DNA from: Duganella dendranthematis | Lineage (GTDB): Bacteria > Pseudomonadota > Gammaproteobacteria > Burkholderiales > Burkholderiaceae_D | Direction: 5' to 3' | Length of the DNA stretch: 64,000 nucleotides | Assembly (NCBI RefSeq): GCF_012849375.1 | Contig: NZ_CP051684.1 | Span: 4,650,001 to 4,714,000 of the forward strand | Part shown: positions 1 through 64,000 of the stretch, in pieces | How positions within the stretch are numbered: position 1 is the first letter of the stretch | Layout: every line of letters begins with the position of its first letter | The notes under the pieces: model-generated | What the model saw: the letters and a program-made list of their open reading frames with translations, nothing else | What the model was told of the DNA's origin: nothing | The model's database searches: none | Program-made: the position numbers and the translations under genes

Positions 1-345
1 CGCATTGAGCTGCTCGGTCAGCGCCATCAGCTCCGGCCGCCAGTCGCGCTCGAACTGCAACTGGCGCGCCATGCGCAAGCGCATCGCCAGATATAAGAAG
101 GCCGCCTCGTCGGCGTTGCCGGCATAGCGCTGATCGATGGCGGCCGCGATCAGCAGCGACGGCTCCCGCAGCGTCTGCGGCGAACGCAGGATACCGTCGG
201 CGGCGCGCTGCACGATCCGCGCATCGCACGACGCCAGCTGCGCCTGCACCACGGCGGGAATGGTGGGACTGCCGGCTTGGGCGGCGCCGGCCAGAGCAAG
301 CAGGAAGAGGGCGGGCAGGAAGAGGGTGGGCAAAGTCGTTTTCAT
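1..345 (-). CDS. secreted hypothetical protein (3' part cut by window edge)
   Basis: The reverse strand encodes 115 residues from an ATG at 345 running off the left edge, so the C-terminus is missing. The first 24 residues form a typical Sec signal peptide (MKTTLPTLFL, then a leucine-rich core, then a GAAQA cleavage site). The mature part is helical, with RIVQRAADGILRSPQ and an alanine-rich stretch ending EAAFLYLAMRLRMARQ. I do not recognise the family. A periplasmic or exported role follows only from the signal peptide. Confidence 0.65.
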   Translation of the reverse strand, partial: MKTTLPTLFLPALFLLALAGAAQAGSPTIPAVVQAQLASCDARIVQRAADGILRSPQTLREPSLLIAAAIDQRYAGNADEAAFLYLAMRLRMARQLQFERDWRPELMALTEQLNA

Positions 346-443
346 GCAGCGTAGCGTATCAGCGATTGCCGCCGGCTTGATTCCAATTGAAACCTGCCAG
401 TCGCTGTGGTTTAATCGAACGATTCCTGCTCACCGTGACCACC

Positions 444-1019
444 ATGACCGACGCCAGTCTCCAGCCCGCTTCAGCCCCGCAACCTGCCTGCCGCGTCGAG
501 CGCTCCCCGGTCCACGGCAACGGCGTGTTCGCCACCCGCGACATCCTCCCTGGCGAACGCGTGATCGAATACGCCGGCCGCGAAATCAGCTGGGACGAAG
601 CGCAGGCGCGCGCCGCCGCGCAAGGCGGGCCGCACAACCACACTTTCTTCTTCAGCCTGGCCAACGGCAACGTCATCGACGGCGGCGACGCCGGCAACGA
701 CGCCCGCTTCATCAACCATTCCTGCGAGCCCAACTGCGAAGCCATCGAGGAAGAAGACGGCACCATCTTCATCTACGCGCTGCACGCCATCCTGCAGGAC
801 GAGGAGCTCAGCTACTCGTACCCGCTGATCTACGAAGGCCGCCACACGCCGGCCATCAAGCGCGCCTTCGCCTGCCGTTGCGGCGCCGCACAGTGCAGCG
901 GCACCATGCTGGCGCCCAAGCCGCGCCAGCGCAAGCCGAAAGCTAAGCCAGCGCCGGATGCAGGCTTCGTCCCTGGCTCAACAGCACCTCAAAATCCGCC
1001 ACCGGCAATGCCGGGCTGA
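444..1019 (+). CDS. SET domain-containing protein (lysine methyltransferase-like)
   Basis: A 191-residue soluble protein that is almost entirely a SET domain. Visible signatures are HGNGVFATRDILPGERVIEY near the N-terminus, the cofactor/lysine-channel motif RFINHSCEPNC, DEELSYSYPLIY (the GEELTYDY equivalent) and a post-SET zinc-like cluster CRCGAAQCSG. Family members transfer methyl from SAM to protein lysines; the bacterial substrate is unknown. A longer frame opens at 387, but its extra residues are not SET-like, and ATG 444 gives the expected N-terminus. The basic, proline-rich tail (residues about 160-191) overlaps the end of the convergent gene by 77 bases. The second Tyr of the usual YDY motif is kept (YSY), so activity is plausible. 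Confidence 0.85.
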   Translation: MTDASLQPASAPQPACRVERSPVHGNGVFATRDILPGERVIEYAGREISWDEAQARAAAQGGPHNHTFFFSLANGNVIDGGDAGNDARFINHSCEPNCEAIEEEDGTIFIYALHAILQDEELSYSYPLIYEGRHTPAIKRAFACRCGAAQCSGTMLAPKPRQRKPKAKPAPDAGFVPGSTAPQNPPPAMPG

Positions 1020-3789
1020 AGTAATAACCCTGGATCTCGTCGCAGCCGTGGCGGCGCAGGTAGTCGAGCTGGGTGGCGGTCTCCACGCCCTCGGCGATCA
1101 CGCGCAGCTTGAGGTTGTGCGCCAGCGCGATGATCGACACCACAATCGCCGCCTCGTCGCCCTCGTGGATGTCGCTGATGAACGAGCGGTCGATCTTCAG
1201 CACATCGATGGGGAAATGGCGCAGATAGGAAAAACTCGAATAGCCGGTGCCGAAATCGTCGATCGACAGCGCCACCCCCAGCAGCTTGAGCTTGTGCAGC
1301 AAGCCCACCGCCTGCGTCACATCGTGCATGAACAGGCCCTCGGTCAGCTCGATGTCGAGGCAGGCCGGCGGCAGCCCCGTCTCGCGCAGCACCGCGGCGA
1401 TCGACGCCACCAGCTGCGGCTCGCTGAACTGGCGCGGCGACAGGTTGACGGCGATGCGCAACGGCCCGTGGCCCGCATCCAGCCACAGCCTGGCCTGGGC
1501 GCAGGCGGTGCGCAGCACCCACGCGCCGATCGGCACAATCAGGCCGGTCTCCTCGGCCAGGCCGATGAAGCGGTGCGGCGCCACCATGCCCAGCTCCGGA
1601 TGCTGCCAGCGCAGCAGCGCCTCCATGCCGACCACCCGGCCGCTCTGCACATCCACCTGCGGCTGATAGTGCAGCACGAATTCCTGCCGCTCCAGCGCGC
1701 TGCGCAGCGCACTCTCGATGCGCAGGCGCTCGCGCGCCTCCTCGTTCATGGTCGGCTCGTAGAACTGGGTATTGTTGCGGCCCAGCTTCTTGGCGCGGTA
1801 CATGGCGATGTCGGCATGCTCGATCAGGCGCTGGGCCGAGGTGCCGTCGGCACCGTACACCGCCACGCCGATCGAACAGGTGACGAAGAACTCCTTGCCC
1901 TCCAACATCACCGGCTGCGTCACCGCGCGCATGATGCGCTGCGCCACATCGACCGACAGCGCCTGCTCCGGATACTCGGTCAAAATCGCCACGAACTCGT
2001 CGCCCGACAGCCGCGCCACCGTGTCGCTGCTGCGCACGCTGTCCTGCAAGCGGAGGGCGACCGTCTTCAGCAGCTGGTCGCCGGCCTTGTGGCCCATGCT
2101 GTCGTTGACGAACTTGAAGCGGTCGAGGTCGATCAGCATGACCCACAACGGCTTGCCGCTGCGGTTGGCGGACGCCACCGCCTGGTGCAGCCGGTCCTGC
2201 AACAGCACCCGGTTGGGCAGGCCGGTCAGCACGTCGTGGTGGGCGATGTGGTGAATGCGCTGCTCGGCCAGCTTGCGTTCGGTGATCTCGGTGCCGGTGC
2301 CGCGATAGCCGCGGAACTGGCCGGCGCGGTCAAACACCGGCTCGCCGCTGGTGTTGAACCAGTGGGTCTGGCCGTCCATCCCGACCACCGAATATTCCAG
2401 GTTGGCGAACGGCAGATGCGCCGCCAGCAAGGCCTTGTGTTCGCGGCCCTGGCGGTGATCCCACTGCGCCGGATGGGCGTCCCAGCGGGTCTTGCCGAGA
2501 AACAGCTGCGGGTCCTGCTTGCCCTTGTCGAAGAAGCCGCCGGTGATATTGGTGAAGCGGAACTGTTCGTCCTGCTCCCAGTACCAGTCCGACGACAGCG
2601 CCAGCAGGCGGCGGAAGCGGTGCTCGCTTTCCTGCAAGGCCTCCTCGGTGCGCTTGCGGGCGGCGACGTCATCGGCCAGCTGCGCGTTGCTTAGCTTGAG
2701 CGCGTGGGTGCGCTCGTCCACCAGCCGCTGCACCCGGGTCGAGCGCCGCGCCAGCGAATTGACGAAGGCCGCCGTCAGCAGCGAGAACAGCAGCCCGCCG
2801 AGCAGCGTCGACAGCGAACCGATGTGGTGCGGCAGGAACGGCCGCGGCAGCGGCGTCACCTGCACATGCCACGACTTGCCGGCCGCGCTGAAGGTGCGCA
2901 CATACGGCTCGCGGTAATCGAAGGCCAGCCAGCGCTGCAGCGAGCGCGGCGCCGGCGCCTCGTCGCTGGCCTGGCCGCGTGCGTAGACCAGGTTGGCGGG
3001 GCGGATATCGTCGCCGATATACACTTGCAGCATCAGTTCGCTGTCATCCAGCAGGTCGGCCGCCAGCAGGATCTTTTGCACCAGATCGGCCGAGCGGATC
3101 ACCGCGCTGGTGTTGCCGACCCAGGCCGCGCGCCGCTGCGCCACCGTGCCCAGCTCGGCGCCGGCGCGGTAGACCGGCATCATCAGCACAAAGCCCTGCT
3201 GTTGCGCGCGTTCCTGCGCCAGCCGCAGCAGCGGCGTGGTGCGCGCCTGGCCGCTGTCGACCGCCTCGCCGATGGCGCGCGCCATCACCGGCAGCGACGC
3301 CACGTCGAGCCCGAAGGCGGCCTCATTGCCCTCCAGCGGCTCCAGGTAATCGACGATCACGTGCTGCGCGCGCGGCGCCAGCGGCTGGTGGTTGGCGTCG
3401 TGCAGCTGGTAGCCGGGGAAACGCGCCTGCATCGCGGCCTGGTAGCGGGCCGCCTCGGCATCGTCCAGCACACGGTGGAAATTGAAAGCTTGCACGAACG
3501 GATAACGTTCCAGCAGCGGCCGCGTAAAACTGGCGAACTGCTCGCGGTCGACCAGGCCGACCGACTTGAACAGGCCGTTGAGGATGGTGACCAGCTCCAG
3601 CGTATCGTCCATGCCACGGCGGATCGCCGCCGCCCGCATGTGGCCGCGCTGCTGGTAGCCCAGTTCCATCTTGCTGTATTCGAGCGCGCTGACGGCCACG
3701 AACAGCAGGCCGGTCACGGCGCAGCCGGTGAGCAGGGTCAGGATGGCCGCCAGCGAGATCCGGGCGGACTTGCGGGAAGACGACGGCAT
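943..3789 (-). CDS. CHASE-PAS-GGDEF-EAL c-di-GMP signalling protein
   Basis: A 948-residue membrane protein. Order: TM helix (about 12-36), CHASE extracytoplasmic sensor (about 75-290), TM helix (about 322-345), short coiled coil, PAS (about 390-510), GGDEF (about 520-680) and EAL (about 690-940). The cyclase site reads SGDEF, with the metal motif DLDRF and an inhibitory RxxD site (RSSD) five residues upstream. The EAL domain keeps EALLRW, VNLSPRQF, ELTEG, DDFGTGYSS, KIDRSFI, AEGVET and the QGYYFSPA loop, so phosphodiesterase activity is likely. An external ligand probably controls c-di-GMP turnover through CHASE. It is transcribed alone and overlaps the SET gene tail to tail. Confidence 0.93.
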   Translation of the reverse strand: MPSSSRKSARISLAAILTLLTGCAVTGLLFVAVSALEYSKMELGYQQRGHMRAAAIRRGMDDTLELVTILNGLFKSVGLVDREQFASFTRPLLERYPFVQAFNFHRVLDDAEAARYQAAMQARFPGYQLHDANHQPLAPRAQHVIVDYLEPLEGNEAAFGLDVASLPVMARAIGEAVDSGQARTTPLLRLAQERAQQQGFVLMMPVYRAGAELGTVAQRRAAWVGNTSAVIRSADLVQKILLAADLLDDSELMLQVYIGDDIRPANLVYARGQASDEAPAPRSLQRWLAFDYREPYVRTFSAAGKSWHVQVTPLPRPFLPHHIGSLSTLLGGLLFSLLTAAFVNSLARRSTRVQRLVDERTHALKLSNAQLADDVAARKRTEEALQESEHRFRRLLALSSDWYWEQDEQFRFTNITGGFFDKGKQDPQLFLGKTRWDAHPAQWDHRQGREHKALLAAHLPFANLEYSVVGMDGQTHWFNTSGEPVFDRAGQFRGYRGTGTEITERKLAEQRIHHIAHHDVLTGLPNRVLLQDRLHQAVASANRSGKPLWVMLIDLDRFKFVNDSMGHKAGDQLLKTVALRLQDSVRSSDTVARLSGDEFVAILTEYPEQALSVDVAQRIMRAVTQPVMLEGKEFFVTCSIGVAVYGADGTSAQRLIEHADIAMYRAKKLGRNNTQFYEPTMNEEARERLRIESALRSALERQEFVLHYQPQVDVQSGRVVGMEALLRWQHPELGMVAPHRFIGLAEETGLIVPIGAWVLRTACAQARLWLDAGHGPLRIAVNLSPRQFSEPQLVASIAAVLRETGLPPACLDIELTEGLFMHDVTQAVGLLHKLKLLGVALSIDDFGTGYSSFSYLRHFPIDVLKIDRSFISDIHEGDEAAIVVSIIALAHNLKLRVIAEGVETATQLDYLRRHGCDEIQGYYFSPALPVADFEVLLSQGRSLHPALA

Positions 3790-3894
3790 GGCGCGCTTTC
3801 CTGAAGGCAGAATGGCTCGGCGCGGGCGGGGATGGGGACCGCAGGATTGCTAGCTAGTGTGTCACAAAACATACTTTGCGGACAGACTCATGTG

Positions 3895-4734
3895 TCAAAT
3901 AACCACGCCGCCGGTGCGTTCGGCGCGCCGCTGCCGCAGTCGCAGCCGCAGCACCACCCAGTGCGCCAGCAGCCAGTTCAGCGGCGGCAGCCGCAGCCCG
4001 CCGTGGCGCGCCACCCGGCGCTGCATGGCCAGCGCCGGCGAGTCCGCTGCCGACGCGCCGCCCTTGACGGCGAACACGATGCGGTTATTGCCGGCGATGC
4101 CGGTGAAGCCGCAGATGCGGCCGCGAAACGCCCGCCGCAGCCGCTTCAGCATCGGCAGATAGTTGGGATCGTAGCTGAACAGATTGGCCACCAGCACGCC
4201 GCCCGGGCGCAGCGCGCGCTGGCTGTCGGCGTAAAAGCTGGCGCTGCCGAGCGCCGGCGGCAGGCCGTCGGCGTCGAAACCGTCGACCAGCAGCACATCG
4301 GCGCTGCGCGCCAGCGCCGGCATGTACGCGACCGCATCGGCCTGCACCACGCGGAAGCGGGCGTCGTCGGGCGGAATGGCGAACTGGTCGCGCAGCGCGA
4401 TCACCGCCGGATCGAGCTCCAGCACCGTGATGCGCGCCTGCGGCAGATAGCGGTAGCAGAACTTGGCCAGCGAGCCGCCGCCCAGCCCGACCATGACGAT
4501 GTGCTGCGGCTGCGGCTGGAACAGCACAAAGCACATCATGGCGCGGTTATAGCTGAGCACCAGCTGGTCCGGGCGCGACAGGCGCATCTCGCTTTGCACC
4601 ATGCCGGGCGTGAATTCCAGCCGGCGCGTGTTGCCAACGGTGAGCACTTGCGGCGGCGGGCGGCGGGCGGGCGGGGTCAAGTTGTTTGGGGATGTGGATT
4701 TACGTGGGGAATCATAGTAGCATGGCGTTAGCAC
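3895..4734 (-). CDS. spermidine synthase-like (SAM-fold) protein
   Basis: About 279 residues with the Rossmann core of polyamine aminopropyltransferases: IVMVGLGGGSLAKFCYR (cofactor glycine loop), ITVLELDPAVIAL (acidic end of strand 2), RFRVVQADAVAYM and DVLLVDGFDADGLPP. It is shorter than true SpeE and the N-terminal tetramerisation hairpin is reduced, so the substrate may not be putrescine. Many such proteins in betaproteobacteria are annotated only as spermidine synthase-like methyltransferases. The start is uncertain: the frame opens with GTG at 4734, preceded by a G-rich stretch. No adjacent polyamine genes. Confidence 0.75.
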   Translation of the reverse strand: MLTPCYYDSPRKSTSPNNLTPPARRPPPQVLTVGNTRRLEFTPGMVQSEMRLSRPDQLVLSYNRAMMCFVLFQPQPQHIVMVGLGGGSLAKFCYRYLPQARITVLELDPAVIALRDQFAIPPDDARFRVVQADAVAYMPALARSADVLLVDGFDADGLPPALGSASFYADSQRALRPGGVLVANLFSYDPNYLPMLKRLRRAFRGRICGFTGIAGNNRIVFAVKGGASAADSPALAMQRRVARHGGLRLPPLNWLLAHWVVLRLRLRQRRAERTGGVVI

Positions 4735-4772
4735 GGGCCAGCCCCTCGGCGGCCGACTTGGAGAGAGATACG

Positions 4773-5048
4773 ATGTTTTTAGACCACCCTACGCTTACCG
4801 CCACCAACAGCTTCACCGAGCCGGACCGCCTGGAGCGCCTGTGCCGCGTCTACGGCTACGTGGCGGCGCTGGCCGACCTGGCCGGCAAGCAGACCTTTAT
4901 TGAAAAAGTCAGCCAGCTGCACGACCACAAAGGCACGCTGATCGTGTTCTGGCACGACAGCCCGACCGAAGACGAAAAAGCCTTCTTCACCCAGGCCTGG
5001 TCCAGCAAAATGGGCGACGGCAGCACCAACGTCGAACACGAGGTCTGA
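4773..5048 (+). CDS. small conserved hypothetical protein
   Basis: A 91-residue soluble acidic protein. ATG 4773 is chosen because a good Shine-Dalgarno (GGAGAGAG) lies about 5 bases upstream, and the longer open frame from 4686 has no such site. The sequence contains FTEPDRLERLCRVYGYVAA and LIVFWHDSPTEDEKAFFTQ. No motif or membrane segment is evident and I do not recognise the family. It is 26 bases ahead of the GGDEF-like gene on the same strand, so co-transcription is likely. Confidence 0.7.
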   Translation: MFLDHPTLTATNSFTEPDRLERLCRVYGYVAALADLAGKQTFIEKVSQLHDHKGTLIVFWHDSPTEDEKAFFTQAWSSKMGDGSTNVEHEV

Positions 5049-5074
5049 GGCCCCGGGACTGAGCGGCTGCGGTC

Positions 5075-6238
5075 ATGGATATCAAAACCCTGGTATTGGC
5101 GCTGGCACTGGGCAATCTGAGCCTGTGCGCAGCGCTGTTCTTTTTTGAGGCCGGCGCGCGCCGCAGCGGCCAGACCGCGCGCATCCACGCCACCTGGATG
5201 TGGGCCAAGCAATGCCAGGCGCTGGCCTGGTTCCTGTTGTATTGCCGCGGCGAGCTGCCCGATTTCCTGACCATCCCGCTGGCCAACGCCATTTTATTTG
5301 CCGGCTTCGCGCTGGACGCTTCCGCGCTATGGGAGCAGGCCGGCCGCCGCGTGTGGCGCAACTACCTGGTGCCGGCGCTGGGCGCCGGCGTCGGCGTCTA
5401 CGTCGCGGCCTGGCTATTGCAGCTGCCGGCCGGCGGCCGCATCGCCATCGGCTCGGCGGTGACGGCGTTCTTCTTCCTGGCCGGCGCCGCCGCGCTGGGA
5501 CGCGGCTGGCGCAGCGGCACCGTGCTGCGGCGCTATCTGGTGGCGCTGATGCTGGTGCTGAGCGCCGCCGTGCTGGCGCGCGGCCTGCTGTCGCTGCCGG
5601 CCATGGCGCTCGAGGGTTTGAATCCGGTGGCGGTGCAGTCGGCTGGCATCGTCGCGCTGTATCTGATGATGCTGGGCAACGCCTTCGGCTATCTGCTGCT
5701 GGTGCGCGAGCACGAACATGGCGAACTGGCGCGGCTGGAAGTGGTCGACGCGCTGACCGATGTGCCGAACCGGCGCGGCTTCTACACCGCGCTGACGCCG
5801 TGGATCGCGCTGGCGCGCCGTCCCGGCATGCCGACCGCGCTGATTATCCTCAACCTGGACCAGTTCAAGCGCGTCAACGACAGCTACGGCCACTCGGCCG
5901 GCGACATGGTCTTAAAAGCCATGGTCGACGTCTGCAAGAAGCAGCTGCGCGATTCCGACCAGATGGGCCGCCTGGGCGGCGCCGAATTCGCCATCCTGCT
6001 GCCGCGCACCTCGGCGGAAGACGCCGGCATGGTGGCGGAGCGCATCCGCCAGGCCGTCGCCGCCCTGCCGGTCAAGGCCGAAAAAGCCATCATCAACATG
6101 ACGGCCAGCCTGGGCGTGACCACCATCCGCGCCGAAGACAGCACCGTGAGCCTGTTCAAGCGCGCCGACGAGGCGCTGCAGGCAGCCAAACAGGCAGGCC
6201 GCAACCGCGTGGCCGAAGCGCCGGCCGCGATTCTGTAA
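5075..6238 (+). CDS. membrane GGDEF protein with degenerate active site
   Basis: 387 residues: about six N-terminal TM helices (residues 1-205) followed by one GGDEF domain (about 215-380). The fold is clear (DALTDVPNRRG, RVNDSYGHSAGD, ASLGVTTI), but two metal-binding positions are changed. The DxD motif reads NLDQFK instead of DIDxFK, and the signature reads GGAEF rather than GG(D/E)EF. In PleD these are Asp327 and Glu370, the residues that hold the catalytic metals. The inhibitory-site motif RDSD is intact five residues before GGAEF. It is therefore probably not a cyclase; it could bind c-di-GMP or GTP as a receptor. Confidence 0.85.
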   Translation: MDIKTLVLALALGNLSLCAALFFFEAGARRSGQTARIHATWMWAKQCQALAWFLLYCRGELPDFLTIPLANAILFAGFALDASALWEQAGRRVWRNYLVPALGAGVGVYVAAWLLQLPAGGRIAIGSAVTAFFFLAGAAALGRGWRSGTVLRRYLVALMLVLSAAVLARGLLSLPAMALEGLNPVAVQSAGIVALYLMMLGNAFGYLLLVREHEHGELARLEVVDALTDVPNRRGFYTALTPWIALARRPGMPTALIILNLDQFKRVNDSYGHSAGDMVLKAMVDVCKKQLRDSDQMGRLGGAEFAILLPRTSAEDAGMVAERIRQAVAALPVKAEKAIINMTASLGVTTIRAEDSTVSLFKRADEALQAAKQAGRNRVAEAPAAIL

Positions 6239-6242
6239 CGCG

Positions 6243-6276
6243 GCGTCATCAAGGTGTCACAAACTAGGCCTATCGT
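6243..6276 (+). promoter_or_regulatory. Pho-box-type promoter for ppx
   Basis: GCGTCATCAAGGTGTCAC (6243-6260) consists of two 7-base half-sites, GCGTCAT and GTGTCAC, repeating every 11 bases as in PhoB boxes. It matches the E. coli phoA box at 14 of 18 positions. Ten bases further on, TATCGT (6271-6276) sits where phoA has its -10 hexamer. Transcription from it would start about 30 bases before ppx. A perfect TATAAT at 6280-6285 could instead serve a constitutive promoter. Confidence 0.6.
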
Positions 6277-6315
6277 GCTTATAATGGTATAAATCGTTTA
6301 TTTTGATTCCTATAT

Positions 6316-7770
6316 ATGTACGCTGCCGTAGACCTGGGTTCCAATAGTTTTCGCCTCCACATCGGCAAGCACGATGGGGAGGCCATCCGCGTACTCAAAA
6401 GCGTGCGTGAGCCGATCCGCCTGGCCGCAGGGCTGGACGACAAGGGCAACCTGACGCCGGCCGCCATGCAGGCGGCCCTCAACTGCCTGAAAAACTTCCG
6501 CACCGTGCTGGCGGCCTACAAGCTCGATGCGGTGCGGGTAGTGGCCACATCGGCGATGCGGGTGGCGCGCAACGCCGCCGCCTTCCTGCCGGAGGCCGAA
6601 CTGGCGATCGGCTATCCGATTGAAATTATCTCCGGCGAGGAAGAGGGGCGCCTGATCTACATGGGTGTGGCGCACGCGGTGGCGCTGCCCGGCGAACGCC
6701 GACTGGTGATCGACATCGGCGGCGGCTCCACCGAATTGATACTCGGCCGCGGGCCGGAAATCGAACGGGTCGAATCGTTCAGCGTCGGCACCGTCAAGCA
6801 AAGCCTGTCGTTCTTCATCGGCGGCCGCGTCGACGGGCCGTCGTTCGAGGCGGCCATCCTGTCGGCGCGCAGCCATTTCGAGGACGCCGCGCCGCCGTAC
6901 CACCCGCAATTCTGGAAGCAGTGCTACGGCTCATCCGGCACCGCGCGCACCATCGCCGACATCATCGTCAAGAACGGCCTGGGACGCGAAGTCAACGCCC
7001 AGTCGCTGGAAGCGCTGAAACAGCGCTTCATCGCATTCGGCCACGTCGGCAAGATCGACATGCCGGGCCTGAAGGCGGACCGCGCCTCGACCATCATCGG
7101 CGGGCTGGCGATCCTGATTGGCCTGGTGCGCGAACTGGATATCCCGGTGGTGGTGCCGATCGAGGCCGGCCTGCGCATGGGCGTGATGTGGGACCTGCAC
7201 CTGCGCTCGACCAAGCGTGACCGCCGCGAACAATCGGTGCAGGCCTGCGTCCAGCGCTTCCACGTCGACGAACGCCGCGCCAACCGGGTGGCGGTCGACT
7301 CGCTGGCGCTGTACGCCCAGACCAAGCCGGCCTCGGACCAATACGGCCGCCTGCTGTACTGGAGCGCGCTGCTGCACGAAATGGGCATGGTGGTGTCGCA
7401 CACCGGCTACCACAAGCACGCCGCCTACATCGTCGAAAACGCCGACTTACCCGGCTTTACCGCGCGCGAACAGCGCACCATGAGCTGTTTGATCGTGTCC
7501 CACAAGGGCAATCTGCGCAAGGTGGGCGAGGCGCTCACCGAGATCGACTTCGCCAAGGCCATCGTCGCGTTCCGGCTGGCGGTGCTGTTCATGCACTCGC
7601 GCATAGACCTCGACTTCACCCAGATCAAGTTGCGTTTTAAAAGCCGCATCGAGCTGGAAATCCGGCGCGAGTGGGTGGCCGAGCACCCCACGCTGTCCTA
7701 TTGGCTGGAGAAGGAACAGGAACAGTGGGATGAAGTGGGTGTAGACTTCCTGATCCGCACCACTGGCTAA
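6316..7770 (+). CDS. ppx: exopolyphosphatase, Ppx/GppA family
   Basis: 484 residues. The actin-like fold motifs are present: AAVDLGSNSFRLHIG (phosphate 1 loop, residues 3-17), the SGEEEGRLIYMG loop with its catalytic Glu (about 110-121) and VIDIGGGSTELI (phosphate 2 loop, about 132-143). A C-terminal HD-like region follows. The enzyme removes orthophosphate from the ends of polyphosphate, or hydrolyses pppGpp; the two activities cannot be separated from sequence alone, but the length fits Ppx. The Shine-Dalgarno is poor, yet MYAAVDLGSN is the usual N-terminus. A Pho-box-like promoter lies upstream and the solute-binding protein gene starts 13 bases after the stop. Confidence 0.93.
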   Translation: MYAAVDLGSNSFRLHIGKHDGEAIRVLKSVREPIRLAAGLDDKGNLTPAAMQAALNCLKNFRTVLAAYKLDAVRVVATSAMRVARNAAAFLPEAELAIGYPIEIISGEEEGRLIYMGVAHAVALPGERRLVIDIGGGSTELILGRGPEIERVESFSVGTVKQSLSFFIGGRVDGPSFEAAILSARSHFEDAAPPYHPQFWKQCYGSSGTARTIADIIVKNGLGREVNAQSLEALKQRFIAFGHVGKIDMPGLKADRASTIIGGLAILIGLVRELDIPVVVPIEAGLRMGVMWDLHLRSTKRDRREQSVQACVQRFHVDERRANRVAVDSLALYAQTKPASDQYGRLLYWSALLHEMGMVVSHTGYHKHAAYIVENADLPGFTAREQRTMSCLIVSHKGNLRKVGEALTEIDFAKAIVAFRLAVLFMHSRIDLDFTQIKLRFKSRIELEIRREWVAEHPTLSYWLEKEQEQWDEVGVDFLIRTTG

Positions 7771-7783
7771 AAATGGAGGCCCC

Positions 7784-8555
7784 ATGCACGACAGGATCCG
7801 ACGGTATTGCGCTTGCATGCTGCTGGTCTTGTCGTCCTGGGCGACGGCCGGCGACACCGTCACGCTCTGCTATGAGTCGCAGGACGTGCGGCCGTGGCGC
7901 ACCGAAAAGGGCGACGGCCTCAATTTCGCGCTGCTGAAAATCGTCGGCCAGCGGCTCGACATCCAGTTCGACTTCCAGAGCATCCCGTGGAAACGCTGCC
8001 TGGCGCAGCTGAAGGCCAACACCGTCGATGGCGCCTTCGCCGTCAGCTACAAGCAGGACCGGCGCGAACTGGGCGAATATCCCGGCGGCGCCCAGCCCGA
8101 CGCCAGCAAGCGGATGCACACCGATACCTACGTGCTGCTGCGCCGCAAAGGCAGCAAGGTAGGGTGGGATGGCAAGCATTTCAGCAACCTGGATGGCGCC
8201 ATCGGCTTCCAGCTAGGCTACTCGGTGGGTGAAGTGCTGCGCGCACAGAACCTGGAAGTGGACGAGGGCAGCCAGCGCGCCGACGAACTGGCGCGCAAAC
8301 TGATCGCCGGCCGGCTGGCGGCAGCGGCCATGGGCGGCAGCGACGCCGCCAACCTGATGCAAGGTCCGCTGGGCGCGCAGCTGGAACAGCTGCCGATTCC
8401 CATCATCGAAAAGCCGTACTTCCTGATCCTGTCGCACGCGCTGGTGGCGACCCGGCCGCAACTGGCGGCGCGCATCTGGAGCGCGATCGAGGACGCCCGC
8501 AACAGCGCCGCCTACAAAAAGCAGGCGGCGGAAGGCGTGCATCAGGGAGTGCATC

Positions 8556-8560
<5 letters not shown>
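7784..8560 (+). CDS. periplasmic solute-binding protein (SBP_bac_3-like)
   Basis: 258 residues with a signal peptide ending near SSWATAG (about 22). The mature part has the type II periplasmic binding fold of amino-acid-binding proteins: VTLCYESQDVRPWR, LLKIVGQRLDIQFDF, IPWKRCLAQLKANTVDGAF and the hinge region IGFQLGYSVGEVL. No permease or ATPase is next to it. It lies between ppx and a hybrid kinase, so it may act as a ligand-presenting partner for the kinase rather than in transport; that role is inferred from position. The ligand is unknown. Confidence 0.8.
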
Positions 8561-11203
<2,643 letters not shown>

Positions 11204-11207
<4 letters not shown>

Positions 11208-11578
11208 ATTCCATTCATCGTGCGACGGTGCTGATTGTGGACGACACGCCCGACAATCTCATGTTGCTGTCCAATCTGTTGAAGGACAAGTACGCCACCA
11301 AGGTCGCCACCAACGGTGCGACCGCCCTGCAGATTGTGGCTTCCTCCAAAGTAGACCTTATCCTGCTTGATATTATGATGCCGGAGATGGATGGCATCGA
11401 GACCTGCCGTCGGCTGAAAGCAAATCCGGCCGGTGCATTAATTCCTGTCTTGTTCCTGACCGCCAAGAGCTTGCAGGAAGACGAAGCGCTCGGTCGCAGC
11501 GTGGGGGCGGTAGACTTCCTGCGCAAGCCAGTGAATCCTGATTTGCTATTCGCGCGTGTGGCGGCGCATCTGAAATGA
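11204..11578 (+). CDS. single-domain response regulator (REC only)
   Basis: 124 residues forming one receiver domain: ATVLIVDDTPDNLMLL (acidic pocket), VDLILLDIMMPEMDGIETCR (phosphoacceptor Asp), FLTAKS (Thr switch) and VDFLRKPVNPDLL (conserved Lys). No output domain. Its ATG overlaps the stop of the hybrid kinase (ATGA), so translation is coupled and it is very likely the phosphorylation partner or phosphate sink of that kinase. Confidence 0.92.
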
Positions 11579-11616
11579 TATATACTGTTTATATTGTTGA
11601 ATAACCTGGAGTGAAT

Positions 11617-12201
11617 ATGGCGACCAAACCAGCCACCAAAACCACCGTAACCAAACCTGTAGCAGTGAAGCCAGTCGCGCCGAAAGCAGCCGTCAAGCCT
11701 GTGGCCAAAGCGGCAGTCAAGCCAGCCGCCAAGCCGGCAGCCAAACCAGCTGCACCGAAAGCCGCTGTGAAGCCAGCGCCGAAAGTCGCCGCCAAGCCGG
11801 CGCCGAAAGCAGCTGCACCAAAGGCCGCCGCGCCGAAAGCTGCTGCGCCGAAAGCCGCACCAAAAGCCGCAGCGCCGAAAGCCGCCGCCAAGCCAGCTGC
11901 CACGAAAGCCGCTGCCCCTAAAGCTGCTCCGAAGACCGCTGCCAAACCAGCCGCCGCGCCGGAAGCCAAAGTCAAAGCCAACAAGGAAAAGCTGGTACGC
12001 GACAGCTTCACCATGCCGGAAGCCGAATATGCAGTGCTGGGCCAAGTGAAAAAAGCCGCCCTGAAAGCCGGTTTCGAAGTCAAGAAGAGTGAACTGCTGC
12101 GCATCGGAGTGGCGCTGATCTCGCAGATCGACCTGGCCACGCTGAAAAACGTGCTGGGTGGCCTGCCGCAGCTGAAAACCGGCCGTCCAAAGAAGGCCTG
12201 A
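11617..12201 (+). CDS. Lys/Ala/Pro-rich basic protein with ribbon-helix-helix-like C-terminus
   Basis: 194 residues. About 120 N-terminal residues are imperfect KPAAPKAA-type repeats, resembling histone H1 tails and AlgP. The last 70 residues form a compact region with LVRDSFTMPEAEY (strand-like), a helix to LKAGFEV and KKSELLRIGVALI, which looks like a ribbon-helix-helix DNA-binding unit. Nucleoid binding or DNA compaction is the likely role, inferred from composition. ATG 11617 is preferred over GTG 11611 because CTGGAG at 11606-11611 is the ribosome-binding site and overlaps that GTG. Confidence 0.82.
   Translation: MATKPATKTTVTKPVAVKPVAPKAAVKPVAKAAVKPAAKPAAKPAAPKAAVKPAPKVAAKPAPKAAAPKAAAPKAAAPKAAPKAAAPKAAAKPAATKAAAPKAAPKTAAKPAAAPEAKVKANKEKLVRDSFTMPEAEYAVLGQVKKAALKAGFEVKKSELLRIGVALISQIDLATLKNVLGGLPQLKTGRPKKA
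11620..11970 (+). repeat. coding low-complexity repeat (K/P/A units)
   Basis: Imperfect repeats of about 12-15 bases around CCGAAAGCCGCC encode the PKAA/KPAA tail. They vary at third positions and are in frame throughout, so they are a protein feature and a likely site of length variation between strains. Confidence 0.75.
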
Positions 12202-12220
12202 TTAAAAAACAACAGGTCAC

Positions 12221-12258
12221 GAAAATGACATTTTCTTGTCATTTTCCTGAAGTATTCG
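12221..12258 (+). promoter_or_regulatory. inverted repeat / Pho-box-like element upstream of olsB
   Basis: GAAAATGACA and TGTCATTTTC form a perfect 10-base inverted repeat with a 6-base spacer (12221-12246). The same bases contain ATGACATTTTCTTGTCAT (12225-12242), two Pho-box-like half-sites 11 bases apart, followed after 10 bases by TATTCG (12253-12258) at the -10 position. The layout equals that before ppx, but the match is weaker. It may alternatively be a weak terminator of the preceding gene. Confidence 0.45.
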
Positions 12259-12300
12259 CTGGTTACGCTTGCTTCGTCTTCCACACAAAAGGGATGAAGC

Positions 12301-13074
12301 ATGCAAACCTCGATCATACAAGCGGACGTTCGAGCATCGTCCGGTAAACTGCTACTCAGTATGGCAAGCACGCCGGAACTGCGTGAAGTCCAGCGCCTGC
12401 GCTACAAAGTGTTCATCGAAACGATGGGCCTGACCGCCTTGGTGCGCGCCGACGGCCTGGATAGCGACGAATTCGACGAACACTGCGACCACCTGATCGT
12501 GCGCGACGCCGATACCCTGATGGTGGTTGGCACCTATCGCCTGCTAAGCGCCAACCGCGCCCGCAAACTGGGCCGCCTGTACTCCGAGGGCGAGTTTGAC
12601 CTGGGACGCCTGAACAACATCCGCGGCCGCATCGTGGAAGCGGGCCGCGCCTGCATCCACCCGGATTACCGTGGCGGCAGCGTGATCATGCTGCTGTGGT
12701 CCGGCCTGGCCGAGTACATGCGCCGTGAAAACGCCGAATTCCTGGTCGGCTGCGCCAGCATCTCGCTGGCCGATGGCGGCCACAATGCGGTCGCCGTGTA
12801 CCAGCAACTGACGGCCAAGAGCCTGGCGCCGATCGAATACCGCGTCACGCCGCATCTGCCATTCCCATTCTCCAAGCTGGAAGCTTCGCAAAAGCCGCAA
12901 GTGCCGCCGCTGTTGAAAGGCTATATGCGCTCGGGCGCGTGGATTTGCGGCGAACCGGCCTGGGATCCTGATTTCGAAAGCGCCGACCTGTTCCTGCTGA
13001 TGCCTCTGGCGAACCTGGATTCGCGCTACGCCCGCCATTATGGCGTAGCCGACGCCCAACCTTTGGCAGCCTGA
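12301..13074 (+). CDS. olsB: OlsB-type ornithine N-acyltransferase (GNAT fold)
   Basis: 257 residues of the N-acyltransferase branch of GNAT proteins: LREVQRLRYKVFIETMG, SDEFDEHCDHLIVRD, MVVGTYRLL, RGRIVEAGRACIHPDYRGG and FLVGCASISLADGG are the landmarks of lyso-ornithine lipid synthases. OlsB joins a 3-hydroxyacyl group to ornithine, the first step of phosphorus-free ornithine lipids; OlsA, for the second step, is not in the window. The family also includes other N-acyl amino acid synthases, so the amino acid is inferred. ATG 12301 has AGGGATGAAGC as ribosome-binding site. Confidence 0.75.
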   Translation: MQTSIIQADVRASSGKLLLSMASTPELREVQRLRYKVFIETMGLTALVRADGLDSDEFDEHCDHLIVRDADTLMVVGTYRLLSANRARKLGRLYSEGEFDLGRLNNIRGRIVEAGRACIHPDYRGGSVIMLLWSGLAEYMRRENAEFLVGCASISLADGGHNAVAVYQQLTAKSLAPIEYRVTPHLPFPFSKLEASQKPQVPPLLKGYMRSGAWICGEPAWDPDFESADLFLLMPLANLDSRYARHYGVADAQPLAA

Positions 13075-13084
13075 CGCGCTTTTT

Positions 13085-13129
13085 CTGCCCCGTGTAAAAT
13101 AAGCCGTTGTGCTTATTTTTTCGGGGCAG
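13085..13129 (+). promoter_or_regulatory. long hairpin filling the olsB-fdhD gap and covering the fdhD ribosome-binding site
   Basis: CTGCCCCG (13085-13092) pairs perfectly with CGGGGCAG (13122-13129). Inside it, AAAATAAGC (13096-13104) pairs with GCTTATTTT (13111-13119) around a 6-base loop. The distal arm contains the only Shine-Dalgarno (GGGG), two bases before the fdhD ATG. It could be an olsB terminator (T-rich arm) or a translational switch for fdhD. Confidence 0.7.
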
Positions 13130-13131
13130 TC

Positions 13132-13941
13132 ATGAAGTTGGATCTGGAGTCGAACAAAACGGGTTTTCAGGCGCGTCCGGTGCTGCGGCATCGCGGCAGC
13201 GACGCTACCCGCACGACCGACAGCGTCATCGAGGAAGTCCCGGTGGCGCTGGTGTTCAATGGCATCTCGCATGCCGTCATGATGGTCACCCCGCGTGACC
13301 TCCAGCCGTTCGCCATGGGCTTCGCCCTGACCGAAGGACTGGTCGCCAAAGCCGCTGATATTTTCGACATCGAAGTGCACGAGCATGCACGCAGCTTCGA
13401 GATCGACATCACCATCGCCAGCCAGGAATTTGTCCAGCTCAAGCAGCAGCGCCGCTCGATGGCGGGCCGCAGCGGTTGCGGCGTGTGCGGCATCGAAAGC
13501 CTGGAACTGCTGGACCTGCAACCTGAACGTATCGACGCCGCGCCGCTGCATGCGGAGGGCGCGCTGCAACCGGCGATTGCCACCGCCGCCTCGCAACTGG
13601 GCCAGTATCAGGAACTGATGCGGGCCACCGGCGGCGTGCACGCGGCGGCGTGGTGCGATGCGCAGGGCAATGTGCTGCGCGTATGCGAAGACGTCGGCCG
13701 CCACAACGCGCTGGATAAGCTGATTGGCCATCTGGCGCTGGACGGCGTGGACATGCGGCGCGGCTTCGTGTTCATGTCCAGCCGCGCCAGTTATGAACTG
13801 GTGCGCAAGGCGGCGCGCATGAATATCCCGATGCTGGCCACCATCTCCGCACCAAGCACGCTGGCGATCGACATCGCCGCTGAAGCGGGCATCAAGCTGG
13901 TGAGCTTCTGCCGCCAGGACAACTGCGTCGAATACACCTAG
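13132..13941 (+). CDS. fdhD: formate dehydrogenase accessory sulfurtransferase FdhD
   Basis: 269 residues. FdhD carries sulfur from a cysteine desulfurase to the molybdenum cofactor of formate dehydrogenases and related enzymes. The essential cysteine loop reads SGCGVCGIESLE (about 122-133), with CxxC. Other landmarks are VALVFNGISHAVMM, MGFALTEGLV, EDVGRHNALDKLIG and FVFMSSRASYELVRKAA. The client is probably the YdeP-type molybdoenzyme encoded 3 kb away. A 4-base tail-to-tail overlap joins it to the TonB receptor gene. Confidence 0.95.
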   Translation: MKLDLESNKTGFQARPVLRHRGSDATRTTDSVIEEVPVALVFNGISHAVMMVTPRDLQPFAMGFALTEGLVAKAADIFDIEVHEHARSFEIDITIASQEFVQLKQQRRSMAGRSGCGVCGIESLELLDLQPERIDAAPLHAEGALQPAIATAASQLGQYQELMRATGGVHAAAWCDAQGNVLRVCEDVGRHNALDKLIGHLALDGVDMRRGFVFMSSRASYELVRKAARMNIPMLATISAPSTLAIDIAAEAGIKLVSFCRQDNCVEYT

Positions 13942-15980
13942 TATTTTTTGACGAATCCCACATACATGCGCCGCGCAACGAAGTGGTCGAAGCCGCGCTG
14001 GCGGAAGGTGCTGGCGTCGGTGCTGTAAGTGCGCTTGCTGCCGTCGAAGATATCGTTGGCGTTGACGGTCAGGCTGAGCGTTTTGTCGATCGCATGCTTC
14101 CATACCAGATTGACGCTGCTGGTCGCGCCGTAGCGGCCTAGCGGCGTAATGCCGGCCGACTGCATGTGTGCATCGAGCGACAGGTCGGCGTAGGCCGCCC
14201 GCACATTCACATACCCAGAGACGTCGTTCTTGCGCACCATGGCTGCGAGATCCGGCGTATCCAGCATCACGTAGTACACGCCGCCGTCCGCGCCTAGCTT
14301 CAGTTGCCCGTCCGGCTTCCAGTCGAGCGATCCGGTGATGCCGGTGGATTGCGCGCGGCCGCCGTTCTGGCGGGACGTGATCAGCACGTTGTCGGCAAAG
14401 CTGCGGGCATCGACCACCGTGTCCTGGCTGCTGCGGTAGAAGGCACTCAGGCTGCTGCTTAGCTGCGACGCTTCCGCATTGACGCCGATCTCCCATGACG
14501 TCAGGCGCTGCGGCTGGAGGTGTGGGTTGCCACGACTGAGATTCTGCGCGTCGATGTAGGTGGTGTAGGGATTCAGATCGAGCGCGCTGGGTGCTTGCAG
14601 GCTGCGGCGATAGCTGAACGTCAGGTCGGTCTTGTCGCTGTAGGCGTAGCGCAGGTGCAGGCTAGGGTTGATGGCGCGCCAGTGCTCCGTTTGCGCGGCC
14701 GGGCCGACGCGCAGCGCCATGCTTTCGGCGCGGGCACCTAGCAGCGCTTCCCATTTTTCGTGCCGAATCAGGTCCGTCAGATAGGCAGCGGCCAGCGTGG
14801 TTTTCACCTTGTAGGCGTTGGTGGTATTCAGGTCGGGCGTTTCCGCACCGGTGGCGGGATCGATGGCGGCCTGGTAGTTAGACAGGTCGTCCACCTTGTC
14901 TTGCAGGTCTACGCCAGCACCCCATTGGCCGCGTTCCGACGCACGGCTCCAGTCCAGCGTGGCCTGCGTGAGACGCCGCGCCGAGCGGGTGGTGGCGCGG
15001 CTGTAGTCGGTCGCCAGTGCTGGTGCGATGAAGACGTCGCGATACGATTTGTCGATCAGGCCCAAGGTGTCGCTGTGCTGAAGCATGGCTTTCAGCGCCG
15101 TGCCGCTGTCCTGGCGGCTGTAACTCAGGCTGGCGCTGTTGTCGGACTGCTGGTTCGGGCCATTGGAGATGCGGTGATAGGTGGCGTCGCCCTCGTTGAG
15201 CACATCGAACAGCGGGCGCGAACGGCGCGTGTTGCGCTGTGCCGACAGGCTGAGATTATCCGTCTTGCTCAACGCGTAATCGGCGGCCAGCGCTGCGCTT
15301 TCCACCACGCGGTGGACGAACACCGCCGATGCTTGCCGGGTTTGCCCGCGTTGGCCGCTTGCGCCGCTGACCGGGTGATTCCACTCGACGGCGGACTCGC
15401 GGATTTTCTGCGTGCCGTCATGGCGCAACGCCACGCTGCCATGCACGCTCAAAGCACCGCGGGTGAAGTCGCCATCCACGCCGGCATTCCACAAGCCCTG
15501 GTTGCTGGCGCTGCCGCGCAGCTGAGTGTGGGCGCCGGGCTTGCGGTTCCGCTTCAAGACGATGTTGACGATGGCGCCGCCATTGGCGTTGTAGGCGGCG
15601 GACGGATTGGTGATCACTTCCACGCTAGCGATGTCCGCGCCGCTCATGGTCTGCAACGCCAGCGCCCGGTCCTCGCCGGCGCCGGAGGTGATGGCGGTTG
15701 GTTTGCCGTTGACCAGCACCGTCACTTGCGGGTTGCCCTTGACCGAAATTTTGCCATCAGCGGACACCGACAGTTCCCGCGTGGCCTGCAACACGTCCTG
15801 CGCGCTGCCGTTGGCGGCCTTCGGTTGATTGGCTACATCGTAGACCGTCTTGTCGATCTTTTTGATGACCGCTTGTTTTTGCGCGGTCACCGTCACGGTT
15901 GGCGGCGCGGGGTCGTCCTGCTGCGCGTGCGCCACCATGGGCAGCGCAGCGATGACGAGTAGGAGGTGAGAAGAGTGCAT
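13938..15980 (-). CDS. TonB-dependent outer-membrane receptor
   Basis: 680 residues: signal peptide (to VAHAQ, about 20), TonB-box-like PPTVTVTAQK, plug domain (VYDVANQPKAANGSAQDVL, VTVLVNGKPTAI, VEVITNPSAAYNANGGAIVN) and a C-terminal barrel ending FVKKY. It resembles the outer-membrane beta-barrel family proteins often of unknown substrate. It lies downstream of the frameshifted LytS-type kinase on the same strand. A -10-like TATACT (15988-15993, reverse strand) lies only about 8 bases before the ATG, so the transcript may be nearly leaderless. No ligand can be assigned. Confidence 0.88.
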   Translation of the reverse strand: MHSSHLLLVIAALPMVAHAQQDDPAPPTVTVTAQKQAVIKKIDKTVYDVANQPKAANGSAQDVLQATRELSVSADGKISVKGNPQVTVLVNGKPTAITSGAGEDRALALQTMSGADIASVEVITNPSAAYNANGGAIVNIVLKRNRKPGAHTQLRGSASNQGLWNAGVDGDFTRGALSVHGSVALRHDGTQKIRESAVEWNHPVSGASGQRGQTRQASAVFVHRVVESAALAADYALSKTDNLSLSAQRNTRRSRPLFDVLNEGDATYHRISNGPNQQSDNSASLSYSRQDSGTALKAMLQHSDTLGLIDKSYRDVFIAPALATDYSRATTRSARRLTQATLDWSRASERGQWGAGVDLQDKVDDLSNYQAAIDPATGAETPDLNTTNAYKVKTTLAAAYLTDLIRHEKWEALLGARAESMALRVGPAAQTEHWRAINPSLHLRYAYSDKTDLTFSYRRSLQAPSALDLNPYTTYIDAQNLSRGNPHLQPQRLTSWEIGVNAEASQLSSSLSAFYRSSQDTVVDARSFADNVLITSRQNGGRAQSTGITGSLDWKPDGQLKLGADGGVYYVMLDTPDLAAMVRKNDVSGYVNVRAAYADLSLDAHMQSAGITPLGRYGATSSVNLVWKHAIDKTLSLTVNANDIFDGSKRTYSTDASTFRQRGFDHFVARRMYVGFVKKY

Positions 15981-16046
15981 GCCAGGGAGTATAGAAGCGC
16001 GCGGCCTGCGCCAACAGCGCGGCCATCCCAGACATCCGGGGTTTCG

Positions 16047-17089
16047 TCACATGGTCAGCGGCAGCCGCACTTCGGCGACGAAGCGGTCGCCTTGCAGGCC
16101 GGCTTGCAGCGAGGCCGCCGGATGCATCAATCGCAGCCGGTCGCGCGCATTGGCCAACCCCAGTCCCGTGCCCGGATTGGGCGTGGCGCCGGCACCGGCC
16201 GGATTGGTGACGCGGATCGACAGCGTCTCGCCATCTTGCGTGAAGCTCAGCGTGATATCGCTTGGCCCTCGCGGCAATCGAGGTCGTGGCGCAACGCGTT
16301 TTCCACCAGCGGTTGCAAGAGCAGCGGCGGGCATTCGATATCGTGCAGCAGATCGCTGTCGCCCTCGATGTGCACGCGCAGCCGGTCGCCGTAGCGCAGC
16401 CGTTGCAGGTCGAGGTAATCGCGCACGAACTGCAGTTCGGCGGCGACGGTGGTGGACGTGTTGCTGGCGCTGGCGGCCAGCGCATAGCGCAGCAGATCGC
16501 TTAAGCCGCTGATGCCGCCCAGGGCCAGCTTCTTGTCGCCATCGCGCACCAGTGCGGCGATGGCGTTCAGCGCGTTGAACAGGAAATGCGGTTCCAGCTG
16601 CGCGCGCAAGGCCAGCATGCGCTGCTCCTGCAAGGCCAGTTCACGTTCGCGCGCGTGGCGCCAGTAATGAATGGCCAGGATGGCGGCAAAGGTAGCGCTG
16701 GTCGAGAACCAGCCGACCAGCAGCATCTTCATCATCAGTCGCCACAGGTCGTCCACGCTGGCGATCCGCAGGTAGCCGCGCAGCCACGCCATGTACAGCC
16801 ACTGCGCCGGCTGGAACACCATTACCAGACCCGCCAGCAGCACCACCACGTTGCGCGGCCCTCCGATCAGCGTCGGCCAGCGCGTCAGCGCCAGGCTTAG
16901 TCCCGTGCTTAAGACGATCAGCGGTACCGCGTACTCGATGAACCAGGTGACGAACAGCGTTGGGTAATGGCTGCCCAAGCCGCCGCGCAGATTGTCGCTA
17001 TAGGTTTGCAGCGCCCCCAGCGCGCTGATCGCAGTCCACAGCACCACCGTGGAGGCGAAGGTTTTGGCGAAGCGCCATCTAGCCCTCAT
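16047..17089 (-). pseudogene. LytS-type membrane histidine kinase, frameshifted
   Basis: The reading frame from ATG 17089 encodes several TM helices, then HFLFNALNAIAALVRDGD (His-kinase box) and LLLQPLVENALRHDLDCREG, and stops at 16247. The rest of the ATPase domain (DITLSFTQDGETLSIRVTN, GTGLGLANARDRLRLM, VRLPLTM) continues in another frame to 16047. One base missing in or near the GGGCC run at about 16264-16268 explains the break. It is either a true loss-of-function mutation, a phase-variable tract or a sequencing error. The start overlaps the end of the molybdoenzyme gene by 11 bases. No LytTR regulator is adjacent. Confidence 0.82.
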
Positions 17090-19388
17090 GCGCCGAGCGT
17101 TCCAGCAGCACCGGGATCGATTTGGAGGTCGGCGTGCCAGCGCCGTCGGCGGTGCTGTGCAGCGGCACCAGGCCATTGGTTTCAGGGAAGTAGGCACCGA
17201 GGCAGCCGCGCGGAATGTCGTATTCCACCAGCAGGAAACGTTCGGCGCGGCGCGTGACGTTGTCGTCCCATGCGCTGACCATGTCGACGTATTCGCCGTT
17301 CTTCAGGCCCAGCATGGCCAGGTCATCCTTGTTGATGAACACCACGCGGCGCAGGCCGTAGACGCCACGATAGCGGTCGTCCATGCCGTAAATGGTGGTG
17401 TTGTACTGGTCGTGCGAACGCGCCGTCATCAGCACCATCAAGCGTTCGCCGTGGAGCGTGCGGGCGCGGTGGATTGGCGTGTCGGTGTCCACCGCATGTG
17501 GGACGAACTGCGCGCGGCCGCTGGCGGTGCGCCATTCGCGTTCGCGCGATGCCACCCGCAGGTGGAAGCCGCCCTGGTGCGCCACGCGCGCATTGAAGTC
17601 GTGGAAGTCGTCGAACACCTGCTCGATCAACTCGCGGATGCGGGCGTAGTCGGCGCCGAGTCCCAGCCAGTCGACTTTGTCGCTGCCCAGCGTGGCGTGC
17701 GCCAGGCGGGCGACGATGGCGGTTTCCGACAGCAGATTGGCCGACGCCGGCTTGTTGATGCCATACGAAATGTGCACCATGCTCATTGAGTCTTCCACCG
17801 TCACGCCTTGCGCCACGCCGTTCTGCAGGTCGACCTCGGTGCGGCCCAGCGTCGGCAGGATCAGCGCTTGCTTGCCCATCACCAGATGGCTGCGATTCAG
17901 CTTGGTGGCCACGTGCACCGTCAGCTCGCACTTGCGCAACGCCTCGAAAGTAAGGGGCGTGTCCGGCGTGGCCATGGCAAAATTGCCTCCCATGGCGATG
18001 AAGACTTTGACGTCGCCATCCAGCATGGCCTGGATGCTCTCCACAGTATCGAGACCGTGTTCGCGCGGCGGCTCGAAGTTGAAGACTTTTTGCAGGCGGT
18101 CGAGGAAGGCCTTGGTCGGCTTTTCCTCGATGCCCATGGTGCGGTCGCCCTGCACATTGGAGTGGCCGCGCACGGGGCACAGGCCGGCGCCGAGGCGGCC
18201 GATCTGCCCGCGCATCATCATCAGGTTGGACAGCATCTGAATCGCCTTCAGCGCGTTCTTGTGCTGGGTCAGGCCCATGCCCCAGGTGCTTATGACGTTT
18301 TTGCCCTTGATGTAGATGTCGGTCAGCTGCTCGATCTGCGCGCGCGGCACGCCCGATTCGGCCAGCAGCAAGTCCCAGCTTTCGGCGCGCAGATCCTGCT
18401 CGAAGGCCTCGTAGCCGCTGGTGTGGCGAGCGATGAATTCGCGGTCCAGCAGGCTGGCTGCGCCGGTTGCCAGCACCTCGTCGTCGCGTTCCACCAGCCG
18501 CTTGGCGATGGCCTTGATCAGCGCGAAGTCGCCGGCCAGCTTGGGCTGGATGAAGACGGTGCTGATGGTGGTGCTGGAGCCGGTCAGCATTTCCAGCGCG
18601 TGCGCCGGGCTGGTGAAGCGTTCCAGGCCGCGCTCGCGCAGCGGGTTGATCGAGACGATGGTGGCGCCACGCCGCGCGCAATCGCGCAGTTCGCCCATCA
18701 TGCGCGGGTGGTTGGTGGCCGGATTCTGGCCGAAGATCAGCAGCGTGTCGGCATGCTCGAAGTCTTCCAGCGTGACGGTGCCCTTGCCGATGCCGACCGT
18801 GCCCGGCAAACCGCGACTGGTCGGCTCGTGGCACATGTTCGAGCAGTCCGGGAAGTTATTGGTGCCGTACATGCGCACCATCAGCTGGAACAAAAAGGCC
18901 GCCTCGTTACCTGTGCGGCCGGAGGTGTAGAAGGTGGCCTGGTTGGGGTCGGGCAGGGCGTTCAGGTGGCGCGCCATCAAGGCGAAGGCGTCGTCCCAGC
19001 CGATAATCTTGTATTTGTCGCTGATGGCGTCGTAGACCATGGGATCGGTCAGGCGGCCATGCTGTTCCAGTTCATAATCCGACTGCAGCAGCAGTTCGGT
19101 CACCGTGTGGCGGGCGAAGAACTCCGGGTAGACGCGCTTGCTGGTGGCTTCCGCCGCCACTGCCTTGACGCCGTTCTCGCAGAATTCAAAGGTGGACGCG
19201 TGTTCGCGGTCCGGCCAGGCGCAGCCGGGGCAGTCGAAACCGTCCGGCTGGTTTTGCTTGAGCAGGGTCTTGTAATTGCCGCCGGCGACGCGTTCGCGCA
19301 CCAGGTTGATCGCCACCTGTTTCAAGGCCCCCCAGCCGGCCGCCGGGTGCGTGTAAGGTGTGATGTGGCCTTCGGGCTTTTTGTTCAT
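17079..19388 (-). CDS. FdhF/YdeP family molybdopterin oxidoreductase
   Basis: 769 residues, a full-length YdeP-type protein. The N-terminal iron-sulfur region is reduced to DCPGCAWPDREH; cofactor-binding segments include GRTGNEAAFLFQLM, SNMCHEPTSRGLPG, LLIFGQNPATNHPRMM and RGHSNVQGDRTMG. The C-terminal dinucleotide domain has VLMTARSHDQYNTTIYG. No selenocysteine TGA interrupts the frame. YdeP relatives are linked to acid resistance and formate-like oxidation, but the reaction is unknown. fdhD nearby fits a need for cofactor sulfuration. It is divergent from a small winged-helix gene and runs into the kinase pseudogene. Confidence 0.9.
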   Translation of the reverse strand: MNKKPEGHITPYTHPAAGWGALKQVAINLVRERVAGGNYKTLLKQNQPDGFDCPGCAWPDREHASTFEFCENGVKAVAAEATSKRVYPEFFARHTVTELLLQSDYELEQHGRLTDPMVYDAISDKYKIIGWDDAFALMARHLNALPDPNQATFYTSGRTGNEAAFLFQLMVRMYGTNNFPDCSNMCHEPTSRGLPGTVGIGKGTVTLEDFEHADTLLIFGQNPATNHPRMMGELRDCARRGATIVSINPLRERGLERFTSPAHALEMLTGSSTTISTVFIQPKLAGDFALIKAIAKRLVERDDEVLATGAASLLDREFIARHTSGYEAFEQDLRAESWDLLLAESGVPRAQIEQLTDIYIKGKNVISTWGMGLTQHKNALKAIQMLSNLMMMRGQIGRLGAGLCPVRGHSNVQGDRTMGIEEKPTKAFLDRLQKVFNFEPPREHGLDTVESIQAMLDGDVKVFIAMGGNFAMATPDTPLTFEALRKCELTVHVATKLNRSHLVMGKQALILPTLGRTEVDLQNGVAQGVTVEDSMSMVHISYGINKPASANLLSETAIVARLAHATLGSDKVDWLGLGADYARIRELIEQVFDDFHDFNARVAHQGGFHLRVASREREWRTASGRAQFVPHAVDTDTPIHRARTLHGERLMVLMTARSHDQYNTTIYGMDDRYRGVYGLRRVVFINKDDLAMLGLKNGEYVDMVSAWDDNVTRRAERFLLVEYDIPRGCLGAYFPETNGLVPLHSTADGAGTPTSKSIPVLLERSAHEG

Positions 19389-19448
19389 GTTGCAGTCCGG
19401 TAATATTTGATACGAGTATATTGTATTTTAGCCAAAGAGCGTAACACG

Positions 19449-19706
19449 ATGGATGACGAAGTGATGACTGTGCTGGCCGGCGTGCTGGAGGCGCTGTGGC
19501 GCATCGAGGCCGAGTGGCCGGACAAACCTTGTTCGCTGGCCAAGCTGAGCAAACAGGTGCAGCGGCCGATGAGCGTGCTGCGCCGCCAGCTGACCATGCT
19601 GGAGGAGGCGGGGCTGCTCAGCATGGCGCTGGACGATGGCGGCATCACCGGCACGGTGGCGCTGAGCGCGGCCGGGCGCCAGCTGGCGGCCGATATCTTC
19701 CGGTAA
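19449..19706 (+). CDS. small winged-helix transcriptional regulator
   Basis: 85 residues covering one wHTH domain: VLEALWRIEAEWPDKPCS, LAKLSKQVQRPMSVLRRQLTMLEEAGLLSM and an acidic wing. ATG 19449 is chosen over the longer frame from 19407, whose extra residues lie in the promoter region. It is divergent from the molybdoenzyme gene with only 60 bases between them, containing the AT-rich dyad ATACGAGTAT, so it probably controls that gene. Confidence 0.75.
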   Translation: MDDEVMTVLAGVLEALWRIEAEWPDKPCSLAKLSKQVQRPMSVLRRQLTMLEEAGLLSMALDDGGITGTVALSAAGRQLAADIFR

Positions 19707-19746
19707 AAAAACTGCTTGCATCTTGCCGGGGCGAGGTATAAAGTAA

Positions 19747-19764
19747 TTGTACCGTTTGGTACAA
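19747..19764. promoter_or_regulatory. probable TetR operator
   Basis: TTGTACCGTTTGGTACAA is a perfect inverted repeat (7-base arms, 4-base spacer). The ACCGTTTGGT core is typical of TetR-family sites. It lies 28 bases before the ATG of the DUF1348 gene, whose operon partner encodes a TetR regulator. Confidence 0.75.
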
Positions 19765-19791
19765 CTTAACTTTATTCAGAAGGTGCTCACC

Positions 19792-20259
19792 ATGACTCGT
19801 CCGCCACTGCCACCGTTCACGCTGGAAACCGCCGCCCAGAAAGTCCGCGCCGCCGAAGACGGCTGGAATACCCGCAATCCCGAAAAGGTCTCGCTGGCCT
19901 ACACGGAAGACTGCTTCTGGCGCAACCGCGGCGAATTCGTCACTGGCCGCGCCGCCATCGTCGGCCTGCTGCAACGCAAGTGGACGCGCGAACTGGAATA
20001 CCGCCTGATCAAGGAATTGTGGGCGCATGACGGCAACCGTATTGCGGTTCGCTTCGCCTACGAATACCATGACGATTCGGGTCAGTGGTATCGCGCCTAT
20101 GGCAACGAAAACTGGGAATTTGCCGCAGACGGCTTGATGCAGCGCCGCCTGGCCAGCATCAACGAGCATCCGATTGCCGCTGCCGACCGCAAATTCCACT
20201 GGGATATCAACGGCCCGCGTCCGGCGGACCACCCAGGCCTGAGCGATTTTGGATTTTAA
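19792..20259 (+). CDS. DUF1348 / NTF2-like protein
   Basis: 155 residues in the compact cone fold of NTF2/SnoaL proteins. It matches DUF1348: [40 protein letters not shown]-like [12 protein letters not shown], and [12 protein letters not shown] near the C-terminus. Function is unknown; the family is often adjacent to TetR genes. ATG 19792 follows AAGGTG. The next gene starts 2 bases after its stop, so the pair forms an operon that its own TetR product may repress. Confidence 0.85.
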
Positions 20260-20261
20260 AC

Positions 20262-20831
20262 ATGCCAAGAGTGATGGGAGAGCGGGGCGATGTGGTGCCG
20301 CTGCTGGCCGAGGTGTTCCGCACCTACGGGTTCGAAGGCGCCAGCCTGGCGCGGATTACCGAGGGCACCCGGCTGGGCAAGGGCAGCATCTATAACTTCT
20401 TCCCCGGCGGCAAAGAGGAAATGGCGGAGGCGGTGCTGAGCGAGATCGACACCTGGTTCCGCGACCAGGTGTTCCAGCCGCTGCGCCACGCCGCCGACGC
20501 CCAGCAGGGCGTGGCCGATATGTTCACGGCGGTCGGCCGCTATTTCCTGTCCGGCCGCAAGGTCTGCCTGGTGGGCGTGTTCGCGCTCGGCCATGAGCGC
20601 GACCGTTACGCCGTCAAGGTACAGGCCTATTTTGCCGAGTGGGTGCAGGCGCTGGCGGCGGCCCTGCAGCGCGCCGGCCATGACGCCGACGGCGCACTGG
20701 CGCTAGCCGAGGACGTGGTCGGCGGCATTCAGGGGGCGCTGGTGCTGGCGCGCGCGGCCGACGAGCCGGCGTTGTTCATGCGGGCGCTGGCGCGCATGCA
20801 GCAGCGGCTGGTTCCACCCGGAACCTGTTAA
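20262..20831 (+). CDS. TetR/AcrR family transcriptional regulator
   Basis: 189 residues. The N-terminal HTH reads VPLLAEVFRTYGFEGASLAR, ITEGTRLGKGSIYNFFPGGKEEM; the C-terminal ligand domain is alpha-helical. It starts at ATG 20262, two bases after the DUF1348 stop. Autoregulation through the palindrome at 19747-19764 is the simplest reading. The inducer is unknown. Confidence 0.9.
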   Translation: MPRVMGERGDVVPLLAEVFRTYGFEGASLARITEGTRLGKGSIYNFFPGGKEEMAEAVLSEIDTWFRDQVFQPLRHAADAQQGVADMFTAVGRYFLSGRKVCLVGVFALGHERDRYAVKVQAYFAEWVQALAAALQRAGHDADGALALAEDVVGGIQGALVLARAADEPALFMRALARMQQRLVPPGTC

Positions 20832-20877
20832 TCGGGCGGCAGTCTAATCGGTTTTAACCCACTGGGCTGCCACCACC

Positions 20878-22590
20878 ATGACTCCTCCGTTGACGCATGT
20901 GATTGCCCCCGGCCTGGCGCCGGACCTGCTGCTGCGGCAGATCTACCTGAATGTCCGCGATTTCGCCATCTTCACCATCGATGCCCAGGGTGAAGTCACC
21001 AGCTGGAACCTTGGCGCCGAGCTGGTGTTTGGCTACACGCCAGCCGAGATCATCGGCCAGAGCAGCGCGCTGCTGTACACCGCCGGCGACCAGGCGGACG
21101 GCGAGCCGTTCCAGGAAATGACGCTGGCGGCGCGCGGCGAACGGGCCGCTGACAACCGCTGGCACCTGCGCAAGGACCAGTCGGTATTCTGGGCCGACGG
21201 CGTGCTGACGGCGATCCGCGACGACCAGGGCCAGTTGATCGGCTACCTGAAGATCCTGCGCGACATCACCGAGCGCAAGCTGGCGCAGGACGAGATCCGC
21301 CGCCTGGCCACCATCGATGGGCTGACCGGCCTGGCCAACCGCGCCGCCTTCGATACGCGGCGTTCGGAGATGGTGTCGCAGGCGGAGCGCAACGGCCAGC
21401 TGCTGCTGTTGCTGATGATCGACCTCGACGAGTTCAAGGAAGTCAACGACGGGCTGGGCCACCAGGCCGGCGATCAGCTGTTGCGGCAGGCCGCGCAGCG
21501 CATCCGCACCGCCAGCCGCGAGAGCGACTACATCGCCCGCCTGGGCGGCGACGAGTTCGGCCTGCTGCACCTGCATCCGCCATCGCCGGCCAGCGGCGGC
21601 GTGCTGGCCGAAAAGCTGCTGCAGCACCTGGCGCGGCCGTTCCAGATCGGCGACTGCGAGGTCAGGATCAGCGCCCGCATCGGCATCGCCGTCTGCCCGA
21701 GCGATGCCGACACGCCGGACACCCTGCTGAAAAAAGCCGACCTGGCGCTGTACCACGCCAAAAATGCCGGCCGCAACCGCTACCACTACTACACCGAGGA
21801 ACTGGACCAGCTGGCGCACCGCAAGAATACCGATCACAACGAGTTGCGGCGGGTGCTGCGTACCGGCGATTACTGGCTGGAGTACCAGCCGATTCTGGCC
21901 ACCGACGGCCACACCATAGCCATGGAAGCGCTGCTGCGGCTGCCCGATTTCTTCGGCCAGCAGCCGGTCGACTATGTCATCGGCCTGGCCGGCGAACTGG
22001 GCCTGCTGCCGGAACTGGGCAAGGGCGTAATGCGGGTCGCCTGCGCGCAGCTGCGCCGCTGGTACGACGCCGGCGTGACCGGCCTGCGCATCTGCGTCAA
22101 CACCTGCGCCAAGGAACTGCTGGACGACAGCTACCTGGCGCAGCTGGACGCGGCCCTCGTCGAGTTCGGACTAGCGGCCGGGGATGTGGAACTGGAGCTG
22201 ACCGAGCGCGACGCCATCAAGCTGGAGCGTAGCGGCAGCCGCGTCATCGAACAGTTGCGCGAACGCGGCTTCATGCTGTCGCTGGATGACTTTGGCACAG
22301 GCTATTCCTCGCTCAGCTATCTGCGCGCGCTGCCGGTCAATACCATCAAGCTGGACAAGAGTTTTCTGCACGACGTGCCGGGCAATCCCGACGGTAACGC
22401 GGTGGTGTGCACGGTGATCCAGCTGGCGCAGAACCTGCGCCTGAACGTGATCGCCGAGGGCGTGGAAAATATCGATCAGTCGGCCTTTTTGGCAGGCGCC
22501 GGCTGCACCGCGTTCCAGGGCTTTCTCTACTCGCCGTCGCTGGACGCGGACGCCGCCACCCGCTGGCTGCGGCAGGGCGCTACGCCATAG
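20878..22590 (+). CDS. PAS-GGDEF-EAL c-di-GMP signalling protein
   Basis: 570 residues without TM helices. PAS (about 20-135) begins DFAIFTIDAQGEVTSWNLGA. The GGDEF domain (about 140-305) has an intact metal motif (DLDEF), GGDEF signature and inhibitory RESD. The EAL domain (about 320-565) keeps EALLR, VNTC, ELTERD, DDFGTGYSS, KLDKSF, AEGVEN and QGFLYSP. Both opposing activities are possible; cytosolic PAS sensing (light, redox or ligand) is unknown. Convergent with the DUF1501 gene, the two stops touching. Confidence 0.93.
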   Translation: MTPPLTHVIAPGLAPDLLLRQIYLNVRDFAIFTIDAQGEVTSWNLGAELVFGYTPAEIIGQSSALLYTAGDQADGEPFQEMTLAARGERAADNRWHLRKDQSVFWADGVLTAIRDDQGQLIGYLKILRDITERKLAQDEIRRLATIDGLTGLANRAAFDTRRSEMVSQAERNGQLLLLLMIDLDEFKEVNDGLGHQAGDQLLRQAAQRIRTASRESDYIARLGGDEFGLLHLHPPSPASGGVLAEKLLQHLARPFQIGDCEVRISARIGIAVCPSDADTPDTLLKKADLALYHAKNAGRNRYHYYTEELDQLAHRKNTDHNELRRVLRTGDYWLEYQPILATDGHTIAMEALLRLPDFFGQQPVDYVIGLAGELGLLPELGKGVMRVACAQLRRWYDAGVTGLRICVNTCAKELLDDSYLAQLDAALVEFGLAAGDVELELTERDAIKLERSGSRVIEQLRERGFMLSLDDFGTGYSSLSYLRALPVNTIKLDKSFLHDVPGNPDGNAVVCTVIQLAQNLRLNVIAEGVENIDQSAFLAGAGCTAFQGFLYSPSLDADAATRWLRQGATP

Positions 22591-23775
22591 CTACACCAGG
22601 CCGAGGTCGCGGCCCTTGGTGCCAAAGATGGTGGCCACCTGGCCGGCGTTCAGGCCGTACATGCGCGACAGCAGGCCGCCGAACATGGCGCGGTATTCGT
22701 TCAGCACCGGATAGTCGCGGTTCTGGAACAGCGTCGGCTGCTCCAGCCGCACCTGTTCGCCGTGCACCTTGCCGCCGTTGACGCTGCCGCCCATCACCCA
22801 GTAGACGGTGCCGTGACCATGGTCGGTGCCGCGGTTGCCGTTCTCGCGGAAGGTGCGGCCGAATTCGCTGACTACCACCACCACCGTGTCTTTCCAGTCT
22901 GGCCCCATCTCCTGCGCGAAGCCGGCCAGGCCGCGTCCCAGTTCGTCGAGCCGGCTGGCCAGGTAGCCGGTGGCGTTGCCCTGGCCGACGTGGGTGTCCC
23001 AGCCGCCGACGTCGACAAAGCCGATGTTGTACTTGTCCTTCATCAGTTTGGCGATGCGGCGCGCTTCCAGTTCAAAGCCCTTGGTGCTGACGGCGTTGCG
23101 GTTGGCGGCCAGCATTTCGCCGCTCATTTTTTTCATCACATCGTCGCGCACCTCGAAGCCCTCGTTGACCTGCTGCGCCAGTGTGGTGTGCTCGTACATG
23201 GCGGCGATCATCTTGGCCTGGCGCGCATCAACCGCCGGCTTGGCAACGCTGCGCAGCGCGGTGTTGGGCACTTGCAGGCCGCCCTGCATGATCAGCGGCA
23301 GCTGGTCGGTGAAAGAGATGGCGCTGGCGCGGTCGGCGTTGAGCGTGGACGCCAGCCGGTTGAGGAAGCCGGAGCGGTAGTCGCGTGTGCGGTCCAGCGC
23401 TTGGCCCAGTTCTATGCTGTCCTGCGTTTCGAAGTGGCTGCGCGACAGGTCCTCGGTGCCGGCGAATGGCACGAAGGCGACCTGGCCGGCGTTGAACAGC
23501 GGGTGAATGGAGTCGGCCAGCACCGGGTGCAAGCCCCAGTCGGCGTCGATCGGCAGCGTGGCGGTTTTTGGAATCGCGATGTTGGGCCGCACCTGGTAAT
23601 AATACTGGCTGGAGACGGGCACCAGCAGGCTGGTGGCGTCGTAGCCGCCGCGCATGAAGACGAACAGCAGGCGCGTCTTGCTGGCCGGCGCGGCCCACAG
23701 CTGGCCGGCCATCGACGAGGCGGATAAGGTGGCCGAAGCGGCGGCCAAACTTTTGAGCAGGGTACGGCGTTTCAT
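22591..23775 (-). CDS. DUF1501 family protein with Tat-type signal
   Basis: 394 residues. The N-terminus MKRRTLLKSLAAASATL has a twin-arginine motif and an AWAAP-like cleavage region, suggesting folded export to the periplasm. The body matches DUF1501 (sulfatase/alkaline-phosphatase-like fold): LLFVFMRGGYDATSLLVP, GLHPVLADSIHPLF, VDVGGWDTHVGQG, VVVVSEFGRTFREN and DHGHGTVYWVMGG. No hydrolase activity has been established for the family to my knowledge. The DUF1800 gene lies 10 bases upstream on the same strand, and these two families are habitual neighbours. Confidence 0.9.
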   Translation of the reverse strand: MKRRTLLKSLAAASATLSASSMAGQLWAAPASKTRLLFVFMRGGYDATSLLVPVSSQYYYQVRPNIAIPKTATLPIDADWGLHPVLADSIHPLFNAGQVAFVPFAGTEDLSRSHFETQDSIELGQALDRTRDYRSGFLNRLASTLNADRASAISFTDQLPLIMQGGLQVPNTALRSVAKPAVDARQAKMIAAMYEHTTLAQQVNEGFEVRDDVMKKMSGEMLAANRNAVSTKGFELEARRIAKLMKDKYNIGFVDVGGWDTHVGQGNATGYLASRLDELGRGLAGFAQEMGPDWKDTVVVVVSEFGRTFRENGNRGTDHGHGTVYWVMGGSVNGGKVHGEQVRLEQPTLFQNRDYPVLNEYRAMFGGLLSRMYGLNAGQVATIFGTKGRDLGLV

Positions 23776-23785
23776 CGGGCTTCTC

Positions 23786-25339
23786 CTAGCGATGCATCAG
23801 TTCCGGCGATGACAGCAGCAGCGTGTTCCACTCCTGCGGCGAGGCGGCTTGCTCCAGCGCCTGGCGGGTGGCCGGCGCCAATGACGTTTGCAGCGACTGG
23901 TAATACAGGGCATTGGCCAGTTGCGGGAAGGCGACCTTTTCCAGCGGCTGCGCGCCTTCGGTCTTGAACAGTCCGGCATTGCCGTTGCCGATGGCCTTGG
24001 CGATTTCGAAACGGGTGATCATCTGGCCCGGGCTATCCCAGCCGGGCGCCATCAGCGGGTAGCCGTCCGGCGTCTGGCGGCCGTACAGCGGTTCGGCCAT
24101 GCGATTGAGCCAGCCTAGCATCGGACCGGCGTTGAGGATGATCTTGTCGTCATAGGTCAGGCGCACCGCCGACACCACGTAGTGCACCGGGTCCTTGAAC
24201 TTCTTGCCCAGCGATTGCGTGAACTCCGGCGCGTCGAACAGGGTGCGCAGCACGGCGGCGATGTCGCCGTCGCTGGACAGGAAGCGTGCCGCCATGCGTT
24301 CGACCAGCTGCGGCGGCGGTTCGTCGGCGACGAAGTAAATCGCCAGCTTGCGGCTGACGTAACGCGCGGTGGCCGGGCTGCGGCTCAGGCGGTCGAGCGC
24401 CTCGTCCACTTCGGCCAGGCCGCGGCCCTTGACGGTCTGGCCGAGGAAGACCTTGTCGCCGTAGTCGTGACGATTCGGATTGAACTCGAACAGGCCTTTT
24501 CGCACGTACTGGCTTTGCTTGTCGCGGCGGACATCGGGCGTCTTGTCGCCCAGGTTGACGCCGACGCCGGTGAGGATACGCGCCAGCTGCTGCACGTCGT
24601 TCTGGGTGTAGCCGCCGTCCACGCCCAGCGTGTGCAGCTCCATGATTTCGCGCGCATAGTTTTCGTTGATGCGGTTGGCGGCGTTTTGTTCGTTATCCAG
24701 GTAGCGGATCATGGCCGGGTGGTGCAGGGTGGAGGCCAGCAGGTCGCGGAACTTGCCCAGCGCGTGCGGACGGATCGCCTGTTCTTCGTAATCGCCCACC
24801 AGCACCCGCAGATTGCTCTTGCCCTGATGGACGTTGAAGTGGTTCATCCAGAACCACGTCATCTGCTCCTGCAACTGATTGGGTGAGTACAGATCGCGCA
24901 GCAGCGAGCGGGTGGCGGCTTCTTTCGCCAGGCGGCTCATCTCCTGCTGGTAGGCGCGTTGCGCGGCTTTCTTGGCGTCGTCGTCGACCATGGCCTTGTC
25001 GTAGTCGCGGCGCTGCTGTTCCAGCTCCTGCACCAGTTGCGGCAGCGGCTTTTGCGAAATCGTCATGGCGTCGATCTGCGCCTGCGCGGCAGCCGGCAGC
25101 ACGGCGGCGCCAGGATGCAGCTGCCGTTCCAGCCAGGCGCTGTAGCCGATTTTCTCGGCCTGCCGGTAAGTGCTGGTGTTGACGCCCCAGCTGATGCGAT
25201 TGAGCGCGGCGCTCAGCGCCACTGGATCGGCGGGCGCCTTGAGCGCCGGCGGCGCGGTGCTGGTGGTCGCGCAGCCAGCCAGCAGTAGGAGCAGCGGAGG
25301 CAGAAACGCGAGCGGACGGGTGATGGTCGGAATATGCAT
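23786..25339 (-). CDS. DUF1800 family lipoprotein
   Basis: 517 residues from ATG 25339. The frame is open to 25582, but only this start gives a lipoprotein signal (PPLLLLLAGCATTS; lipobox LAGC), so the protein is probably membrane-anchored in the periplasm. DUF1800 landmarks: ALNRISWGVNTSTYR, WFWMNHFNVHQGK, NENYAREIMELHTLGVDGGY, YTQNDVQQLARILTG and YVSRKLAIYFVADEPP. Forms an operon with the DUF1501 gene; function unknown. Confidence 0.9.
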   Translation of the reverse strand: MHIPTITRPLAFLPPLLLLLAGCATTSTAPPALKAPADPVALSAALNRISWGVNTSTYRQAEKIGYSAWLERQLHPGAAVLPAAAQAQIDAMTISQKPLPQLVQELEQQRRDYDKAMVDDDAKKAAQRAYQQEMSRLAKEAATRSLLRDLYSPNQLQEQMTWFWMNHFNVHQGKSNLRVLVGDYEEQAIRPHALGKFRDLLASTLHHPAMIRYLDNEQNAANRINENYAREIMELHTLGVDGGYTQNDVQQLARILTGVGVNLGDKTPDVRRDKQSQYVRKGLFEFNPNRHDYGDKVFLGQTVKGRGLAEVDEALDRLSRSPATARYVSRKLAIYFVADEPPPQLVERMAARFLSSDGDIAAVLRTLFDAPEFTQSLGKKFKDPVHYVVSAVRLTYDDKIILNAGPMLGWLNRMAEPLYGRQTPDGYPLMAPGWDSPGQMITRFEIAKAIGNGNAGLFKTEGAQPLEKVAFPQLANALYYQSLQTSLAPATRQALEQAASPQEWNTLLLSSPELMHR

Positions 25340-25372
25340 AGTCTCTAGAATATGCCATTTTTTTGCCGGTTC

Positions 25373-25423
25373 CACATGACGTATGTGTAAGCTGCAACGA
25401 AATGTTACAAGCCTGTGGCTTGT
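25373..25423. promoter_or_regulatory. two dyads in a divergent promoter region
   Basis: CACAT-GACGT-ATGTG (25373-25387) and ACAAGCC-TGT-GGCTTGT (25407-25423) are both perfect inverted repeats in the 127-base gap between the divergent DUF1800 gene and the next secreted protein. They are candidate regulator sites; no regulator is identified. Confidence 0.4.
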
Positions 25424-25466
25424 CTGATTTATCATGGTCGCTCCATTTTTTAAGGAAGCAGGCTTT

Positions 25467-26735
25467 ATGCGTCTTATTTTCTCCGCGCTGATGGTGTTGG
25501 CCATGACGCCGCAGGTGCAGGCCGCTGTCACATTGCATGTCAGCTCCACCCAGCAGGATCGCACTTCGCAAATGGACGTCACGCTGGCGGACAGCTATCT
25601 GTCGGTGGATACCGCCAAGGGCCGGCTGGTGTACGATTTTGCGGCGCGCCGCCGCTACGCCATCAACACGGCGACCAAGGAGTACGCCGAGTATTCGCTA
25701 TTCGACACGGTTGGCTTCCGCGTGGTGGAGATGCATAACCGCGACGTCTTGCGCGGCGCGGTGGCCGCCATCAAGGTCGATACGGTGCTGACCACCAAAC
25801 AGGTGCAGGAGAACGAGCTGTCGGTGTTCAGCGCCGGGCCTGGCGTGGCCGAGGAAAAGACCGAGGGCGAGCAGCGCGTGTTCTATGTGGACGGCGTCAA
25901 GCTGGCCGCATGGAGCACCGCCGGCGTCAAGGTGTCGGCCACGGACGCCGCGCAGTTCACGCGCTTCATGCGCTATGCGCGCGGCGGCCATCCACAACTG
26001 CTGGAGCGCTTGGCCAAGGGCGGCGTGATTCCGGAAAACCTGACCTTGTTCCTCAACGAAGGCCGCGATATCAAGCTGGTATTCACGCAGGTACAAAACA
26101 CTAAGTCGCCGGCTTACGATCTCAAATCCTACCAGCGCGAGATCAGCAAGGACGGTGTGGATGCGCTGTTTGATCGCATCGCCGCCGCCACGCCGCAGCA
26201 GCTGGACGCGCTGCGCGCCGAACATCCATGCGACGCCAGCGAGGACTTCAGCGACGCCCAGATCCTCGATACCATGCTGGGCAAGATGGAATGCATGCTG
26301 TCCACCGGCAGGCAGGTAACGCTGACGACCGAGCAGAAGCAGGCGGCTGCGACGTCGTCCTCGCTATCGCTGCTGTTCGCCGCCATCAATCCCGGCAAGG
26401 ATGGGCAAATGGCGGATGGCGTCAAAACCCTGGTGGCCTTGCGCCAGCAGGCACCGCGCAAGGCCTATGTGCTGAAGGTGTTCGAGGCGAATAACCGCTT
26501 GCGCCTGAAGCAAGCCAAGGAGGCCAAAAGCCTGTTCATCGAGGCGCTGCAAGCCAATCCGATGTTGGGCGGAGCCTACAAGGATCTGGGCGATCTGCTG
26601 TTGATGCAGTACGATAGTGCGCGGGCCTGGCGCAGTTGGGATGCCGGCCGCCGCGTGTCGCCAGCCTTGCCCAACTTTGAAGCGGTCAACAAATTCGAGG
26701 CGGATCTGCTGGCGAAAAATCCACAATTCTTCTAA
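25467..26735 (+). CDS. secreted hypothetical protein with TPR-like C-terminus
   Basis: 422 residues. ATG 25467 begins a signal peptide (MRLIFSALMVLAMTPQVQA) and follows AAGGAAG; the longer frame from 25434 lacks this. The N-terminal half is beta-rich, with LVYDFAARRRYAINTATKEY. The C-terminal 100 residues (RKAYVLKVFEANNRLRLKQ, AKSLFIEALQANPMLGGAYKDLGDLL) look like tetratricopeptide helices. No family recognised. Periplasmic location inferred. Confidence 0.75.
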   Translation: MRLIFSALMVLAMTPQVQAAVTLHVSSTQQDRTSQMDVTLADSYLSVDTAKGRLVYDFAARRRYAINTATKEYAEYSLFDTVGFRVVEMHNRDVLRGAVAAIKVDTVLTTKQVQENELSVFSAGPGVAEEKTEGEQRVFYVDGVKLAAWSTAGVKVSATDAAQFTRFMRYARGGHPQLLERLAKGGVIPENLTLFLNEGRDIKLVFTQVQNTKSPAYDLKSYQREISKDGVDALFDRIAAATPQQLDALRAEHPCDASEDFSDAQILDTMLGKMECMLSTGRQVTLTTEQKQAAATSSSLSLLFAAINPGKDGQMADGVKTLVALRQQAPRKAYVLKVFEANNRLRLKQAKEAKSLFIEALQANPMLGGAYKDLGDLLLMQYDSARAWRSWDAGRRVSPALPNFEAVNKFEADLLAKNPQFF

Positions 26736-26745
26736 CGAGACTATC

Positions 26746-27348
26746 ATGCCTGCCACCGATCCGCGCGTTGACGCCTACATCGCCAAATCCGCCGACTTTG
26801 CGCAGCCGATCCTGGCGCATCTGCGCGCGGTGGTGCATGCCGCTTGTCCGGAAGTGGAAGAGACCATCAAGTGGAGCTTCCCGCACTTTATGTACAAGGG
26901 CATGATGTGCAGCATGGCCGCGTTCAAGGCGCACTGCGCGCTGAACTTCTGGAAGGCCGAACTGCTGATGGCCGCCGATGAAGTCAATCGCGAAGCCATG
27001 GGCCACTTCGGCCGCATCACATCGCTCAAGGATCTGCCATCCAAGAAAGTGCTGGCTTCCTACATCAAGCAGGCGATGAAGTTGAATGACGATGGCGTGG
27101 CTGCGCCTGCCCGTGCCAAGCCGGCGGCGCCACGTGCGCTGGAGATACCGGACGACCTGCAAACCGCGCTGGATGCGGTGCCGGCGGCGCGCGCGTACTT
27201 CGACGGCTTCAGCCCCAGCAAGCAGCGCGACTACGCCGACTGGCTGACCGAAGCGAAGACCGAAGCCACGCGCACGCGCAGGCGCGAACAGGCCATCGAA
27301 TGGATCGCAGAAGGTAAGGCGAGAAATTGGAAATACGAGAAATGCTAA
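26746..27348 (+). CDS. YdeI/OmpD-associated family protein (DUF1801-like)
   Basis: 200 residues. N-terminal DUF1801 segment: ADFAQPILAHLRAVVHAACP, EVEETIKWSFPHFMYKG. C-terminal OmdA/YdeI segment: IPDDLQTALDAVPAARAYFD, FSPSKQRDYADWLTEAKTEA, TRRREQAIEWIAEGK. A soluble protein of poorly known role. It follows the previous gene by 10 bases, so co-transcription is possible although the preceding product is exported. Confidence 0.85.
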   Translation: MPATDPRVDAYIAKSADFAQPILAHLRAVVHAACPEVEETIKWSFPHFMYKGMMCSMAAFKAHCALNFWKAELLMAADEVNREAMGHFGRITSLKDLPSKKVLASYIKQAMKLNDDGVAAPARAKPAAPRALEIPDDLQTALDAVPAARAYFDGFSPSKQRDYADWLTEAKTEATRTRRREQAIEWIAEGKARNWKYEKC

Positions 27349-27467
27349 CTGATACTAACTAGCTACTCGGTAAAGCGGCGTTCAGCGGGGTTTGGGCTGA
27401 TCGCTACAGCGCTTGGGGCGCCGGATACCGCATGCCGACGCCTGGCATGGCAGAACAGTGTTTTTGT

Positions 27468-27755
27468 TCAATGCATAGACGCGGTCGACAGATCTTTCAG
27501 CTCGCGAATGCTGATATCTGATTTTTCATGCATACGCAGCAGGATCGTGGCACCAACTGCTAACTTCCGGTGACGGATCTTGCTGATGATCGGTGGTTGA
27601 ACCTCCAGCACCCGACACAACTCCGCATCGTTCTTCAAGTTCATCTTTTCAATCAGCGTATCAAGAAGCTTGTTCGGGACAAAACTGGATGGTTCCAGTG
27701 CCCGAGCGCGATTCATGGCTTCAATCAACTCCAACTTCTTTTGACGTACGTTCAT
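27468..27755 (-). CDS. small helix-turn-helix (XRE-like) protein
   Basis: 95 residues. KLLDTLIEKMNLKNDAELCRVLEVQPPIISKIRHRK is a classic Cro/C1-type HTH: helix, turn, recognition helix with PPIISKIR. A likely DNA-binding regulator. The flanking DNA (27756-27935) is AT-rich compared with the window, with runs of A, so this small gene may be a recent arrival. No partner toxin is visible beside it. Confidence 0.75.
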   Translation of the reverse strand: MNVRQKKLELIEAMNRARALEPSSFVPNKLLDTLIEKMNLKNDAELCRVLEVQPPIISKIRHRKLAVGATILLRMHEKSDISIRELKDLSTASMH

Positions 27756-27935
27756 GGCTTGCTCCTCCTTTGCTCAAAACGTTAAAAAAAGTACGTTCCC
27801 GGCAAGGCTAGCGCCCACACTCGTTACGGTCTGAATGTGGTACGCGACTCAACATTCTTGATAACCATGCAAGTTATTTTCAATAATACTACGGATAAAA
27901 AAAAAGTGCAGGCTTTAACAATTAAATTATGTTGG

Positions 27936-28613
27936 TTATTGCTCAAACGGGTTGACGTTTGTTGTATCTTTTAGTCCATTTCTGGATAAAAGTAGGATTT
28001 TGTCTGTCTTTTTAGCAGCAAGTTGCGAATGTGTAACCATGATGGCGCAAGCGCCGGTGGCTTTAATTTCGCGCTGCAACAGCGTGAGGATGGCGTCGGC
28101 GGTTTCCGGATCGAGATTGCCGGTCGGTTCGTCGGCCAGCACCAGGGCCGGGCGGTGCACCAGCGCGCGGGCGATCGCCACGCGCTGCATTTGGCCGCCG
28201 GAGATTTGATGGGGGAAGTCCTGTTCGCGGCCGCCCAGGCCGACCGCTTCAAGCATCTCCGCCGCGCGTTCGGTCGGCAGGCCATTCAGCAGCAGCGGCA
28301 AGGCGACGTTCTGCAACAAGGTCAGATGCGGCAGTACGTGGAAGGCTTGAAAGATGAAACCCATGCGCGCGCGCCGCAGCTTCGTCGCGGCGTCGTCATC
28401 GAGGCCGGACATCGGGATGCCGTCGACGATGATGGGCGAGGCGGCCGATGGATCGGGCGTATCGAGGCCGGCGATGAGATTCAGCAGCGTCGATTTGCCG
28501 ACGCCGGAATCGCCCATGATGGAGACGAATTCGCCGGCCTTGAAAGTCCATGACAATTGGTCCAGCACCGGACGGCCGTTGTAGGATTTGGAGAGCTGGC
28601 GAAGTTCGAGCAT
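27936..28613 (-). CDS. ABC transporter ATPase, LolD/MacB-like class
   Basis: 225 residues from ATG 28613; a longer frame upstream is only the shadow of the permease gene. Walker [11 protein letters not shown]-loop in [12 protein letters not shown], signature [15 protein letters not shown], Walker [14 protein letters not shown]-loop VTHS. The DEPTGNLD pattern and the size belong to the LolD/MacB/FtsE group, not PhnC. It is the last gene of the five-gene operon, 2 bases after the permease stop. Its partnering with PhnE-type permeases is unusual. Confidence 0.88.
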
Positions 28614-28615
28614 GT

Positions 28616-29407
28616 TTACCTTGTAAGTGCGCGCCGCATGGCGAAGCTGATGGCATCGACCAGCGCCACCAGCAGCAGCATGGCGAGGATGACGGTGGCG
28701 GCCAGCGGCATCTGGAACAGCGACAGGTGATACTTCAGCATCTGGCCAAGGCCACCGGCGCCGACCACGCCGAGAATCGCGGCGGCGCGGATATTGTTCT
28801 CCCAGCGGTACAGCGTATAGGACATCATCTGCGGCAGCGTTTGCGGCAGCGTGGCGTACATGAAGGCCGCGGTGGCGTTGGCACCGTTGGTGCGCAGGCT
28901 TTGTTCCGGCAGCGGCGCGGCGTTTTCCAGCGAGTCGGCAAACAGGCGTCCCAGCACGCCTGCGGTGTGCGCGCCGAGGGCCAGCGTGCCGCCCAGCGGG
29001 CCAAGGCCGGCTGCGATCAGCATGATGGAAGCCCACACCAGTTCCGGCACCGAACGCAGCACGTTCAGCACCGCGCGCATGGCGGCACGCGGCGCGGCGC
29101 CGAAGCGGCCCGATGCCGGCAGCGAGAAAGCGAGGCCGAAGATCACGGCCAGCAGCGTGCCCAGGCCGGACATGGCCAGCGTTTCAATCGCCGCCCAGAA
29201 GGTCTTGGCGAGGAAGCCGCTGGAAGTCTCCGGCGGCGCAAAGCCGGCCAGCAGTTCCGTCGTGCTGTTGATGGCGTCCACGGTGAAAAACTCGCGCCAC
29301 TTCAATGGCAGCGTGGCGAAGCTGGCGACGATCAACGCCAGCAGCAACAGCATCAGGATGCGCATGGTCCAGTCGCGCGCCGGCGGTTTCGGCATGTCTG
29401 GATTCAT
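28616..29407 (-). CDS. PhnE-type ABC permease (second permease)
   Basis: 263 residues with about six TM helices. The EAA-like loop contains TLPQTLPQMMSYTLYRWENN and ILGVVGAGGLGQML, as in phosphonate-type permeases. Also LNVLRSVPELVWASIMLI. Its ATG overlaps the end of the other permease gene by 4 bases. Together the two permeases probably form a heterodimeric inner-membrane channel. Confidence 0.88.
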   Translation of the reverse strand: MNPDMPKPPARDWTMRILMLLLLALIVASFATLPLKWREFFTVDAINSTTELLAGFAPPETSSGFLAKTFWAAIETLAMSGLGTLLAVIFGLAFSLPASGRFGAAPRAAMRAVLNVLRSVPELVWASIMLIAAGLGPLGGTLALGAHTAGVLGRLFADSLENAAPLPEQSLRTNGANATAAFMYATLPQTLPQMMSYTLYRWENNIRAAAILGVVGAGGLGQMLKYHLSLFQMPLAATVILAMLLLVALVDAISFAMRRALTR

Positions 29408-30243
29408 CCCAGCCTCCTGCGCAGCACCTTGGAGAACTGGTCGGCCAGCGCCACCAGCGCGATGAATACCAGCAGCATGGCGGAGACTTCCGCGCCGTTC
29501 ATGGCCTTCAGCGATTCATCCATGCGCTGGCCAAGACCGCCGGCGCCGACGAAGCCCATCACCACCGAGCCGCGTATCGCGCATTCCCAGCGGTAGACGG
29601 TATAGGACATCAGTTCCGAGGCGGCTTCCGGCAGCGCGCCATACAGCAGCGCGGCCAATCGCCCGCTGCCATTGGCCAGCAGCGTGTCGCTGGCGTGGGC
29701 GTCGGACGATTCGAGAATCTCGGCATATACCTTTCCCAGCATGCCGCAGTAGGTGAGGGCGATCGCCAGCACGCCGGCGGTCGGGCCCAGGCCGATGATA
29801 CGCACCAGCAGCAGCGCCCATACCAGTTCCGGCACCGAGCGCAGGACCACCATCAGCCAGCGCACTGTCTGGCGTACGAAGACGGCGAGAGGGCGCATGC
29901 GCCCCGTGCCCAGTGCGGAAATCGACAGCTGCTCGTTGATGATCAACGTGGCTGGAATGGCGCCCAGCAGTGCGAGCGTCAGTCCGGCGGTGGCGATGGC
30001 CACGGTGTTCCAGGTTTCGCGCACCAGCATTTGCAGGAATTCGGCATCGTGGGCCGGTACCAGGAAGTCGGCCAAAAAGCGGCCGGTGGCGTTCAGACTT
30101 TGTTCGTCAAACAGTATCCACGGCTTGAATTCGGAGATCACCATGGTCGGCCACAGGATCACCAGCGCGGCGACGACCATGAAGATGCGGCGACGCAGGG
30201 CGGGGTCGCGGTGCACCGCCGCGTGGTTCAGCGTGGCGTCCAT
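29404..30243 (-). CDS. PhnE-type ABC permease (first permease)
   Basis: 279 residues, starting MDATLNHAAVH at 30243; the stop of the ATPase gene upstream overlaps this ATG by one base (TAATG). About six TM helices; LRSVPELVWALLLVRIIGLG and ELMSYTVYRWECAIRGSVVM, GFVGAGGLGQRM are shared with its neighbour, showing that the two permeases are paralogues. Confidence 0.88.
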   Translation of the reverse strand: MDATLNHAAVHRDPALRRRIFMVVAALVILWPTMVISEFKPWILFDEQSLNATGRFLADFLVPAHDAEFLQMLVRETWNTVAIATAGLTLALLGAIPATLIINEQLSISALGTGRMRPLAVFVRQTVRWLMVVLRSVPELVWALLLVRIIGLGPTAGVLAIALTYCGMLGKVYAEILESSDAHASDTLLANGSGRLAALLYGALPEAASELMSYTVYRWECAIRGSVVMGFVGAGGLGQRMDESLKAMNGAEVSAMLLVFIALVALADQFSKVLRRRLG

Positions 30244-31067
30244 TACAGGCAAGCGCCTACGCCGAGTTTGACCGCCACGGCGTCGTGATCGTCGCCGGTC
30301 TTCGCAGCGGCCGGCGGCTGTTCGCCCTGATACAGCGTGGCGATCATCTGCGGGGTGACCTGGTCGCGCGGCAGATCGAAGGCGATGCGGCCGTCGCGCA
30401 GGGCGACGATGCGCTGGAAGTGGCCTAGCGCCAGGTCCACCTGGTGCAGGCTGCAAATCAGCGTGGCGTTGCGCGCCCTGGCTTCTTCGCGCAGCGTGGT
30501 CAGGGTCAGTTCGGACAGGGCGGGATCGAGCGCGGACAGCGGCTCGTCCACCAGCAGCGACTTGGCCGGCGACAGCAGCAGGCGCGCCAGACCGCAGCGC
30601 TGGCGCTCACCGCCGGACAGGCGGTCGACGCGCGCATACAGTTTATCGCCCAGATTGAAGCGCGACAGTGCCTGCCATGCGGCTTCCGGGTCTGCAGGCT
30701 TGAACAGCGATACCAGCGCGCGCCACACGCTCCATTGCGGCAGGCGCGCGGCCAGCACCGCCGTCACCACGCGCTGGCGCGGCGGCAGCGGCGGCGTTTG
30801 CGGCGCCAGGAACAACTGCGCGCGCAAGCGGTGACGCGACGCTTCGCCCAGCGTCCACGGCTCGACGCCGAAGGCATGGAAGCTGCCTTCGGACGGCTTG
30901 TGGGACAGGGACAGCGTCGCCAGCAGGGTAGTCTTGCCGGCGCCGGAAGGGCCGATCAGGGCCAGTTGCTCGCCCTGTTCGACGGTCAGGTTGATGGCTT
31001 GCAGCGCGGGGGCAGAACGCCCGCCGAGATGGCGGACGGTCAGGTCTTGCAGTTGATACGTTGGCAT
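30243..31067 (-). CDS. PhnC-like ABC transporter ATPase
   Basis: 274 residues. Walker A GPSGAGKTT, signature LSGGERQRCGLARLL, Walker B LLVDEPLSALDP, H-loop CSLHQVD. The arrangement and the HQVDLAL segment match PhnC-type ATPases of the phosphonate/phosphite/selenate-like group. ATG 31067 follows directly on the stop of the binding-protein gene, so it is translationally coupled. Confidence 0.88.
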   Translation of the reverse strand: MPTYQLQDLTVRHLGGRSAPALQAINLTVEQGEQLALIGPSGAGKTTLLATLSLSHKPSEGSFHAFGVEPWTLGEASRHRLRAQLFLAPQTPPLPPRQRVVTAVLAARLPQWSVWRALVSLFKPADPEAAWQALSRFNLGDKLYARVDRLSGGERQRCGLARLLLSPAKSLLVDEPLSALDPALSELTLTTLREEARARNATLICSLHQVDLALGHFQRIVALRDGRIAFDLPRDQVTPQMIATLYQGEQPPAAAKTGDDHDAVAVKLGVGACL

Positions 31068-31928
31068 TTACTTCAGCAGGCCGGCGTTCTTGGCTGCGGC
31101 TTCGATGTTCTTGTAGTTGTCTACTTTGGTCGGAATGAACTTGGTTGCGCGTTGCAGGTCCATGATCGCTTTATCTTCAGGCTTGTTGGCATCCAGCGCC
31201 AGGAAGGCGTCGGTCAGCTTTTTCTTCAGATCGGCGTTCATGTCGGTGCGCACCGACCAGTTGTAATCGTAGTAGCCTGGGGTGGTGTAGAACACGCGCA
31301 CCACGCTTGGATCGACCTTTTTGGCTTCGATCAGCTTTTCCCACACCGAGATATTCAGCGCGCCAGCATCGACCTTGCCGCCGGCAACGGCAGCCACGGT
31401 GGCGTCATGCGCGCCGGAGAAGGCGATGCGTTTCAGATCGGTGTCCGGATTGATCTTGGCGGCCAGCAGGTAGTAGCGCGGCATCAGGTGGCCGGAGGTC
31501 GAGGACTCGGAACCGAAGCTCAGGGTCTTACCTTTCAGGTCGGCCAGGCTGTTGATGCTCTTGCTGGTGGTGACGAACACCGAACGGAATTTTTCATCTT
31601 CGGCGCGCTGCACCAGCGGCGTGATGGCGCCCTTGCTGCGTTCATTGGCCTGCACGAAGGTAAAGCCACCAAACCAGACCATGTCGACCTTTTTGTTGAT
31701 CAGGGCTTCCACCGAGGCGGCGTAGTCGGTCACCGGGGTGAACTCGACCTTCATGCCGATTTTCTTCTCCAGATATTCACCCAGTGGCTTGAACTTGCGT
31801 TGCAGCTCGGTCGGCGCTTCGTCCGGGATGGCGGAGACGCGGAACACGTGATCAGCCGATTGGGCTTGCGACCACGAAGCGGCCAGCATCAGGCTCGTTG
31901 CCAGCAGGGATTTGAGGGAGAATTTCAT
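31068..31928 (-). CDS. PhnD-like periplasmic binding protein, putative selenate/selenium-oxyanion type
   Basis: 286 residues from ATG 31928, which gives a signal peptide ending SWSQAQS; the open frame before it is untranslated leader. The mature start HVFRVSAIPDEAPTELQRKF, KPLGEYLEKKIGMKVEF, VDMVWFGGFTFVQA and SGHLMPRYYLLA match the PhnD/SsuA-like fold and, from memory, the subfamily annotated as putative selenate ABC transporter binding protein, found in genomes with selD. Phosphonate or phosphite remains possible. No Pho box is visible in the 127 bases upstream, which argues against a phosphate-starvation phosphonate system. Divergent from egtD. Confidence 0.75.
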   Translation of the reverse strand: MKFSLKSLLATSLMLAASWSQAQSADHVFRVSAIPDEAPTELQRKFKPLGEYLEKKIGMKVEFTPVTDYAASVEALINKKVDMVWFGGFTFVQANERSKGAITPLVQRAEDEKFRSVFVTTSKSINSLADLKGKTLSFGSESSTSGHLMPRYYLLAAKINPDTDLKRIAFSGAHDATVAAVAGGKVDAGALNISVWEKLIEAKKVDPSVVRVFYTTPGYYDYNWSVRTDMNADLKKKLTDAFLALDANKPEDKAIMDLQRATKFIPTKVDNYKNIEAAAKNAGLLK

Positions 31929-32055
31929 CAGTATTGCCCTTTTATGTGAGAAGTCGCACGGAACTTTTGGTACAGCGCTACAAAATGGATATTCAGCTAT
32001 CATAGCAAAAATCCCCCCAAGGGATTGCCACCCCAATTAGATAGGTAGGGCATTT

Positions 32056-33054
32056 ATGCAAGTATCCCGCTCCTCGGCGATCCGTGTTGTTTCGCCTCTC
32101 GCCAGCAACACCGCGCCTCAGCGGCCCGCGCACGGCAGTGCCGCGGTTATCGAAGAAATCACCGCCGGCTTGCTGGCGCGCGATGCGCATACTTCCCCCA
32201 AGTTCCTGTACGACAGCCTGGGTTCCAAGCTGTTCGAGGCGATTTGCGAACTGCCCGAATATTATCCAACCCGTACCGAAGCGAGCATCTTTGCCGCCTA
32301 TGGCGCCGACATGGCGCAAGCGGTGGGCGATGGCGCATCGCTGATCGATCTGGGTGCGGGTAATTGCGCCAAGGCGGCAGCGCTGTTCCCGCTGCTGAAG
32401 CCAGCGCAGTACGTGCCGGTCGATATCTCGCGCGACTTCCTGCTTGGCGCGGTGGCGCAGTTGCAGCAGCGCTTTCCGCAGATCGAGATGACGGCGCTGG
32501 GACTGGATTTTTCCAGCGGCTTTGAACTGCCGGACAGTGTGCGCACCGAGCGCCGGGTGTTCTTCTATCCCGGTTCATCGATCGGCAATTTCTCGCCGGA
32601 GCAGGCGGTGACTTTCCTGCGCGGCCTGCGCGCCAATGCCGGCGCCGACGGTGGCCTGCTGATCGGCGTGGACCTGATCAAGGACCATGCGGTGCTGGAC
32701 GCCGCCTACGACGACGCTTTGGGCGTCACCGGCGCCTTCAACCTGAACATGCTGCGCCACCTGAATCACCTGATCGGCGCGGACTTTGAAATCGACCAGT
32801 GGAAGCATGTGGCGTTCTTCAATCCTGCGTTGAGCCGGATCGAAATGCACCTGGAAGCGCGTTGCCCGCTGACCGTGACCTGGCGCGGCGGCGAACGCGA
32901 TTTCGCGCGCGGTGAACGGATTCACACGGAAGACAGCTACAAATACACGCGCCAGTCCTTCGTCACGCTGCTGGAGCGCGCCGGCTTTGCCACTACGCGT
33001 ATGTGGACCGACACCGACACCTGGTTCGCGGTGATTCATGCCCGGGCCAGCTGA
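32056..33054 (+). CDS. egtD: L-histidine N-alpha-methyltransferase EgtD
   Basis: 332 residues. EgtD trimethylates histidine with SAM to give hercynine, the precursor of ergothioneine and of selenoneine. Seen: FLYDSLGSKLFEAICELPEY, YPTRTEASIF (histidine-binding region), SLIDLGAGNCAKAAALF (SAM loop), YVPVDISRDFL, FFYPGSSIGNF and GVDLIKDHAVLDAAYDD. The length is normal. The start follows TAGGTAGGG. The egtB gene follows with at most one base between, so they are an operon. Confidence 0.95.
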   Translation: MQVSRSSAIRVVSPLASNTAPQRPAHGSAAVIEEITAGLLARDAHTSPKFLYDSLGSKLFEAICELPEYYPTRTEASIFAAYGADMAQAVGDGASLIDLGAGNCAKAAALFPLLKPAQYVPVDISRDFLLGAVAQLQQRFPQIEMTALGLDFSSGFELPDSVRTERRVFFYPGSSIGNFSPEQAVTFLRGLRANAGADGGLLIGVDLIKDHAVLDAAYDDALGVTGAFNLNMLRHLNHLIGADFEIDQWKHVAFFNPALSRIEMHLEARCPLTVTWRGGERDFARGERIHTEDSYKYTRQSFVTLLERAGFATTRMWTDTDTWFAVIHARAS

Positions 33055-33055
33055 C

Positions 33056-34270
33056 ATGGAACGACTTCTCGCGCGCTATGCAGCGGTGCGCAAGCACACC
33101 CTGGCGCTGGCGGAGCCGCTGTCCGATGAAGACTGCGGCGCGCAATCGATGCCCGATGCAAGCCCGATCAAATGGCATCTGGCGCACACCACCTGGTTCT
33201 TCGAGACGTTTATCCTGGAGCGCATGGAGCGCGACTTTGCGCCGTTCCATCCGGCGTTTCGCATCCTGTTCAACTCCTATTACAACGGCATCGGCGAGAA
33301 GCATCCGCGCGCGCAGCGTGGCCTGCTGACGCGGCCCGCGATGGCGCAGGTACGCGCTTACCGCGCCGACGTTGATGCACGCATCGCCCGCCTGATCGAC
33401 AGCGCGCCGTCCGCGGAACTGGACATGCTGCTGACGCTCGGCCTGCAGCACGAGCAGCAGCACCAGGAGCTGATGCTTACCGACGTCAAGCACCTGCTGG
33501 CGCAAAGCCTGCTGCGTCCTGCTTACATGGACATACCGTTGCCGGCTGCCGCACCAGTGGCGCCACTGGCCTGGATTGCCTTCGACGGCGGCCTGACCGA
33601 GATTGGTCACAACGGCGGGGGCTTCAGCTTCGACAACGAGCTGCCGCGCCATAAACAATACGTGGCGCCGTTCGCGCTGGCTTCGCGGCTGGTGACCAAT
33701 GGTGAATATCTCGACTTCATCAACGCCGGCGGCTACTTCAATGCCGCGCTGTGGCTGGCCGAGGGCTGGGACTGGGCGCGCACGCAAAACCTGAAAGCGC
33801 CGATCTACTGGTTCCAGGACGAGCAGGGCGCTTGGCAGGAATTCACGCTGCACGGCCCGCAGCCGCTGGACCTGAACCGGCCCGTCACGCACATCTCGCT
33901 GTTTGAAGCAGACGCTTACGCCCATTGGGCCGGCGCCCGTTTGCCGACCGAGTTCGAGTGGGAATATGCCGGCACGCTGGCGCCGCTGGAAACCGGTTCG
34001 CTGCATCCGTCCGGCGCCGGTGCCGGCGCAGGCTTGCAGCAGATGTTCGGCCACTGCTGGCAGTGGACCAGCAGCAGCTATGCCGCGTATCCCGGCTTTG
34101 CGGCAGCGGAAGGTGCGCTGGGCGAATACAACGGCAAATTCATGCTGAACCAGTACGTGCTGCGTGGTTCGTCGTCCGCCACGCCGGAAGGCCATGCGCG
34201 CGCCAGCTACCGCAACTTCTTCCCGGCCGGCGCGCGCTGGCAGTTCAGCGGCATCCGCCTGGCGCGATAG
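33056..34270 (+). CDS. egtB: ergothioneine biosynthesis sulfoxide synthase EgtB
   Basis: 404 residues from ATG 33056 (an in-frame ATG at 33038 overlapping egtD is equally possible). N-terminal DinB-like domain with iron ligands in WHLAHTTWFFE and LQHEQQHQEL (HxxxH), then a C-terminal formylglycine-generating-enzyme-like domain (GEYLDFINAGGY, HISLFEADAYAHWAGARLPT, EFEWEYAG, WQWTSSSY). It oxidatively joins hercynine to cysteine or gamma-glutamylcysteine. No egtA, egtC or egtE is in the window. Paralogue of senA at 43.9 kb. Confidence 0.93.
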   Translation: MERLLARYAAVRKHTLALAEPLSDEDCGAQSMPDASPIKWHLAHTTWFFETFILERMERDFAPFHPAFRILFNSYYNGIGEKHPRAQRGLLTRPAMAQVRAYRADVDARIARLIDSAPSAELDMLLTLGLQHEQQHQELMLTDVKHLLAQSLLRPAYMDIPLPAAAPVAPLAWIAFDGGLTEIGHNGGGFSFDNELPRHKQYVAPFALASRLVTNGEYLDFINAGGYFNAALWLAEGWDWARTQNLKAPIYWFQDEQGAWQEFTLHGPQPLDLNRPVTHISLFEADAYAHWAGARLPTEFEWEYAGTLAPLETGSLHPSGAGAGAGLQQMFGHCWQWTSSSYAAYPGFAAAEGALGEYNGKFMLNQYVLRGSSSATPEGHARASYRNFFPAGARWQFSGIRLAR

Positions 34271-34288
34271 TGCCAGACGGAGGCGGGG

Positions 34289-34563
34289 CTAGGCCAGGTG
34301 GCGCGCGATGCTGTTGGGGACTGTCTATACGTGCCAGTCCGGCGTTCAGCGCCCGCCACGCCAACATTCTGCTCCAGGGGCAGCACGTCGATCTGCAAGC
34401 GGTCGGCATAGCTGTGCGCGATGGCGGCGGGATGGTCGGTAGAAGCGTCGTTTGCCACCAGCACCGCAAAATCGCGGAAATGCTGCTGCGTCAGGCTATC
34501 GAGCGTTTGCGCCAATGTTGCCGCAGCGTTGTGGGCGGGGATCAGTACTGTGACTTGTGCCAT
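34289..34563 (-). pseudogene. remnant of a family 2 glycosyltransferase
   Basis: The first 72 codons read as the start of a GT-A enzyme: VTVLIPAHNAAATLAQTLDS, VANDASTDHP, LPLEQNVGVAGA. The frame then changes: LNAGLARIDSP continues in a second frame and NSIARHLA, then a stop, in a third. The catalytic domain beyond the first 90 or so residues is missing, the remnant ending 18 bases from the end of egtB. It starts 32 bases after the intact glycosyltransferase gene, so this cluster once extended further and was cut off beside egtB. Confidence 0.75.
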
Positions 34564-34595
34564 ATTCTCTTGTTGATCGGGCATTAAGAGAAAAC

Positions 34596-35483
34596 TCAGC
34601 TGAAGCGTTCGATCAGCCTGGCGACCTTGTCGACATCTTCCATGCGCCGGTGGGCAAAGCAGATATTGCAGAGCGTGAGGTAGTGGTTCCGGATGATCTT
34701 GTCGACGCTGGCCGCAAAATCCGCAGGCAGCGAGCCGCGCAGGTAGAACAGATACTCGATGAAATCGAGCTCGAATTTGTTGACCGTGGCCATATCGACC
34801 TTGACCCGCTGGTTCCAGGCGGTCGGGTCGCCTTCACGGTAGGCGGCGCCCAGCAGGGGCAGATACAGGGCGCCGCCGCGCATCGAGCCCCACACCTGGA
34901 TAAAATAATCGATGACCGGCGGCTGCTGGAAAAACCACGCAGGCATGGTGTCGATCACGCTGCGCCGCACCAGCAGCGCCGCGGTCGGCATGAAGCCGCC
35001 GTCGCCTTCGATCACCTCGCCGGGCGCGATCAGCCGCGGTTGATCGCCGTGATCGGCATAATTGCCCGTGACCTGGTCATCGTTCCAGCGCACCCGGGTG
35101 GCGCGATGGAAGCACAGGTCGACATGGGGCAGCAGCTCCAGTGCGGTGCACTGCAAGGCCAGCTTGTCTGGCGAGGTCCAGAAATCGTCGCCTTCGCAGA
35201 TCGCCAGCAGCTCGCCGGTGCATTCGGCCATGATGTACGGCCACATGGAAATCTGGCGGCTATAGATGTTTTGCGGCTGGCGGATGATCTTGACCGTATG
35301 GCGCGAGGTGGCGGCAAATTGCCGGTAGATGGCTTCAGAACCATCGGTCGAGGCATCGTCGTGGATCACGATCTCGATCGGCCGGTTCAGCTGTTGGGCC
35401 TCGATGCCGGCCAGGGCCTTGCCGAGATAATTCGCGTGGTTGTACGCCATGACCACCACCGAGACGGTTTGCGTTGCTGTCAT
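34596..35483 (-). CDS. family 2 glycosyltransferase
   Basis: 295 residues, GT-A fold: VSVVVMAYNHANYLGKALAG, EIVIHDDASTDGSEAIYRQ (nucleotide-sugar binding), LLAICEGDDFWTSPDKLALQ (DxD-like EGDD/F region), CFHRATRVRWNDDQVTGNY. No TM helix. Probably adds a sugar to a cell-surface glycan or flagellin; acceptor unknown. Its ATG overlaps the methyltransferase stop by 4 bases. Confidence 0.88.
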   Translation of the reverse strand: MTATQTVSVVVMAYNHANYLGKALAGIEAQQLNRPIEIVIHDDASTDGSEAIYRQFAATSRHTVKIIRQPQNIYSRQISMWPYIMAECTGELLAICEGDDFWTSPDKLALQCTALELLPHVDLCFHRATRVRWNDDQVTGNYADHGDQPRLIAPGEVIEGDGGFMPTAALLVRRSVIDTMPAWFFQQPPVIDYFIQVWGSMRGGALYLPLLGAAYREGDPTAWNQRVKVDMATVNKFELDFIEYLFYLRGSLPADFAASVDKIIRNHYLTLCNICFAHRRMEDVDKVARLIERFS

Positions 35484-36190
35484 TTTTCGTAGAGGAAGAA
35501 GGGTTCTGCCGGATTGATGCCGAGCTGGCCGGCATCAACCTCGATGCCCAGCGTCTGGTGGTTGCCGCCGATGTATTTCAGGCCGGCGGACGCGATGATG
35601 GTGAAAATATCGGTGCCGTACAGGCGCACATGGTCGGACTGGCCGAACAGCATCTCGCGCGTCACCACCGACGACGTCGATTCCTCCACGATGGTGCTGG
35701 GCAGAATGGACGAGTACGGCGTTTGCAGGATGGCCCGGCCGCCTGGCTTCAGTACGCGGGTCAATTCGCGGACCGCTTGCTGATAGTCGTGCACATGCTC
35801 CAGGACATGGTTGGCGATCACCAGGTCGAAATGGTTGTCGGGGAAGCCGATGTCCAGCATGTCGATTTTCTGAATCTCCGCCGAGTTCGGATACATGTCG
35901 GCAAGTATGTGCTCTTGCGGCTGCTGCTGCTGTACCAGCAGGCGCAGATAGCGCTCTGGCGCGAAATGCAGCACCTTGCCGCCGGCAATGCGCTGCAGCA
36001 GGCCTGGCTGGCTCAGGTAGATGAACAGGTGACGCTCGCGGTCGGTGCTGCCGCAGTGGGGGCAGCCGAAATTATCGAGATCCGAGCCGACCAGCTGGAC
36101 TGCCTTTTGCAGCGGACTCAACGCAGCATAACCCTGGTGGTAGGGCAAAAATTGTTGCACGTTCTGCCGGCAGACTACGCAATATTTCAT
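35480..36190 (-). CDS. class I SAM-dependent methyltransferase with Cys-rich N-terminus
   Basis: 236 residues. The N-terminus carries two Cys pairs, YCVVCRQN and GCPHCGSTDRERH, which look like a zinc site. The methyltransferase core has KVLHFAPERYLRLLV, DMLDIGFPDNHFDLVIANH, VLEHVHDYQQAVRELTRVL and KPGGRAILQTPYS. Such proteins accompany surface-sugar genes and may methylate a glycan. Translationally coupled to the glycosyltransferase. Confidence 0.85.
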   Translation of the reverse strand: MKYCVVCRQNVQQFLPYHQGYAALSPLQKAVQLVGSDLDNFGCPHCGSTDRERHLFIYLSQPGLLQRIAGGKVLHFAPERYLRLLVQQQQPQEHILADMYPNSAEIQKIDMLDIGFPDNHFDLVIANHVLEHVHDYQQAVRELTRVLKPGGRAILQTPYSSILPSTIVEESTSSVVTREMLFGQSDHVRLYGTDIFTIIASAGLKYIGGNHQTLGIEVDAGQLGINPAEPFFLYEK

Positions 36191-36238
36191 GGGGGATATC
36201 GGCGCCGTAGGGCGCTGTCCTTATAGTGAGTGGGCAGA

Positions 36239-37009
36239 TCAGGAGGTGACGGCGTCGTCTTCCTCGATCTGGATCTTGACGTAATAGCGTTTGCCGTTCT
36301 CGGCGGTGAAATAGGCGTTGCGGAAGCTGCCATGCGTGGTGGCGCGCAGCAATTGCAGGTGTTGCCCCAAGGTGCCCACCGCAGCCAGATCCAGTTCGCA
36401 CAGCTGCCGGTAGTCCTGGATGCTATTGTAATTGCCGTCGGTCGGCGGCGGCACGGTGTGGAAGCGGCCGCGGATGATGCTGGCGATGTGCTGCGCAATC
36501 AGGTGCTTTTCAGCCGCAATGACTTTGCGGTAGACCTCCAGCGAGGTGTCGGCCGGCGCGATCTGCACCGCCTGCTGGGCGATGATGCCGCCGTGGTCGA
36601 CTTCGGCGTCCATCACGTGGATGGTGGCGCCGATCGGCAACCCGTTCAGTAGCGAGAACGCTTGCGGGAACCAGCCGCGGTTGTACGGGTTCAGGCCGGG
36701 GTGAAAATTGATGCAGCAGACTTGCTCCACCAGTTGCCGCGGAAAGATCTGCTTGCAGTGCAGGCTGAATACCAGGTCGTAATCGCGCAGCACGCGCGCC
36801 ACGGTGGCGGGGTCCTTAATGTCGATGCTCGCTGCACCGATATCCAGCATCGCTTGCGGCGCGCGATTGCGCACGGTGTAGCAGAAATCGACCGCCAGCG
36901 GCTGGCCGAAATCGTGTTTTTCGAGCTCTGCGCGCAAATGCAGCGACAGCTCCGAGTTTTCGGAGATCACCAGCAGCCGTTGCACGGGGTGGTTCGGGCG
37001 CATGTCCAT
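36239..37009 (-). CDS. dTDP-4-amino-4,6-dideoxyglucose formyltransferase-like (WbkC/VioF type)
   Basis: 256 residues. The formyltransferase active site is clear: CINFHPGLNPYNRGWFPQAF (catalytic Asn and His), SLLNGLPIGATIHVM, DAEVDHGGIIAQQAV (catalytic Asp). The N-terminal VFSLHCKQIFPRQLVEQV matches sugar N-formyltransferases using N10-formyl-tetrahydrofolate. This would make an N-formylated amino sugar for a surface glycan. The genes making the amino sugar are outside the window. Confidence 0.85.
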   Translation of the reverse strand: MDMRPNHPVQRLLVISENSELSLHLRAELEKHDFGQPLAVDFCYTVRNRAPQAMLDIGAASIDIKDPATVARVLRDYDLVFSLHCKQIFPRQLVEQVCCINFHPGLNPYNRGWFPQAFSLLNGLPIGATIHVMDAEVDHGGIIAQQAVQIAPADTSLEVYRKVIAAEKHLIAQHIASIIRGRFHTVPPPTDGNYNSIQDYRQLCELDLAAVGTLGQHLQLLRATTHGSFRNAYFTAENGKRYYVKIQIEEDDAVTS

Positions 37010-37024
37010 GTTAGCGTTGCCTGA

Positions 37025-37096
37025 TCACGCGCGATCGGCCTGGGCGGCCAGGGCCGCGGCAGGATGGGCAGGGAGGCGACTGAGTACGGCGGGCAT
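37025..37096 (-). CDS. possible 23-residue small ORF upstream of the formyltransferase
   Basis: ATG 37096 is preceded by AAGGAAGAG at good spacing and reads MPAVLSRLPAHPAAALAAQ and so on to a TGA 15 bases before the formyltransferase start. It is too short for the open-frame cutoff. It may be a leader peptide or coincidence. Confidence 0.3.
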   Translation of the reverse strand: MPAVLSRLPAHPAAALAAQADRA

Positions 37097-37180
37097 GCTC
37101 TTCCTTAATTCTTTTGTTGAGGTAATGGTGCCACGTTGCAGATGATGCTATAAGCAAGCTACTCCGTCAAGGCGGGCGTC

Positions 37181-38722
37181 CTACAGGCGGAAGCTGCTGA
37201 CCACTTGGTTCAGTTCGCTAGCTTGGTCTTGCATGGCGGCGGCCGCGGCGGCCGCCTGTTCGACCAGGGCGGCATTCTGCTGGGTCACCTGGTCCATCTG
37301 GCTGATGGCGATGTTGATCTGCTCGATGCCGCTGCTTTGTTCGTGGTTCGCCAGCGTCATTTCCTCGACAATCGCGGTCACCCTGCGCACGCTGTCCTGC
37401 ACTTCGCTCATGGTGTTACCGGCCAGGTCGACCAGCTGCGCGCCGGCGGCTACCTTGTCCACCGAGTCGTCGATCAGCTGTTTGATTTCCTTGGCGGCGC
37501 TGGCCGATCGCTGCGCCAGCGTGCGCACTTCCGACGCCACCACGGCGAAGCCGCGACCTTGTTCGCCGGCCCGCGCCGCTTCCACTGCCGCGTTCAAGGC
37601 CAGGATATTGGTCTGGAAGGCGATGCCGTCGATCACGCTGGTGATATCGACGATCTTGCGCGACGAGTCGTTGATGGCGTTCATGGTGTCGACCACCTGC
37701 GCCACCACCGCGCCGCCGCGCTGCGCGACTTCGGTGGCGCTCTTGGCCAGCTGATTGGCCTGCTGCGCATTGGCGGCGTTCTGCTTGACGGTGCTGGTCA
37801 TTTCCTCCATCGAGGCCGCCGTTTCTTCCAGCGAGCTGGCTTGCTGCTCGGTGCGCGACGACAGGTCCATATTGCCGCTGGCGATTTCCGCCGATGCGGT
37901 GTTGATCGCACCGGTGCCGCTGCGCACGCGACCGACGATGTTCGACAGGTTGGCGCTCATCTGCGCCATCGCTTCCAGCAGCTGACCCATTTCATCGCGC
38001 TGGGTGCTGCTGATGTTGTGCGTCAGGTCGCCGGCGGCAACCGCACGCGCCACCCGCAGCGCCTCGCCGATTGGATCGGTGATGGAGCGCGTGACGCGCC
38101 ACGCAAACGCCAGTCCGAGCGCCAGCGCCACCAGTCCAAGCCACGCCATCATCTGGCGCGCCATCGCGATGTCGTGCTTGACGGCGGCGCCGTTTTCTTC
38201 CACCACGGATTTCTGCAAGTCGTTCAGCTTGCGGATGCTGTCCTGCAGCCTGCCCAGTTTGGGCTGCATGTTGCTACGCAGGAGGTTGAGGGCAGCATCG
38301 CGCTGGCCGTCCGCCAGCAGCTTGCCCACTTGCGTGAACGAGGCCACGTACGCCTTGCGTTCATCGCCGATGCGCGCCAGCAGCGCCTTGCCGTCGTCGC
38401 GCGCAACCAGGCGGTTGAGCGTTTCCAGCGCGACGGTGATGGTCTTCTTGTTGGCGTCCATCTCGCTCTTGATGGCGGCCACACGCGTGGCGTCGTCGGT
38501 GGTGAAGAGTTCCAGAGTCAGGGCGGAGTTGGCGCGGGTGGTGGTGCTGACGGTGGCCGCTGCTTCGGCCTTGACCCAGTCATTGTCGATGATGGTGTCG
38601 TTGATGGTACCGATGCTGCTCAGCCTTTGCAGACCGATCCCGATCAGTATCGCCATCAATACCAGGACCGCGCCAAAGGCCACGCCGAGGCGCGCGCCGA
38701 TTTTCAGATTCGAGATATTCAT
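37181..38722 (-). CDS. methyl-accepting chemotaxis protein
   Basis: 513 residues from ATG 38722. TM1 (about 12-32), a four-helix-bundle periplasmic ligand domain (4HB-type, about 35-190), TM2 (about 193-212), HAMP, and the signalling hairpin with tip [40 protein letters not shown]. Methylation-type Glu/Gln sites flank it ([17 protein letters not shown]). Ligand unknown. No pentapeptide for CheR binding at the end (SSFRL). Confidence 0.93.
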
Positions 38723-38779
38723 TCGGCTGCTCCATATGGTGGACATGGAAGCAGTATAGCGGGGAGGGTGATGATAAAG

Positions 38780-38808
38780 GTTGCACGGAGGGGACGCCTC
38801 CGCGCAAC
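38780..38808 (-). terminator. intrinsic terminator after leuA
   Basis: On the reverse strand, GTTGCGCGGAGG and CCTCCGTGCAAC form a 12-bp stem (one G-U pair) with a 5-base loop, followed by CTTTATC. It sits 15 bases after the leuA stop and separates leuA from the MCP gene. Confidence 0.6.
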
Positions 38809-38822
38809 GGATTGCCCTAGCC

Positions 38823-40517
38823 TTAGGCCGAGATGGCGCCTTTGGCCTGATCCTCTTCCGAACGCACCAGCTGGCGATTGACGGCGCTCAGCACCGCCTT
38901 GAAGGAGGCGGTCAGGATGTTGCTGTCGGTGGCCGCGCCAAACAAGGTCGGGCCATTGGCCAGGCGCAGTTCGACATAGCACGCCGCCTTGGCGTTGGCG
39001 CCGGAGCCGATCGAGTGCTCGTGGTAGTCCATCAGTTTGATGTCCAGGCCGAGCGCATCGACGAAGGCGTCGATCGGGCCATTGCCGCCGCCTTGCAGCG
39101 CCAGTGGCGCGCCACGGTGCAGCATGGCGATATCGATCTGCACCGGCTCGTCGCTGCTGGTGTCTTCCACCATTTTGTGCGACTGGTAGGCGTACGGCGC
39201 GTTCTGCTCGAAGTACTCTTTGCTGAAGATGTTGTAGATCCCTTCGGCGGTGATTTCCAGGCCGGTCTGGTCGGCCACGGCTTGCACTGCGCGGCTGAAC
39301 TCAATCTGCAGGCGGCGCGGCAGCACCAGGCCGAAGTCCTGTTCCAGCAAGTAGGCCATGCCGCCTTTGCCGGACTGGCTGTTGACGCGGATCACGGCGT
39401 CGTAGCTGCGGCCCAGGTCTTGCGGGTCGATCGGCAGGTAAGGGATTTCCCAGATCGCGCCTTCCTGTTGTTTGGCGAAGCCCTTCTTGATCGCGTCCTG
39501 GTGCGAACCGGAGAAGGCGGTGAATACCAGGTCGCCCACATAGGGGTGACGCGGGTGCACCGGCAATTGGTTGCATTCTTCAACCACTTTGCGCACTTCG
39601 TCGATGTCGGAGAAGTCCAGGCCGGGATTGACGCCCTGCGTGTACAGGTTGAGCGCCAGCGTCACCAGGTCGACGTTGCCGGTGCGTTCGCCGTTACCAA
39701 ACAGGCAGCCCTCGACGCGGTCGGCGCCGGCCATTACCGCCAGTTCCGCCGAAGCGACGGCGGTGCCGCGGTCGTTGTGCGGGTGGACCGAGATAATCAG
39801 CGAATCGCGGCGCGCCAGCTTGCGCGACATCCATTCGATCTGGTCGGCGTAGATATTCGGCGTGCTGCATTCCACGGTGGACGGCAGGTTGATGATCAGT
39901 TTTTTGTTCGGGGTCGGCTCGAAGATGGCGCTGACGGCGTCGCAGATATGCTTGGAGAAGTCCAGTTCCGTCGTGGAGAACGACTCCGGCGTGTACTCGT
40001 AGCCCCAGTCGGTTTGCGGATGCTGCTTGGTCAGCTCCTTAACCAACTTGGCGCCGGTGGTGGCGATGTTGGTGATCTCTTCGCGCGACATGCCGAACAC
40101 CACCTTGCGGAACACTGGCGCCACCGAGTTATACAGGTGGACGATGGCGCGTTTGGCGCCGACGCAGGAGTCCACGGTGCGGCGGATCAGCTCTTCGCGC
40201 GACTGGGTCAGCACGATGATGGTGACGTCGTCCGGGATGCGGTGCTCGTCAATCAGCTTACGCACGAAATCGAAGTCGGTCTGCGAAGCCGAAGGAAAGC
40301 CCACTTCAATTTCCTTGATGCCGATCTTGATCAGCAGGTCGAAGAAGCGCAGTTTTTTCTCGATGCTCATCGGCTCGATCAGCGCCTGGTTACCGTCGCG
40401 CAGGTCGGTGCTCATCCAGATCGGCGGTTTGCTGATCACGGCGTTCGGCCAGCTGCGGTCGGACAATTGGACGGCTGGGAAAGGACGGTATTTGCTCGCT
40501 GGGTTCTGCAACATCAT
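38823..40517 (-). CDS. leuA: 2-isopropylmalate synthase (class II LeuA)
   Basis: 564 residues. LeuA condenses acetyl-CoA with 2-ketoisovalerate in the first committed step of leucine synthesis. Seen: [18 protein letters not shown] (catalytic RDGNQ), [36 protein letters not shown] (HPHND, metal His), [16 protein letters not shown] and a C-terminal leucine-sensing domain ([12 protein letters not shown]). The double Met start (40517/40514) follows AGGAG. A leucine-rich leader peptide lies 76 bases upstream. No other leu genes are adjacent. Confidence 0.96.
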
Positions 40518-40921
40518 GGTAATGCTCCTGGATCGGGAATATAGGGGACTGGCTAAACGCTGTGGCGAAGGGCTGCGGCGCGGCCACGGGATACTAGGCG
40601 CGGCAACCGATCGGTAGTTTTAGCAGTAGCGACAAGGCTGGGAGCATCGGTACAACTTTCCTGGATTTTGTGAAGACGGTGCGGCTTATGGCCGGCACGG
40701 GGTACAACTGAGACGCGGATTAAACGCGTGCTAGTAGACGCGCTGCTAGCGATAGGGCGCTGGCAGGCGATAGCAGGAAAGCGGATAGGTGCAGATGCGA
40801 GATCATTCCTTAAATGTAAGCGATCCGCGCCGCGCCCGTCAAGCGAATGTTTATTTGTTTGATTTGATTTTTTATCAATGTGGCCCTACCATCAAGGCTC
40901 TTTTCATAGAGGAGGATATCG
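40518..40921. other. 404-base intergenic region between leuA and a secreted protein gene
   Basis: Holds the leuA leader (40594-40647) and its ribosome-binding site, plus G+C-rich arms such as GTGGC/GCCAC around 40561-40587 that could form attenuator structures. I see no clear terminator with a U-run. The right end carries GAGGAGG, the ribosome-binding site of the next gene. No other gene seen. Confidence 0.6.
40594..40647 (-). CDS. leu leader peptide (attenuation-type)
   Basis: A 17-codon frame on the leuA strand reading [17 protein letters not shown]. It has six leucines, three of them CTA, a codon rare in this G+C-rich genome, clustered as CTA CTG CTA AAA CTA. AGGAAA at 40657-40662 is a proper ribosome-binding site. 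The leader start ATGCTCC is complementary over 7 bases to GGAGCAT, the leuA ribosome-binding region (40522-40528). This is the architecture of leucine-responsive ribosome stalling; the downstream switch is inferred. Confidence 0.7.
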
Positions 40922-41419
40922 ATGCGCTGGATTTCTGCTGTGGTGTGGATGTTGTTTGCCGGCGCCGCGTTTGCCGCGCCGGCAAAGCCGGTGACGACGC
41001 CGGAGGATGTGGCGGCGATTACTGCGGTGACCGAGCAGTTCCAGGCCGCGCTCAAGGCCAAGGATGTGAAGGCACTGTCGTCGCTGCTGCTGCATTCGAA
41101 TATCCTGTGGACGTCACCCGCGTCCGACAAGCAGGCGGCGAAGATGCGCGCGGAGACCGATGTCAATTTCGACGGCGTGAACGCTGGCGGCTATAGCGGC
41201 TTTGCGCAGTTCGTGAAGAACTCCAAGCTGCCGATCGAAGAGCGCTTCTACAACGTCAAGATCACCCAGGACGCCGATCTGGCCTGGGTGATGTTCGATT
41301 ACGAATTTGTCGGCGACGGCAAGGTGGAAAACTACGGCATCGAGACCTGGCAGATGGTCAAGCGCGGCGGCCAGTGGAAGATCTTCTCGGTGGTTTGGTC
41401 GACGCACTTCCCGGATTAA
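40922..41419 (+). CDS. secreted SnoaL/NTF2-like protein
   Basis: 165 residues: signal peptide ending AGAAFAAP (about 19) and an NTF2-type fold (VTEQFQAALKAKDVKALSSL, GIETWQMVKRGGQWKIFSVV). A strong Shine-Dalgarno GAGGAGG precedes ATG 40922. Exported; ligand or reaction unknown. The next gene begins 4 bases after the stop. Confidence 0.82.
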   Translation: MRWISAVVWMLFAGAAFAAPAKPVTTPEDVAAITAVTEQFQAALKAKDVKALSSLLLHSNILWTSPASDKQAAKMRAETDVNFDGVNAGGYSGFAQFVKNSKLPIEERFYNVKITQDADLAWVMFDYEFVGDGKVENYGIETWQMVKRGGQWKIFSVVWSTHFPD

Positions 41420-41423
41420 TGAG

Positions 41424-41798
41424 ATGCGCAAGGGACAAATTGCCGGTCTGGCCTTCGTCTTCATCTGGTTTTTTGTCGGCGGCATCATGCACTTCGTCGC
41501 CACCGACACGGAAGCGCGCATTGTGCCGCCGTACATTCCGTGGCCGGTGGCAGCGGTGCTGGTCAGCGGCGTGTTTGAGCTGCTGGGCGCCGCCGGCATC
41601 CTGATCGGCCGCACGCGCAGGGCGGCCGGCGTCGGCCTGTTCCTGCTCACATTGGCGGTAACGCCGGCGCATATCTACATGCTGCAGCGGCCCGAGTTGT
41701 TCCCGGTGCCGCTGTGGGCATTGTGGCTGCGGTTGCCGATCCAGGCCGCCTTGCTCTGGCTGATCGCCTGGAGCACCTGGCGGCTGCGTCCCCAATAA
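41424..41798 (+). CDS. DoxX-like small membrane protein
   Basis: 124 residues with four TM helices (GLAFVFIWFFVGGIMHF, VAAVLVSGVFELLGAAGILI, GVGLFLLTLAVTPAHIYM, LRLPIQAALLWLIAW). The pattern GGIMHF, then FELLGAAGIL, is typical of DoxX/DUF4870-like membrane proteins. ATG 41424 lies just past the previous stop, so co-transcription is likely. Convergent with selD, one base apart. Confidence 0.8.
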   Translation: MRKGQIAGLAFVFIWFFVGGIMHFVATDTEARIVPPYIPWPVAAVLVSGVFELLGAAGILIGRTRRAAGVGLFLLTLAVTPAHIYMLQRPELFPVPLWALWLRLPIQAALLWLIAWSTWRLRPQ

Positions 41799-41799
41799 A

Positions 41800-42846
41800 T
41801 CAGCTGACGATCACGCCCGCTTTGCCTGCGGTCATGCGGCCGATGACGGCGGCCTCGCCGAACCCCTGGTCGCGGAACAGGGCCAGCACTTCCTCCGCGC
41901 TGCCGGCGTCGCACGACACCAGCAGGCCGCCCGAGGTTTGCGGGTCGGTCAGCAGCGAGTGCTGCGCCGGCGTGATGGTTTCGGCAAGCTGGACGTCCTT
42001 GCCATAGGCTTCCCAGTTGCGGCCCGAGGCGCCGGTGAAGTAGCCGTCCTGCGCCAGTTGCTCGACGCCAGGCAGCAGCGGGATGGCGGTCATGTCCAGA
42101 TGCGCTTCCAGCTTGGCGCCGCGCGCCAGTTCCAGCAGGTGGCCCAGCAGGCCGAAGCCGGTGACGTCGGTCATCGCGTGCACGCCGGCCAGTTCGGACA
42201 AGGCCTTGCCGGGTTTATTCAGTTTGGTGGTGTTGGCGATCATGGCTTGGTAACCTTCGTCATCCAGCTTGCCTTTTTTGAGCGCGGCCGACAGCACGCC
42301 GACGCCCAGCGGTTTGCCCAGCACCAGCACGTCGCCGGCCTTGGCGTCGGCATTGCGCTTCACTTTCGACGGATGGATCAGGCCCATGACCACCAGGCCG
42401 TAGATCGGCTCGACCGAATCGATGGTGTGGCCGCCGGCGATGGGAATGCCGGCTTCCGCGCAGATCGATTCGCCGCCCTTGATGATCTTGCCGATGGTCT
42501 CCACCGGCAGTTTGTTGATCGGCATGCCCACCAGTGCCAGCGCCATGATCGGCGTGCCGCCCATCGCATACACGTCGGAGATGGCGTTGGTGGCGGCGAT
42601 GCGGCCAAAGTCGTACGGGTCGTCGACGATCGGCATGAAGAAGTCGGTGGTGGCGATCAGCGCCTGCTCCTCATTGAGCTTGTAGACTGCCGCATCGTCG
42701 GCCGTTTCGATCCCGACCAGCAGTTCCTTCGGCACCGGGAAGCCATTGGAGTTCTTCAGGATCTCGGACAGCACGCCGGGCGCGATTTTGCAGCCGCAGC
42801 CGCCGCCGTGGGAGAAAGAAGTCAGTTTGATTGCGTCGTTGCTCAT
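41800..42846 (-). CDS. selD: selenide, water dikinase (selenophosphate synthase), SelD/SenC
   Basis: 348 residues. Makes selenophosphate from selenide and ATP. The N-terminal active loop GGGCGCKIAPG contains the catalytic Cys and Lys; ATP-binding features include LIATTDFFMPIVDDPYDFG, AATNAISDVYAMGG, AGGHTIDSVEPIYGLV, VTGFGLLGHLLE and LLTDPQTSGGLLVSC. It sits 16 bases downstream of senB on the same strand, so here it fits the SenC role of feeding selenoneine synthesis; it may also serve tRNA selenouridine or selenocysteine, whose genes are not in the window. Confidence 0.95.
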   Translation of the reverse strand: MSNDAIKLTSFSHGGGCGCKIAPGVLSEILKNSNGFPVPKELLVGIETADDAAVYKLNEEQALIATTDFFMPIVDDPYDFGRIAATNAISDVYAMGGTPIMALALVGMPINKLPVETIGKIIKGGESICAEAGIPIAGGHTIDSVEPIYGLVVMGLIHPSKVKRNADAKAGDVLVLGKPLGVGVLSAALKKGKLDDEGYQAMIANTTKLNKPGKALSELAGVHAMTDVTGFGLLGHLLELARGAKLEAHLDMTAIPLLPGVEQLAQDGYFTGASGRNWEAYGKDVQLAETITPAQHSLLTDPQTSGGLLVSCDAGSAEEVLALFRDQGFGEAAVIGRMTAGKAGVIVS

Positions 42847-42862
42847 GGTGTGAATTCCCTGG

Positions 42863-43855
42863 TTAAGTCCTATGCAGCAGATTATCCACTAACTCCAGCA
42901 AAGCCGCTTGCTCCACGGCCGGCGCGAACAGCGGCGCGCGGGCGTCGCATTGCGCGCTCAGTGTGGCGTGGAAGCGTTCGTCCTCTATCACGCGGTCAAT
43001 CAGGTGCGCCAGCGCGGCGGCGTCGCCGCACGGGAAGTAGCCCTGGTAGTCCTCGCCCAGCATGCCGCGGTTGCCACCGATGTCGCTGGCCAGCACCGGC
43101 ACGCCGGCGCAAACCGATTCGATGATGACGTTGGCGCCGCCTTCCATGGTGGAGGTCAGCGCCGTGGCGCGGCTGCGCTTGAGGCGCTGGCGGGTGGCGG
43201 CATGCGGCATGGCGCCCAGCCACTGGTAGCGCGGCTGGGTGGCGGCGGTCGCCTGTGCGGCCTGCGCCAGCACAGCGTCCAGCGCGCCGCCGATATGGAC
43301 CAGGCGCGCCGACGGTGCGCGCACCAGCGCGGCGGCGCGCATGAAGGTGAGCGGATCTTTTTCAGGCCGCAGGTGACCGATCATGCAAATGTCGGCATGC
43401 CGGCGAGCGGAAGAACGCATGGGCCGCAGCGTGGCGGCGGACTGGTAGATCACGCTGGTCTTGGCGCGCAGCGGCGGCGGCAGGGCGTTGACGCCGTCCG
43501 TCTGCAACACCACCAGCGCAGTGGCCTGCTGCAAAGAGCGCTGGGCGCTGGCGTCGCTGTGGATATCGCGATACAGGTCGGTGCCGGTCAGCAGCAGGAT
43601 CGCCGGCCGGCCGGGATGGGTGCGGTGCCAGGCGTCGAGCGACGCCGCCGTGCGTCGAGCGTGCAGCGCGATCAGCAGGTCGGGCGGCGCGGCGGCGCCG
43701 GCTTGTTGTGCAGTGGTGCGGACGGGCCAATCGCCCGATATCGTCACGCGGTGGCGCGCGCGCAGGTATCGCGCCCAGCGGCTGGCGCTCTGCCAGTTGC
43801 CGTTGTTGGCGTCGGCGGCGGCCGGGCTGACGATCCAGATATGCGTTTTGGTCAC
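42863..43855 (-). CDS. senB: selenosugar synthase SenB (GT-B glycosyltransferase)
   Basis: 330 residues. SenB joins selenophosphate to a UDP-N-acetylhexosamine to give a selenosugar. The protein is a small GT-B enzyme: IWIVSPAAADANNGNWQSAS, RWARYL at the N-terminus, CMIGHLRPEKDPLTFMRAA, YQWLGAMPHAATRQRLKRSR, TSTMEGGANVIIESVCAGVP and VLASDIGGNRGMLG. The start is GTG 43855. The assignment rests on the match to SenB-type enzymes and on its position between selD and the divergent senA. A generic family 1 glycosyltransferase is the alternative. Confidence 0.88.
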   Translation of the reverse strand: MTKTHIWIVSPAAADANNGNWQSASRWARYLRARHRVTISGDWPVRTTAQQAGAAAPPDLLIALHARRTAASLDAWHRTHPGRPAILLLTGTDLYRDIHSDASAQRSLQQATALVVLQTDGVNALPPPLRAKTSVIYQSAATLRPMRSSARRHADICMIGHLRPEKDPLTFMRAAALVRAPSARLVHIGGALDAVLAQAAQATAATQPRYQWLGAMPHAATRQRLKRSRATALTSTMEGGANVIIESVCAGVPVLASDIGGNRGMLGEDYQGYFPCGDAAALAHLIDRVIEDERFHATLSAQCDARAPLFAPAVEQAALLELVDNLLHRT

Positions 43856-43889
43856 TGGTGTTTTGCTTGAAAGTGATTACAATCGGCGC

Positions 43890-45083
43890 ATGACCTCTAC
43901 ATTCAGGAATGCCACATCGCAGCAGTTGGCCGAAGCTCTCCAGCATGCCCGGGATTATACGCTGTCGCTGTTCGATTGTTTTGCCGTCGCCGGGATGGAC
44001 GCGTCGGCGCGCGTGCCGCAACTGCGCATCATCAATCCACCGTTGTGGGAATTGGGCCATATCGCCTGGTTTGCCGAATGGTTCATCCTGCGCGAAGCGG
44101 CGTCCAGTCATCCGGCCGATGCCAACGGCAATTGCCTGCTGACCAAGGGCGACGACTGGTTCGACTCGGCGCGCGTGCCGCACCGCAGCCGCTGGACGCT
44201 GGACTTGCCCAGCACCGGCGGCGTCAAGACCTATTGTCACGAGGTGCTGGACCGGGTGCTGGACAAGCTGACGCGCGAACCGAACACCGACCAAGCGCTC
44301 TATCCTTATCGCCTGGCGCTGGCGCACGAGGACATGCACGGCGAAGCCTTCCTGTACACCTTGCAGACCCTGGGCCTGCCGGCGCCGGTGCGCACCGCAG
44401 CCGAAGCGCAACCGATGTTTGCGCCGTCCGAAATCGGCTTTCCCGGCGGGACCATCGAACTTGGGAGCCAGGAGGGCGATGGCTTCGTGTTCGATAACGA
44501 GCGCCAGGCGCACCGGTTCCATGTGGCGCCGTTTCGCATGGATAGCACACTGGTCAGCAACGCCCAGTATGCAGATTTCGTCACCGATGGCGGTTACGAC
44601 CAGCGCCAGTTCTGGAGCGACGCCGGCGCCGCCTGGCTGATGCGGCAGGAGCGTTCGGCGCCGCGATACTGGCAGCGCGACGGCGCGCAATGGCGCACCA
44701 TGCGCTTCGGCAGGCTGTGCACGCTGTCCGGCGCGGAACCGGTGCGGCACATCAGCCTGTTCGAGGCGCAGGCTTATTGCGCCTGGGCCGGTCGCCGCTT
44801 GCCGACCGAGGCGGAATGGGAGTATGCGGCCTTGTCGGGCCATCCCGCGTTTCGCTGGGGGCAGCTGTGGGAATGGACAGCGTCGCCGTTCGAGCCGTAT
44901 CCGGACTTCCAGCCTGACCGGTACCTGGAATATTCCGAGCCTTGGTTCCACACGCATCAAGTGCTGCGCGGCGCGTCGTTCGCCACGCCGTCGCGTTTTG
45001 GTTCGGCCAAATTCCGGAATTTCTATGCCCCGGAACGCGACGATCTCTTTGCAGGTTTCCGCACCTGCGCCTGGCCGGGATAG
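43890..45083 (+). CDS. senA: selenoneine synthase SenA (EgtB-like non-haem iron enzyme)
   Basis: 397 residues. SenA couples a selenosugar to hercynine on the way to selenoneine. N-terminal DinB-like domain: YTLSLFDCFAVAG, NPPLWELGHIAWFAEWF (first iron His), then LALAHEDMHGEAFLYTLQTL (HxxxH pair). C-terminal FGE-like domain: HISLFEAQAYCAWAGRRLPT, EAEWEYAAL, LWEWTASPFEPYPDF, VLRGASFATPSRF. It is clearly distinct from the EgtB at 33 kb. Only 34 bases separate it from the divergent senB, so the promoters must be compact or lie inside the genes; TACAAT (43878-43883) is a possible -10. Confidence 0.9.
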   Translation: MTSTFRNATSQQLAEALQHARDYTLSLFDCFAVAGMDASARVPQLRIINPPLWELGHIAWFAEWFILREAASSHPADANGNCLLTKGDDWFDSARVPHRSRWTLDLPSTGGVKTYCHEVLDRVLDKLTREPNTDQALYPYRLALAHEDMHGEAFLYTLQTLGLPAPVRTAAEAQPMFAPSEIGFPGGTIELGSQEGDGFVFDNERQAHRFHVAPFRMDSTLVSNAQYADFVTDGGYDQRQFWSDAGAAWLMRQERSAPRYWQRDGAQWRTMRFGRLCTLSGAEPVRHISLFEAQAYCAWAGRRLPTEAEWEYAALSGHPAFRWGQLWEWTASPFEPYPDFQPDRYLEYSEPWFHTHQVLRGASFATPSRFGSAKFRNFYAPERDDLFAGFRTCAWPG

Positions 45084-45142
45084 TTTCTCATTTGGCCGAT
45101 GCTCTGCTATGCTTTTTGATTTTCCAGCCAAAGGCGCCGTCC

Positions 45143-46420
<1,278 letters not shown>

Positions 46421-46431
46421 GGTCATCGCGC

Positions 46432-46470
46432 CTGGCCTGCCAGGGCATGACACTGGCTTGCCAGGCCATG
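46432..46470. repeat. two tandem copies of an 18-base dyad
   Basis: CTGGCCTGCCAGGGCATG (46432-46449) and CTGGCTTGCCAGGCCATG (46453-46470) are repeated with a 21-base period, two helical turns. Each contains a perfect CTGGC-2-GCCAG palindrome. They lie in the 94-base gap upstream of the next lipoprotein gene and look like a paired operator. Confidence 0.55.
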
Positions 46471-46514
46471 CGGGCAGCGTAGGGAGAAGTTGTTTTTCTT
46501 TTTATACTGGCCGC

Positions 46515-47753
46515 ATGCGTGTTTTTCTCCTTCTTGTTGTGGCGTTGCTGAGCGCCTGCGGTGGTGGTGGCGGTTCCTCCAGCGGCACCGTCACCGCGGG
46601 CAGTTCGGTGGCCTCTCCCTCCATCTCCGTCTCCGATCCCATTACCGTTGCTGCGCTGCCGGCCATGGCCGATGCGCTGGTGGTGGGCGACCATATTGTG
46701 GTGCGCTCGCGCTCCGATTCCTTCGTCACTGTCAACGGCAAGCCTGTGTATGCGGCCACGCGACTGAGCGTGGTGGATAGCCAGGGCAAGCTGCTGTCCT
46801 CTATTGATTACGGTTTTACGCTGGCCGCCGGCTACACCGGCGAGTGGCAGATGATGCTATCGCCGGATGGTTTCGTCATGGTGCAGGCCAGCGCCGGCAC
46901 GCGGCTACTGCACTTCGATGCACAGGCGCGGTTGATCGGCACTGCCAGCGACCTTTATCCCGCAGGCGATTACGCGCCGGCCGAAAACGGCGGTGCGGCC
47001 GACGGCAACGGCTTCTGGCTGGCCACCACCTTCTCGCTGCTGCCGGTCACCGACAAGACGCAGTATCTGCTCAAGTTGTGCAAGTTCGATTTCAATGGCA
47101 AGCAGCTTACGCCGCCGTTCACGCTGTCCACTTCATCCCTGCATCCGCGCGTGGCGGCGGCCGGCGGCACAGTGCTGGCGGGCTGGATGGAAGGCGGCGG
47201 CGCGATGCTGGGCATGTGGCCCAACGGCGCCGGCGCACCGACCGTACGCTCCCTTGGCACTGGCGGCGCGCAGCCATATCCGCTTGCGCTCAATGGCGCC
47301 GGCAAGATGGGTGTGCTGTGGAACGGCAAAGCCACGACCACCGCTGCCGGCGGTGTAATGGGTGTGGCTCTCGACACCAGCGGCGCGCCGGTGCTGCCCA
47401 CCGGTCGCACCGACCTGACGCTAGAGACGCTGTCCGCCAACTGGGCCGGCAATGTGCGCGTGGCGGATATCGATGCGCATGCCTTCAGCGGTGGTGTCGC
47501 CATCGCCGGCAGCGTGGTCGGCTCTTTCAAAGCCGGCGACCCGGTTGGCGACGTGCTGGTGCTCGCCGATTATGCCGTCAACGCGGCGCCGTTGTCGGCG
47601 CAAGCGCCGTTGATGCTGCGATTTACCCTGCCCGGCGGCGCGGCGCTAGGACCGTCGCCCGTGTTCCGCCAGATGCTGTTCGCCGACCACGCGTTGCTAC
47701 TGGCCGGTGATGAAGCCGGTTTGAAGGCTTTCTACACTAAGCGTATCCCTTAG
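46515..47753 (+). CDS. hypothetical lipoprotein, beta-propeller-like
   Basis: 412 residues from ATG 46515, which begins MRVFLLLVVALLSAC with lipobox LSAC and a Gly/Ser-rich linker. Repeating segments such as LSVVDSQGKLLSSIDYGF, LLHFDAQARLIGTASD and VLAGWMEGGGAMLGMW suggest a propeller. The longer frame from 46458 lies in the promoter region. TATACT (46503-46508) just ahead may be a -10. No function assigned. Confidence 0.8.
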   Translation: MRVFLLLVVALLSACGGGGGSSSGTVTAGSSVASPSISVSDPITVAALPAMADALVVGDHIVVRSRSDSFVTVNGKPVYAATRLSVVDSQGKLLSSIDYGFTLAAGYTGEWQMMLSPDGFVMVQASAGTRLLHFDAQARLIGTASDLYPAGDYAPAENGGAADGNGFWLATTFSLLPVTDKTQYLLKLCKFDFNGKQLTPPFTLSTSSLHPRVAAAGGTVLAGWMEGGGAMLGMWPNGAGAPTVRSLGTGGAQPYPLALNGAGKMGVLWNGKATTTAAGGVMGVALDTSGAPVLPTGRTDLTLETLSANWAGNVRVADIDAHAFSGGVAIAGSVVGSFKAGDPVGDVLVLADYAVNAAPLSAQAPLMLRFTLPGGAALGPSPVFRQMLFADHALLLAGDEAGLKAFYTKRIP

Positions 47754-47837
47754 TCGCCTCTCTAAAGTGAGGAAAATGTAGCAGAATTACCTATTTGTCA
47801 TAGACAAATCCATACTTTAATGGATAATTGCTCACCT

Positions 47838-47862
47838 AACGGCGCCACCGCGCCGTTTTTTT
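47838..47862 (+). terminator. intrinsic terminator
   Basis: AACGGCGC-CACC-GCGCCGTT is a perfect 8-bp stem with a 4-base loop, followed by five further T. It ends transcription after the lipoprotein gene. It lies only 28 bases before the MCP start; TAGACA (47801-47806) and GATAAT (47823-47828), 16 bases apart, would place an MCP promoter just ahead of the hairpin. Confidence 0.8.
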
Positions 47863-47890
47863 GCGTTCGTCCTTTACAAATAGGAAGTTG

Positions 47891-49537
47891 ATGGAAGCGT
47901 TTAAAAAACTAAAAATAGGGTCGCAGCTGGCACTGAGCTTTGGCACGCTGACTGCGCTGATGCTGATCATGGCGACGTTTGCGATTGTGCGCATGTCGTC
48001 GATTACCAATGCGTTCCACGACGAGCAGCGCGTGATGAGCGAGAAGCTGGAACCGCTGTACGTGGCGCGTGAAGCGCTGGACCAAACCGGCATCGCGGCG
48101 CGCAATGCGTATGTGTTTGCCGATGCCGCAGCGGCAGCAAAAGAGCTGACGGTTGTCGATGAGCAGAAAGCCGTCTATCTGGCCGCCCTGGAGCAGATGA
48201 CGCCATCGTATAAAGGCGACGCCAATTTCGCCAAGGTGCGCGAAGGTCTGCTGAAGATGGCCGATGCGCTCAAGCGTCCGCGCCAGCTGCGCGAGGCCGG
48301 CGACCTGGAAGGTTTTGCGGCCTTTCTGACCAATGAATGCAGCCCGCTGCGCAAGCAGATCGTGGCCGATATCGCGGCGGTGCTGAAAGCGTCACAGGAT
48401 GAGACGCGCGCCGCCAGCGCCGGCGTGGATGCGCATGCCAGTGACGCCTTCCTGTGGATCGTGCTGCAAGCCGTGTTGTCGCTGCTGGTGAGCGTGTTGA
48501 TTGCGTGGGTGAATACCCAGCTGCTGCTCAAACAATTGGGCGGCGAGCCGACCTACGCGACCGACATCGCCAACCGGATCGCCGAGGGTGATCTGTCGGT
48601 GACGGTGCAGGTCAAAGCCAATGATAAAACCAGCTTGCTGCACGCGATTGCAGCCATGCGCGACAACCTGTCGTCCATCGTTGGCCAGGTGCGTCAGGGC
48701 ACTAACCTGATTGCCACGGCATCTTCCGAGATCGCCAGCGGCAATCGCGATCTGTCGGTGCGTACCGAGCATCAGTCGGAATCGCTGGAGAAGGTCGCCA
48801 CCGCGATGGAAGAACTGACCGGCACCGTGCGCCAGAATGCGCACAACGCCATGCAGGCCAATACGCTGGCGGTGTCGGCGTCCGACGTCTCGGAGCAGGG
48901 CGGCCAGGTGATGGAGCAGGTGACCGTGACCATGGCGTCGATTAACGATTCGTCGAAGAAGATCGTGGACATCATTTCGGTCATCGACGGTATCGCTTTC
49001 CAGACCAATATCCTGGCACTGAATGCAGCGGTGGAAGCGGCGCGCGCCGGTGAGCAGGGCCGCGGCTTCGCGGTGGTGGCGACCGAGGTGCGCAATCTGG
49101 CGCAACGCTCGGCCGCAGCAGCCAAGGAGATCAAAGCGCTGATCGATGATTCGGTGGTGAAGGTGGGCGCCGGTTCCGAGCAGGTGCACAAGGCCGCCGA
49201 GACCATGCACGAAGTGGTGACCAGCGTGAAGCGCGTGACAGAGATCATGGGCGAAATCAGTGGCGCCAGCATGGAGCAGACGGCCGGCATTGAGCAGGTC
49301 AACAACGCCATCAGCGAGATGGATAGCATGACGCAGCAGAATACCGCGCTGGTGGAGCAGGCATCGGCCGCCGCGCAGGAGCTGCAAGACCAGGCCACCA
49401 GCCTGGCGCATGTGGTGGATGTGTTCAAGCTGGAGTCGCACACCGCCAGTGTGAGCGGCTTGCGTGGCCGTACGCGCAAGGCGTCGCCGCCGGTGGCTGT
49501 ACCATCACTGGAAGAGGACGTACGCCGCATCGCCTGA
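47891..49537 (+). CDS. methyl-accepting chemotaxis protein
   Basis: 548 residues from ATG 47891 (AGGAAG just upstream). TM1 (about 12-35), 4HB-type sensor domain, TM2 ([20 protein letters not shown], about 188-207), HAMP, and the conserved tip [20 protein letters not shown] with flanking adaptation helices. It differs from the other MCP in the sensor domain, so the ligand probably differs. Basic C-terminal tail [12 protein letters not shown]. Confidence 0.93.
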
Positions 49538-49597
49538 TTAATCGCTTGCATGTCGGAGTTGCGCATTCCATAATTGATAAATAATTATGGGGTGTGC

Positions 49598-50857
49598 ATG
49601 AAGATAGGTTTGCAAACGTGGGGAAGTCATGGCGATATCAGGCCATTCGTGGCGCTGGCGGAAGGCTTGCAGCAGGCCGGCCATGAGGTGACGCTGCTGA
49701 TCACCTGCGTTGACAGCGGTGCGTATGCCGGTATGGTGTCGCCGTCCGGCGTGAAGCTGCGAGTGATTGCATCGCCGGTGATTCCGCTGTCGGAAGCGGC
49801 GCGCATCGGCGAGGCGGCCATCGGAATGCGCAATCCGCTGAAGCAGATGACGATGCTGATGGAAGCTGCGTTCCTGCCGGCGGAAGAAGCGATGTTTGCC
49901 GCCGCGCTGGAATTGGCGGCGGAGTCGGACCTGCTGGTCGGCCACTACTTCATGTATCCCTTGCAGATCGCCGCCGAGCAGGCCGGCAAGCCGTATGTCA
50001 GCGTGCTGCTGTCGCATGTGGCGATTCCGAGTGCGCACAGCCATCCGATCGGGCTGCCGTTCGGGCAGAGCTTCCTGTGGTGGTTGAGTTGCTGGGCTTT
50101 GCAGAAAACGGCGGGGCGTTATCCCAACCGCCTACGGGCGCGTTTGAACATGCCATTGACGAAGGACTTCGTTAATGAAGTGTGGCTGTCGGACCTTCTG
50201 ACGCTGGTTGCGGTTAGCCTGCAGCTATGCGAGTGGCAGCCGGATTGGCCGTCATCGATTCGGTTGTGCGGCTTCCTCGACATGCCGAATATGCAGATCG
50301 AAGGGCGCCTGACCGATGCGGTCGAAGCCTTCCTCGCTGCTGGCGATGCGCCGGTCTACATGACCTTCGGCAGCTGGACGCCGCGCGATATTCCCAATCA
50401 GACCGATCACCTCAAGCTTTTCACCGATGCCGCCACACTGGCAGGCCGCCGTGCCATCATTCAAAGTGATGACGCTGCGGCCTGCGGTTTCCATTCGGAC
50501 GAGCGGGTACTGTACGTTTCGGCCTCACCTCACCATTTAATCTTCCCGCGCTGCGCTGCGGTGGTGCATCACGGCGGCGCCGGCACCACGCAATCGGTCA
50601 CGCTGGCGGGCAAGCCGTCTGTTGTCGTCGCACACATCAGCGAGCAGGAACATTGGGGTAAGGAGCTGCGCCGCATCGGCATCGCAGGCAAGCCTTTGCA
50701 CCGCCGCAGTGTGACCGCAAAACAGCTGGCGGGGCGTATCCGCGCAATCAATCCGGCAATGCAGGCCAAGGCGCCGCTGGTAGCGCGCGCGATGGCGCAA
50801 GAGAACGGCGTCGCGGCGGCGGTCCGACTGATCAACGCACTATCTGGAACCCGGTGA
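49598..50857 (+). CDS. UGT-type glycosyltransferase (sterol/rhamnosyltransferase-like)
   Basis: 419 residues from ATG 49598 (GGGG upstream). N-terminal MKIGLQTWGSHGDIRPFVAL, AEGLQQAGHEVTLL and the C-terminal donor motif CAAVVHHGGAGTTQSVTLAG, KPSVVVAHISEQEHWGKEL mark the GT1/GT28 family of lipid and natural-product glycosyltransferases. The GGAGTT loop binds the nucleotide-sugar. Acceptor unknown. Its stop abuts the ATG of the ynfA-like gene. Confidence 0.88.
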   Translation: MKIGLQTWGSHGDIRPFVALAEGLQQAGHEVTLLITCVDSGAYAGMVSPSGVKLRVIASPVIPLSEAARIGEAAIGMRNPLKQMTMLMEAAFLPAEEAMFAAALELAAESDLLVGHYFMYPLQIAAEQAGKPYVSVLLSHVAIPSAHSHPIGLPFGQSFLWWLSCWALQKTAGRYPNRLRARLNMPLTKDFVNEVWLSDLLTLVAVSLQLCEWQPDWPSSIRLCGFLDMPNMQIEGRLTDAVEAFLAAGDAPVYMTFGSWTPRDIPNQTDHLKLFTDAATLAGRRAIIQSDDAAACGFHSDERVLYVSASPHHLIFPRCAAVVHHGGAGTTQSVTLAGKPSVVVAHISEQEHWGKELRRIGIAGKPLHRRSVTAKQLAGRIRAINPAMQAKAPLVARAMAQENGVAAAVRLINALSGTR

Positions 50858-51187
50858 ATGGAATTTCTTAAAATCGCATCGCTGTTTTTCGTCACCGCAC
50901 TGGCGGAAATCGTCGGCTGCTATCTGCCATGGCTGGTGCTGAAGCAGGGTAAATCGGTGTGGCTATTGGCGCCGGCCGTGGTGTCGCTGGCGCTGTTTGC
51001 ATGGCTGCTGACGCTGCATCCAACGGCGGCTGGCCGCACCTATGCGGCATATGGCGGCGCATATATTTGCGTCGCGCTGCTGTGGCTTCGCTTGGTGGAT
51101 GGCGTGGCGCTGACGCGCTTCGATATCGCCGGCGCGGTGCTGGCTTTGGTGGGCATGACGGTAATTGCACTACAGCCGTCGCAGTAA
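50858..51187 (+). CDS. ynfA: YnfA family (UPF0060) membrane protein
   Basis: 109 residues, four TM helices: [60 protein letters not shown], and [26 protein letters not shown] and GRTYAAYGG are family hallmarks. The family resembles small multidrug resistance proteins. Starts directly after the glycosyltransferase stop. Confidence 0.9.
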
Positions 51188-51217
51188 TTATTTCAACGTT
51201 GAGAAAAGGATGACCTC

Positions 51218-51661
51218 ATGATGTCTCGATTTGTTTTGAAGTGTTTGCTGGTAATGGCTTCCGGTACTGCGATTGCCGCGCCGGTGGACGACGAGTTGAC
51301 GGCGCTGGTCAAGCGTCACGCGGAGGCGCAAGGCAGCTTCGATGTGGCCACGCTGAAGGCGATCACCGCCGAAAATTATGTGGAGATTTCGCCGGTCGGC
51401 GAGGTCGATCCGCGCGAGAAGATGTTGTCGTTCTATGCGCCGGAGCAGAAGCGTCCCAGCCCGCAACTGAAAATCGATGAACCGTTGGTGCGCGTGTTCG
51501 GCGACAGCGCTGTGATCTACACACGGCTATCCTACACCATGGGCGCGGGCGAAACGGCGCGCACCTTTGCGATGCGCGCCGGTTATGTGGCGCAGCTCAA
51601 GGACGGTAAGTGGCTGCTGGTGTCAGCGCAGTACACTGGCATCCGCCCGCCCAAAAACTGA
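51218..51661 (+). CDS. secreted SnoaL/NTF2-like protein
   Basis: 147 residues with a signal peptide ending GTAIAAP (about 22). NTF2-type fold with KRHAEAQGSFDVATLKAITA, ENYVEISPVGEVDPREKMLS and YVAQLKDGKWLLVSAQYTGI. A second exported NTF2-like protein in the window after 40922; the two are only distantly similar. It ends base to base with the convergent malic enzyme gene. Confidence 0.8.
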   Translation: MMSRFVLKCLLVMASGTAIAAPVDDELTALVKRHAEAQGSFDVATLKAITAENYVEISPVGEVDPREKMLSFYAPEQKRPSPQLKIDEPLVRVFGDSAVIYTRLSYTMGAGETARTFAMRAGYVAQLKDGKWLLVSAQYTGIRPPKN

Positions 51662-52894
51662 TTACAGCAGCGATTCCGCCAGGTCTTTCAGGTCGTCCGC
51701 ATATTCCAGCTCAACCAGCTGCTTGCGGGCGACGCCGCTGCGCCAGGCGGCGGTGGCGATCTTCGGCGTGACGCCGATCAGCAGGCGCGGGTCCAGCAGG
51801 CCTGGAACGATGTAGTCCTTGCTGAAGCGCGCATCGCTGCGTGCCATGTCGGCCAGCGCCACAACGCAGGCACGCTTCATTTCCTGGTTGATGGTGGTGG
51901 CGCCTGAATCCAGCGCGGCGCGGAAAAGGTAAGGGAAGCACAGCGCGTTGTTGATCTGGTTCGGATAGTCGGAACGGCCGGTGGCGATGATCGCATCCGG
52001 CGCCACTTCGCGCACCAGTTCCGGACGCAATTCCGGCTCCGGATTGGCCAGCGTGAAGACGATAGGATGTGCCTTCATGTTCTGGATGTCGGCCTGCGAC
52101 AGCACGCCAGGACCGGATACGCCGAGGAATACGTCGGCGTCGTGCATCACGTCCGACAGCGTGGTGGCGCTGGTGTCCTGCGCCCAAGCGGCTTTTTCGC
52201 CGTCCAGATTGCGCGCGGTGGTCAGCACGCCTTTGCTGTCGCAGACGAAGATGTTCTTGCGTTGCGCACCCAGGTCCACCAGCAGCTCCAGGCAGGCCAC
52301 GGCTGCGGCGCCAGCGCCGGAGCAGACGATTTTCACGGTAGCGATATCGCGGCCGGTCATTTCGATCGCGTTCAGCATGCCGGCGCCAACCACGATGGCG
52401 GTGCCATGCTGGTCGTCGTGGAAGACTGGAATCGACAAGCGCTCACGCAGCTTGCGCTCGATGTAGAAGCACTCAGGCGCCTTGATGTCTTCCAGGTTGA
52501 TGCCGCCGAAGGTCGGATGCAGGGCGGCGATGATGTCCACCAGCTTATCCGGATCGCTTTCGTCGATTTCGATGTCGAAGGCGTCGATGCCGGCGAACTT
52601 CTTGAACAGCACGACTTTACCTTCCATCACCGGCTTGCCGGCCAGTGCGCCGATGTTACCCAGGCCAAGCACCGCGCTGCCGTTGGTGATGACGCCGACC
52701 AGATTGCCCTTGGCGGTGTATTCGTAAGCCTTGGTCGGATCGCGCTTGATCTCGACGCATGGCGCGGCCACGCCGGGCGAGTAAGCCAGCGCCAGGTCTT
52801 CCTGGGTGCTGACGCTTTTGGTGATTTCGATGGCGATTTTGCCAGCGCTGCCGGCACGGTGATAGGCGAGTGCCTTTTGTTCTATCGTGGTCAT
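51662..52894 (-). CDS. NAD(P)-dependent malic enzyme, short form
   Basis: 410 residues. Oxidatively decarboxylates malate to pyruvate. Seen: [20 protein letters not shown] (catalytic Tyr region), [59 protein letters not shown] (metal Asp pair) and the nucleotide loop [21 protein letters not shown]. Most proteobacterial MaeB enzymes are about 760 residues with a phosphotransacetylase-like regulatory domain; this one stops after the catalytic part, as in Gram-positive short forms. It is downstream of glutamate dehydrogenase on the same strand. Confidence 0.92.
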
Positions 52895-52978
52895 ATTGTT
52901 TTGTAGTCCTTGTAAAGCGAAAAACGCCCGTACGAGCCTAAGGGCAGGTACAGGCGCAAACTGCTGGGGATTCAGTGT

Positions 52979-54274
52979 TTATGGGTAGAGGCCACGAACT
53001 TCACGGGCTTGCAGCACTCGGGTGCAAGCGAGGATGAAGGTGGCGGTTCGCAGCGTGACTTTCTTGTCCTGCGCAACGGCCCATACTGCATTGAATGCAT
53101 CCTGCATGATGCGGGTAAGGCGTGCATTAATTTCATCTTCGCTCCAGAAGAAGCTGGAGAAATCCTGCACCCATTCGAAGTATGACACGGTTACGCCGCC
53201 GGCGTTGGCCAGCACGTCTGGAACGATCAGCACATCTTTGTCGGTCAGGATGTCGTCCGCTTCCGGCGTGGTCGGGCCGTTGGCGCCTTCCAGAATGATT
53301 TTGGTGCGAATACGCGGCGCGTTAGCGGCAGTAATCTGCTGTTCCAGTGCGGCTGGAATCAGGATGTCCGATTCCACGTCCCAGAAAGCGTCACGCGTCA
53401 GCTGCGCTTCGGCGCCAGGGAAGCCGGCGACGCCGCCGGTTTCGGCCACGTGGTGGTGCAGACGGGCGATATCCAGGCCGCCTTGATGCACCACTGTCGC
53501 GGTGTGATCCTGCACGGCGATGACTTTGGCGCCGGCTTCCGCAAACATGGTCGCGGCTACACCGCCGACATTGCCGAAGCCCTGCACGGCGACACGGGCG
53601 CCGGCAATCGCCACGCCACGTTTGACGGCGGCTTCACGGCCCACCACGAACACGCCGCGGCCGGTCGCTTCGCGGCGACCCAGCGAGCCGCCCAGCGAGA
53701 TTGGCTTGCCGGTCACGACGCCGGTCGACAGGTTGCCTTCGATCATGGCGTAGGAGTCCATCATCCACGCCATCACTTGTTCGTTGGTGTTGACGTCGGG
53801 CGCCGGGATGTCTTTGTTAGGGCCGATAATCAGGCTGATTTCGCTGGTGTAGCGGCGGGTCAGGCGCTGCAGTTCACCACGCGACAGGGTTTTAGGATCG
53901 ACACGGATGCCGCCTTTGGCGCCGCCGTATGGCACGTTGACGGCCGCGTTTTTCACGGTCATCCACGCCGACAGGGCCATCACTTCGGACAGGGTCACGT
54001 CCTGGTGGAAGCGCACGCCGCCCTTGCCTGGACCACGCGACATATTGTGCTGCACGCGATAGCCTTCGTAGTGCGCAATGCTGCCGTCATCGCGCTCGAT
54101 CGGCACGTCGACGGTCAGAATGCGCTTGGGGCGCTTGAGGGTTTCGACCCAACGCGACAGGCTACCGAGGTGCGGGGTAACGCGGTCGATTTGCTGCAGA
54201 TAGACACCCCATGGACCGAGATCTTCGGCGTTGAGGTACGAAGGCAGTGCGTGTTGTGCTGGTACAGAGGTCAT
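52979..54274 (-). CDS. Glu/Leu/Phe/Val-type glutamate dehydrogenase
   Basis: 431 residues from ATG 54274, preceded by TTGGGAG; a TTG at 54328 would add 18 poorly conserved residues. Seen: [20 protein letters not shown] (catalytic Lys), [20 protein letters not shown] (catalytic Asp), [36 protein letters not shown] (NAD loop) and [20 protein letters not shown]. It interconverts glutamate and 2-oxoglutarate, probably in the catabolic direction. The divergent promoter is not shared: a LysR gene on the same strand lies 130 bases upstream. Confidence 0.93.
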
Positions 54275-54404
54275 GCTCAAGGCTCCCAATGAATTCGTTT
54301 GCTGAGCGCCGCTTGTGGCGGTGCTCAAGTGGCACGAATCCTACGCCTGGGCTTTTGAGGCGGCCAATGCTGTATGCGCATTTAGCTATGCAAAAGATGC
54401 ATAG

Positions 54405-55367
54405 TTATCTTTCGGATACTGGTGTACGGGGTTTTTTGCGGCCGCCGTTCTGCCGCATTTCGAGGAATTCCCACAGTCGGTCGACGATCGGTTTGCCGCG
54501 CCGCTGCGCGGATGCGCGTTCGCGGTACAGGCGGATTTCCATTTCGATTTCCCAGTCCGAGGTGTCACCGTCGGCGCGCGCCAGCTGCTTTTGTTTGAGC
54601 TCACGCGTGACAGCGGATTCCGGTAGGAAGGCGACGCCGCGGCCTTCCAGCGCCATCATCTTCAGGCCTTCGGCCATGTCGGTTTCGTAATGCGGCTCAA
54701 GGTGCAGCGGCGTCTTGGCGTCGTTGAGGATCAGCTCCACCATGCGTCCCAGATAAGCGTTGTTGGTGTAGGAGAGGAAGGGCAGCGGCGCGCGCTTGGT
54801 GCCGGGCAGCGTAAATTCCGGCACCTTGTTCTTGTCGCAGCGGGCGTAGGCGCGCAGCGATTCGCGGCCCAGCACCAGCATGTCGTAGCGGCCGGGGTCC
54901 AGCTGCACCGGCTGGCGCGGATGGTGATAGCACAGCAGCAGATCGCAGCCGCCTTCCACCAGTTGCAGCACCGCGTCGTGGACGTTGAGCGCCATCAGGC
55001 GGCTGCGGATCGGCGCGAAATCCTGCTCCAAACCGGTCAGCCACTTCGGCACGAAGGTCAGCGACAGCGTGTGCGGCACCGCCAGATCGATGCTGGTCTG
55101 CGCGGCGGCGCGCTTGGAGCGCAGTAGCTCGCGCGCGCCGTTGATCTTGGATAGCATCTCCAGCGCCTGCTCGTAGAACACCACGCCTGCCGGCGTCAAA
55201 CGCGTCGGGTAGGAAGTGCGGTCGATCAGGTCTGTGCCCAACCAGTTTTCCAGCGACTGGATGCGGCGGGAGAAGGCGGGCTGCGTTACGTGGCGCAGCG
55301 CCGCCGAGCGGCTGAAGTTATTGGTCTCGACCAGCGAGATGAAGTCTTCCAGCCATTTGGTTTCCAT
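54405..55367 (-). CDS. LysR family transcriptional regulator
   Basis: 320 residues from ATG 55367 (METKWLEDFISLVETNNFSR). The HTH reads AALRHVTQPAFSRRIQSLEN and the effector domain contains ELLRSKRAAAQTSIDLAVPH. It is directly upstream of glutamate dehydrogenase on the same strand, so it may control it; the family usually acts on divergent genes, making the target uncertain. A long Arg/Lys-rich end RQNGGRKKPRTP is unusual. Confidence 0.9.
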   Translation of the reverse strand: METKWLEDFISLVETNNFSRSAALRHVTQPAFSRRIQSLENWLGTDLIDRTSYPTRLTPAGVVFYEQALEMLSKINGARELLRSKRAAAQTSIDLAVPHTLSLTFVPKWLTGLEQDFAPIRSRLMALNVHDAVLQLVEGGCDLLLCYHHPRQPVQLDPGRYDMLVLGRESLRAYARCDKNKVPEFTLPGTKRAPLPFLSYTNNAYLGRMVELILNDAKTPLHLEPHYETDMAEGLKMMALEGRGVAFLPESAVTRELKQKQLARADGDTSDWEIEMEIRLYRERASAQRRGKPIVDRLWEFLEMRQNGGRKKPRTPVSER

Positions 55368-55377
55368 GCAAAGTCCT

Positions 55378-56700
55378 TTACGGTGTCGTCGATGCGATGC
55401 TGCGGATCGGCGTGAACAAATAAGCGCCGGCCGCGAACAGCACCAGTATGATGCCACCGCCGAGGAACAATTGCGACAGCGAGACCAGCGTCAGTATCCA
55501 TCCGGTGGCAGCGGCCGACAGCGGCGCCAGTCCCATAAAGATGAACATGAAGATGCTCATGGCGCGGCCCATCATCTGCTGGGGTACGCGTTGCTGGATC
55601 CAGGTGAAGACCTTGATCTGCATATAGCCGGTCAGCAGGCCGAGGGTCAGCATCAGCAAGGCCGCCTGCCACACCGCATGCACCATGCCGAGTGGCGCCA
55701 GTAGCACGCCGGCGATGGCGTCGGCCGTCAGTATCATCGCGCCGAAGCTAGCGAAGCGCAGCCGCGCACCAAGCTTGGCCGAGGCGCCCATGCCGAGTAG
55801 CGTGCCGGCGCCGTGCGCGCCCATGATCAGGCCCAGGGCGGAGGCGCCCTGCAGCTGGCTGGCCAGCACCGGCAGCGCCACCTGCATCGCGCCGCCGATG
55901 AACAGCGACACCGTGCCCCAGTAGATGAAGCACAGGCGCATCGGCTCATCGTCCCACACCATGCGCAAGCCTTCACCGACCGAGCGCAGGACCGACTGCG
56001 GCTTGGCATCGGCGGTTGACGACGTTGCGACGGCTGGCTGCAGCGTCACCTTGGCCAGCGTCCATGCTGACACCAGGTAGCTCAGGCAGTCGAAGCCGAA
56101 TGCCAGCGAGAGGCCGCGCGCGTTGCTTACGCCGCCGTTGCCATCGCCGGCAAAGGCCAGCAGGCCGGCCGCCAGCAAGGGGCCGATCAGCATGGTGACC
56201 TGGCGGATGCCCATCATCATCCCGTTGGCGGCTTGCAGATGGTCGGCGGGGATGGCCAGCGGCAGGATCGACATCCCGGATGGCATGGCGAACGCCTGCG
56301 CCAGACCCAGTCCCAAAGCCAGCGCGTAAATCAGCTGCAGCGCCAGGTGCGGCGAGATGGCGACCGTCAGCGACAGTGATGAACTTAGCGCCACGGTCGG
56401 CGCCGAGGCGATATTCATCACCAGTAGCGTCAGCAGCGCAAGCAGCACGGCGTTGACGTACTTGGTCAGCATCAGCACGCGCTTGGGCGAGTAACGGTCC
56501 ACCAGTGCGCCGCCCACCAGAATGAAGACTGCGCGCGGAATGCTCATCAGCGCGATCACCAGTCCCAGTGCCAGCGTGTCGCCGGTCAGCTTGAGCACCA
56601 GCCAGGGCAGGGCGATCATGGTCAACTGGTCGCCCAGCGCGGAGATTACGCCGCCGCGCATCAGCCACTTGAAGTTGGTGTTTTGCTTGAGCGCGTTCAT
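55378..56700 (-). CDS. MFS transporter
   Basis: 440 residues with about 11-12 TM helices. The loop 2-3 motif is VGGALVDRYSPKRVLML, and the second half has LIMGAHGAGTLLGMGASAKLG. Of the MFS_3/enterobactin-exporter-like type seen with MarR regulators. Overlaps marR by 4 bases, so probably a MarR-repressed efflux pump for a small toxic compound. Confidence 0.9.
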   Translation of the reverse strand: MNALKQNTNFKWLMRGGVISALGDQLTMIALPWLVLKLTGDTLALGLVIALMSIPRAVFILVGGALVDRYSPKRVLMLTKYVNAVLLALLTLLVMNIASAPTVALSSSLSLTVAISPHLALQLIYALALGLGLAQAFAMPSGMSILPLAIPADHLQAANGMMMGIRQVTMLIGPLLAAGLLAFAGDGNGGVSNARGLSLAFGFDCLSYLVSAWTLAKVTLQPAVATSSTADAKPQSVLRSVGEGLRMVWDDEPMRLCFIYWGTVSLFIGGAMQVALPVLASQLQGASALGLIMGAHGAGTLLGMGASAKLGARLRFASFGAMILTADAIAGVLLAPLGMVHAVWQAALLMLTLGLLTGYMQIKVFTWIQQRVPQQMMGRAMSIFMFIFMGLAPLSAAATGWILTLVSLSQLFLGGGIILVLFAAGAYLFTPIRSIASTTP

Positions 56701-57146
56701 GAGTTGGAGGCGTTCATGCCGGCGATCAAGGCCAGCGCGTTGCTCAAGTCACCAAACTGCGACGGCGGGCAGCTGCGCAGCAGGTCTTTGCTGATCTGGT
56801 CGACCACGGTGACGGCGTTGTTCAGCAGTTCGCGGCCGGTGTCGGTGATGGCGGCGTAGGCCACGCGGGCGTCCCGCGGGTCTTGCTGGCGTTCGACCAG
56901 GCCGATTTTCTCCAGCGGCAGCAGGGTGCGGGTGACACCGGACGCGGTCAGGCCCTGGCGCTCGGCCAGGTCGACGCGGCGCAGGCGGCCACCGGGTGCG
57001 CGGCTCAGATAATGCAGCAGCATGAAGTCGCTGAAGCTGATGCCGTGGTAGCCGCCCAGCACCTGGTCGAGGCGGCGGACCAGGGTGGCTTGGGCGCGGG
57101 CCAGGCGCAAAGTGAATTCCAGGCTGGGGCTGATTGGCGTATCCAT
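56697..57146 (-). CDS. MarR family transcriptional regulator
   Basis: 149 residues: winged helix with FSDFMLLHYLSRAPGGRLRR, VDLAERQGLTASGVTRTLLP, LEKIGLVERQQDPRDARVAY. First gene of the marR-MFS operon. A perfect palindrome 31 bases before its ATG is the likely operator for autorepression. Confidence 0.92.
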   Translation of the reverse strand: MDTPISPSLEFTLRLARAQATLVRRLDQVLGGYHGISFSDFMLLHYLSRAPGGRLRRVDLAERQGLTASGVTRTLLPLEKIGLVERQQDPRDARVAYAAITDTGRELLNNAVTVVDQISKDLLRSCPPSQFGDLSNALALIAGMNASNS

Positions 57147-57176
57147 AGTTGCTTCCTTGTTGAGTTATGCTTGAAT

Positions 57177-57198
57177 AATACTTGAGTAAGCAAGTATT
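57177..57198. promoter_or_regulatory. probable MarR operator
   Basis: AATACTTG-AGTAAG-CAAGTATT: perfect 8-base inverted repeat with 6-base spacer between divergent marR-MFS and the antiporter gene. A further CTTG half-site at 57170-57173 lies one turn away. Binding could control both directions. Confidence 0.75.
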
Positions 57199-57258
57199 GT
57201 ATAGTTTTTATTCCGGAGTCGTTAAACTGTAAGAAAATTACACCAACTGGGGACAGCA

Positions 57259-58464
57259 ATGCACATGGGTACCACCGAGATCTTCCTGATCGCGATGACA
57301 ATTATTTTCAGCGTGCCTTATCTGATCTGGCGCCTGGGCGGCACGGACTACTATGCGCCGCTGGTGGTGGTGCAGATTATTGCCGGCATCCTGCTGGGGC
57401 CTGGCGTGATGGGACGCGCCTTTCCCGAGTACTATTCTTTCGTGTTCAATCCGCAAGTGGTGCAGTCGCTCAACGGCATCGCCTGGTGGGCGGTGATGAT
57501 TTTCGTGATGATCGCGGGCATCGAGCTGGATCTGAAAAAAGCCTGGGAGCACCGCCGCGAAAGCACCATTACCGCCGGCCTGGCGCTGGGCACGCCGCTG
57601 CTGTTCGGCTGCGTCGCCGCGCTGGGACTGGTCGGCTACGCCGGCTGGATGGGGCCGAAGGCGCATGACTGGCAGTTCGTGCTGGGCGTCGGCATGGCCT
57701 GCGCCGTGACCGCGCTGCCGATCCTGATCCTGCTGATGGAAAAACTGGAGATCCTGCGCCAGCCGATCGGCCAGCGGATTTTGCGCTACGCCAGTCTGGA
57801 CGACATCGCCATCTGGGGCGTGCTGGCGGTGATCCTGCTGGACTGGGACCGGGTCGGCCGCCAGGCTGGCTTCCTGCTAGTGTTCGCGGTGGCAACCAAA
57901 CTGTTCCGTATGCTGATGGTGCGCATTCCGGAGCGCGACCGCTGGTACATTTCGTTCATCTGGCTGGCGGTGTGCGCGCTGGCGGCGGACTGGGCCGGTT
58001 TGCATTTCATGGTCGGCGCCTTCCTGGCCGGTGCGGTGATGGATGCCGAGTGGTTTAACCAGGAAAAGATGGACTTCCTGCGCGCTAATGTGCTGATGGC
58101 GGTGATGCCGGTGTTCTTCCTCAGTACTGGCCTGCGCACCAACTGGGCGATGGGCGGCTCGGCGGTGTTCCTGGTGGCGCTGGTGCTGCTGGTGGCGTCG
58201 GTGTCGGGCAAGCTGGCTGGCATCCACCTGGCCGGCAAGATCCTCAAGTGGGGACCGGGCGAGGCGTCGATCATCGGCTGGCTGCTGCAAACGAAAGCGC
58301 TGATTATGATCATTTTCGTCAATATTCTGCTGGACAAACAGATCATCACCAGCGAGACCTTCACCGCGCTGCTGTTGATGGCGATCGGCAGCACCATGCT
58401 GACGGTGCCGATGGTCTATCCAAAATTGCAGCGCGTGGCGCAGCTGATCTTCAAAACCAGCTGA
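57259..58464 (+). CDS. cation:proton antiporter (CPA2/KefB-like)
   Basis: 401 residues with about 12 TM helices and no C-terminal TrkA-N domain. Key segment GIAWWAVMIFVMIAGIELDL, KKAWEHRRESTITAGLALG, ILRYASLDDIAIWGVLAVIL (the acidic ion-binding pair LDD) and FMVGAFLAGAVMDAEWFNQ. Exchanges Na+ or K+ for protons across the inner membrane. It starts 82 bases past the divergent MarR operator. Confidence 0.88.
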   Translation: MHMGTTEIFLIAMTIIFSVPYLIWRLGGTDYYAPLVVVQIIAGILLGPGVMGRAFPEYYSFVFNPQVVQSLNGIAWWAVMIFVMIAGIELDLKKAWEHRRESTITAGLALGTPLLFGCVAALGLVGYAGWMGPKAHDWQFVLGVGMACAVTALPILILLMEKLEILRQPIGQRILRYASLDDIAIWGVLAVILLDWDRVGRQAGFLLVFAVATKLFRMLMVRIPERDRWYISFIWLAVCALAADWAGLHFMVGAFLAGAVMDAEWFNQEKMDFLRANVLMAVMPVFFLSTGLRTNWAMGGSAVFLVALVLLVASVSGKLAGIHLAGKILKWGPGEASIIGWLLQTKALIMIIFVNILLDKQIITSETFTALLLMAIGSTMLTVPMVYPKLQRVAQLIFKTS

Positions 58465-58470
58465 TATAAT

Positions 58471-58725
58471 ATGGGGATGAACGATACTACTCAACTCCCT
58501 CCACTGCCGGATCGTCTGTCGATTGATCCTCGCAGCAAATTCCACGTCGCCGCCGTGTTTGAACACGATGTTGGCATCAGGTTCAACGGCAAAGAACGCA
58601 TGGATGTCGATGAATACTGCATCAGCGAAGGCTGGATCAAGGTTCCAGCAGGTAAGTCGCTGGACCGTTTCGGCAACCCGATGCTGATCAAGCTGAAAGG
58701 CACGGTCGAAGCGTTCTACCGCTAA
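58471..58725 (+). CDS. DUF3297 family protein
   Basis: 84 residues. PPLPDRLSIDPRSKFHVAAV, VGIRFNGKERMDVDEYCISE, GWIKVPAGKSLDRFGNPM, LIKLKGTVEAFYR closely follow the DUF3297 pattern. Small soluble protein, function unknown. ATG 58471 and ATG 58477 are both possible; neither has a clear ribosome-binding site. TATAAT at 58465-58470 directly ahead is intriguing but too close for a normal leader. Confidence 0.85.
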   Translation: MGMNDTTQLPPLPDRLSIDPRSKFHVAAVFEHDVGIRFNGKERMDVDEYCISEGWIKVPAGKSLDRFGNPMLIKLKGTVEAFYR

Positions 58726-58742
58726 GCACCGGCCTGCGTCAG

Positions 58743-58774
58743 AAAAGCCGCCTGGTTCGCCACGGCGGCTTTTT
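58743..58774. terminator. bidirectional intrinsic terminator
   Basis: AAAAGCCGCC (58743-58752) pairs with GGCGGCTTTT (58764-58773) and TGG-TTCG-CCA pairs within the loop. A-run and T-run on the two sides let it serve both the DUF3297 gene and the convergent LysR gene, whose stop overlaps the T-run. Confidence 0.88.
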
Positions 58775-59708
58775 ACATTGTGGCTTGCGGCTCGTCGTAG
58801 CGGCTGGCCGACGCCAGCAGCAGTTCCAGGAACACTTTGACGACCGGCCGGCATTCGTCGCTGCGCCAGTTCAGCATCATGGCCAGCGGCGGCAGTCCCT
58901 CCAGCCGCACCGCGCGCATGCCGGCCGGCGGCGCGCCCAGCACAAACGAGGTGCCCAGCATCAGGCCCATGCCGTCTTTGGCCAGCTGGATGCCGAACAG
59001 CGACTGCGTGGCCGCGAACACGAAATTCGGTGTCACGCCGGCCACCCGGCATGTCTCGACCAGGCCGTCGTACACGGGTGGATTGACTTCGCGGGCGAAC
59101 ACGATGATGTTTTCTTCCGCCAGGCTGCTGAGCGGGAGCTGCTGCATGCCGGCCCAGCGGTGCGTCTCGGGCAGCAGCAAGGCCCATGGCGATGCCGCCA
59201 CCAGGCGGCTGCTGACCTCGGCGCAATGGGGCAGGGCGGCGTCCGCGCCGCGCAGCACCACGCCAATCCCGACATCGATTTGCGCGCGCATCAGGGCGGT
59301 GCCTTGCTGCTGGTTGAGGATCTCCTGGCGCTGCAGCCGCGCGCTGGGATAGGCATGTTGAAGCTGGCTCATCGCCCCCGCCAGCACCGGCAGGCTGGCG
59401 TATTCGGTGATGCCAATGGCAATCGCCATGTTCTCCTCGCCACCGGCGGCGGCGGTGCGCTGCGCCAGCTGGTCGAGATTGCTGATGATTTTGGCGATGC
59501 CGTCGCGGAAGACGATGCCCGCCGGCGTCAGCGCCAGCTGGCGCTGGTCGCGGATAAACAGTTTGACGCCGAGGTTTTCCTCCAGCCGCGCAATTTGCTG
59601 GCTCAGCGCCGGCTGCGTAATCGACGCCAGGTCCGCCGCCCGGCCGAAGTGCAGCTCCTGGCTCAGGATTAAAAAGTTTTGATACATTCTCAGTTCTGAG
59701 GCCTTCAT
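58773..59708 (-). CDS. LysR family transcriptional regulator
   Basis: 311 residues. HTH: MYQNFLILSQELHFGRAADL, ASITQPALSQQIARLEENLG, VKLFIRDQRQLALTPAG. The effector domain is of the BenM/CatM-like type (LQRQEILNQQQGTALMRAQI, DVGIGVVLRGAD). Overlaps the start region of the kinase gene by 4 bases, so both are co-expressed. Target unknown. Confidence 0.9.
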   Translation of the reverse strand: MKASELRMYQNFLILSQELHFGRAADLASITQPALSQQIARLEENLGVKLFIRDQRQLALTPAGIVFRDGIAKIISNLDQLAQRTAAAGGEENMAIAIGITEYASLPVLAGAMSQLQHAYPSARLQRQEILNQQQGTALMRAQIDVGIGVVLRGADAALPHCAEVSSRLVAASPWALLLPETHRWAGMQQLPLSSLAEENIIVFAREVNPPVYDGLVETCRVAGVTPNFVFAATQSLFGIQLAKDGMGLMLGTSFVLGAPPAGMRAVRLEGLPPLAMMLNWRSDECRPVVKVFLELLLASASRYDEPQATM

Positions 59709-60406
59709 TTTTTTAAACCTTTGCGCTGAGCGTAGCTACCCATTCTACGCGATGAATCTGGCGCAGAGGCTGCTTGGGGTCGCCACCACGGCGCGCCGAA
59801 GCGAAACGCCACGGTGGTGCCGGAACCGCTGTCGCTGCTGATGCTGAAGCGGGCGCCGAGGCCGGCGGCGCGTTCGCGCATGCCGTGCAGGCCGAAGTGT
59901 GTACGCAACTGTGGCTGGCGCAACACGTTGGCCGGAATGCCGCAGCCGTCGTCGGTGACGCGGATAATGGCCTGCGCCGCCTGCCATTCTTCGGTGATGG
60001 AAATGCGGCTGGCGCCGGCATGCCGCACGGCGTTGCGGATCGCTTCGGCGAGGCACATGAACAGTTCGTCGGCAAAGCCGTTGGCCTGGGACGACAGCGC
60101 GGCCGATAGACGCGACTGAAAGCGCAGGCCGGCCGGTTCGCAGACCGCGAGCGCCAGGGCGTCGATCCGCATTTTCAATGACGCGGATGTATTGGCCTGG
60201 CGTAGTTCATAAATCAAATCCCTGCCCAGGCTCATGGCCGCGCCGGTTTTCTCGGCGATCGCCTGCAGATCGGCCGCAGGGCTTTGCAAGGCCAGCACGA
60301 TCATGTGACACTGCTGGAGGAAGTCGTCATGCAGAATGCGGGCGATGCGATTGCGTTCGCGTTGCCGCTCGCTGAACATCAGTTCCGTGAGCTTGTCCGG
60401 CGTCAT
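59705..60406 (-). CDS. soluble NarL-type sensor kinase (HisKA_3-HATPase)
   Basis: 233 residues from ATG 60406, which follows AAGG at 5-base spacing; an ATG at 60427 is also in frame. The phosphoacceptor region is RERNRIARILHDDFLQQCHM and the ATPase has EAIRNAVRHAGASRISI, VTDDGCGIP and FGLHGMRERAAGLGARFSIS. There is no TM or sensor domain at all and no NarL-type response regulator nearby. It is translationally coupled to a LysR gene, an unusual pairing. Confidence 0.85.
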   Translation of the reverse strand: MTPDKLTELMFSERQRERNRIARILHDDFLQQCHMIVLALQSPAADLQAIAEKTGAAMSLGRDLIYELRQANTSASLKMRIDALALAVCEPAGLRFQSRLSAALSSQANGFADELFMCLAEAIRNAVRHAGASRISITEEWQAAQAIIRVTDDGCGIPANVLRQPQLRTHFGLHGMRERAAGLGARFSISSDSGSGTTVAFRFGAPWWRPQAASAPDSSRRMGSYAQRKGLKK

Positions 60407-60542
60407 GAAGACCTTGCGATTGCGCATGCGATGCTTACTCAGTTGGATCGCGCGGATTCTACGCAGAATAGATTGCGCTTTCCAATTAGAAATAATTATC
60501 TGCGCGATAAGAGTGGCTTATCGCGGCTGACGCGCCAAAACA

Positions 60543-60579
60543 AAGGGCCGAGGCCTGTGCGAGACAGGACTCGGCCCTT
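60543..60579 (-). terminator. intrinsic terminator after the 63-residue gene
   Basis: On the reverse strand AAGGGCCGAG and CTCGGCCCTT form a perfect 10-bp stem, with CCTGT/ACAGG pairing inside it, followed by TGTTTTGG. It lies 23 bases past the stop at 60602. Confidence 0.7.
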
Positions 60580-60601
60580 GACGCTGGTGGCGCGAGGCGG
60601 C

Positions 60602-60793
60602 TTAGTGGGTCGCCGGGTTGCCGCGCAGCTTGTCCAGCATTTGCAGCGTGGCCGGCACCAGGTTCATGATTCCGTGATACGCGCAGTACTCACAAAATGC
60701 CTCCTCCGGCGTCATCGCAGCGATACTGGCGTCGGAGTGACCGCGGCGGCGCAGGGCGCGCAGACAGGCGGCATCCATATTTCTGGAATTCAT
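60602..60793 (-). CDS. 63-residue hypothetical protein
   Basis: MDAACLRALRRRGHSDASIA, AMTPEEAFCEYCAYHGIMNL is the core. The Cys-rich CEYCAYHG may bind a metal. Good Shine-Dalgarno (GGGAGAAAG) before ATG 60793 and a strong terminator after it support it as a real gene. Family not recognised with confidence. Confidence 0.65.
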   Translation of the reverse strand: MNSRNMDAACLRALRRRGHSDASIAAMTPEEAFCEYCAYHGIMNLVPATLQMLDKLRGNPATH

Positions 60794-60891
60794 GCACTTT
60801 CTCCCTTTTGAATCTGATAAGGTTGGTGGGTGGTACGATAGTTGCCTACTGAAAATATTATAATAGAAAATGATTCCATGTGGAAATAAAA

Positions 60892-61656
60892 ATGGTTTTT
60901 ATTAACATTTTGGACAAATGGCTACGCGGCCTGGCGACGATGATCGTCGGTGGCGTGGCGACGTGCGCCGTCGCTGGGACGCCGTTGACCGTGGTGACCG
61001 AAGAATTTGCCCCGTACAGCTATGTGGAAAGCGGCGAGGTCAGCGGCTATTCGACCGAAGTCGTGCGTGCCGCGCTGGCGCGCGCGGGCATCGACTACAG
61101 CATCCAGATCTATCCCTGGGCGCGGGCGTTGCAAATGGCCACGGCGCGTCCCAATGTGCTGATTTACAGCATCGTCCGTACGCCGCAACGGGAAAACCAG
61201 TTCCAGTGGATCGCGGCGATTGCACCACGCAATGTCTACCTGTACAAACTGGCGGCGCGTCAGGACATTCAGATTCACGCACTGGCCGATTTGAAACCGT
61301 ATCGCATTGCCGCTAATCGCGGCGATGTGGTCGAGGAGCAGCTGCACCAGCTGGGTCTGACGGCCGACCTGTCGGCCAAGGATGTGTTCAGCTTGCAAAA
61401 GCTGATCGCCGGACGGGTCGACTTGATGGTGGCGACGGAGTTGTCGATCGAAGGCGTGTGCCAGCGGGCCAATGTGTCATGCGCGCTGCTGGAGCGCGGC
61501 ATGCAGATGCCCGAGATCAGTGGCTACTATGTGGCGGCCAGCCTGGGAACGCCGGTCGCCACGGTGCAGCGCTTGCGGCAGGCGTTTGTCCAACTGCGCA
61601 ACAGCGACGCCATGCGGCAGAGCGCCGACAAGTATGGCGTAACGCCTGTCAAATAG
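60892..61656 (+). CDS. periplasmic solute-binding protein (SBP_bac_3-like)
   Basis: 254 residues from ATG 60892 (GTG 60880 also in frame). A signal-anchor region ends near CAVAGTP. The mature part is amino-acid-binding-protein-like: LTVVTEEFAPYSYVESGEVS, GYSTEVVRAALARAGIDYSI, YPWARALQMATARPNVLIYS and DVFSLQKLIAGRVDLMVATE. No transporter genes adjoin it. TATAAT at 60859-60864 is a likely -10. Ends with an 8-base overlap with the convergent MFS gene. Confidence 0.82.
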   Translation: MVFINILDKWLRGLATMIVGGVATCAVAGTPLTVVTEEFAPYSYVESGEVSGYSTEVVRAALARAGIDYSIQIYPWARALQMATARPNVLIYSIVRTPQRENQFQWIAAIAPRNVYLYKLAARQDIQIHALADLKPYRIAANRGDVVEEQLHQLGLTADLSAKDVFSLQKLIAGRVDLMVATELSIEGVCQRANVSCALLERGMQMPEISGYYVAASLGTPVATVQRLRQAFVQLRNSDAMRQSADKYGVTPVK

Positions 61657-62896
61657 CGGCGGGAGCGACTGGTGCGGCCGGCGCCGCCAGGTTGCGGTTC
61701 AGTCGCCACAGCAGGGCGCCGGCGACCAGCGACGTGCCGACCACCACGTAACCGACCGTGTCGAAGTGCTGCAAGCGGCCGTCCGCCCCTTGGGTGACGA
61801 TGTGGCCGGACACCACCGACGCCAGGCCGCCGGCCAGTTGCTGGATCGATGCGCTGATGGCGTTGTACGAACCGCGCTGGGTCTGCACCGGCACCGTTGA
61901 CGACAGCGCCTGGAACGGAATCATGCGCGAGAAGATACCGACGAACATCATGGTGTTGACCACCACCAGCATCCACAGCGGCACCCGGCCCAGATGGGTG
62001 TAGATCAGCACCATGGCGATCGACAACCCGGTGCCGAACAGGAACACGCGGAACTTGCCAAAGGCGTCCGCGGCGCGGCCGATCATCGGGCCGATGAAGA
62101 TGGTGCACACGCCGGTGATCAGGTACACGGTCGGCAGGTGATGCAGATCGATGCCCATATTGTTGACAATATAGGCGCTGCTGAACGGCATCAGCATGAA
62201 GCCGCCGGTGGTCAGCAGGGCGGTGATGGCGAATGCCAGCAGGTAGCGCTTTTCCGTCACCGTGTGGAACAGGTGCATGAAAGCGCTGTGCTCCTGCGGT
62301 TTGCCGAGGTGGGCGTTGACCGGCTGCATTTTCCACGCCACCACCAGACCGCCGGCCAGCCCGAACGCTGCCATGGCGATGAACGGCACATGCCAGTTCC
62401 ACTGGTTGGACAGGTAGATGCCGACCGGGATGCCCAGCACCTGGCTGGCGGCAAACGCGGTCTGGATCAGGCCCATGACGCGACCGCGCATTTGCGGCGG
62501 GAACAGGTCGGTCGAAATGGCCAGCACGATGGAGCCGATCACGCCGCCGAACAGGCCGGTGAAGATGCGCGCCGCCAGCAGGCTCTCGTAGGTCGGCGCC
62601 AGGCCGCACCAGACGGTGCCGATAATGAAGCCGGAATAGAAGAACAGCAGCAGTTTCTTGCGGTCGTAGCGGTCGGCGAAACCGGCCGTCAGCAGGCCGG
62701 ACAGGCCGGCGGAGAAGGCGTAGGCCGACACCACCAGGCCAAATTGCGCCGGGCTGATGTGCAGGTCCGGCATGATCAGCGCGCCCAGCGGCGACATGAT
62801 CATGAAGTCGAGGATCACCGCGAATTGCAGGAAGGCCAGCATGGCCACGACGATTTTCTGGTAGCCGCTGAACGGCGGCGCAGGCGTTTTCTTCAT
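61649..62896 (-). CDS. MFS transporter (12 TM)
   Basis: 415 residues. AVILDFMIMSPLGALIMPDL, SAYAFSAGLSGLLTAGFADRYDRKK (loop 2-3 motif, shown in part), ARIFTGLFGGVIGSIVLAIS and PPQMRGRVMGLIQTAFAASQ match the DHA1/arabinose-exporter-like group. Probably a drug or sugar efflux pump. Its start overlaps the gene before it by 4 bases. Confidence 0.9.
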   Translation of the reverse strand: MKKTPAPPFSGYQKIVVAMLAFLQFAVILDFMIMSPLGALIMPDLHISPAQFGLVVSAYAFSAGLSGLLTAGFADRYDRKKLLLFFYSGFIIGTVWCGLAPTYESLLAARIFTGLFGGVIGSIVLAISTDLFPPQMRGRVMGLIQTAFAASQVLGIPVGIYLSNQWNWHVPFIAMAAFGLAGGLVVAWKMQPVNAHLGKPQEHSAFMHLFHTVTEKRYLLAFAITALLTTGGFMLMPFSSAYIVNNMGIDLHHLPTVYLITGVCTIFIGPMIGRAADAFGKFRVFLFGTGLSIAMVLIYTHLGRVPLWMLVVVNTMMFVGIFSRMIPFQALSSTVPVQTQRGSYNAISASIQQLAGGLASVVSGHIVTQGADGRLQHFDTVGYVVVGTSLVAGALLWRLNRNLAAPAAPVAPAAI

Positions 62897-63252
62897 TCGT
62901 TATCTTTCTTTTCGGATGGGCGGCAGAACGGCGCGCGGTGCTTGAAGAACTGTTCGCGCTGCTGGAAGAACTGGCTGCGTTCTTCCGGCGTCATGGCTTG
63001 CCAGCGCTGCCAGTGTTCGCGCTTTTCATGCCAGTCGCGGTGATGGCCGCGAAAGCCGCCAAACAGGATGCGGCAGAGTAGCAGCAATCCCAAGGCCTGC
63101 CAATAGTTGACGGCATTGGCGCCGGGGAAGATGGTCGGGATCAGGCAATTCCACAACCACATGACAATGGCGCCCAGCGCAGCGGCGCCGGCCAGTATCC
63201 ACAGGCCTTTAATCAGTTTGAATTTCTTGTAGCTCATATTTTCGTGACGCAT
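62893..63252 (-). CDS. small two-TM membrane protein
   Basis: 119 residues; TM helices GLWILAGAAALGAIVMWLWN (about 15-34) and YWQALGLLLLCRILFGG (about 50-66), then a charged C-terminal tail WQRWQAMTPEERSQFFQQRE. AAGGAG precedes ATG 63252. It lies between the sigma gene (15 bases) and the MFS gene (overlap), so it could be the partner or anti-sigma-like membrane protein for the sigma factor; this is from position only. Confidence 0.75.
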   Translation of the reverse strand: MRHENMSYKKFKLIKGLWILAGAAALGAIVMWLWNCLIPTIFPGANAVNYWQALGLLLLCRILFGGFRGHHRDWHEKREHWQRWQAMTPEERSQFFQQREQFFKHRAPFCRPSEKKDNE

Positions 63253-63267
63253 TTGGTGGTACTCCTT

Positions 63268-63825
63268 TCATTCGTCGTACAGGGCTTGCAGGCGCTGGCG
63301 CAGGTACAGCACGGCGTAGCGCTTGCGGGCCAATAAAGTGTTGATCGAGACGCCGGTCTCCGCCGCCATCTCCTTGAAACTGATGCCGTCCAGCTCGTGG
63401 GCGATGAACACATCGCGCTGGTTGACGGGCAAGGCTTCCAGCGCGCGCTGCAGTTCTTCCAGCAGCATGGCGCGGGTGTAGGCCGCTTCCGGGCCGCCGT
63501 CAGGGGAGGGCAGCATCAGGTCGAGGCGGCAGTCCTCGTCCTCGTCGCCGTTGCCCAGGTCGTCCAGGGCGACTTCCTTTTTCTTGCGAAAGCGGTCGAT
63601 GATGCGGTTGCGCGCCACCCGGAACAGCCAGGCGCTGACCTGTTCGATTGGTTCCGGCAGGTGGTAAGCCTGGGTAAACTCGTAGAACACGTCTTGCAGG
63701 ATATCGTCGGCGTCGGTCTGGTCGGCCACGCGGCGGCGGATGAAGTGCCACAAGCGCGAACGCTCGCGCAACACGGTCGCGGTGATGGCCTGATCTTGCT
63801 CGGTTATTGTTGGTGGTGCGGTCAT
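63268..63825 (-). CDS. ECF-type RNA polymerase sigma factor
   Basis: 185 residues. Region 2: DADDILQDVFYEFTQAYHLP, SAWLFRVARNRIIDRFRKKK. Region 4: ALEALPVNQRDVFIAHELDG, ISFKEMAAETGVSINTLLAR, KRYAVLYLRQRLQALY. Acidic linker of GNGDEDEDCRLD. First gene of a sigma-membrane protein-MFS operon that it may itself control. Confidence 0.92.
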   Translation of the reverse strand: MTAPPTITEQDQAITATVLRERSRLWHFIRRRVADQTDADDILQDVFYEFTQAYHLPEPIEQVSAWLFRVARNRIIDRFRKKKEVALDDLGNGDEDEDCRLDLMLPSPDGGPEAAYTRAMLLEELQRALEALPVNQRDVFIAHELDGISFKEMAAETGVSINTLLARKRYAVLYLRQRLQALYDE

Positions 63826-63943
63826 AGACAGAAAGACGGTCCAAGGCCAGGAATATTGTAATGCTCAGGATGATCTTTGGCGGAAACAATTTATTAAGAT
63901 AGTATTGATAACATTTCCTCTAAATTCAGAGACGGATACAACA

Positions 63944-64000
63944 ATGCAAAAAGTTCGGCTACTGGTATTTGGCTTGGTTGCGGCAGTGGCGTGCGGGTAT
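63944..64000 (+). CDS. start of an exported protein, cut by window edge
   Basis: ATG 63944 opens MQKVRLLVFGLVAAVACGY, the beginning of a signal peptide, possibly a lipoprotein with VAACG-like turn. Only 19 codons are present, divergent from the sigma factor gene. Product unknown. Confidence 0.5.
   Translation, partial: MQKVRLLVFGLVAAVACGY

Follow-up and report, generated by a model that had tools for sequence, protein, structure and literature searches.

An apparently intact selenoneine locus in Duganella dendranthematis and the tracking of senB by SenA catalytic residues in its relatives

RESULTS AND DISCUSSION

The sen locus and its neighborhood

Three neighboring genes in a 64-kb stretch of the Duganella dendranthematis genome (the window, meaning all of the DNA analyzed) raise the question of whether they form a working selenoneine pathway or a look-alike built from ergothioneine-type enzymes. 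An earlier note, made from the sequence alone, had read them as selD/senC, senB, and a divergent senA. All three open reading frames are at the positions given in the note, each passes curated models, and the gap between senA and senB is indeed 34 nt. The features considered here are as follows:

41800..42846, minus strand, selD (also called senC), selenophosphate synthase; NF002098, 546 bits (cut-off, 299), and TIGR00476, 443 bits (cut-off, 125)
42863..43855, minus strand, senB, selenosugar synthase, GTG start; TIGR04348, 402 bits (cut-off, 300)
43856..43889, no strand, the 34-nt senA-senB divergent gap; TACAAT at 43878-43883, 6 nt 5' of the senA ATG
43890..45083, plus strand, senA, selenoneine synthase, ATG start, 397 amino acids; NF041186, 541.9 bits (cut-off, 420)
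32056..33054, plus strand, egtD, histidine N-alpha-methyltransferase, the hercynine source; TIGR03438, 382 bits (cut-off, 290.9)
33038..34270, plus strand, egtB, sulfoxide synthase of the ergothioneine type (sulfur counterpart); TIGR03440, 554.7 bits (cut-off, 360)

The genes senB and selD are 16 nt apart, and the window also contains egtD and egtB. The egtB product matches EgtB in the PDB (8qf6) and scored 383 bits against the SenA model, under its cut-off of 420. A scan of positions 31000 to 46500 against Rfam gave no match at gathering scores. Based on the profiles, the tree described below, and the catalytic residues present in both SenB and SenA, the selenoneine reading is supported: the window's sen genes are an added case of the known sen pathway, and the locus is very probably an intact selenoneine locus of that type.

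SenA is distinct from EgtB

EgtB and SenA share a fold family, a three-histidine iron site, and hercynine as a substrate, and the window SenA still reaches 301.3 bits against the EgtB model. The shared fold and iron site and this score are what would favor reading SenA as an EgtB- or OvoA-type sulfur enzyme and the locus product as ergothioneine or ovothiol, an explanation that we regard as extremely improbable. SenA stays under the cut-offs of both the EgtB model (360 bits) and the OvoA N-terminal model (107.6 bits; cut-off, 400) while exceeding the SenA cut-off by 122 bits, a true egtB is encoded within the same window, and senB adjoins senA. Its closest PDB chains are those of SenA (8ryz/8k5i, 326 bits). 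The second-best match, at 211 bits, is the selenoxide synthase OvsA (8ux5, 8u41), likewise an EgtB-like selenium enzyme and compared here by score only.

In a tree of 105 rows, for which SenB-adjacent family rows were drawn from odd-numbered loci only and genome-contig loci from every third, 18 EgtB rows formed their own branch and 87 SenA rows stood apart, with a support of 100; EgtB sulfoxide synthases such as the window egtB product, 8qf6, and 4x8b thus belong to a separate branch. The earlier note had named clustering of SenA with EgtB or OvoA as the result that would overturn its reading; clustering with EgtB was absent from the tree, and OvoA was compared by profile only. We also identified 27 sites that are conserved among SenA proteins but seldom shared by EgtB (canonical set without L035, L105, L125, and L189). 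A search of plasmid records with SenA as the query returned 223 matches, every one below 60% identity; among the 20 listed, several were annotated as egtB and two (Methylorubrum populi) as senA.

The note had assigned DinB and FGE domains to SenA; FGE is clearly present (134 bits), whereas the DinB match is weak (15.8 bits; Pfam DinB_2 cut-off, 24.8). Its HxxxH iron pair corresponds to H146-x3-H150, and alignment to EgtB 4x8b identified H57 as the third iron ligand. All of H57, H146, H150, and Y345 are intact in the window SenA and align to 4x8b chain positions 52, 135, 139, and 378, which are the published numbers of Mth EgtB (H51, H134, H138, and Y377) plus one. According to PMC13426267, H51, H134, and H138 form the three-histidine iron site and Y377 is the catalytic tyrosine.

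SenB and the closest known system

The closest known system is the Variovorax paradoxus DSM 30034 sen cluster, reportedly described by Kayrouz et al. in 2022 (via PMC9814287 and PMC10891094). Its SelD/SenC, SenB, and SenA resemble those of the window by family model and PDB match. The window SenB matches SenB chains 8jjq, 8fbx, and 8k5u (E values of 1e-79 to 1e-80) and carries N20, K166 (= K158), and E238 (= E231), residues whose roles are given in PMC10891094. N20, K158, and E231 are invariant in 146/146 SenB rows, duplicates included; the row counts of 125, 146, and 76/70 are not all independent because genome-contig loci overlap family genomes (L159 is G089). One further row set left out L035, L125, and L129.

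At the sugar-donor site, the window SenB differs from that of V. paradoxus DSM 30034, with S23 in place of T23 and EGGANV in place of EGGAHV, so its donor preference may differ as well. The T23 and EGGAHV motif has been described as highly conserved, not as defining, for SenB, and even with both changes the window protein scores above the cut-off of the SenB model; the asparagine is the usual state in Oxalobacteraceae (74 of 76 SenB rows).

A shared selD

The Cys/Lys active loop that the note saw in SelD is present as GCGCK, the same as in its best PDB match, 3u0o (selenide, water dikinase); Cys17 and Lys20 are the functional residues of this loop. The double name selD/senC survived only in its first half. 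Dedication to selenoneine, which would be marked by a second SelD or by the lack of any other selenium pathway, is suggested by the position of the gene 16 nt behind senB and by the application of both names, SelD and SenC, to one step in PMC10891094. However, a profile search of the contigs found SelD over the cut-off at a single place in this genome, which also encodes SelA, SelU, and tRNA-Sec. Furthermore, selD adjoins senA in 24/24 SenB-less genomes fetched from the window's genus (senA adjoins selD in all 25 SenB-less loci), and genome G040 keeps selD near egtDB though it has neither senA nor senB. A SenC serving selenoneine alone is therefore very unlikely, and the gene, as the genome's only SelD alongside other selenium functions, appears better called a shared selD. 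Where only the leading matches were listed, SelD and SelU presence in single genomes was read from best E values, and the set sizes match the tallies. Near selA, we also recognized by eye putative genes for SelB and formate dehydrogenase. A selD inside a sen operon can be the sole selenophosphate source of a cell. The window SelD is plain, unlike the oxidoreductase-SelD fusion in Variovorax sp. PCZ-1 (locus L170).

Gene order and the senA-senB gap

The earlier note held that senA had been split off as a divergent unit and that expression must be balanced from the short shared region, and neither view was supported. Divergence is the rule, occurring in 64/64 family loci and in 53/54 named loci with both genes; senA was therefore not set apart in this genome. 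Other fetched Burkholderiales loci, including that of Variovorax sp. PCZ-1, likewise have a divergent senA (the DSM 30034 cluster was compared by its proteins only). A single symmetrical promoter serving both genes would fit the shortness of the gap throughout (homology-anchored median of 43 nt in 64 loci; ≤60 nt in 56 of them) and the sequence ATTACAAT at 43876-43883, which offers a −10-like box on either strand of the window. Yet the box on the senA side, TACAAT 6 nt 5' of the ATG, recurs in 27/64 divergent family loci, its mirror image for senB occurs in none of those 27, a promoter scan of positions 41500 to 45500 found no sigma-70-type site, and no conserved −35 element was found across loci (L057, with a spacing of 6, left out). 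We therefore rejected a symmetrical bidirectional −10 in the gap and consider balanced expression from one such promoter unlikely.

A leaderless senA was also rejected as a special feature, given how often such spacing is seen elsewhere in the genome: TACAATN{3,12}ATG occurs at 126 places versus 54 for the reversed control, and among the 100 places listed, 40 have a spacing of 6 or 7. The one family row with a spacing of 15 (L033) reflects a GTG chosen behind an ATG at a spacing of 6.

Proposed pathway

By analogy with characterized relatives, the chemical steps and selenoneine as the product can be predicted as follows. SelD would convert selenide and ATP to selenophosphate, which SenB would combine with a UDP-sugar, yielding a selenosugar. 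SenA, as a three-histidine non-heme iron enzyme, would couple the selenosugar to hercynine supplied by EgtD from the same neighborhood, and the coupling product would break down to selenoneine. The single SelD would also feed selenocysteine (SelA) and 2-selenouridine (SelU) synthesis. More tentatively, senA may have a promoter of its own that leaves the message almost without a leader, and senB-selD may form one transcript.

SenA catalytic residues track senB

What is new here is that, in aligned sequences, the SenA catalytic residues H57, H146, H150, and Y345 track senB. Across the family, the three histidines are complete in 70 of 75 SenA genes from SenB-containing genomes, the five others being second copies, and in 1 of 24 from SenB-less genomes. 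SenA genomes tallied came to 92, with listed places covering 91. Within the window's genus, 25/74 genomes, about a third, have senA without senB. Further genomes of this genus gave the same pattern: the three histidines are kept in 34/34 SenB-containing rows, and one or more of the four residues is missing from each of 24/24 SenB-less rows, a rule that was widened after the data were seen from a three-histidine rule (19/24). Position 93 is serine in all 34 of the former and alanine in all 24 of the latter. Twelve of the 58 further proteins (11 SenB-containing and 1 SenB-less) are identical to ones examined before.

The altered triads are varied (HYR, QHR, RHL, RQH, RHQ, QYQ, and others), and 5 of the 24 SenB-less SenA proteins retain all three histidines with Y345 replaced by D or E. 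In PMC13426267, one of two evolved EgtB variants had the H138 position replaced with some promiscuous activity left. Because of these five proteins and this tolerance, we rejected "iron-less" as a blanket description of SenB-less SenA.

Several genomes depart from the pattern. L131 (G135, SenB-less) has the three histidines, Y345, and S93; it is distant (38% identity to the window SenA) and entered as a sub-cut-off row. Despite having SenB, four genomes (G004, G094, G098, and G149) lack a listed SenA above the cut-off; in G004, a sub-cut-off SenA is intact. G218 has SenB with senA in two frames. G240, among the 24 SenB-less genomes, is 60% complete, and its senA and selD are adjacent nonetheless.

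Fate of SenA after senB loss

We propose that in Oxalobacteraceae, repeatedly in the window's genus, senB loss has probably turned SenA into a maintained pseudoenzyme, with iron ligands or tyrosine and Ser93 replaced and the rest of a full-length gene kept under purifying selection. Ordinary pseudogenes on the way out are an unlikely explanation, although the many different ways in which active-site residues were lost, the absence of any senA from G040, and the fact that pairwise dN/dS also counts time before senB loss all lean toward decay. Against it, SenB-less frames remain full-length (391 to 407 amino acids), and their median dN/dS of 0.223 compares with 0.215 in SenB-containing rows of the genus and 0.116 in a Janthinobacterium-like genus (the latter run used 11/12 Janthinobacterium-like and 12/15 clade-2 rows; the genus dN/dS and site-loss analyses were without L293). 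The one serine at position 93 is alanine in every case, and of the 192 sites that do not vary among SenB-containing rows, residue loss concentrates on 10, whereas those in the FGE core are 98% kept.

If SenA persists as a maintained pseudoenzyme, it would have a second role, noncatalytic or repurposed, perhaps with EgtB/hercynine or in selenium handling, and many genomes annotated with a "selenoneine synthase" could not make selenoneine by the SenA route. In a genus in which such senA genes are frequent, the window locus is a naturally intact example, making possible matched comparisons of which SenA residues are needed for selenosugar use, with Ser93 as a sharp candidate, and of what the dismantled copies do. 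For annotation, a lone match to the SenA model does not predict selenoneine, as NF041186 (NCBIfam) accepts as SenA five copies from SenB-less genomes in which the active site is broken; SenB together with H57, H146, H150, and Y345 should be a better predictor than the SenA model alone.

The sen locus of Duganella dendranthematis

The window (G000:C1:4650001-4714000, from a 6.53-Mb, single-contig genome) carries a sound new member of the known sen type, whose active site is intact and whose selD is shared. The pathway is described in PMC9814287, PMC10891094, PMC10702425, PMC10903977, and PMC11929427. By inference, the window's genus is Duganella in the broad sense; relative G089 shares its SenA row with Duganella sp. 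CF517, and other genomes of the genus hold proteins identical to Pseudoduganella and Rugamonas proteins.

selD, 41800-42846, minus strand: curated model well over cut-off; closest solved structure, selenide, water dikinase
senB, 42863-43855, minus strand: curated model well over cut-off; closest solved structure, SenB
senA, 43890-45083, plus strand: curated model well over cut-off; closest solved structure, SenA
egtD, 32056-33054: passes its model
egtB, 33038-34270: passes its model

The three sen genes lie where the earlier note had placed them, with spacers of 34 nt (senB/senA, as it had read) and 16 nt (senB/selD), and the profile comparison it had proposed names them SelD, SenB, and SenA. 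The DinB domain it had assigned to SenA is a match below Pfam's cut-off. Window SenA falls below the EgtB and OvoA model cut-offs in profile searches. In a 105-row tree, all 18 EgtB rows, window EgtB included, form one branch (support, 100) and the 87 SenA rows, window SenA among them, fall outside it; therefore, the clustering with EgtB that the note had held against its own reading did not arise, OvoA being compared by profile only. Because egtD and egtB, separated from the sen genes by ∼7.5 to 12 kb, both pass their models, the cell should make hercynine, and we infer that it makes both ergothioneine and selenoneine. A senA-annotated gene, 41% identical to window SenA, is found on the small Methylorubrum populi plasmids NC_010727.1 and NZ_AP014810.1.

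Gene order and promoters

Among 195 Oxalobacteraceae genomes (the family sample), 95 SenA loci exceeded the cut-off, the window's own excluded. senB adjoins senA in 64, always divergently, with a median homology-anchored gap of 43 nt (≤60 nt in 56/64); the remaining 31 have no adjacent senB. In a species collection of 80 named senB loci, ∼10 of them from Oxalobacteraceae, senA is present in 54 (divergent in 53) and absent from the fetched stretch in 26. Thus, what was taken for senA split off from an operon is the normal arrangement.

A TACAAT box ends 6 nt upstream of the window senA ATG. The box recurs ≤40 nt from the senA start in 27 of the 64 divergent family loci (∼1% per locus by chance in shuffles, the loci being related), and the spacing, with starts chosen automatically, is exactly 6 nt in 19 of these 27. 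This placement and recurrence suggest that the senA message is leaderless or nearly so. A mirrored senB box occurs in the window but in none of the 27 family loci having the senA box, no −35 element is conserved, and a promoter scan of the window sen region found no promoter; we therefore tentatively favor separate promoters over a symmetrical one.

Selenophosphate supply and SenB residues

The window's selenophosphate synthase is a shared SelD, not a dedicated SenC. Its genome encodes a single SelD over the cut-off (two other matches are weak and far below it), one SelA, one SelU, and a tRNA-Sec (72 bits versus a gathering threshold of 47; ARAGORN concurs). SelD was detected in 73, SelU in 71, and SelA in 23 of the 74 family genomes with SenB (SenB+). 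The sen loci may draw on SelD of two kinds. In Variovorax sp. PCZ-1 (L170:6869-9241), the gene after senB encodes a 790-aa oxidoreductase-SelD fusion (TIGR03169, 522 bits; SelD, 290 bits); in 31/80 sen loci, by manual reading, a 33-36% match to SelD lies well downstream of senB, the fusion being examined in L170 only. Locus L035 (genome G077) holds a divergent sen pair (SenA, 48% identical), perhaps acquired separately; selD was not found in that stretch and sits beside selU elsewhere in the genome.

The SenB catalytic lysine, N20, and E231 positions, described in PMC10891094, are invariant in 146 rows. Scored at its N/H position, the donor motif is EGGANV in 74/76 Oxalobacteraceae rows, window included, and has H in 67/70 rows outside that family. 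Window SenB, like 12/76 Oxalobacteraceae rows, has S instead of T23; most other Burkholderiales rows combine EGGAHV with T23, and by sequence the sugar-donor preference of window SenB may differ. Three genomes (G094, G098, and G149) have SenB over the cut-off and no SenA over the cut-off among the matches listed, the nearest hits scoring like EgtB.

SenB presence and the SenA active site

SenA H57, H146, H150, and Y345 align to EgtB 4x8b chain positions 52, 135, 139, and 378, which are one more than the residue numbers in PMC13426267. According to that paper, H51, H134, and H138 bind the iron, and Y377 is indispensable for forming the native C-S bond. Of the 99 loci in the family sample, 75 are SenA genes from SenB+ genomes, and 70 of these keep all three histidines. 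The other five are broken (at least one histidine lost; L102, L104, L107, L111, and L122); each is a second copy, its genome having an intact copy, too, and SenB elsewhere. In genomes without SenB (SenB-less), 23 of 24 are broken; the exception, L131, also retains Y345 and S93 and is a distant row with a SenA score below the cut-off. The triad is intact in 53/53 SenA rows from named SenB loci.

The window's genus (74 genomes; SenA over the cut-off in 68, SenB in 44) provided a test set of genomes outside the family sample, in which 12 of 58 proteins (11 SenB+, 1 SenB-less) duplicated sequences already encountered under different names. All 34 SenB+ rows keep the triad and S93, and 33 keep Y345, the exception (G218) having senA in two frames. 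The advance prediction of histidine loss without SenB held in 19 of 24 SenB-less rows; the other five have D or E at Y345, and S93 is replaced by A in all 24. A rule of at least one of four residues lost covers 24/24 and was widened post hoc, after the rows were inspected. No title or abstract among the matches listed in one open-access collection concerned inactive SenA copies.

These broken copies do not resemble decaying genes. SenB-less frames in the genus are full length (391-407 aa), and median dN/dS is 0.223 versus 0.215 in SenB+ rows (0.116 in a Janthinobacterium-like genus, named from protein hits), although these pairwise values, taken from rows of shared ancestry, also span time before senB loss and could hide recent relaxation. 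SenB+ rows have 192 invariant sites; 127 of these are likewise invariant in SenB-less rows, and just 10 are altered in half or more of the SenB-less rows (H57, S93, R99, H150, Y156, T160, D343, R344, W352, and N377); retention is 98% in the FGE core and 84% around HxxxH. The NCBIfam SenA model accepts all five SenB-less copies tested (467 to 495 bits).

Long open frames with broken catalytic residues characterize the family loci without adjacent senB (L099, L101-L104, L107-L124, L126-L128, and L130) and the SenB-less genus loci (L106 and L259-L282), the latter with senA divergent beside selD. In L101 and L124, SenB-less senA is found on the strand of egtD-egtB, ∼65 and ∼630 nt after egtB, respectively, which hints at a link with ergothioneine synthesis. 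In the Janthinobacterium-like L112 and L116, it lies just downstream of phoU-like and phoR-like genes, preceded in L116 by pstB (all recognized by eye); selD was not found within either stretch.

SenB labels change 4 times on the genus tree (bootstrap, 3 to 6) and 7 times on the family tree, at least 3 of the latter forced by well-supported branches, so senB was likely lost more than once. Its loss leaves selD in place: selD still adjoins senA in 24/24 SenB-less genus loci fetched, and genome G040, which lacks both senA and senB, still has selD close to egtDB. The interest of these findings is that, in the window's nearest relatives, the presence of SenB is coupled to the SenA active site.
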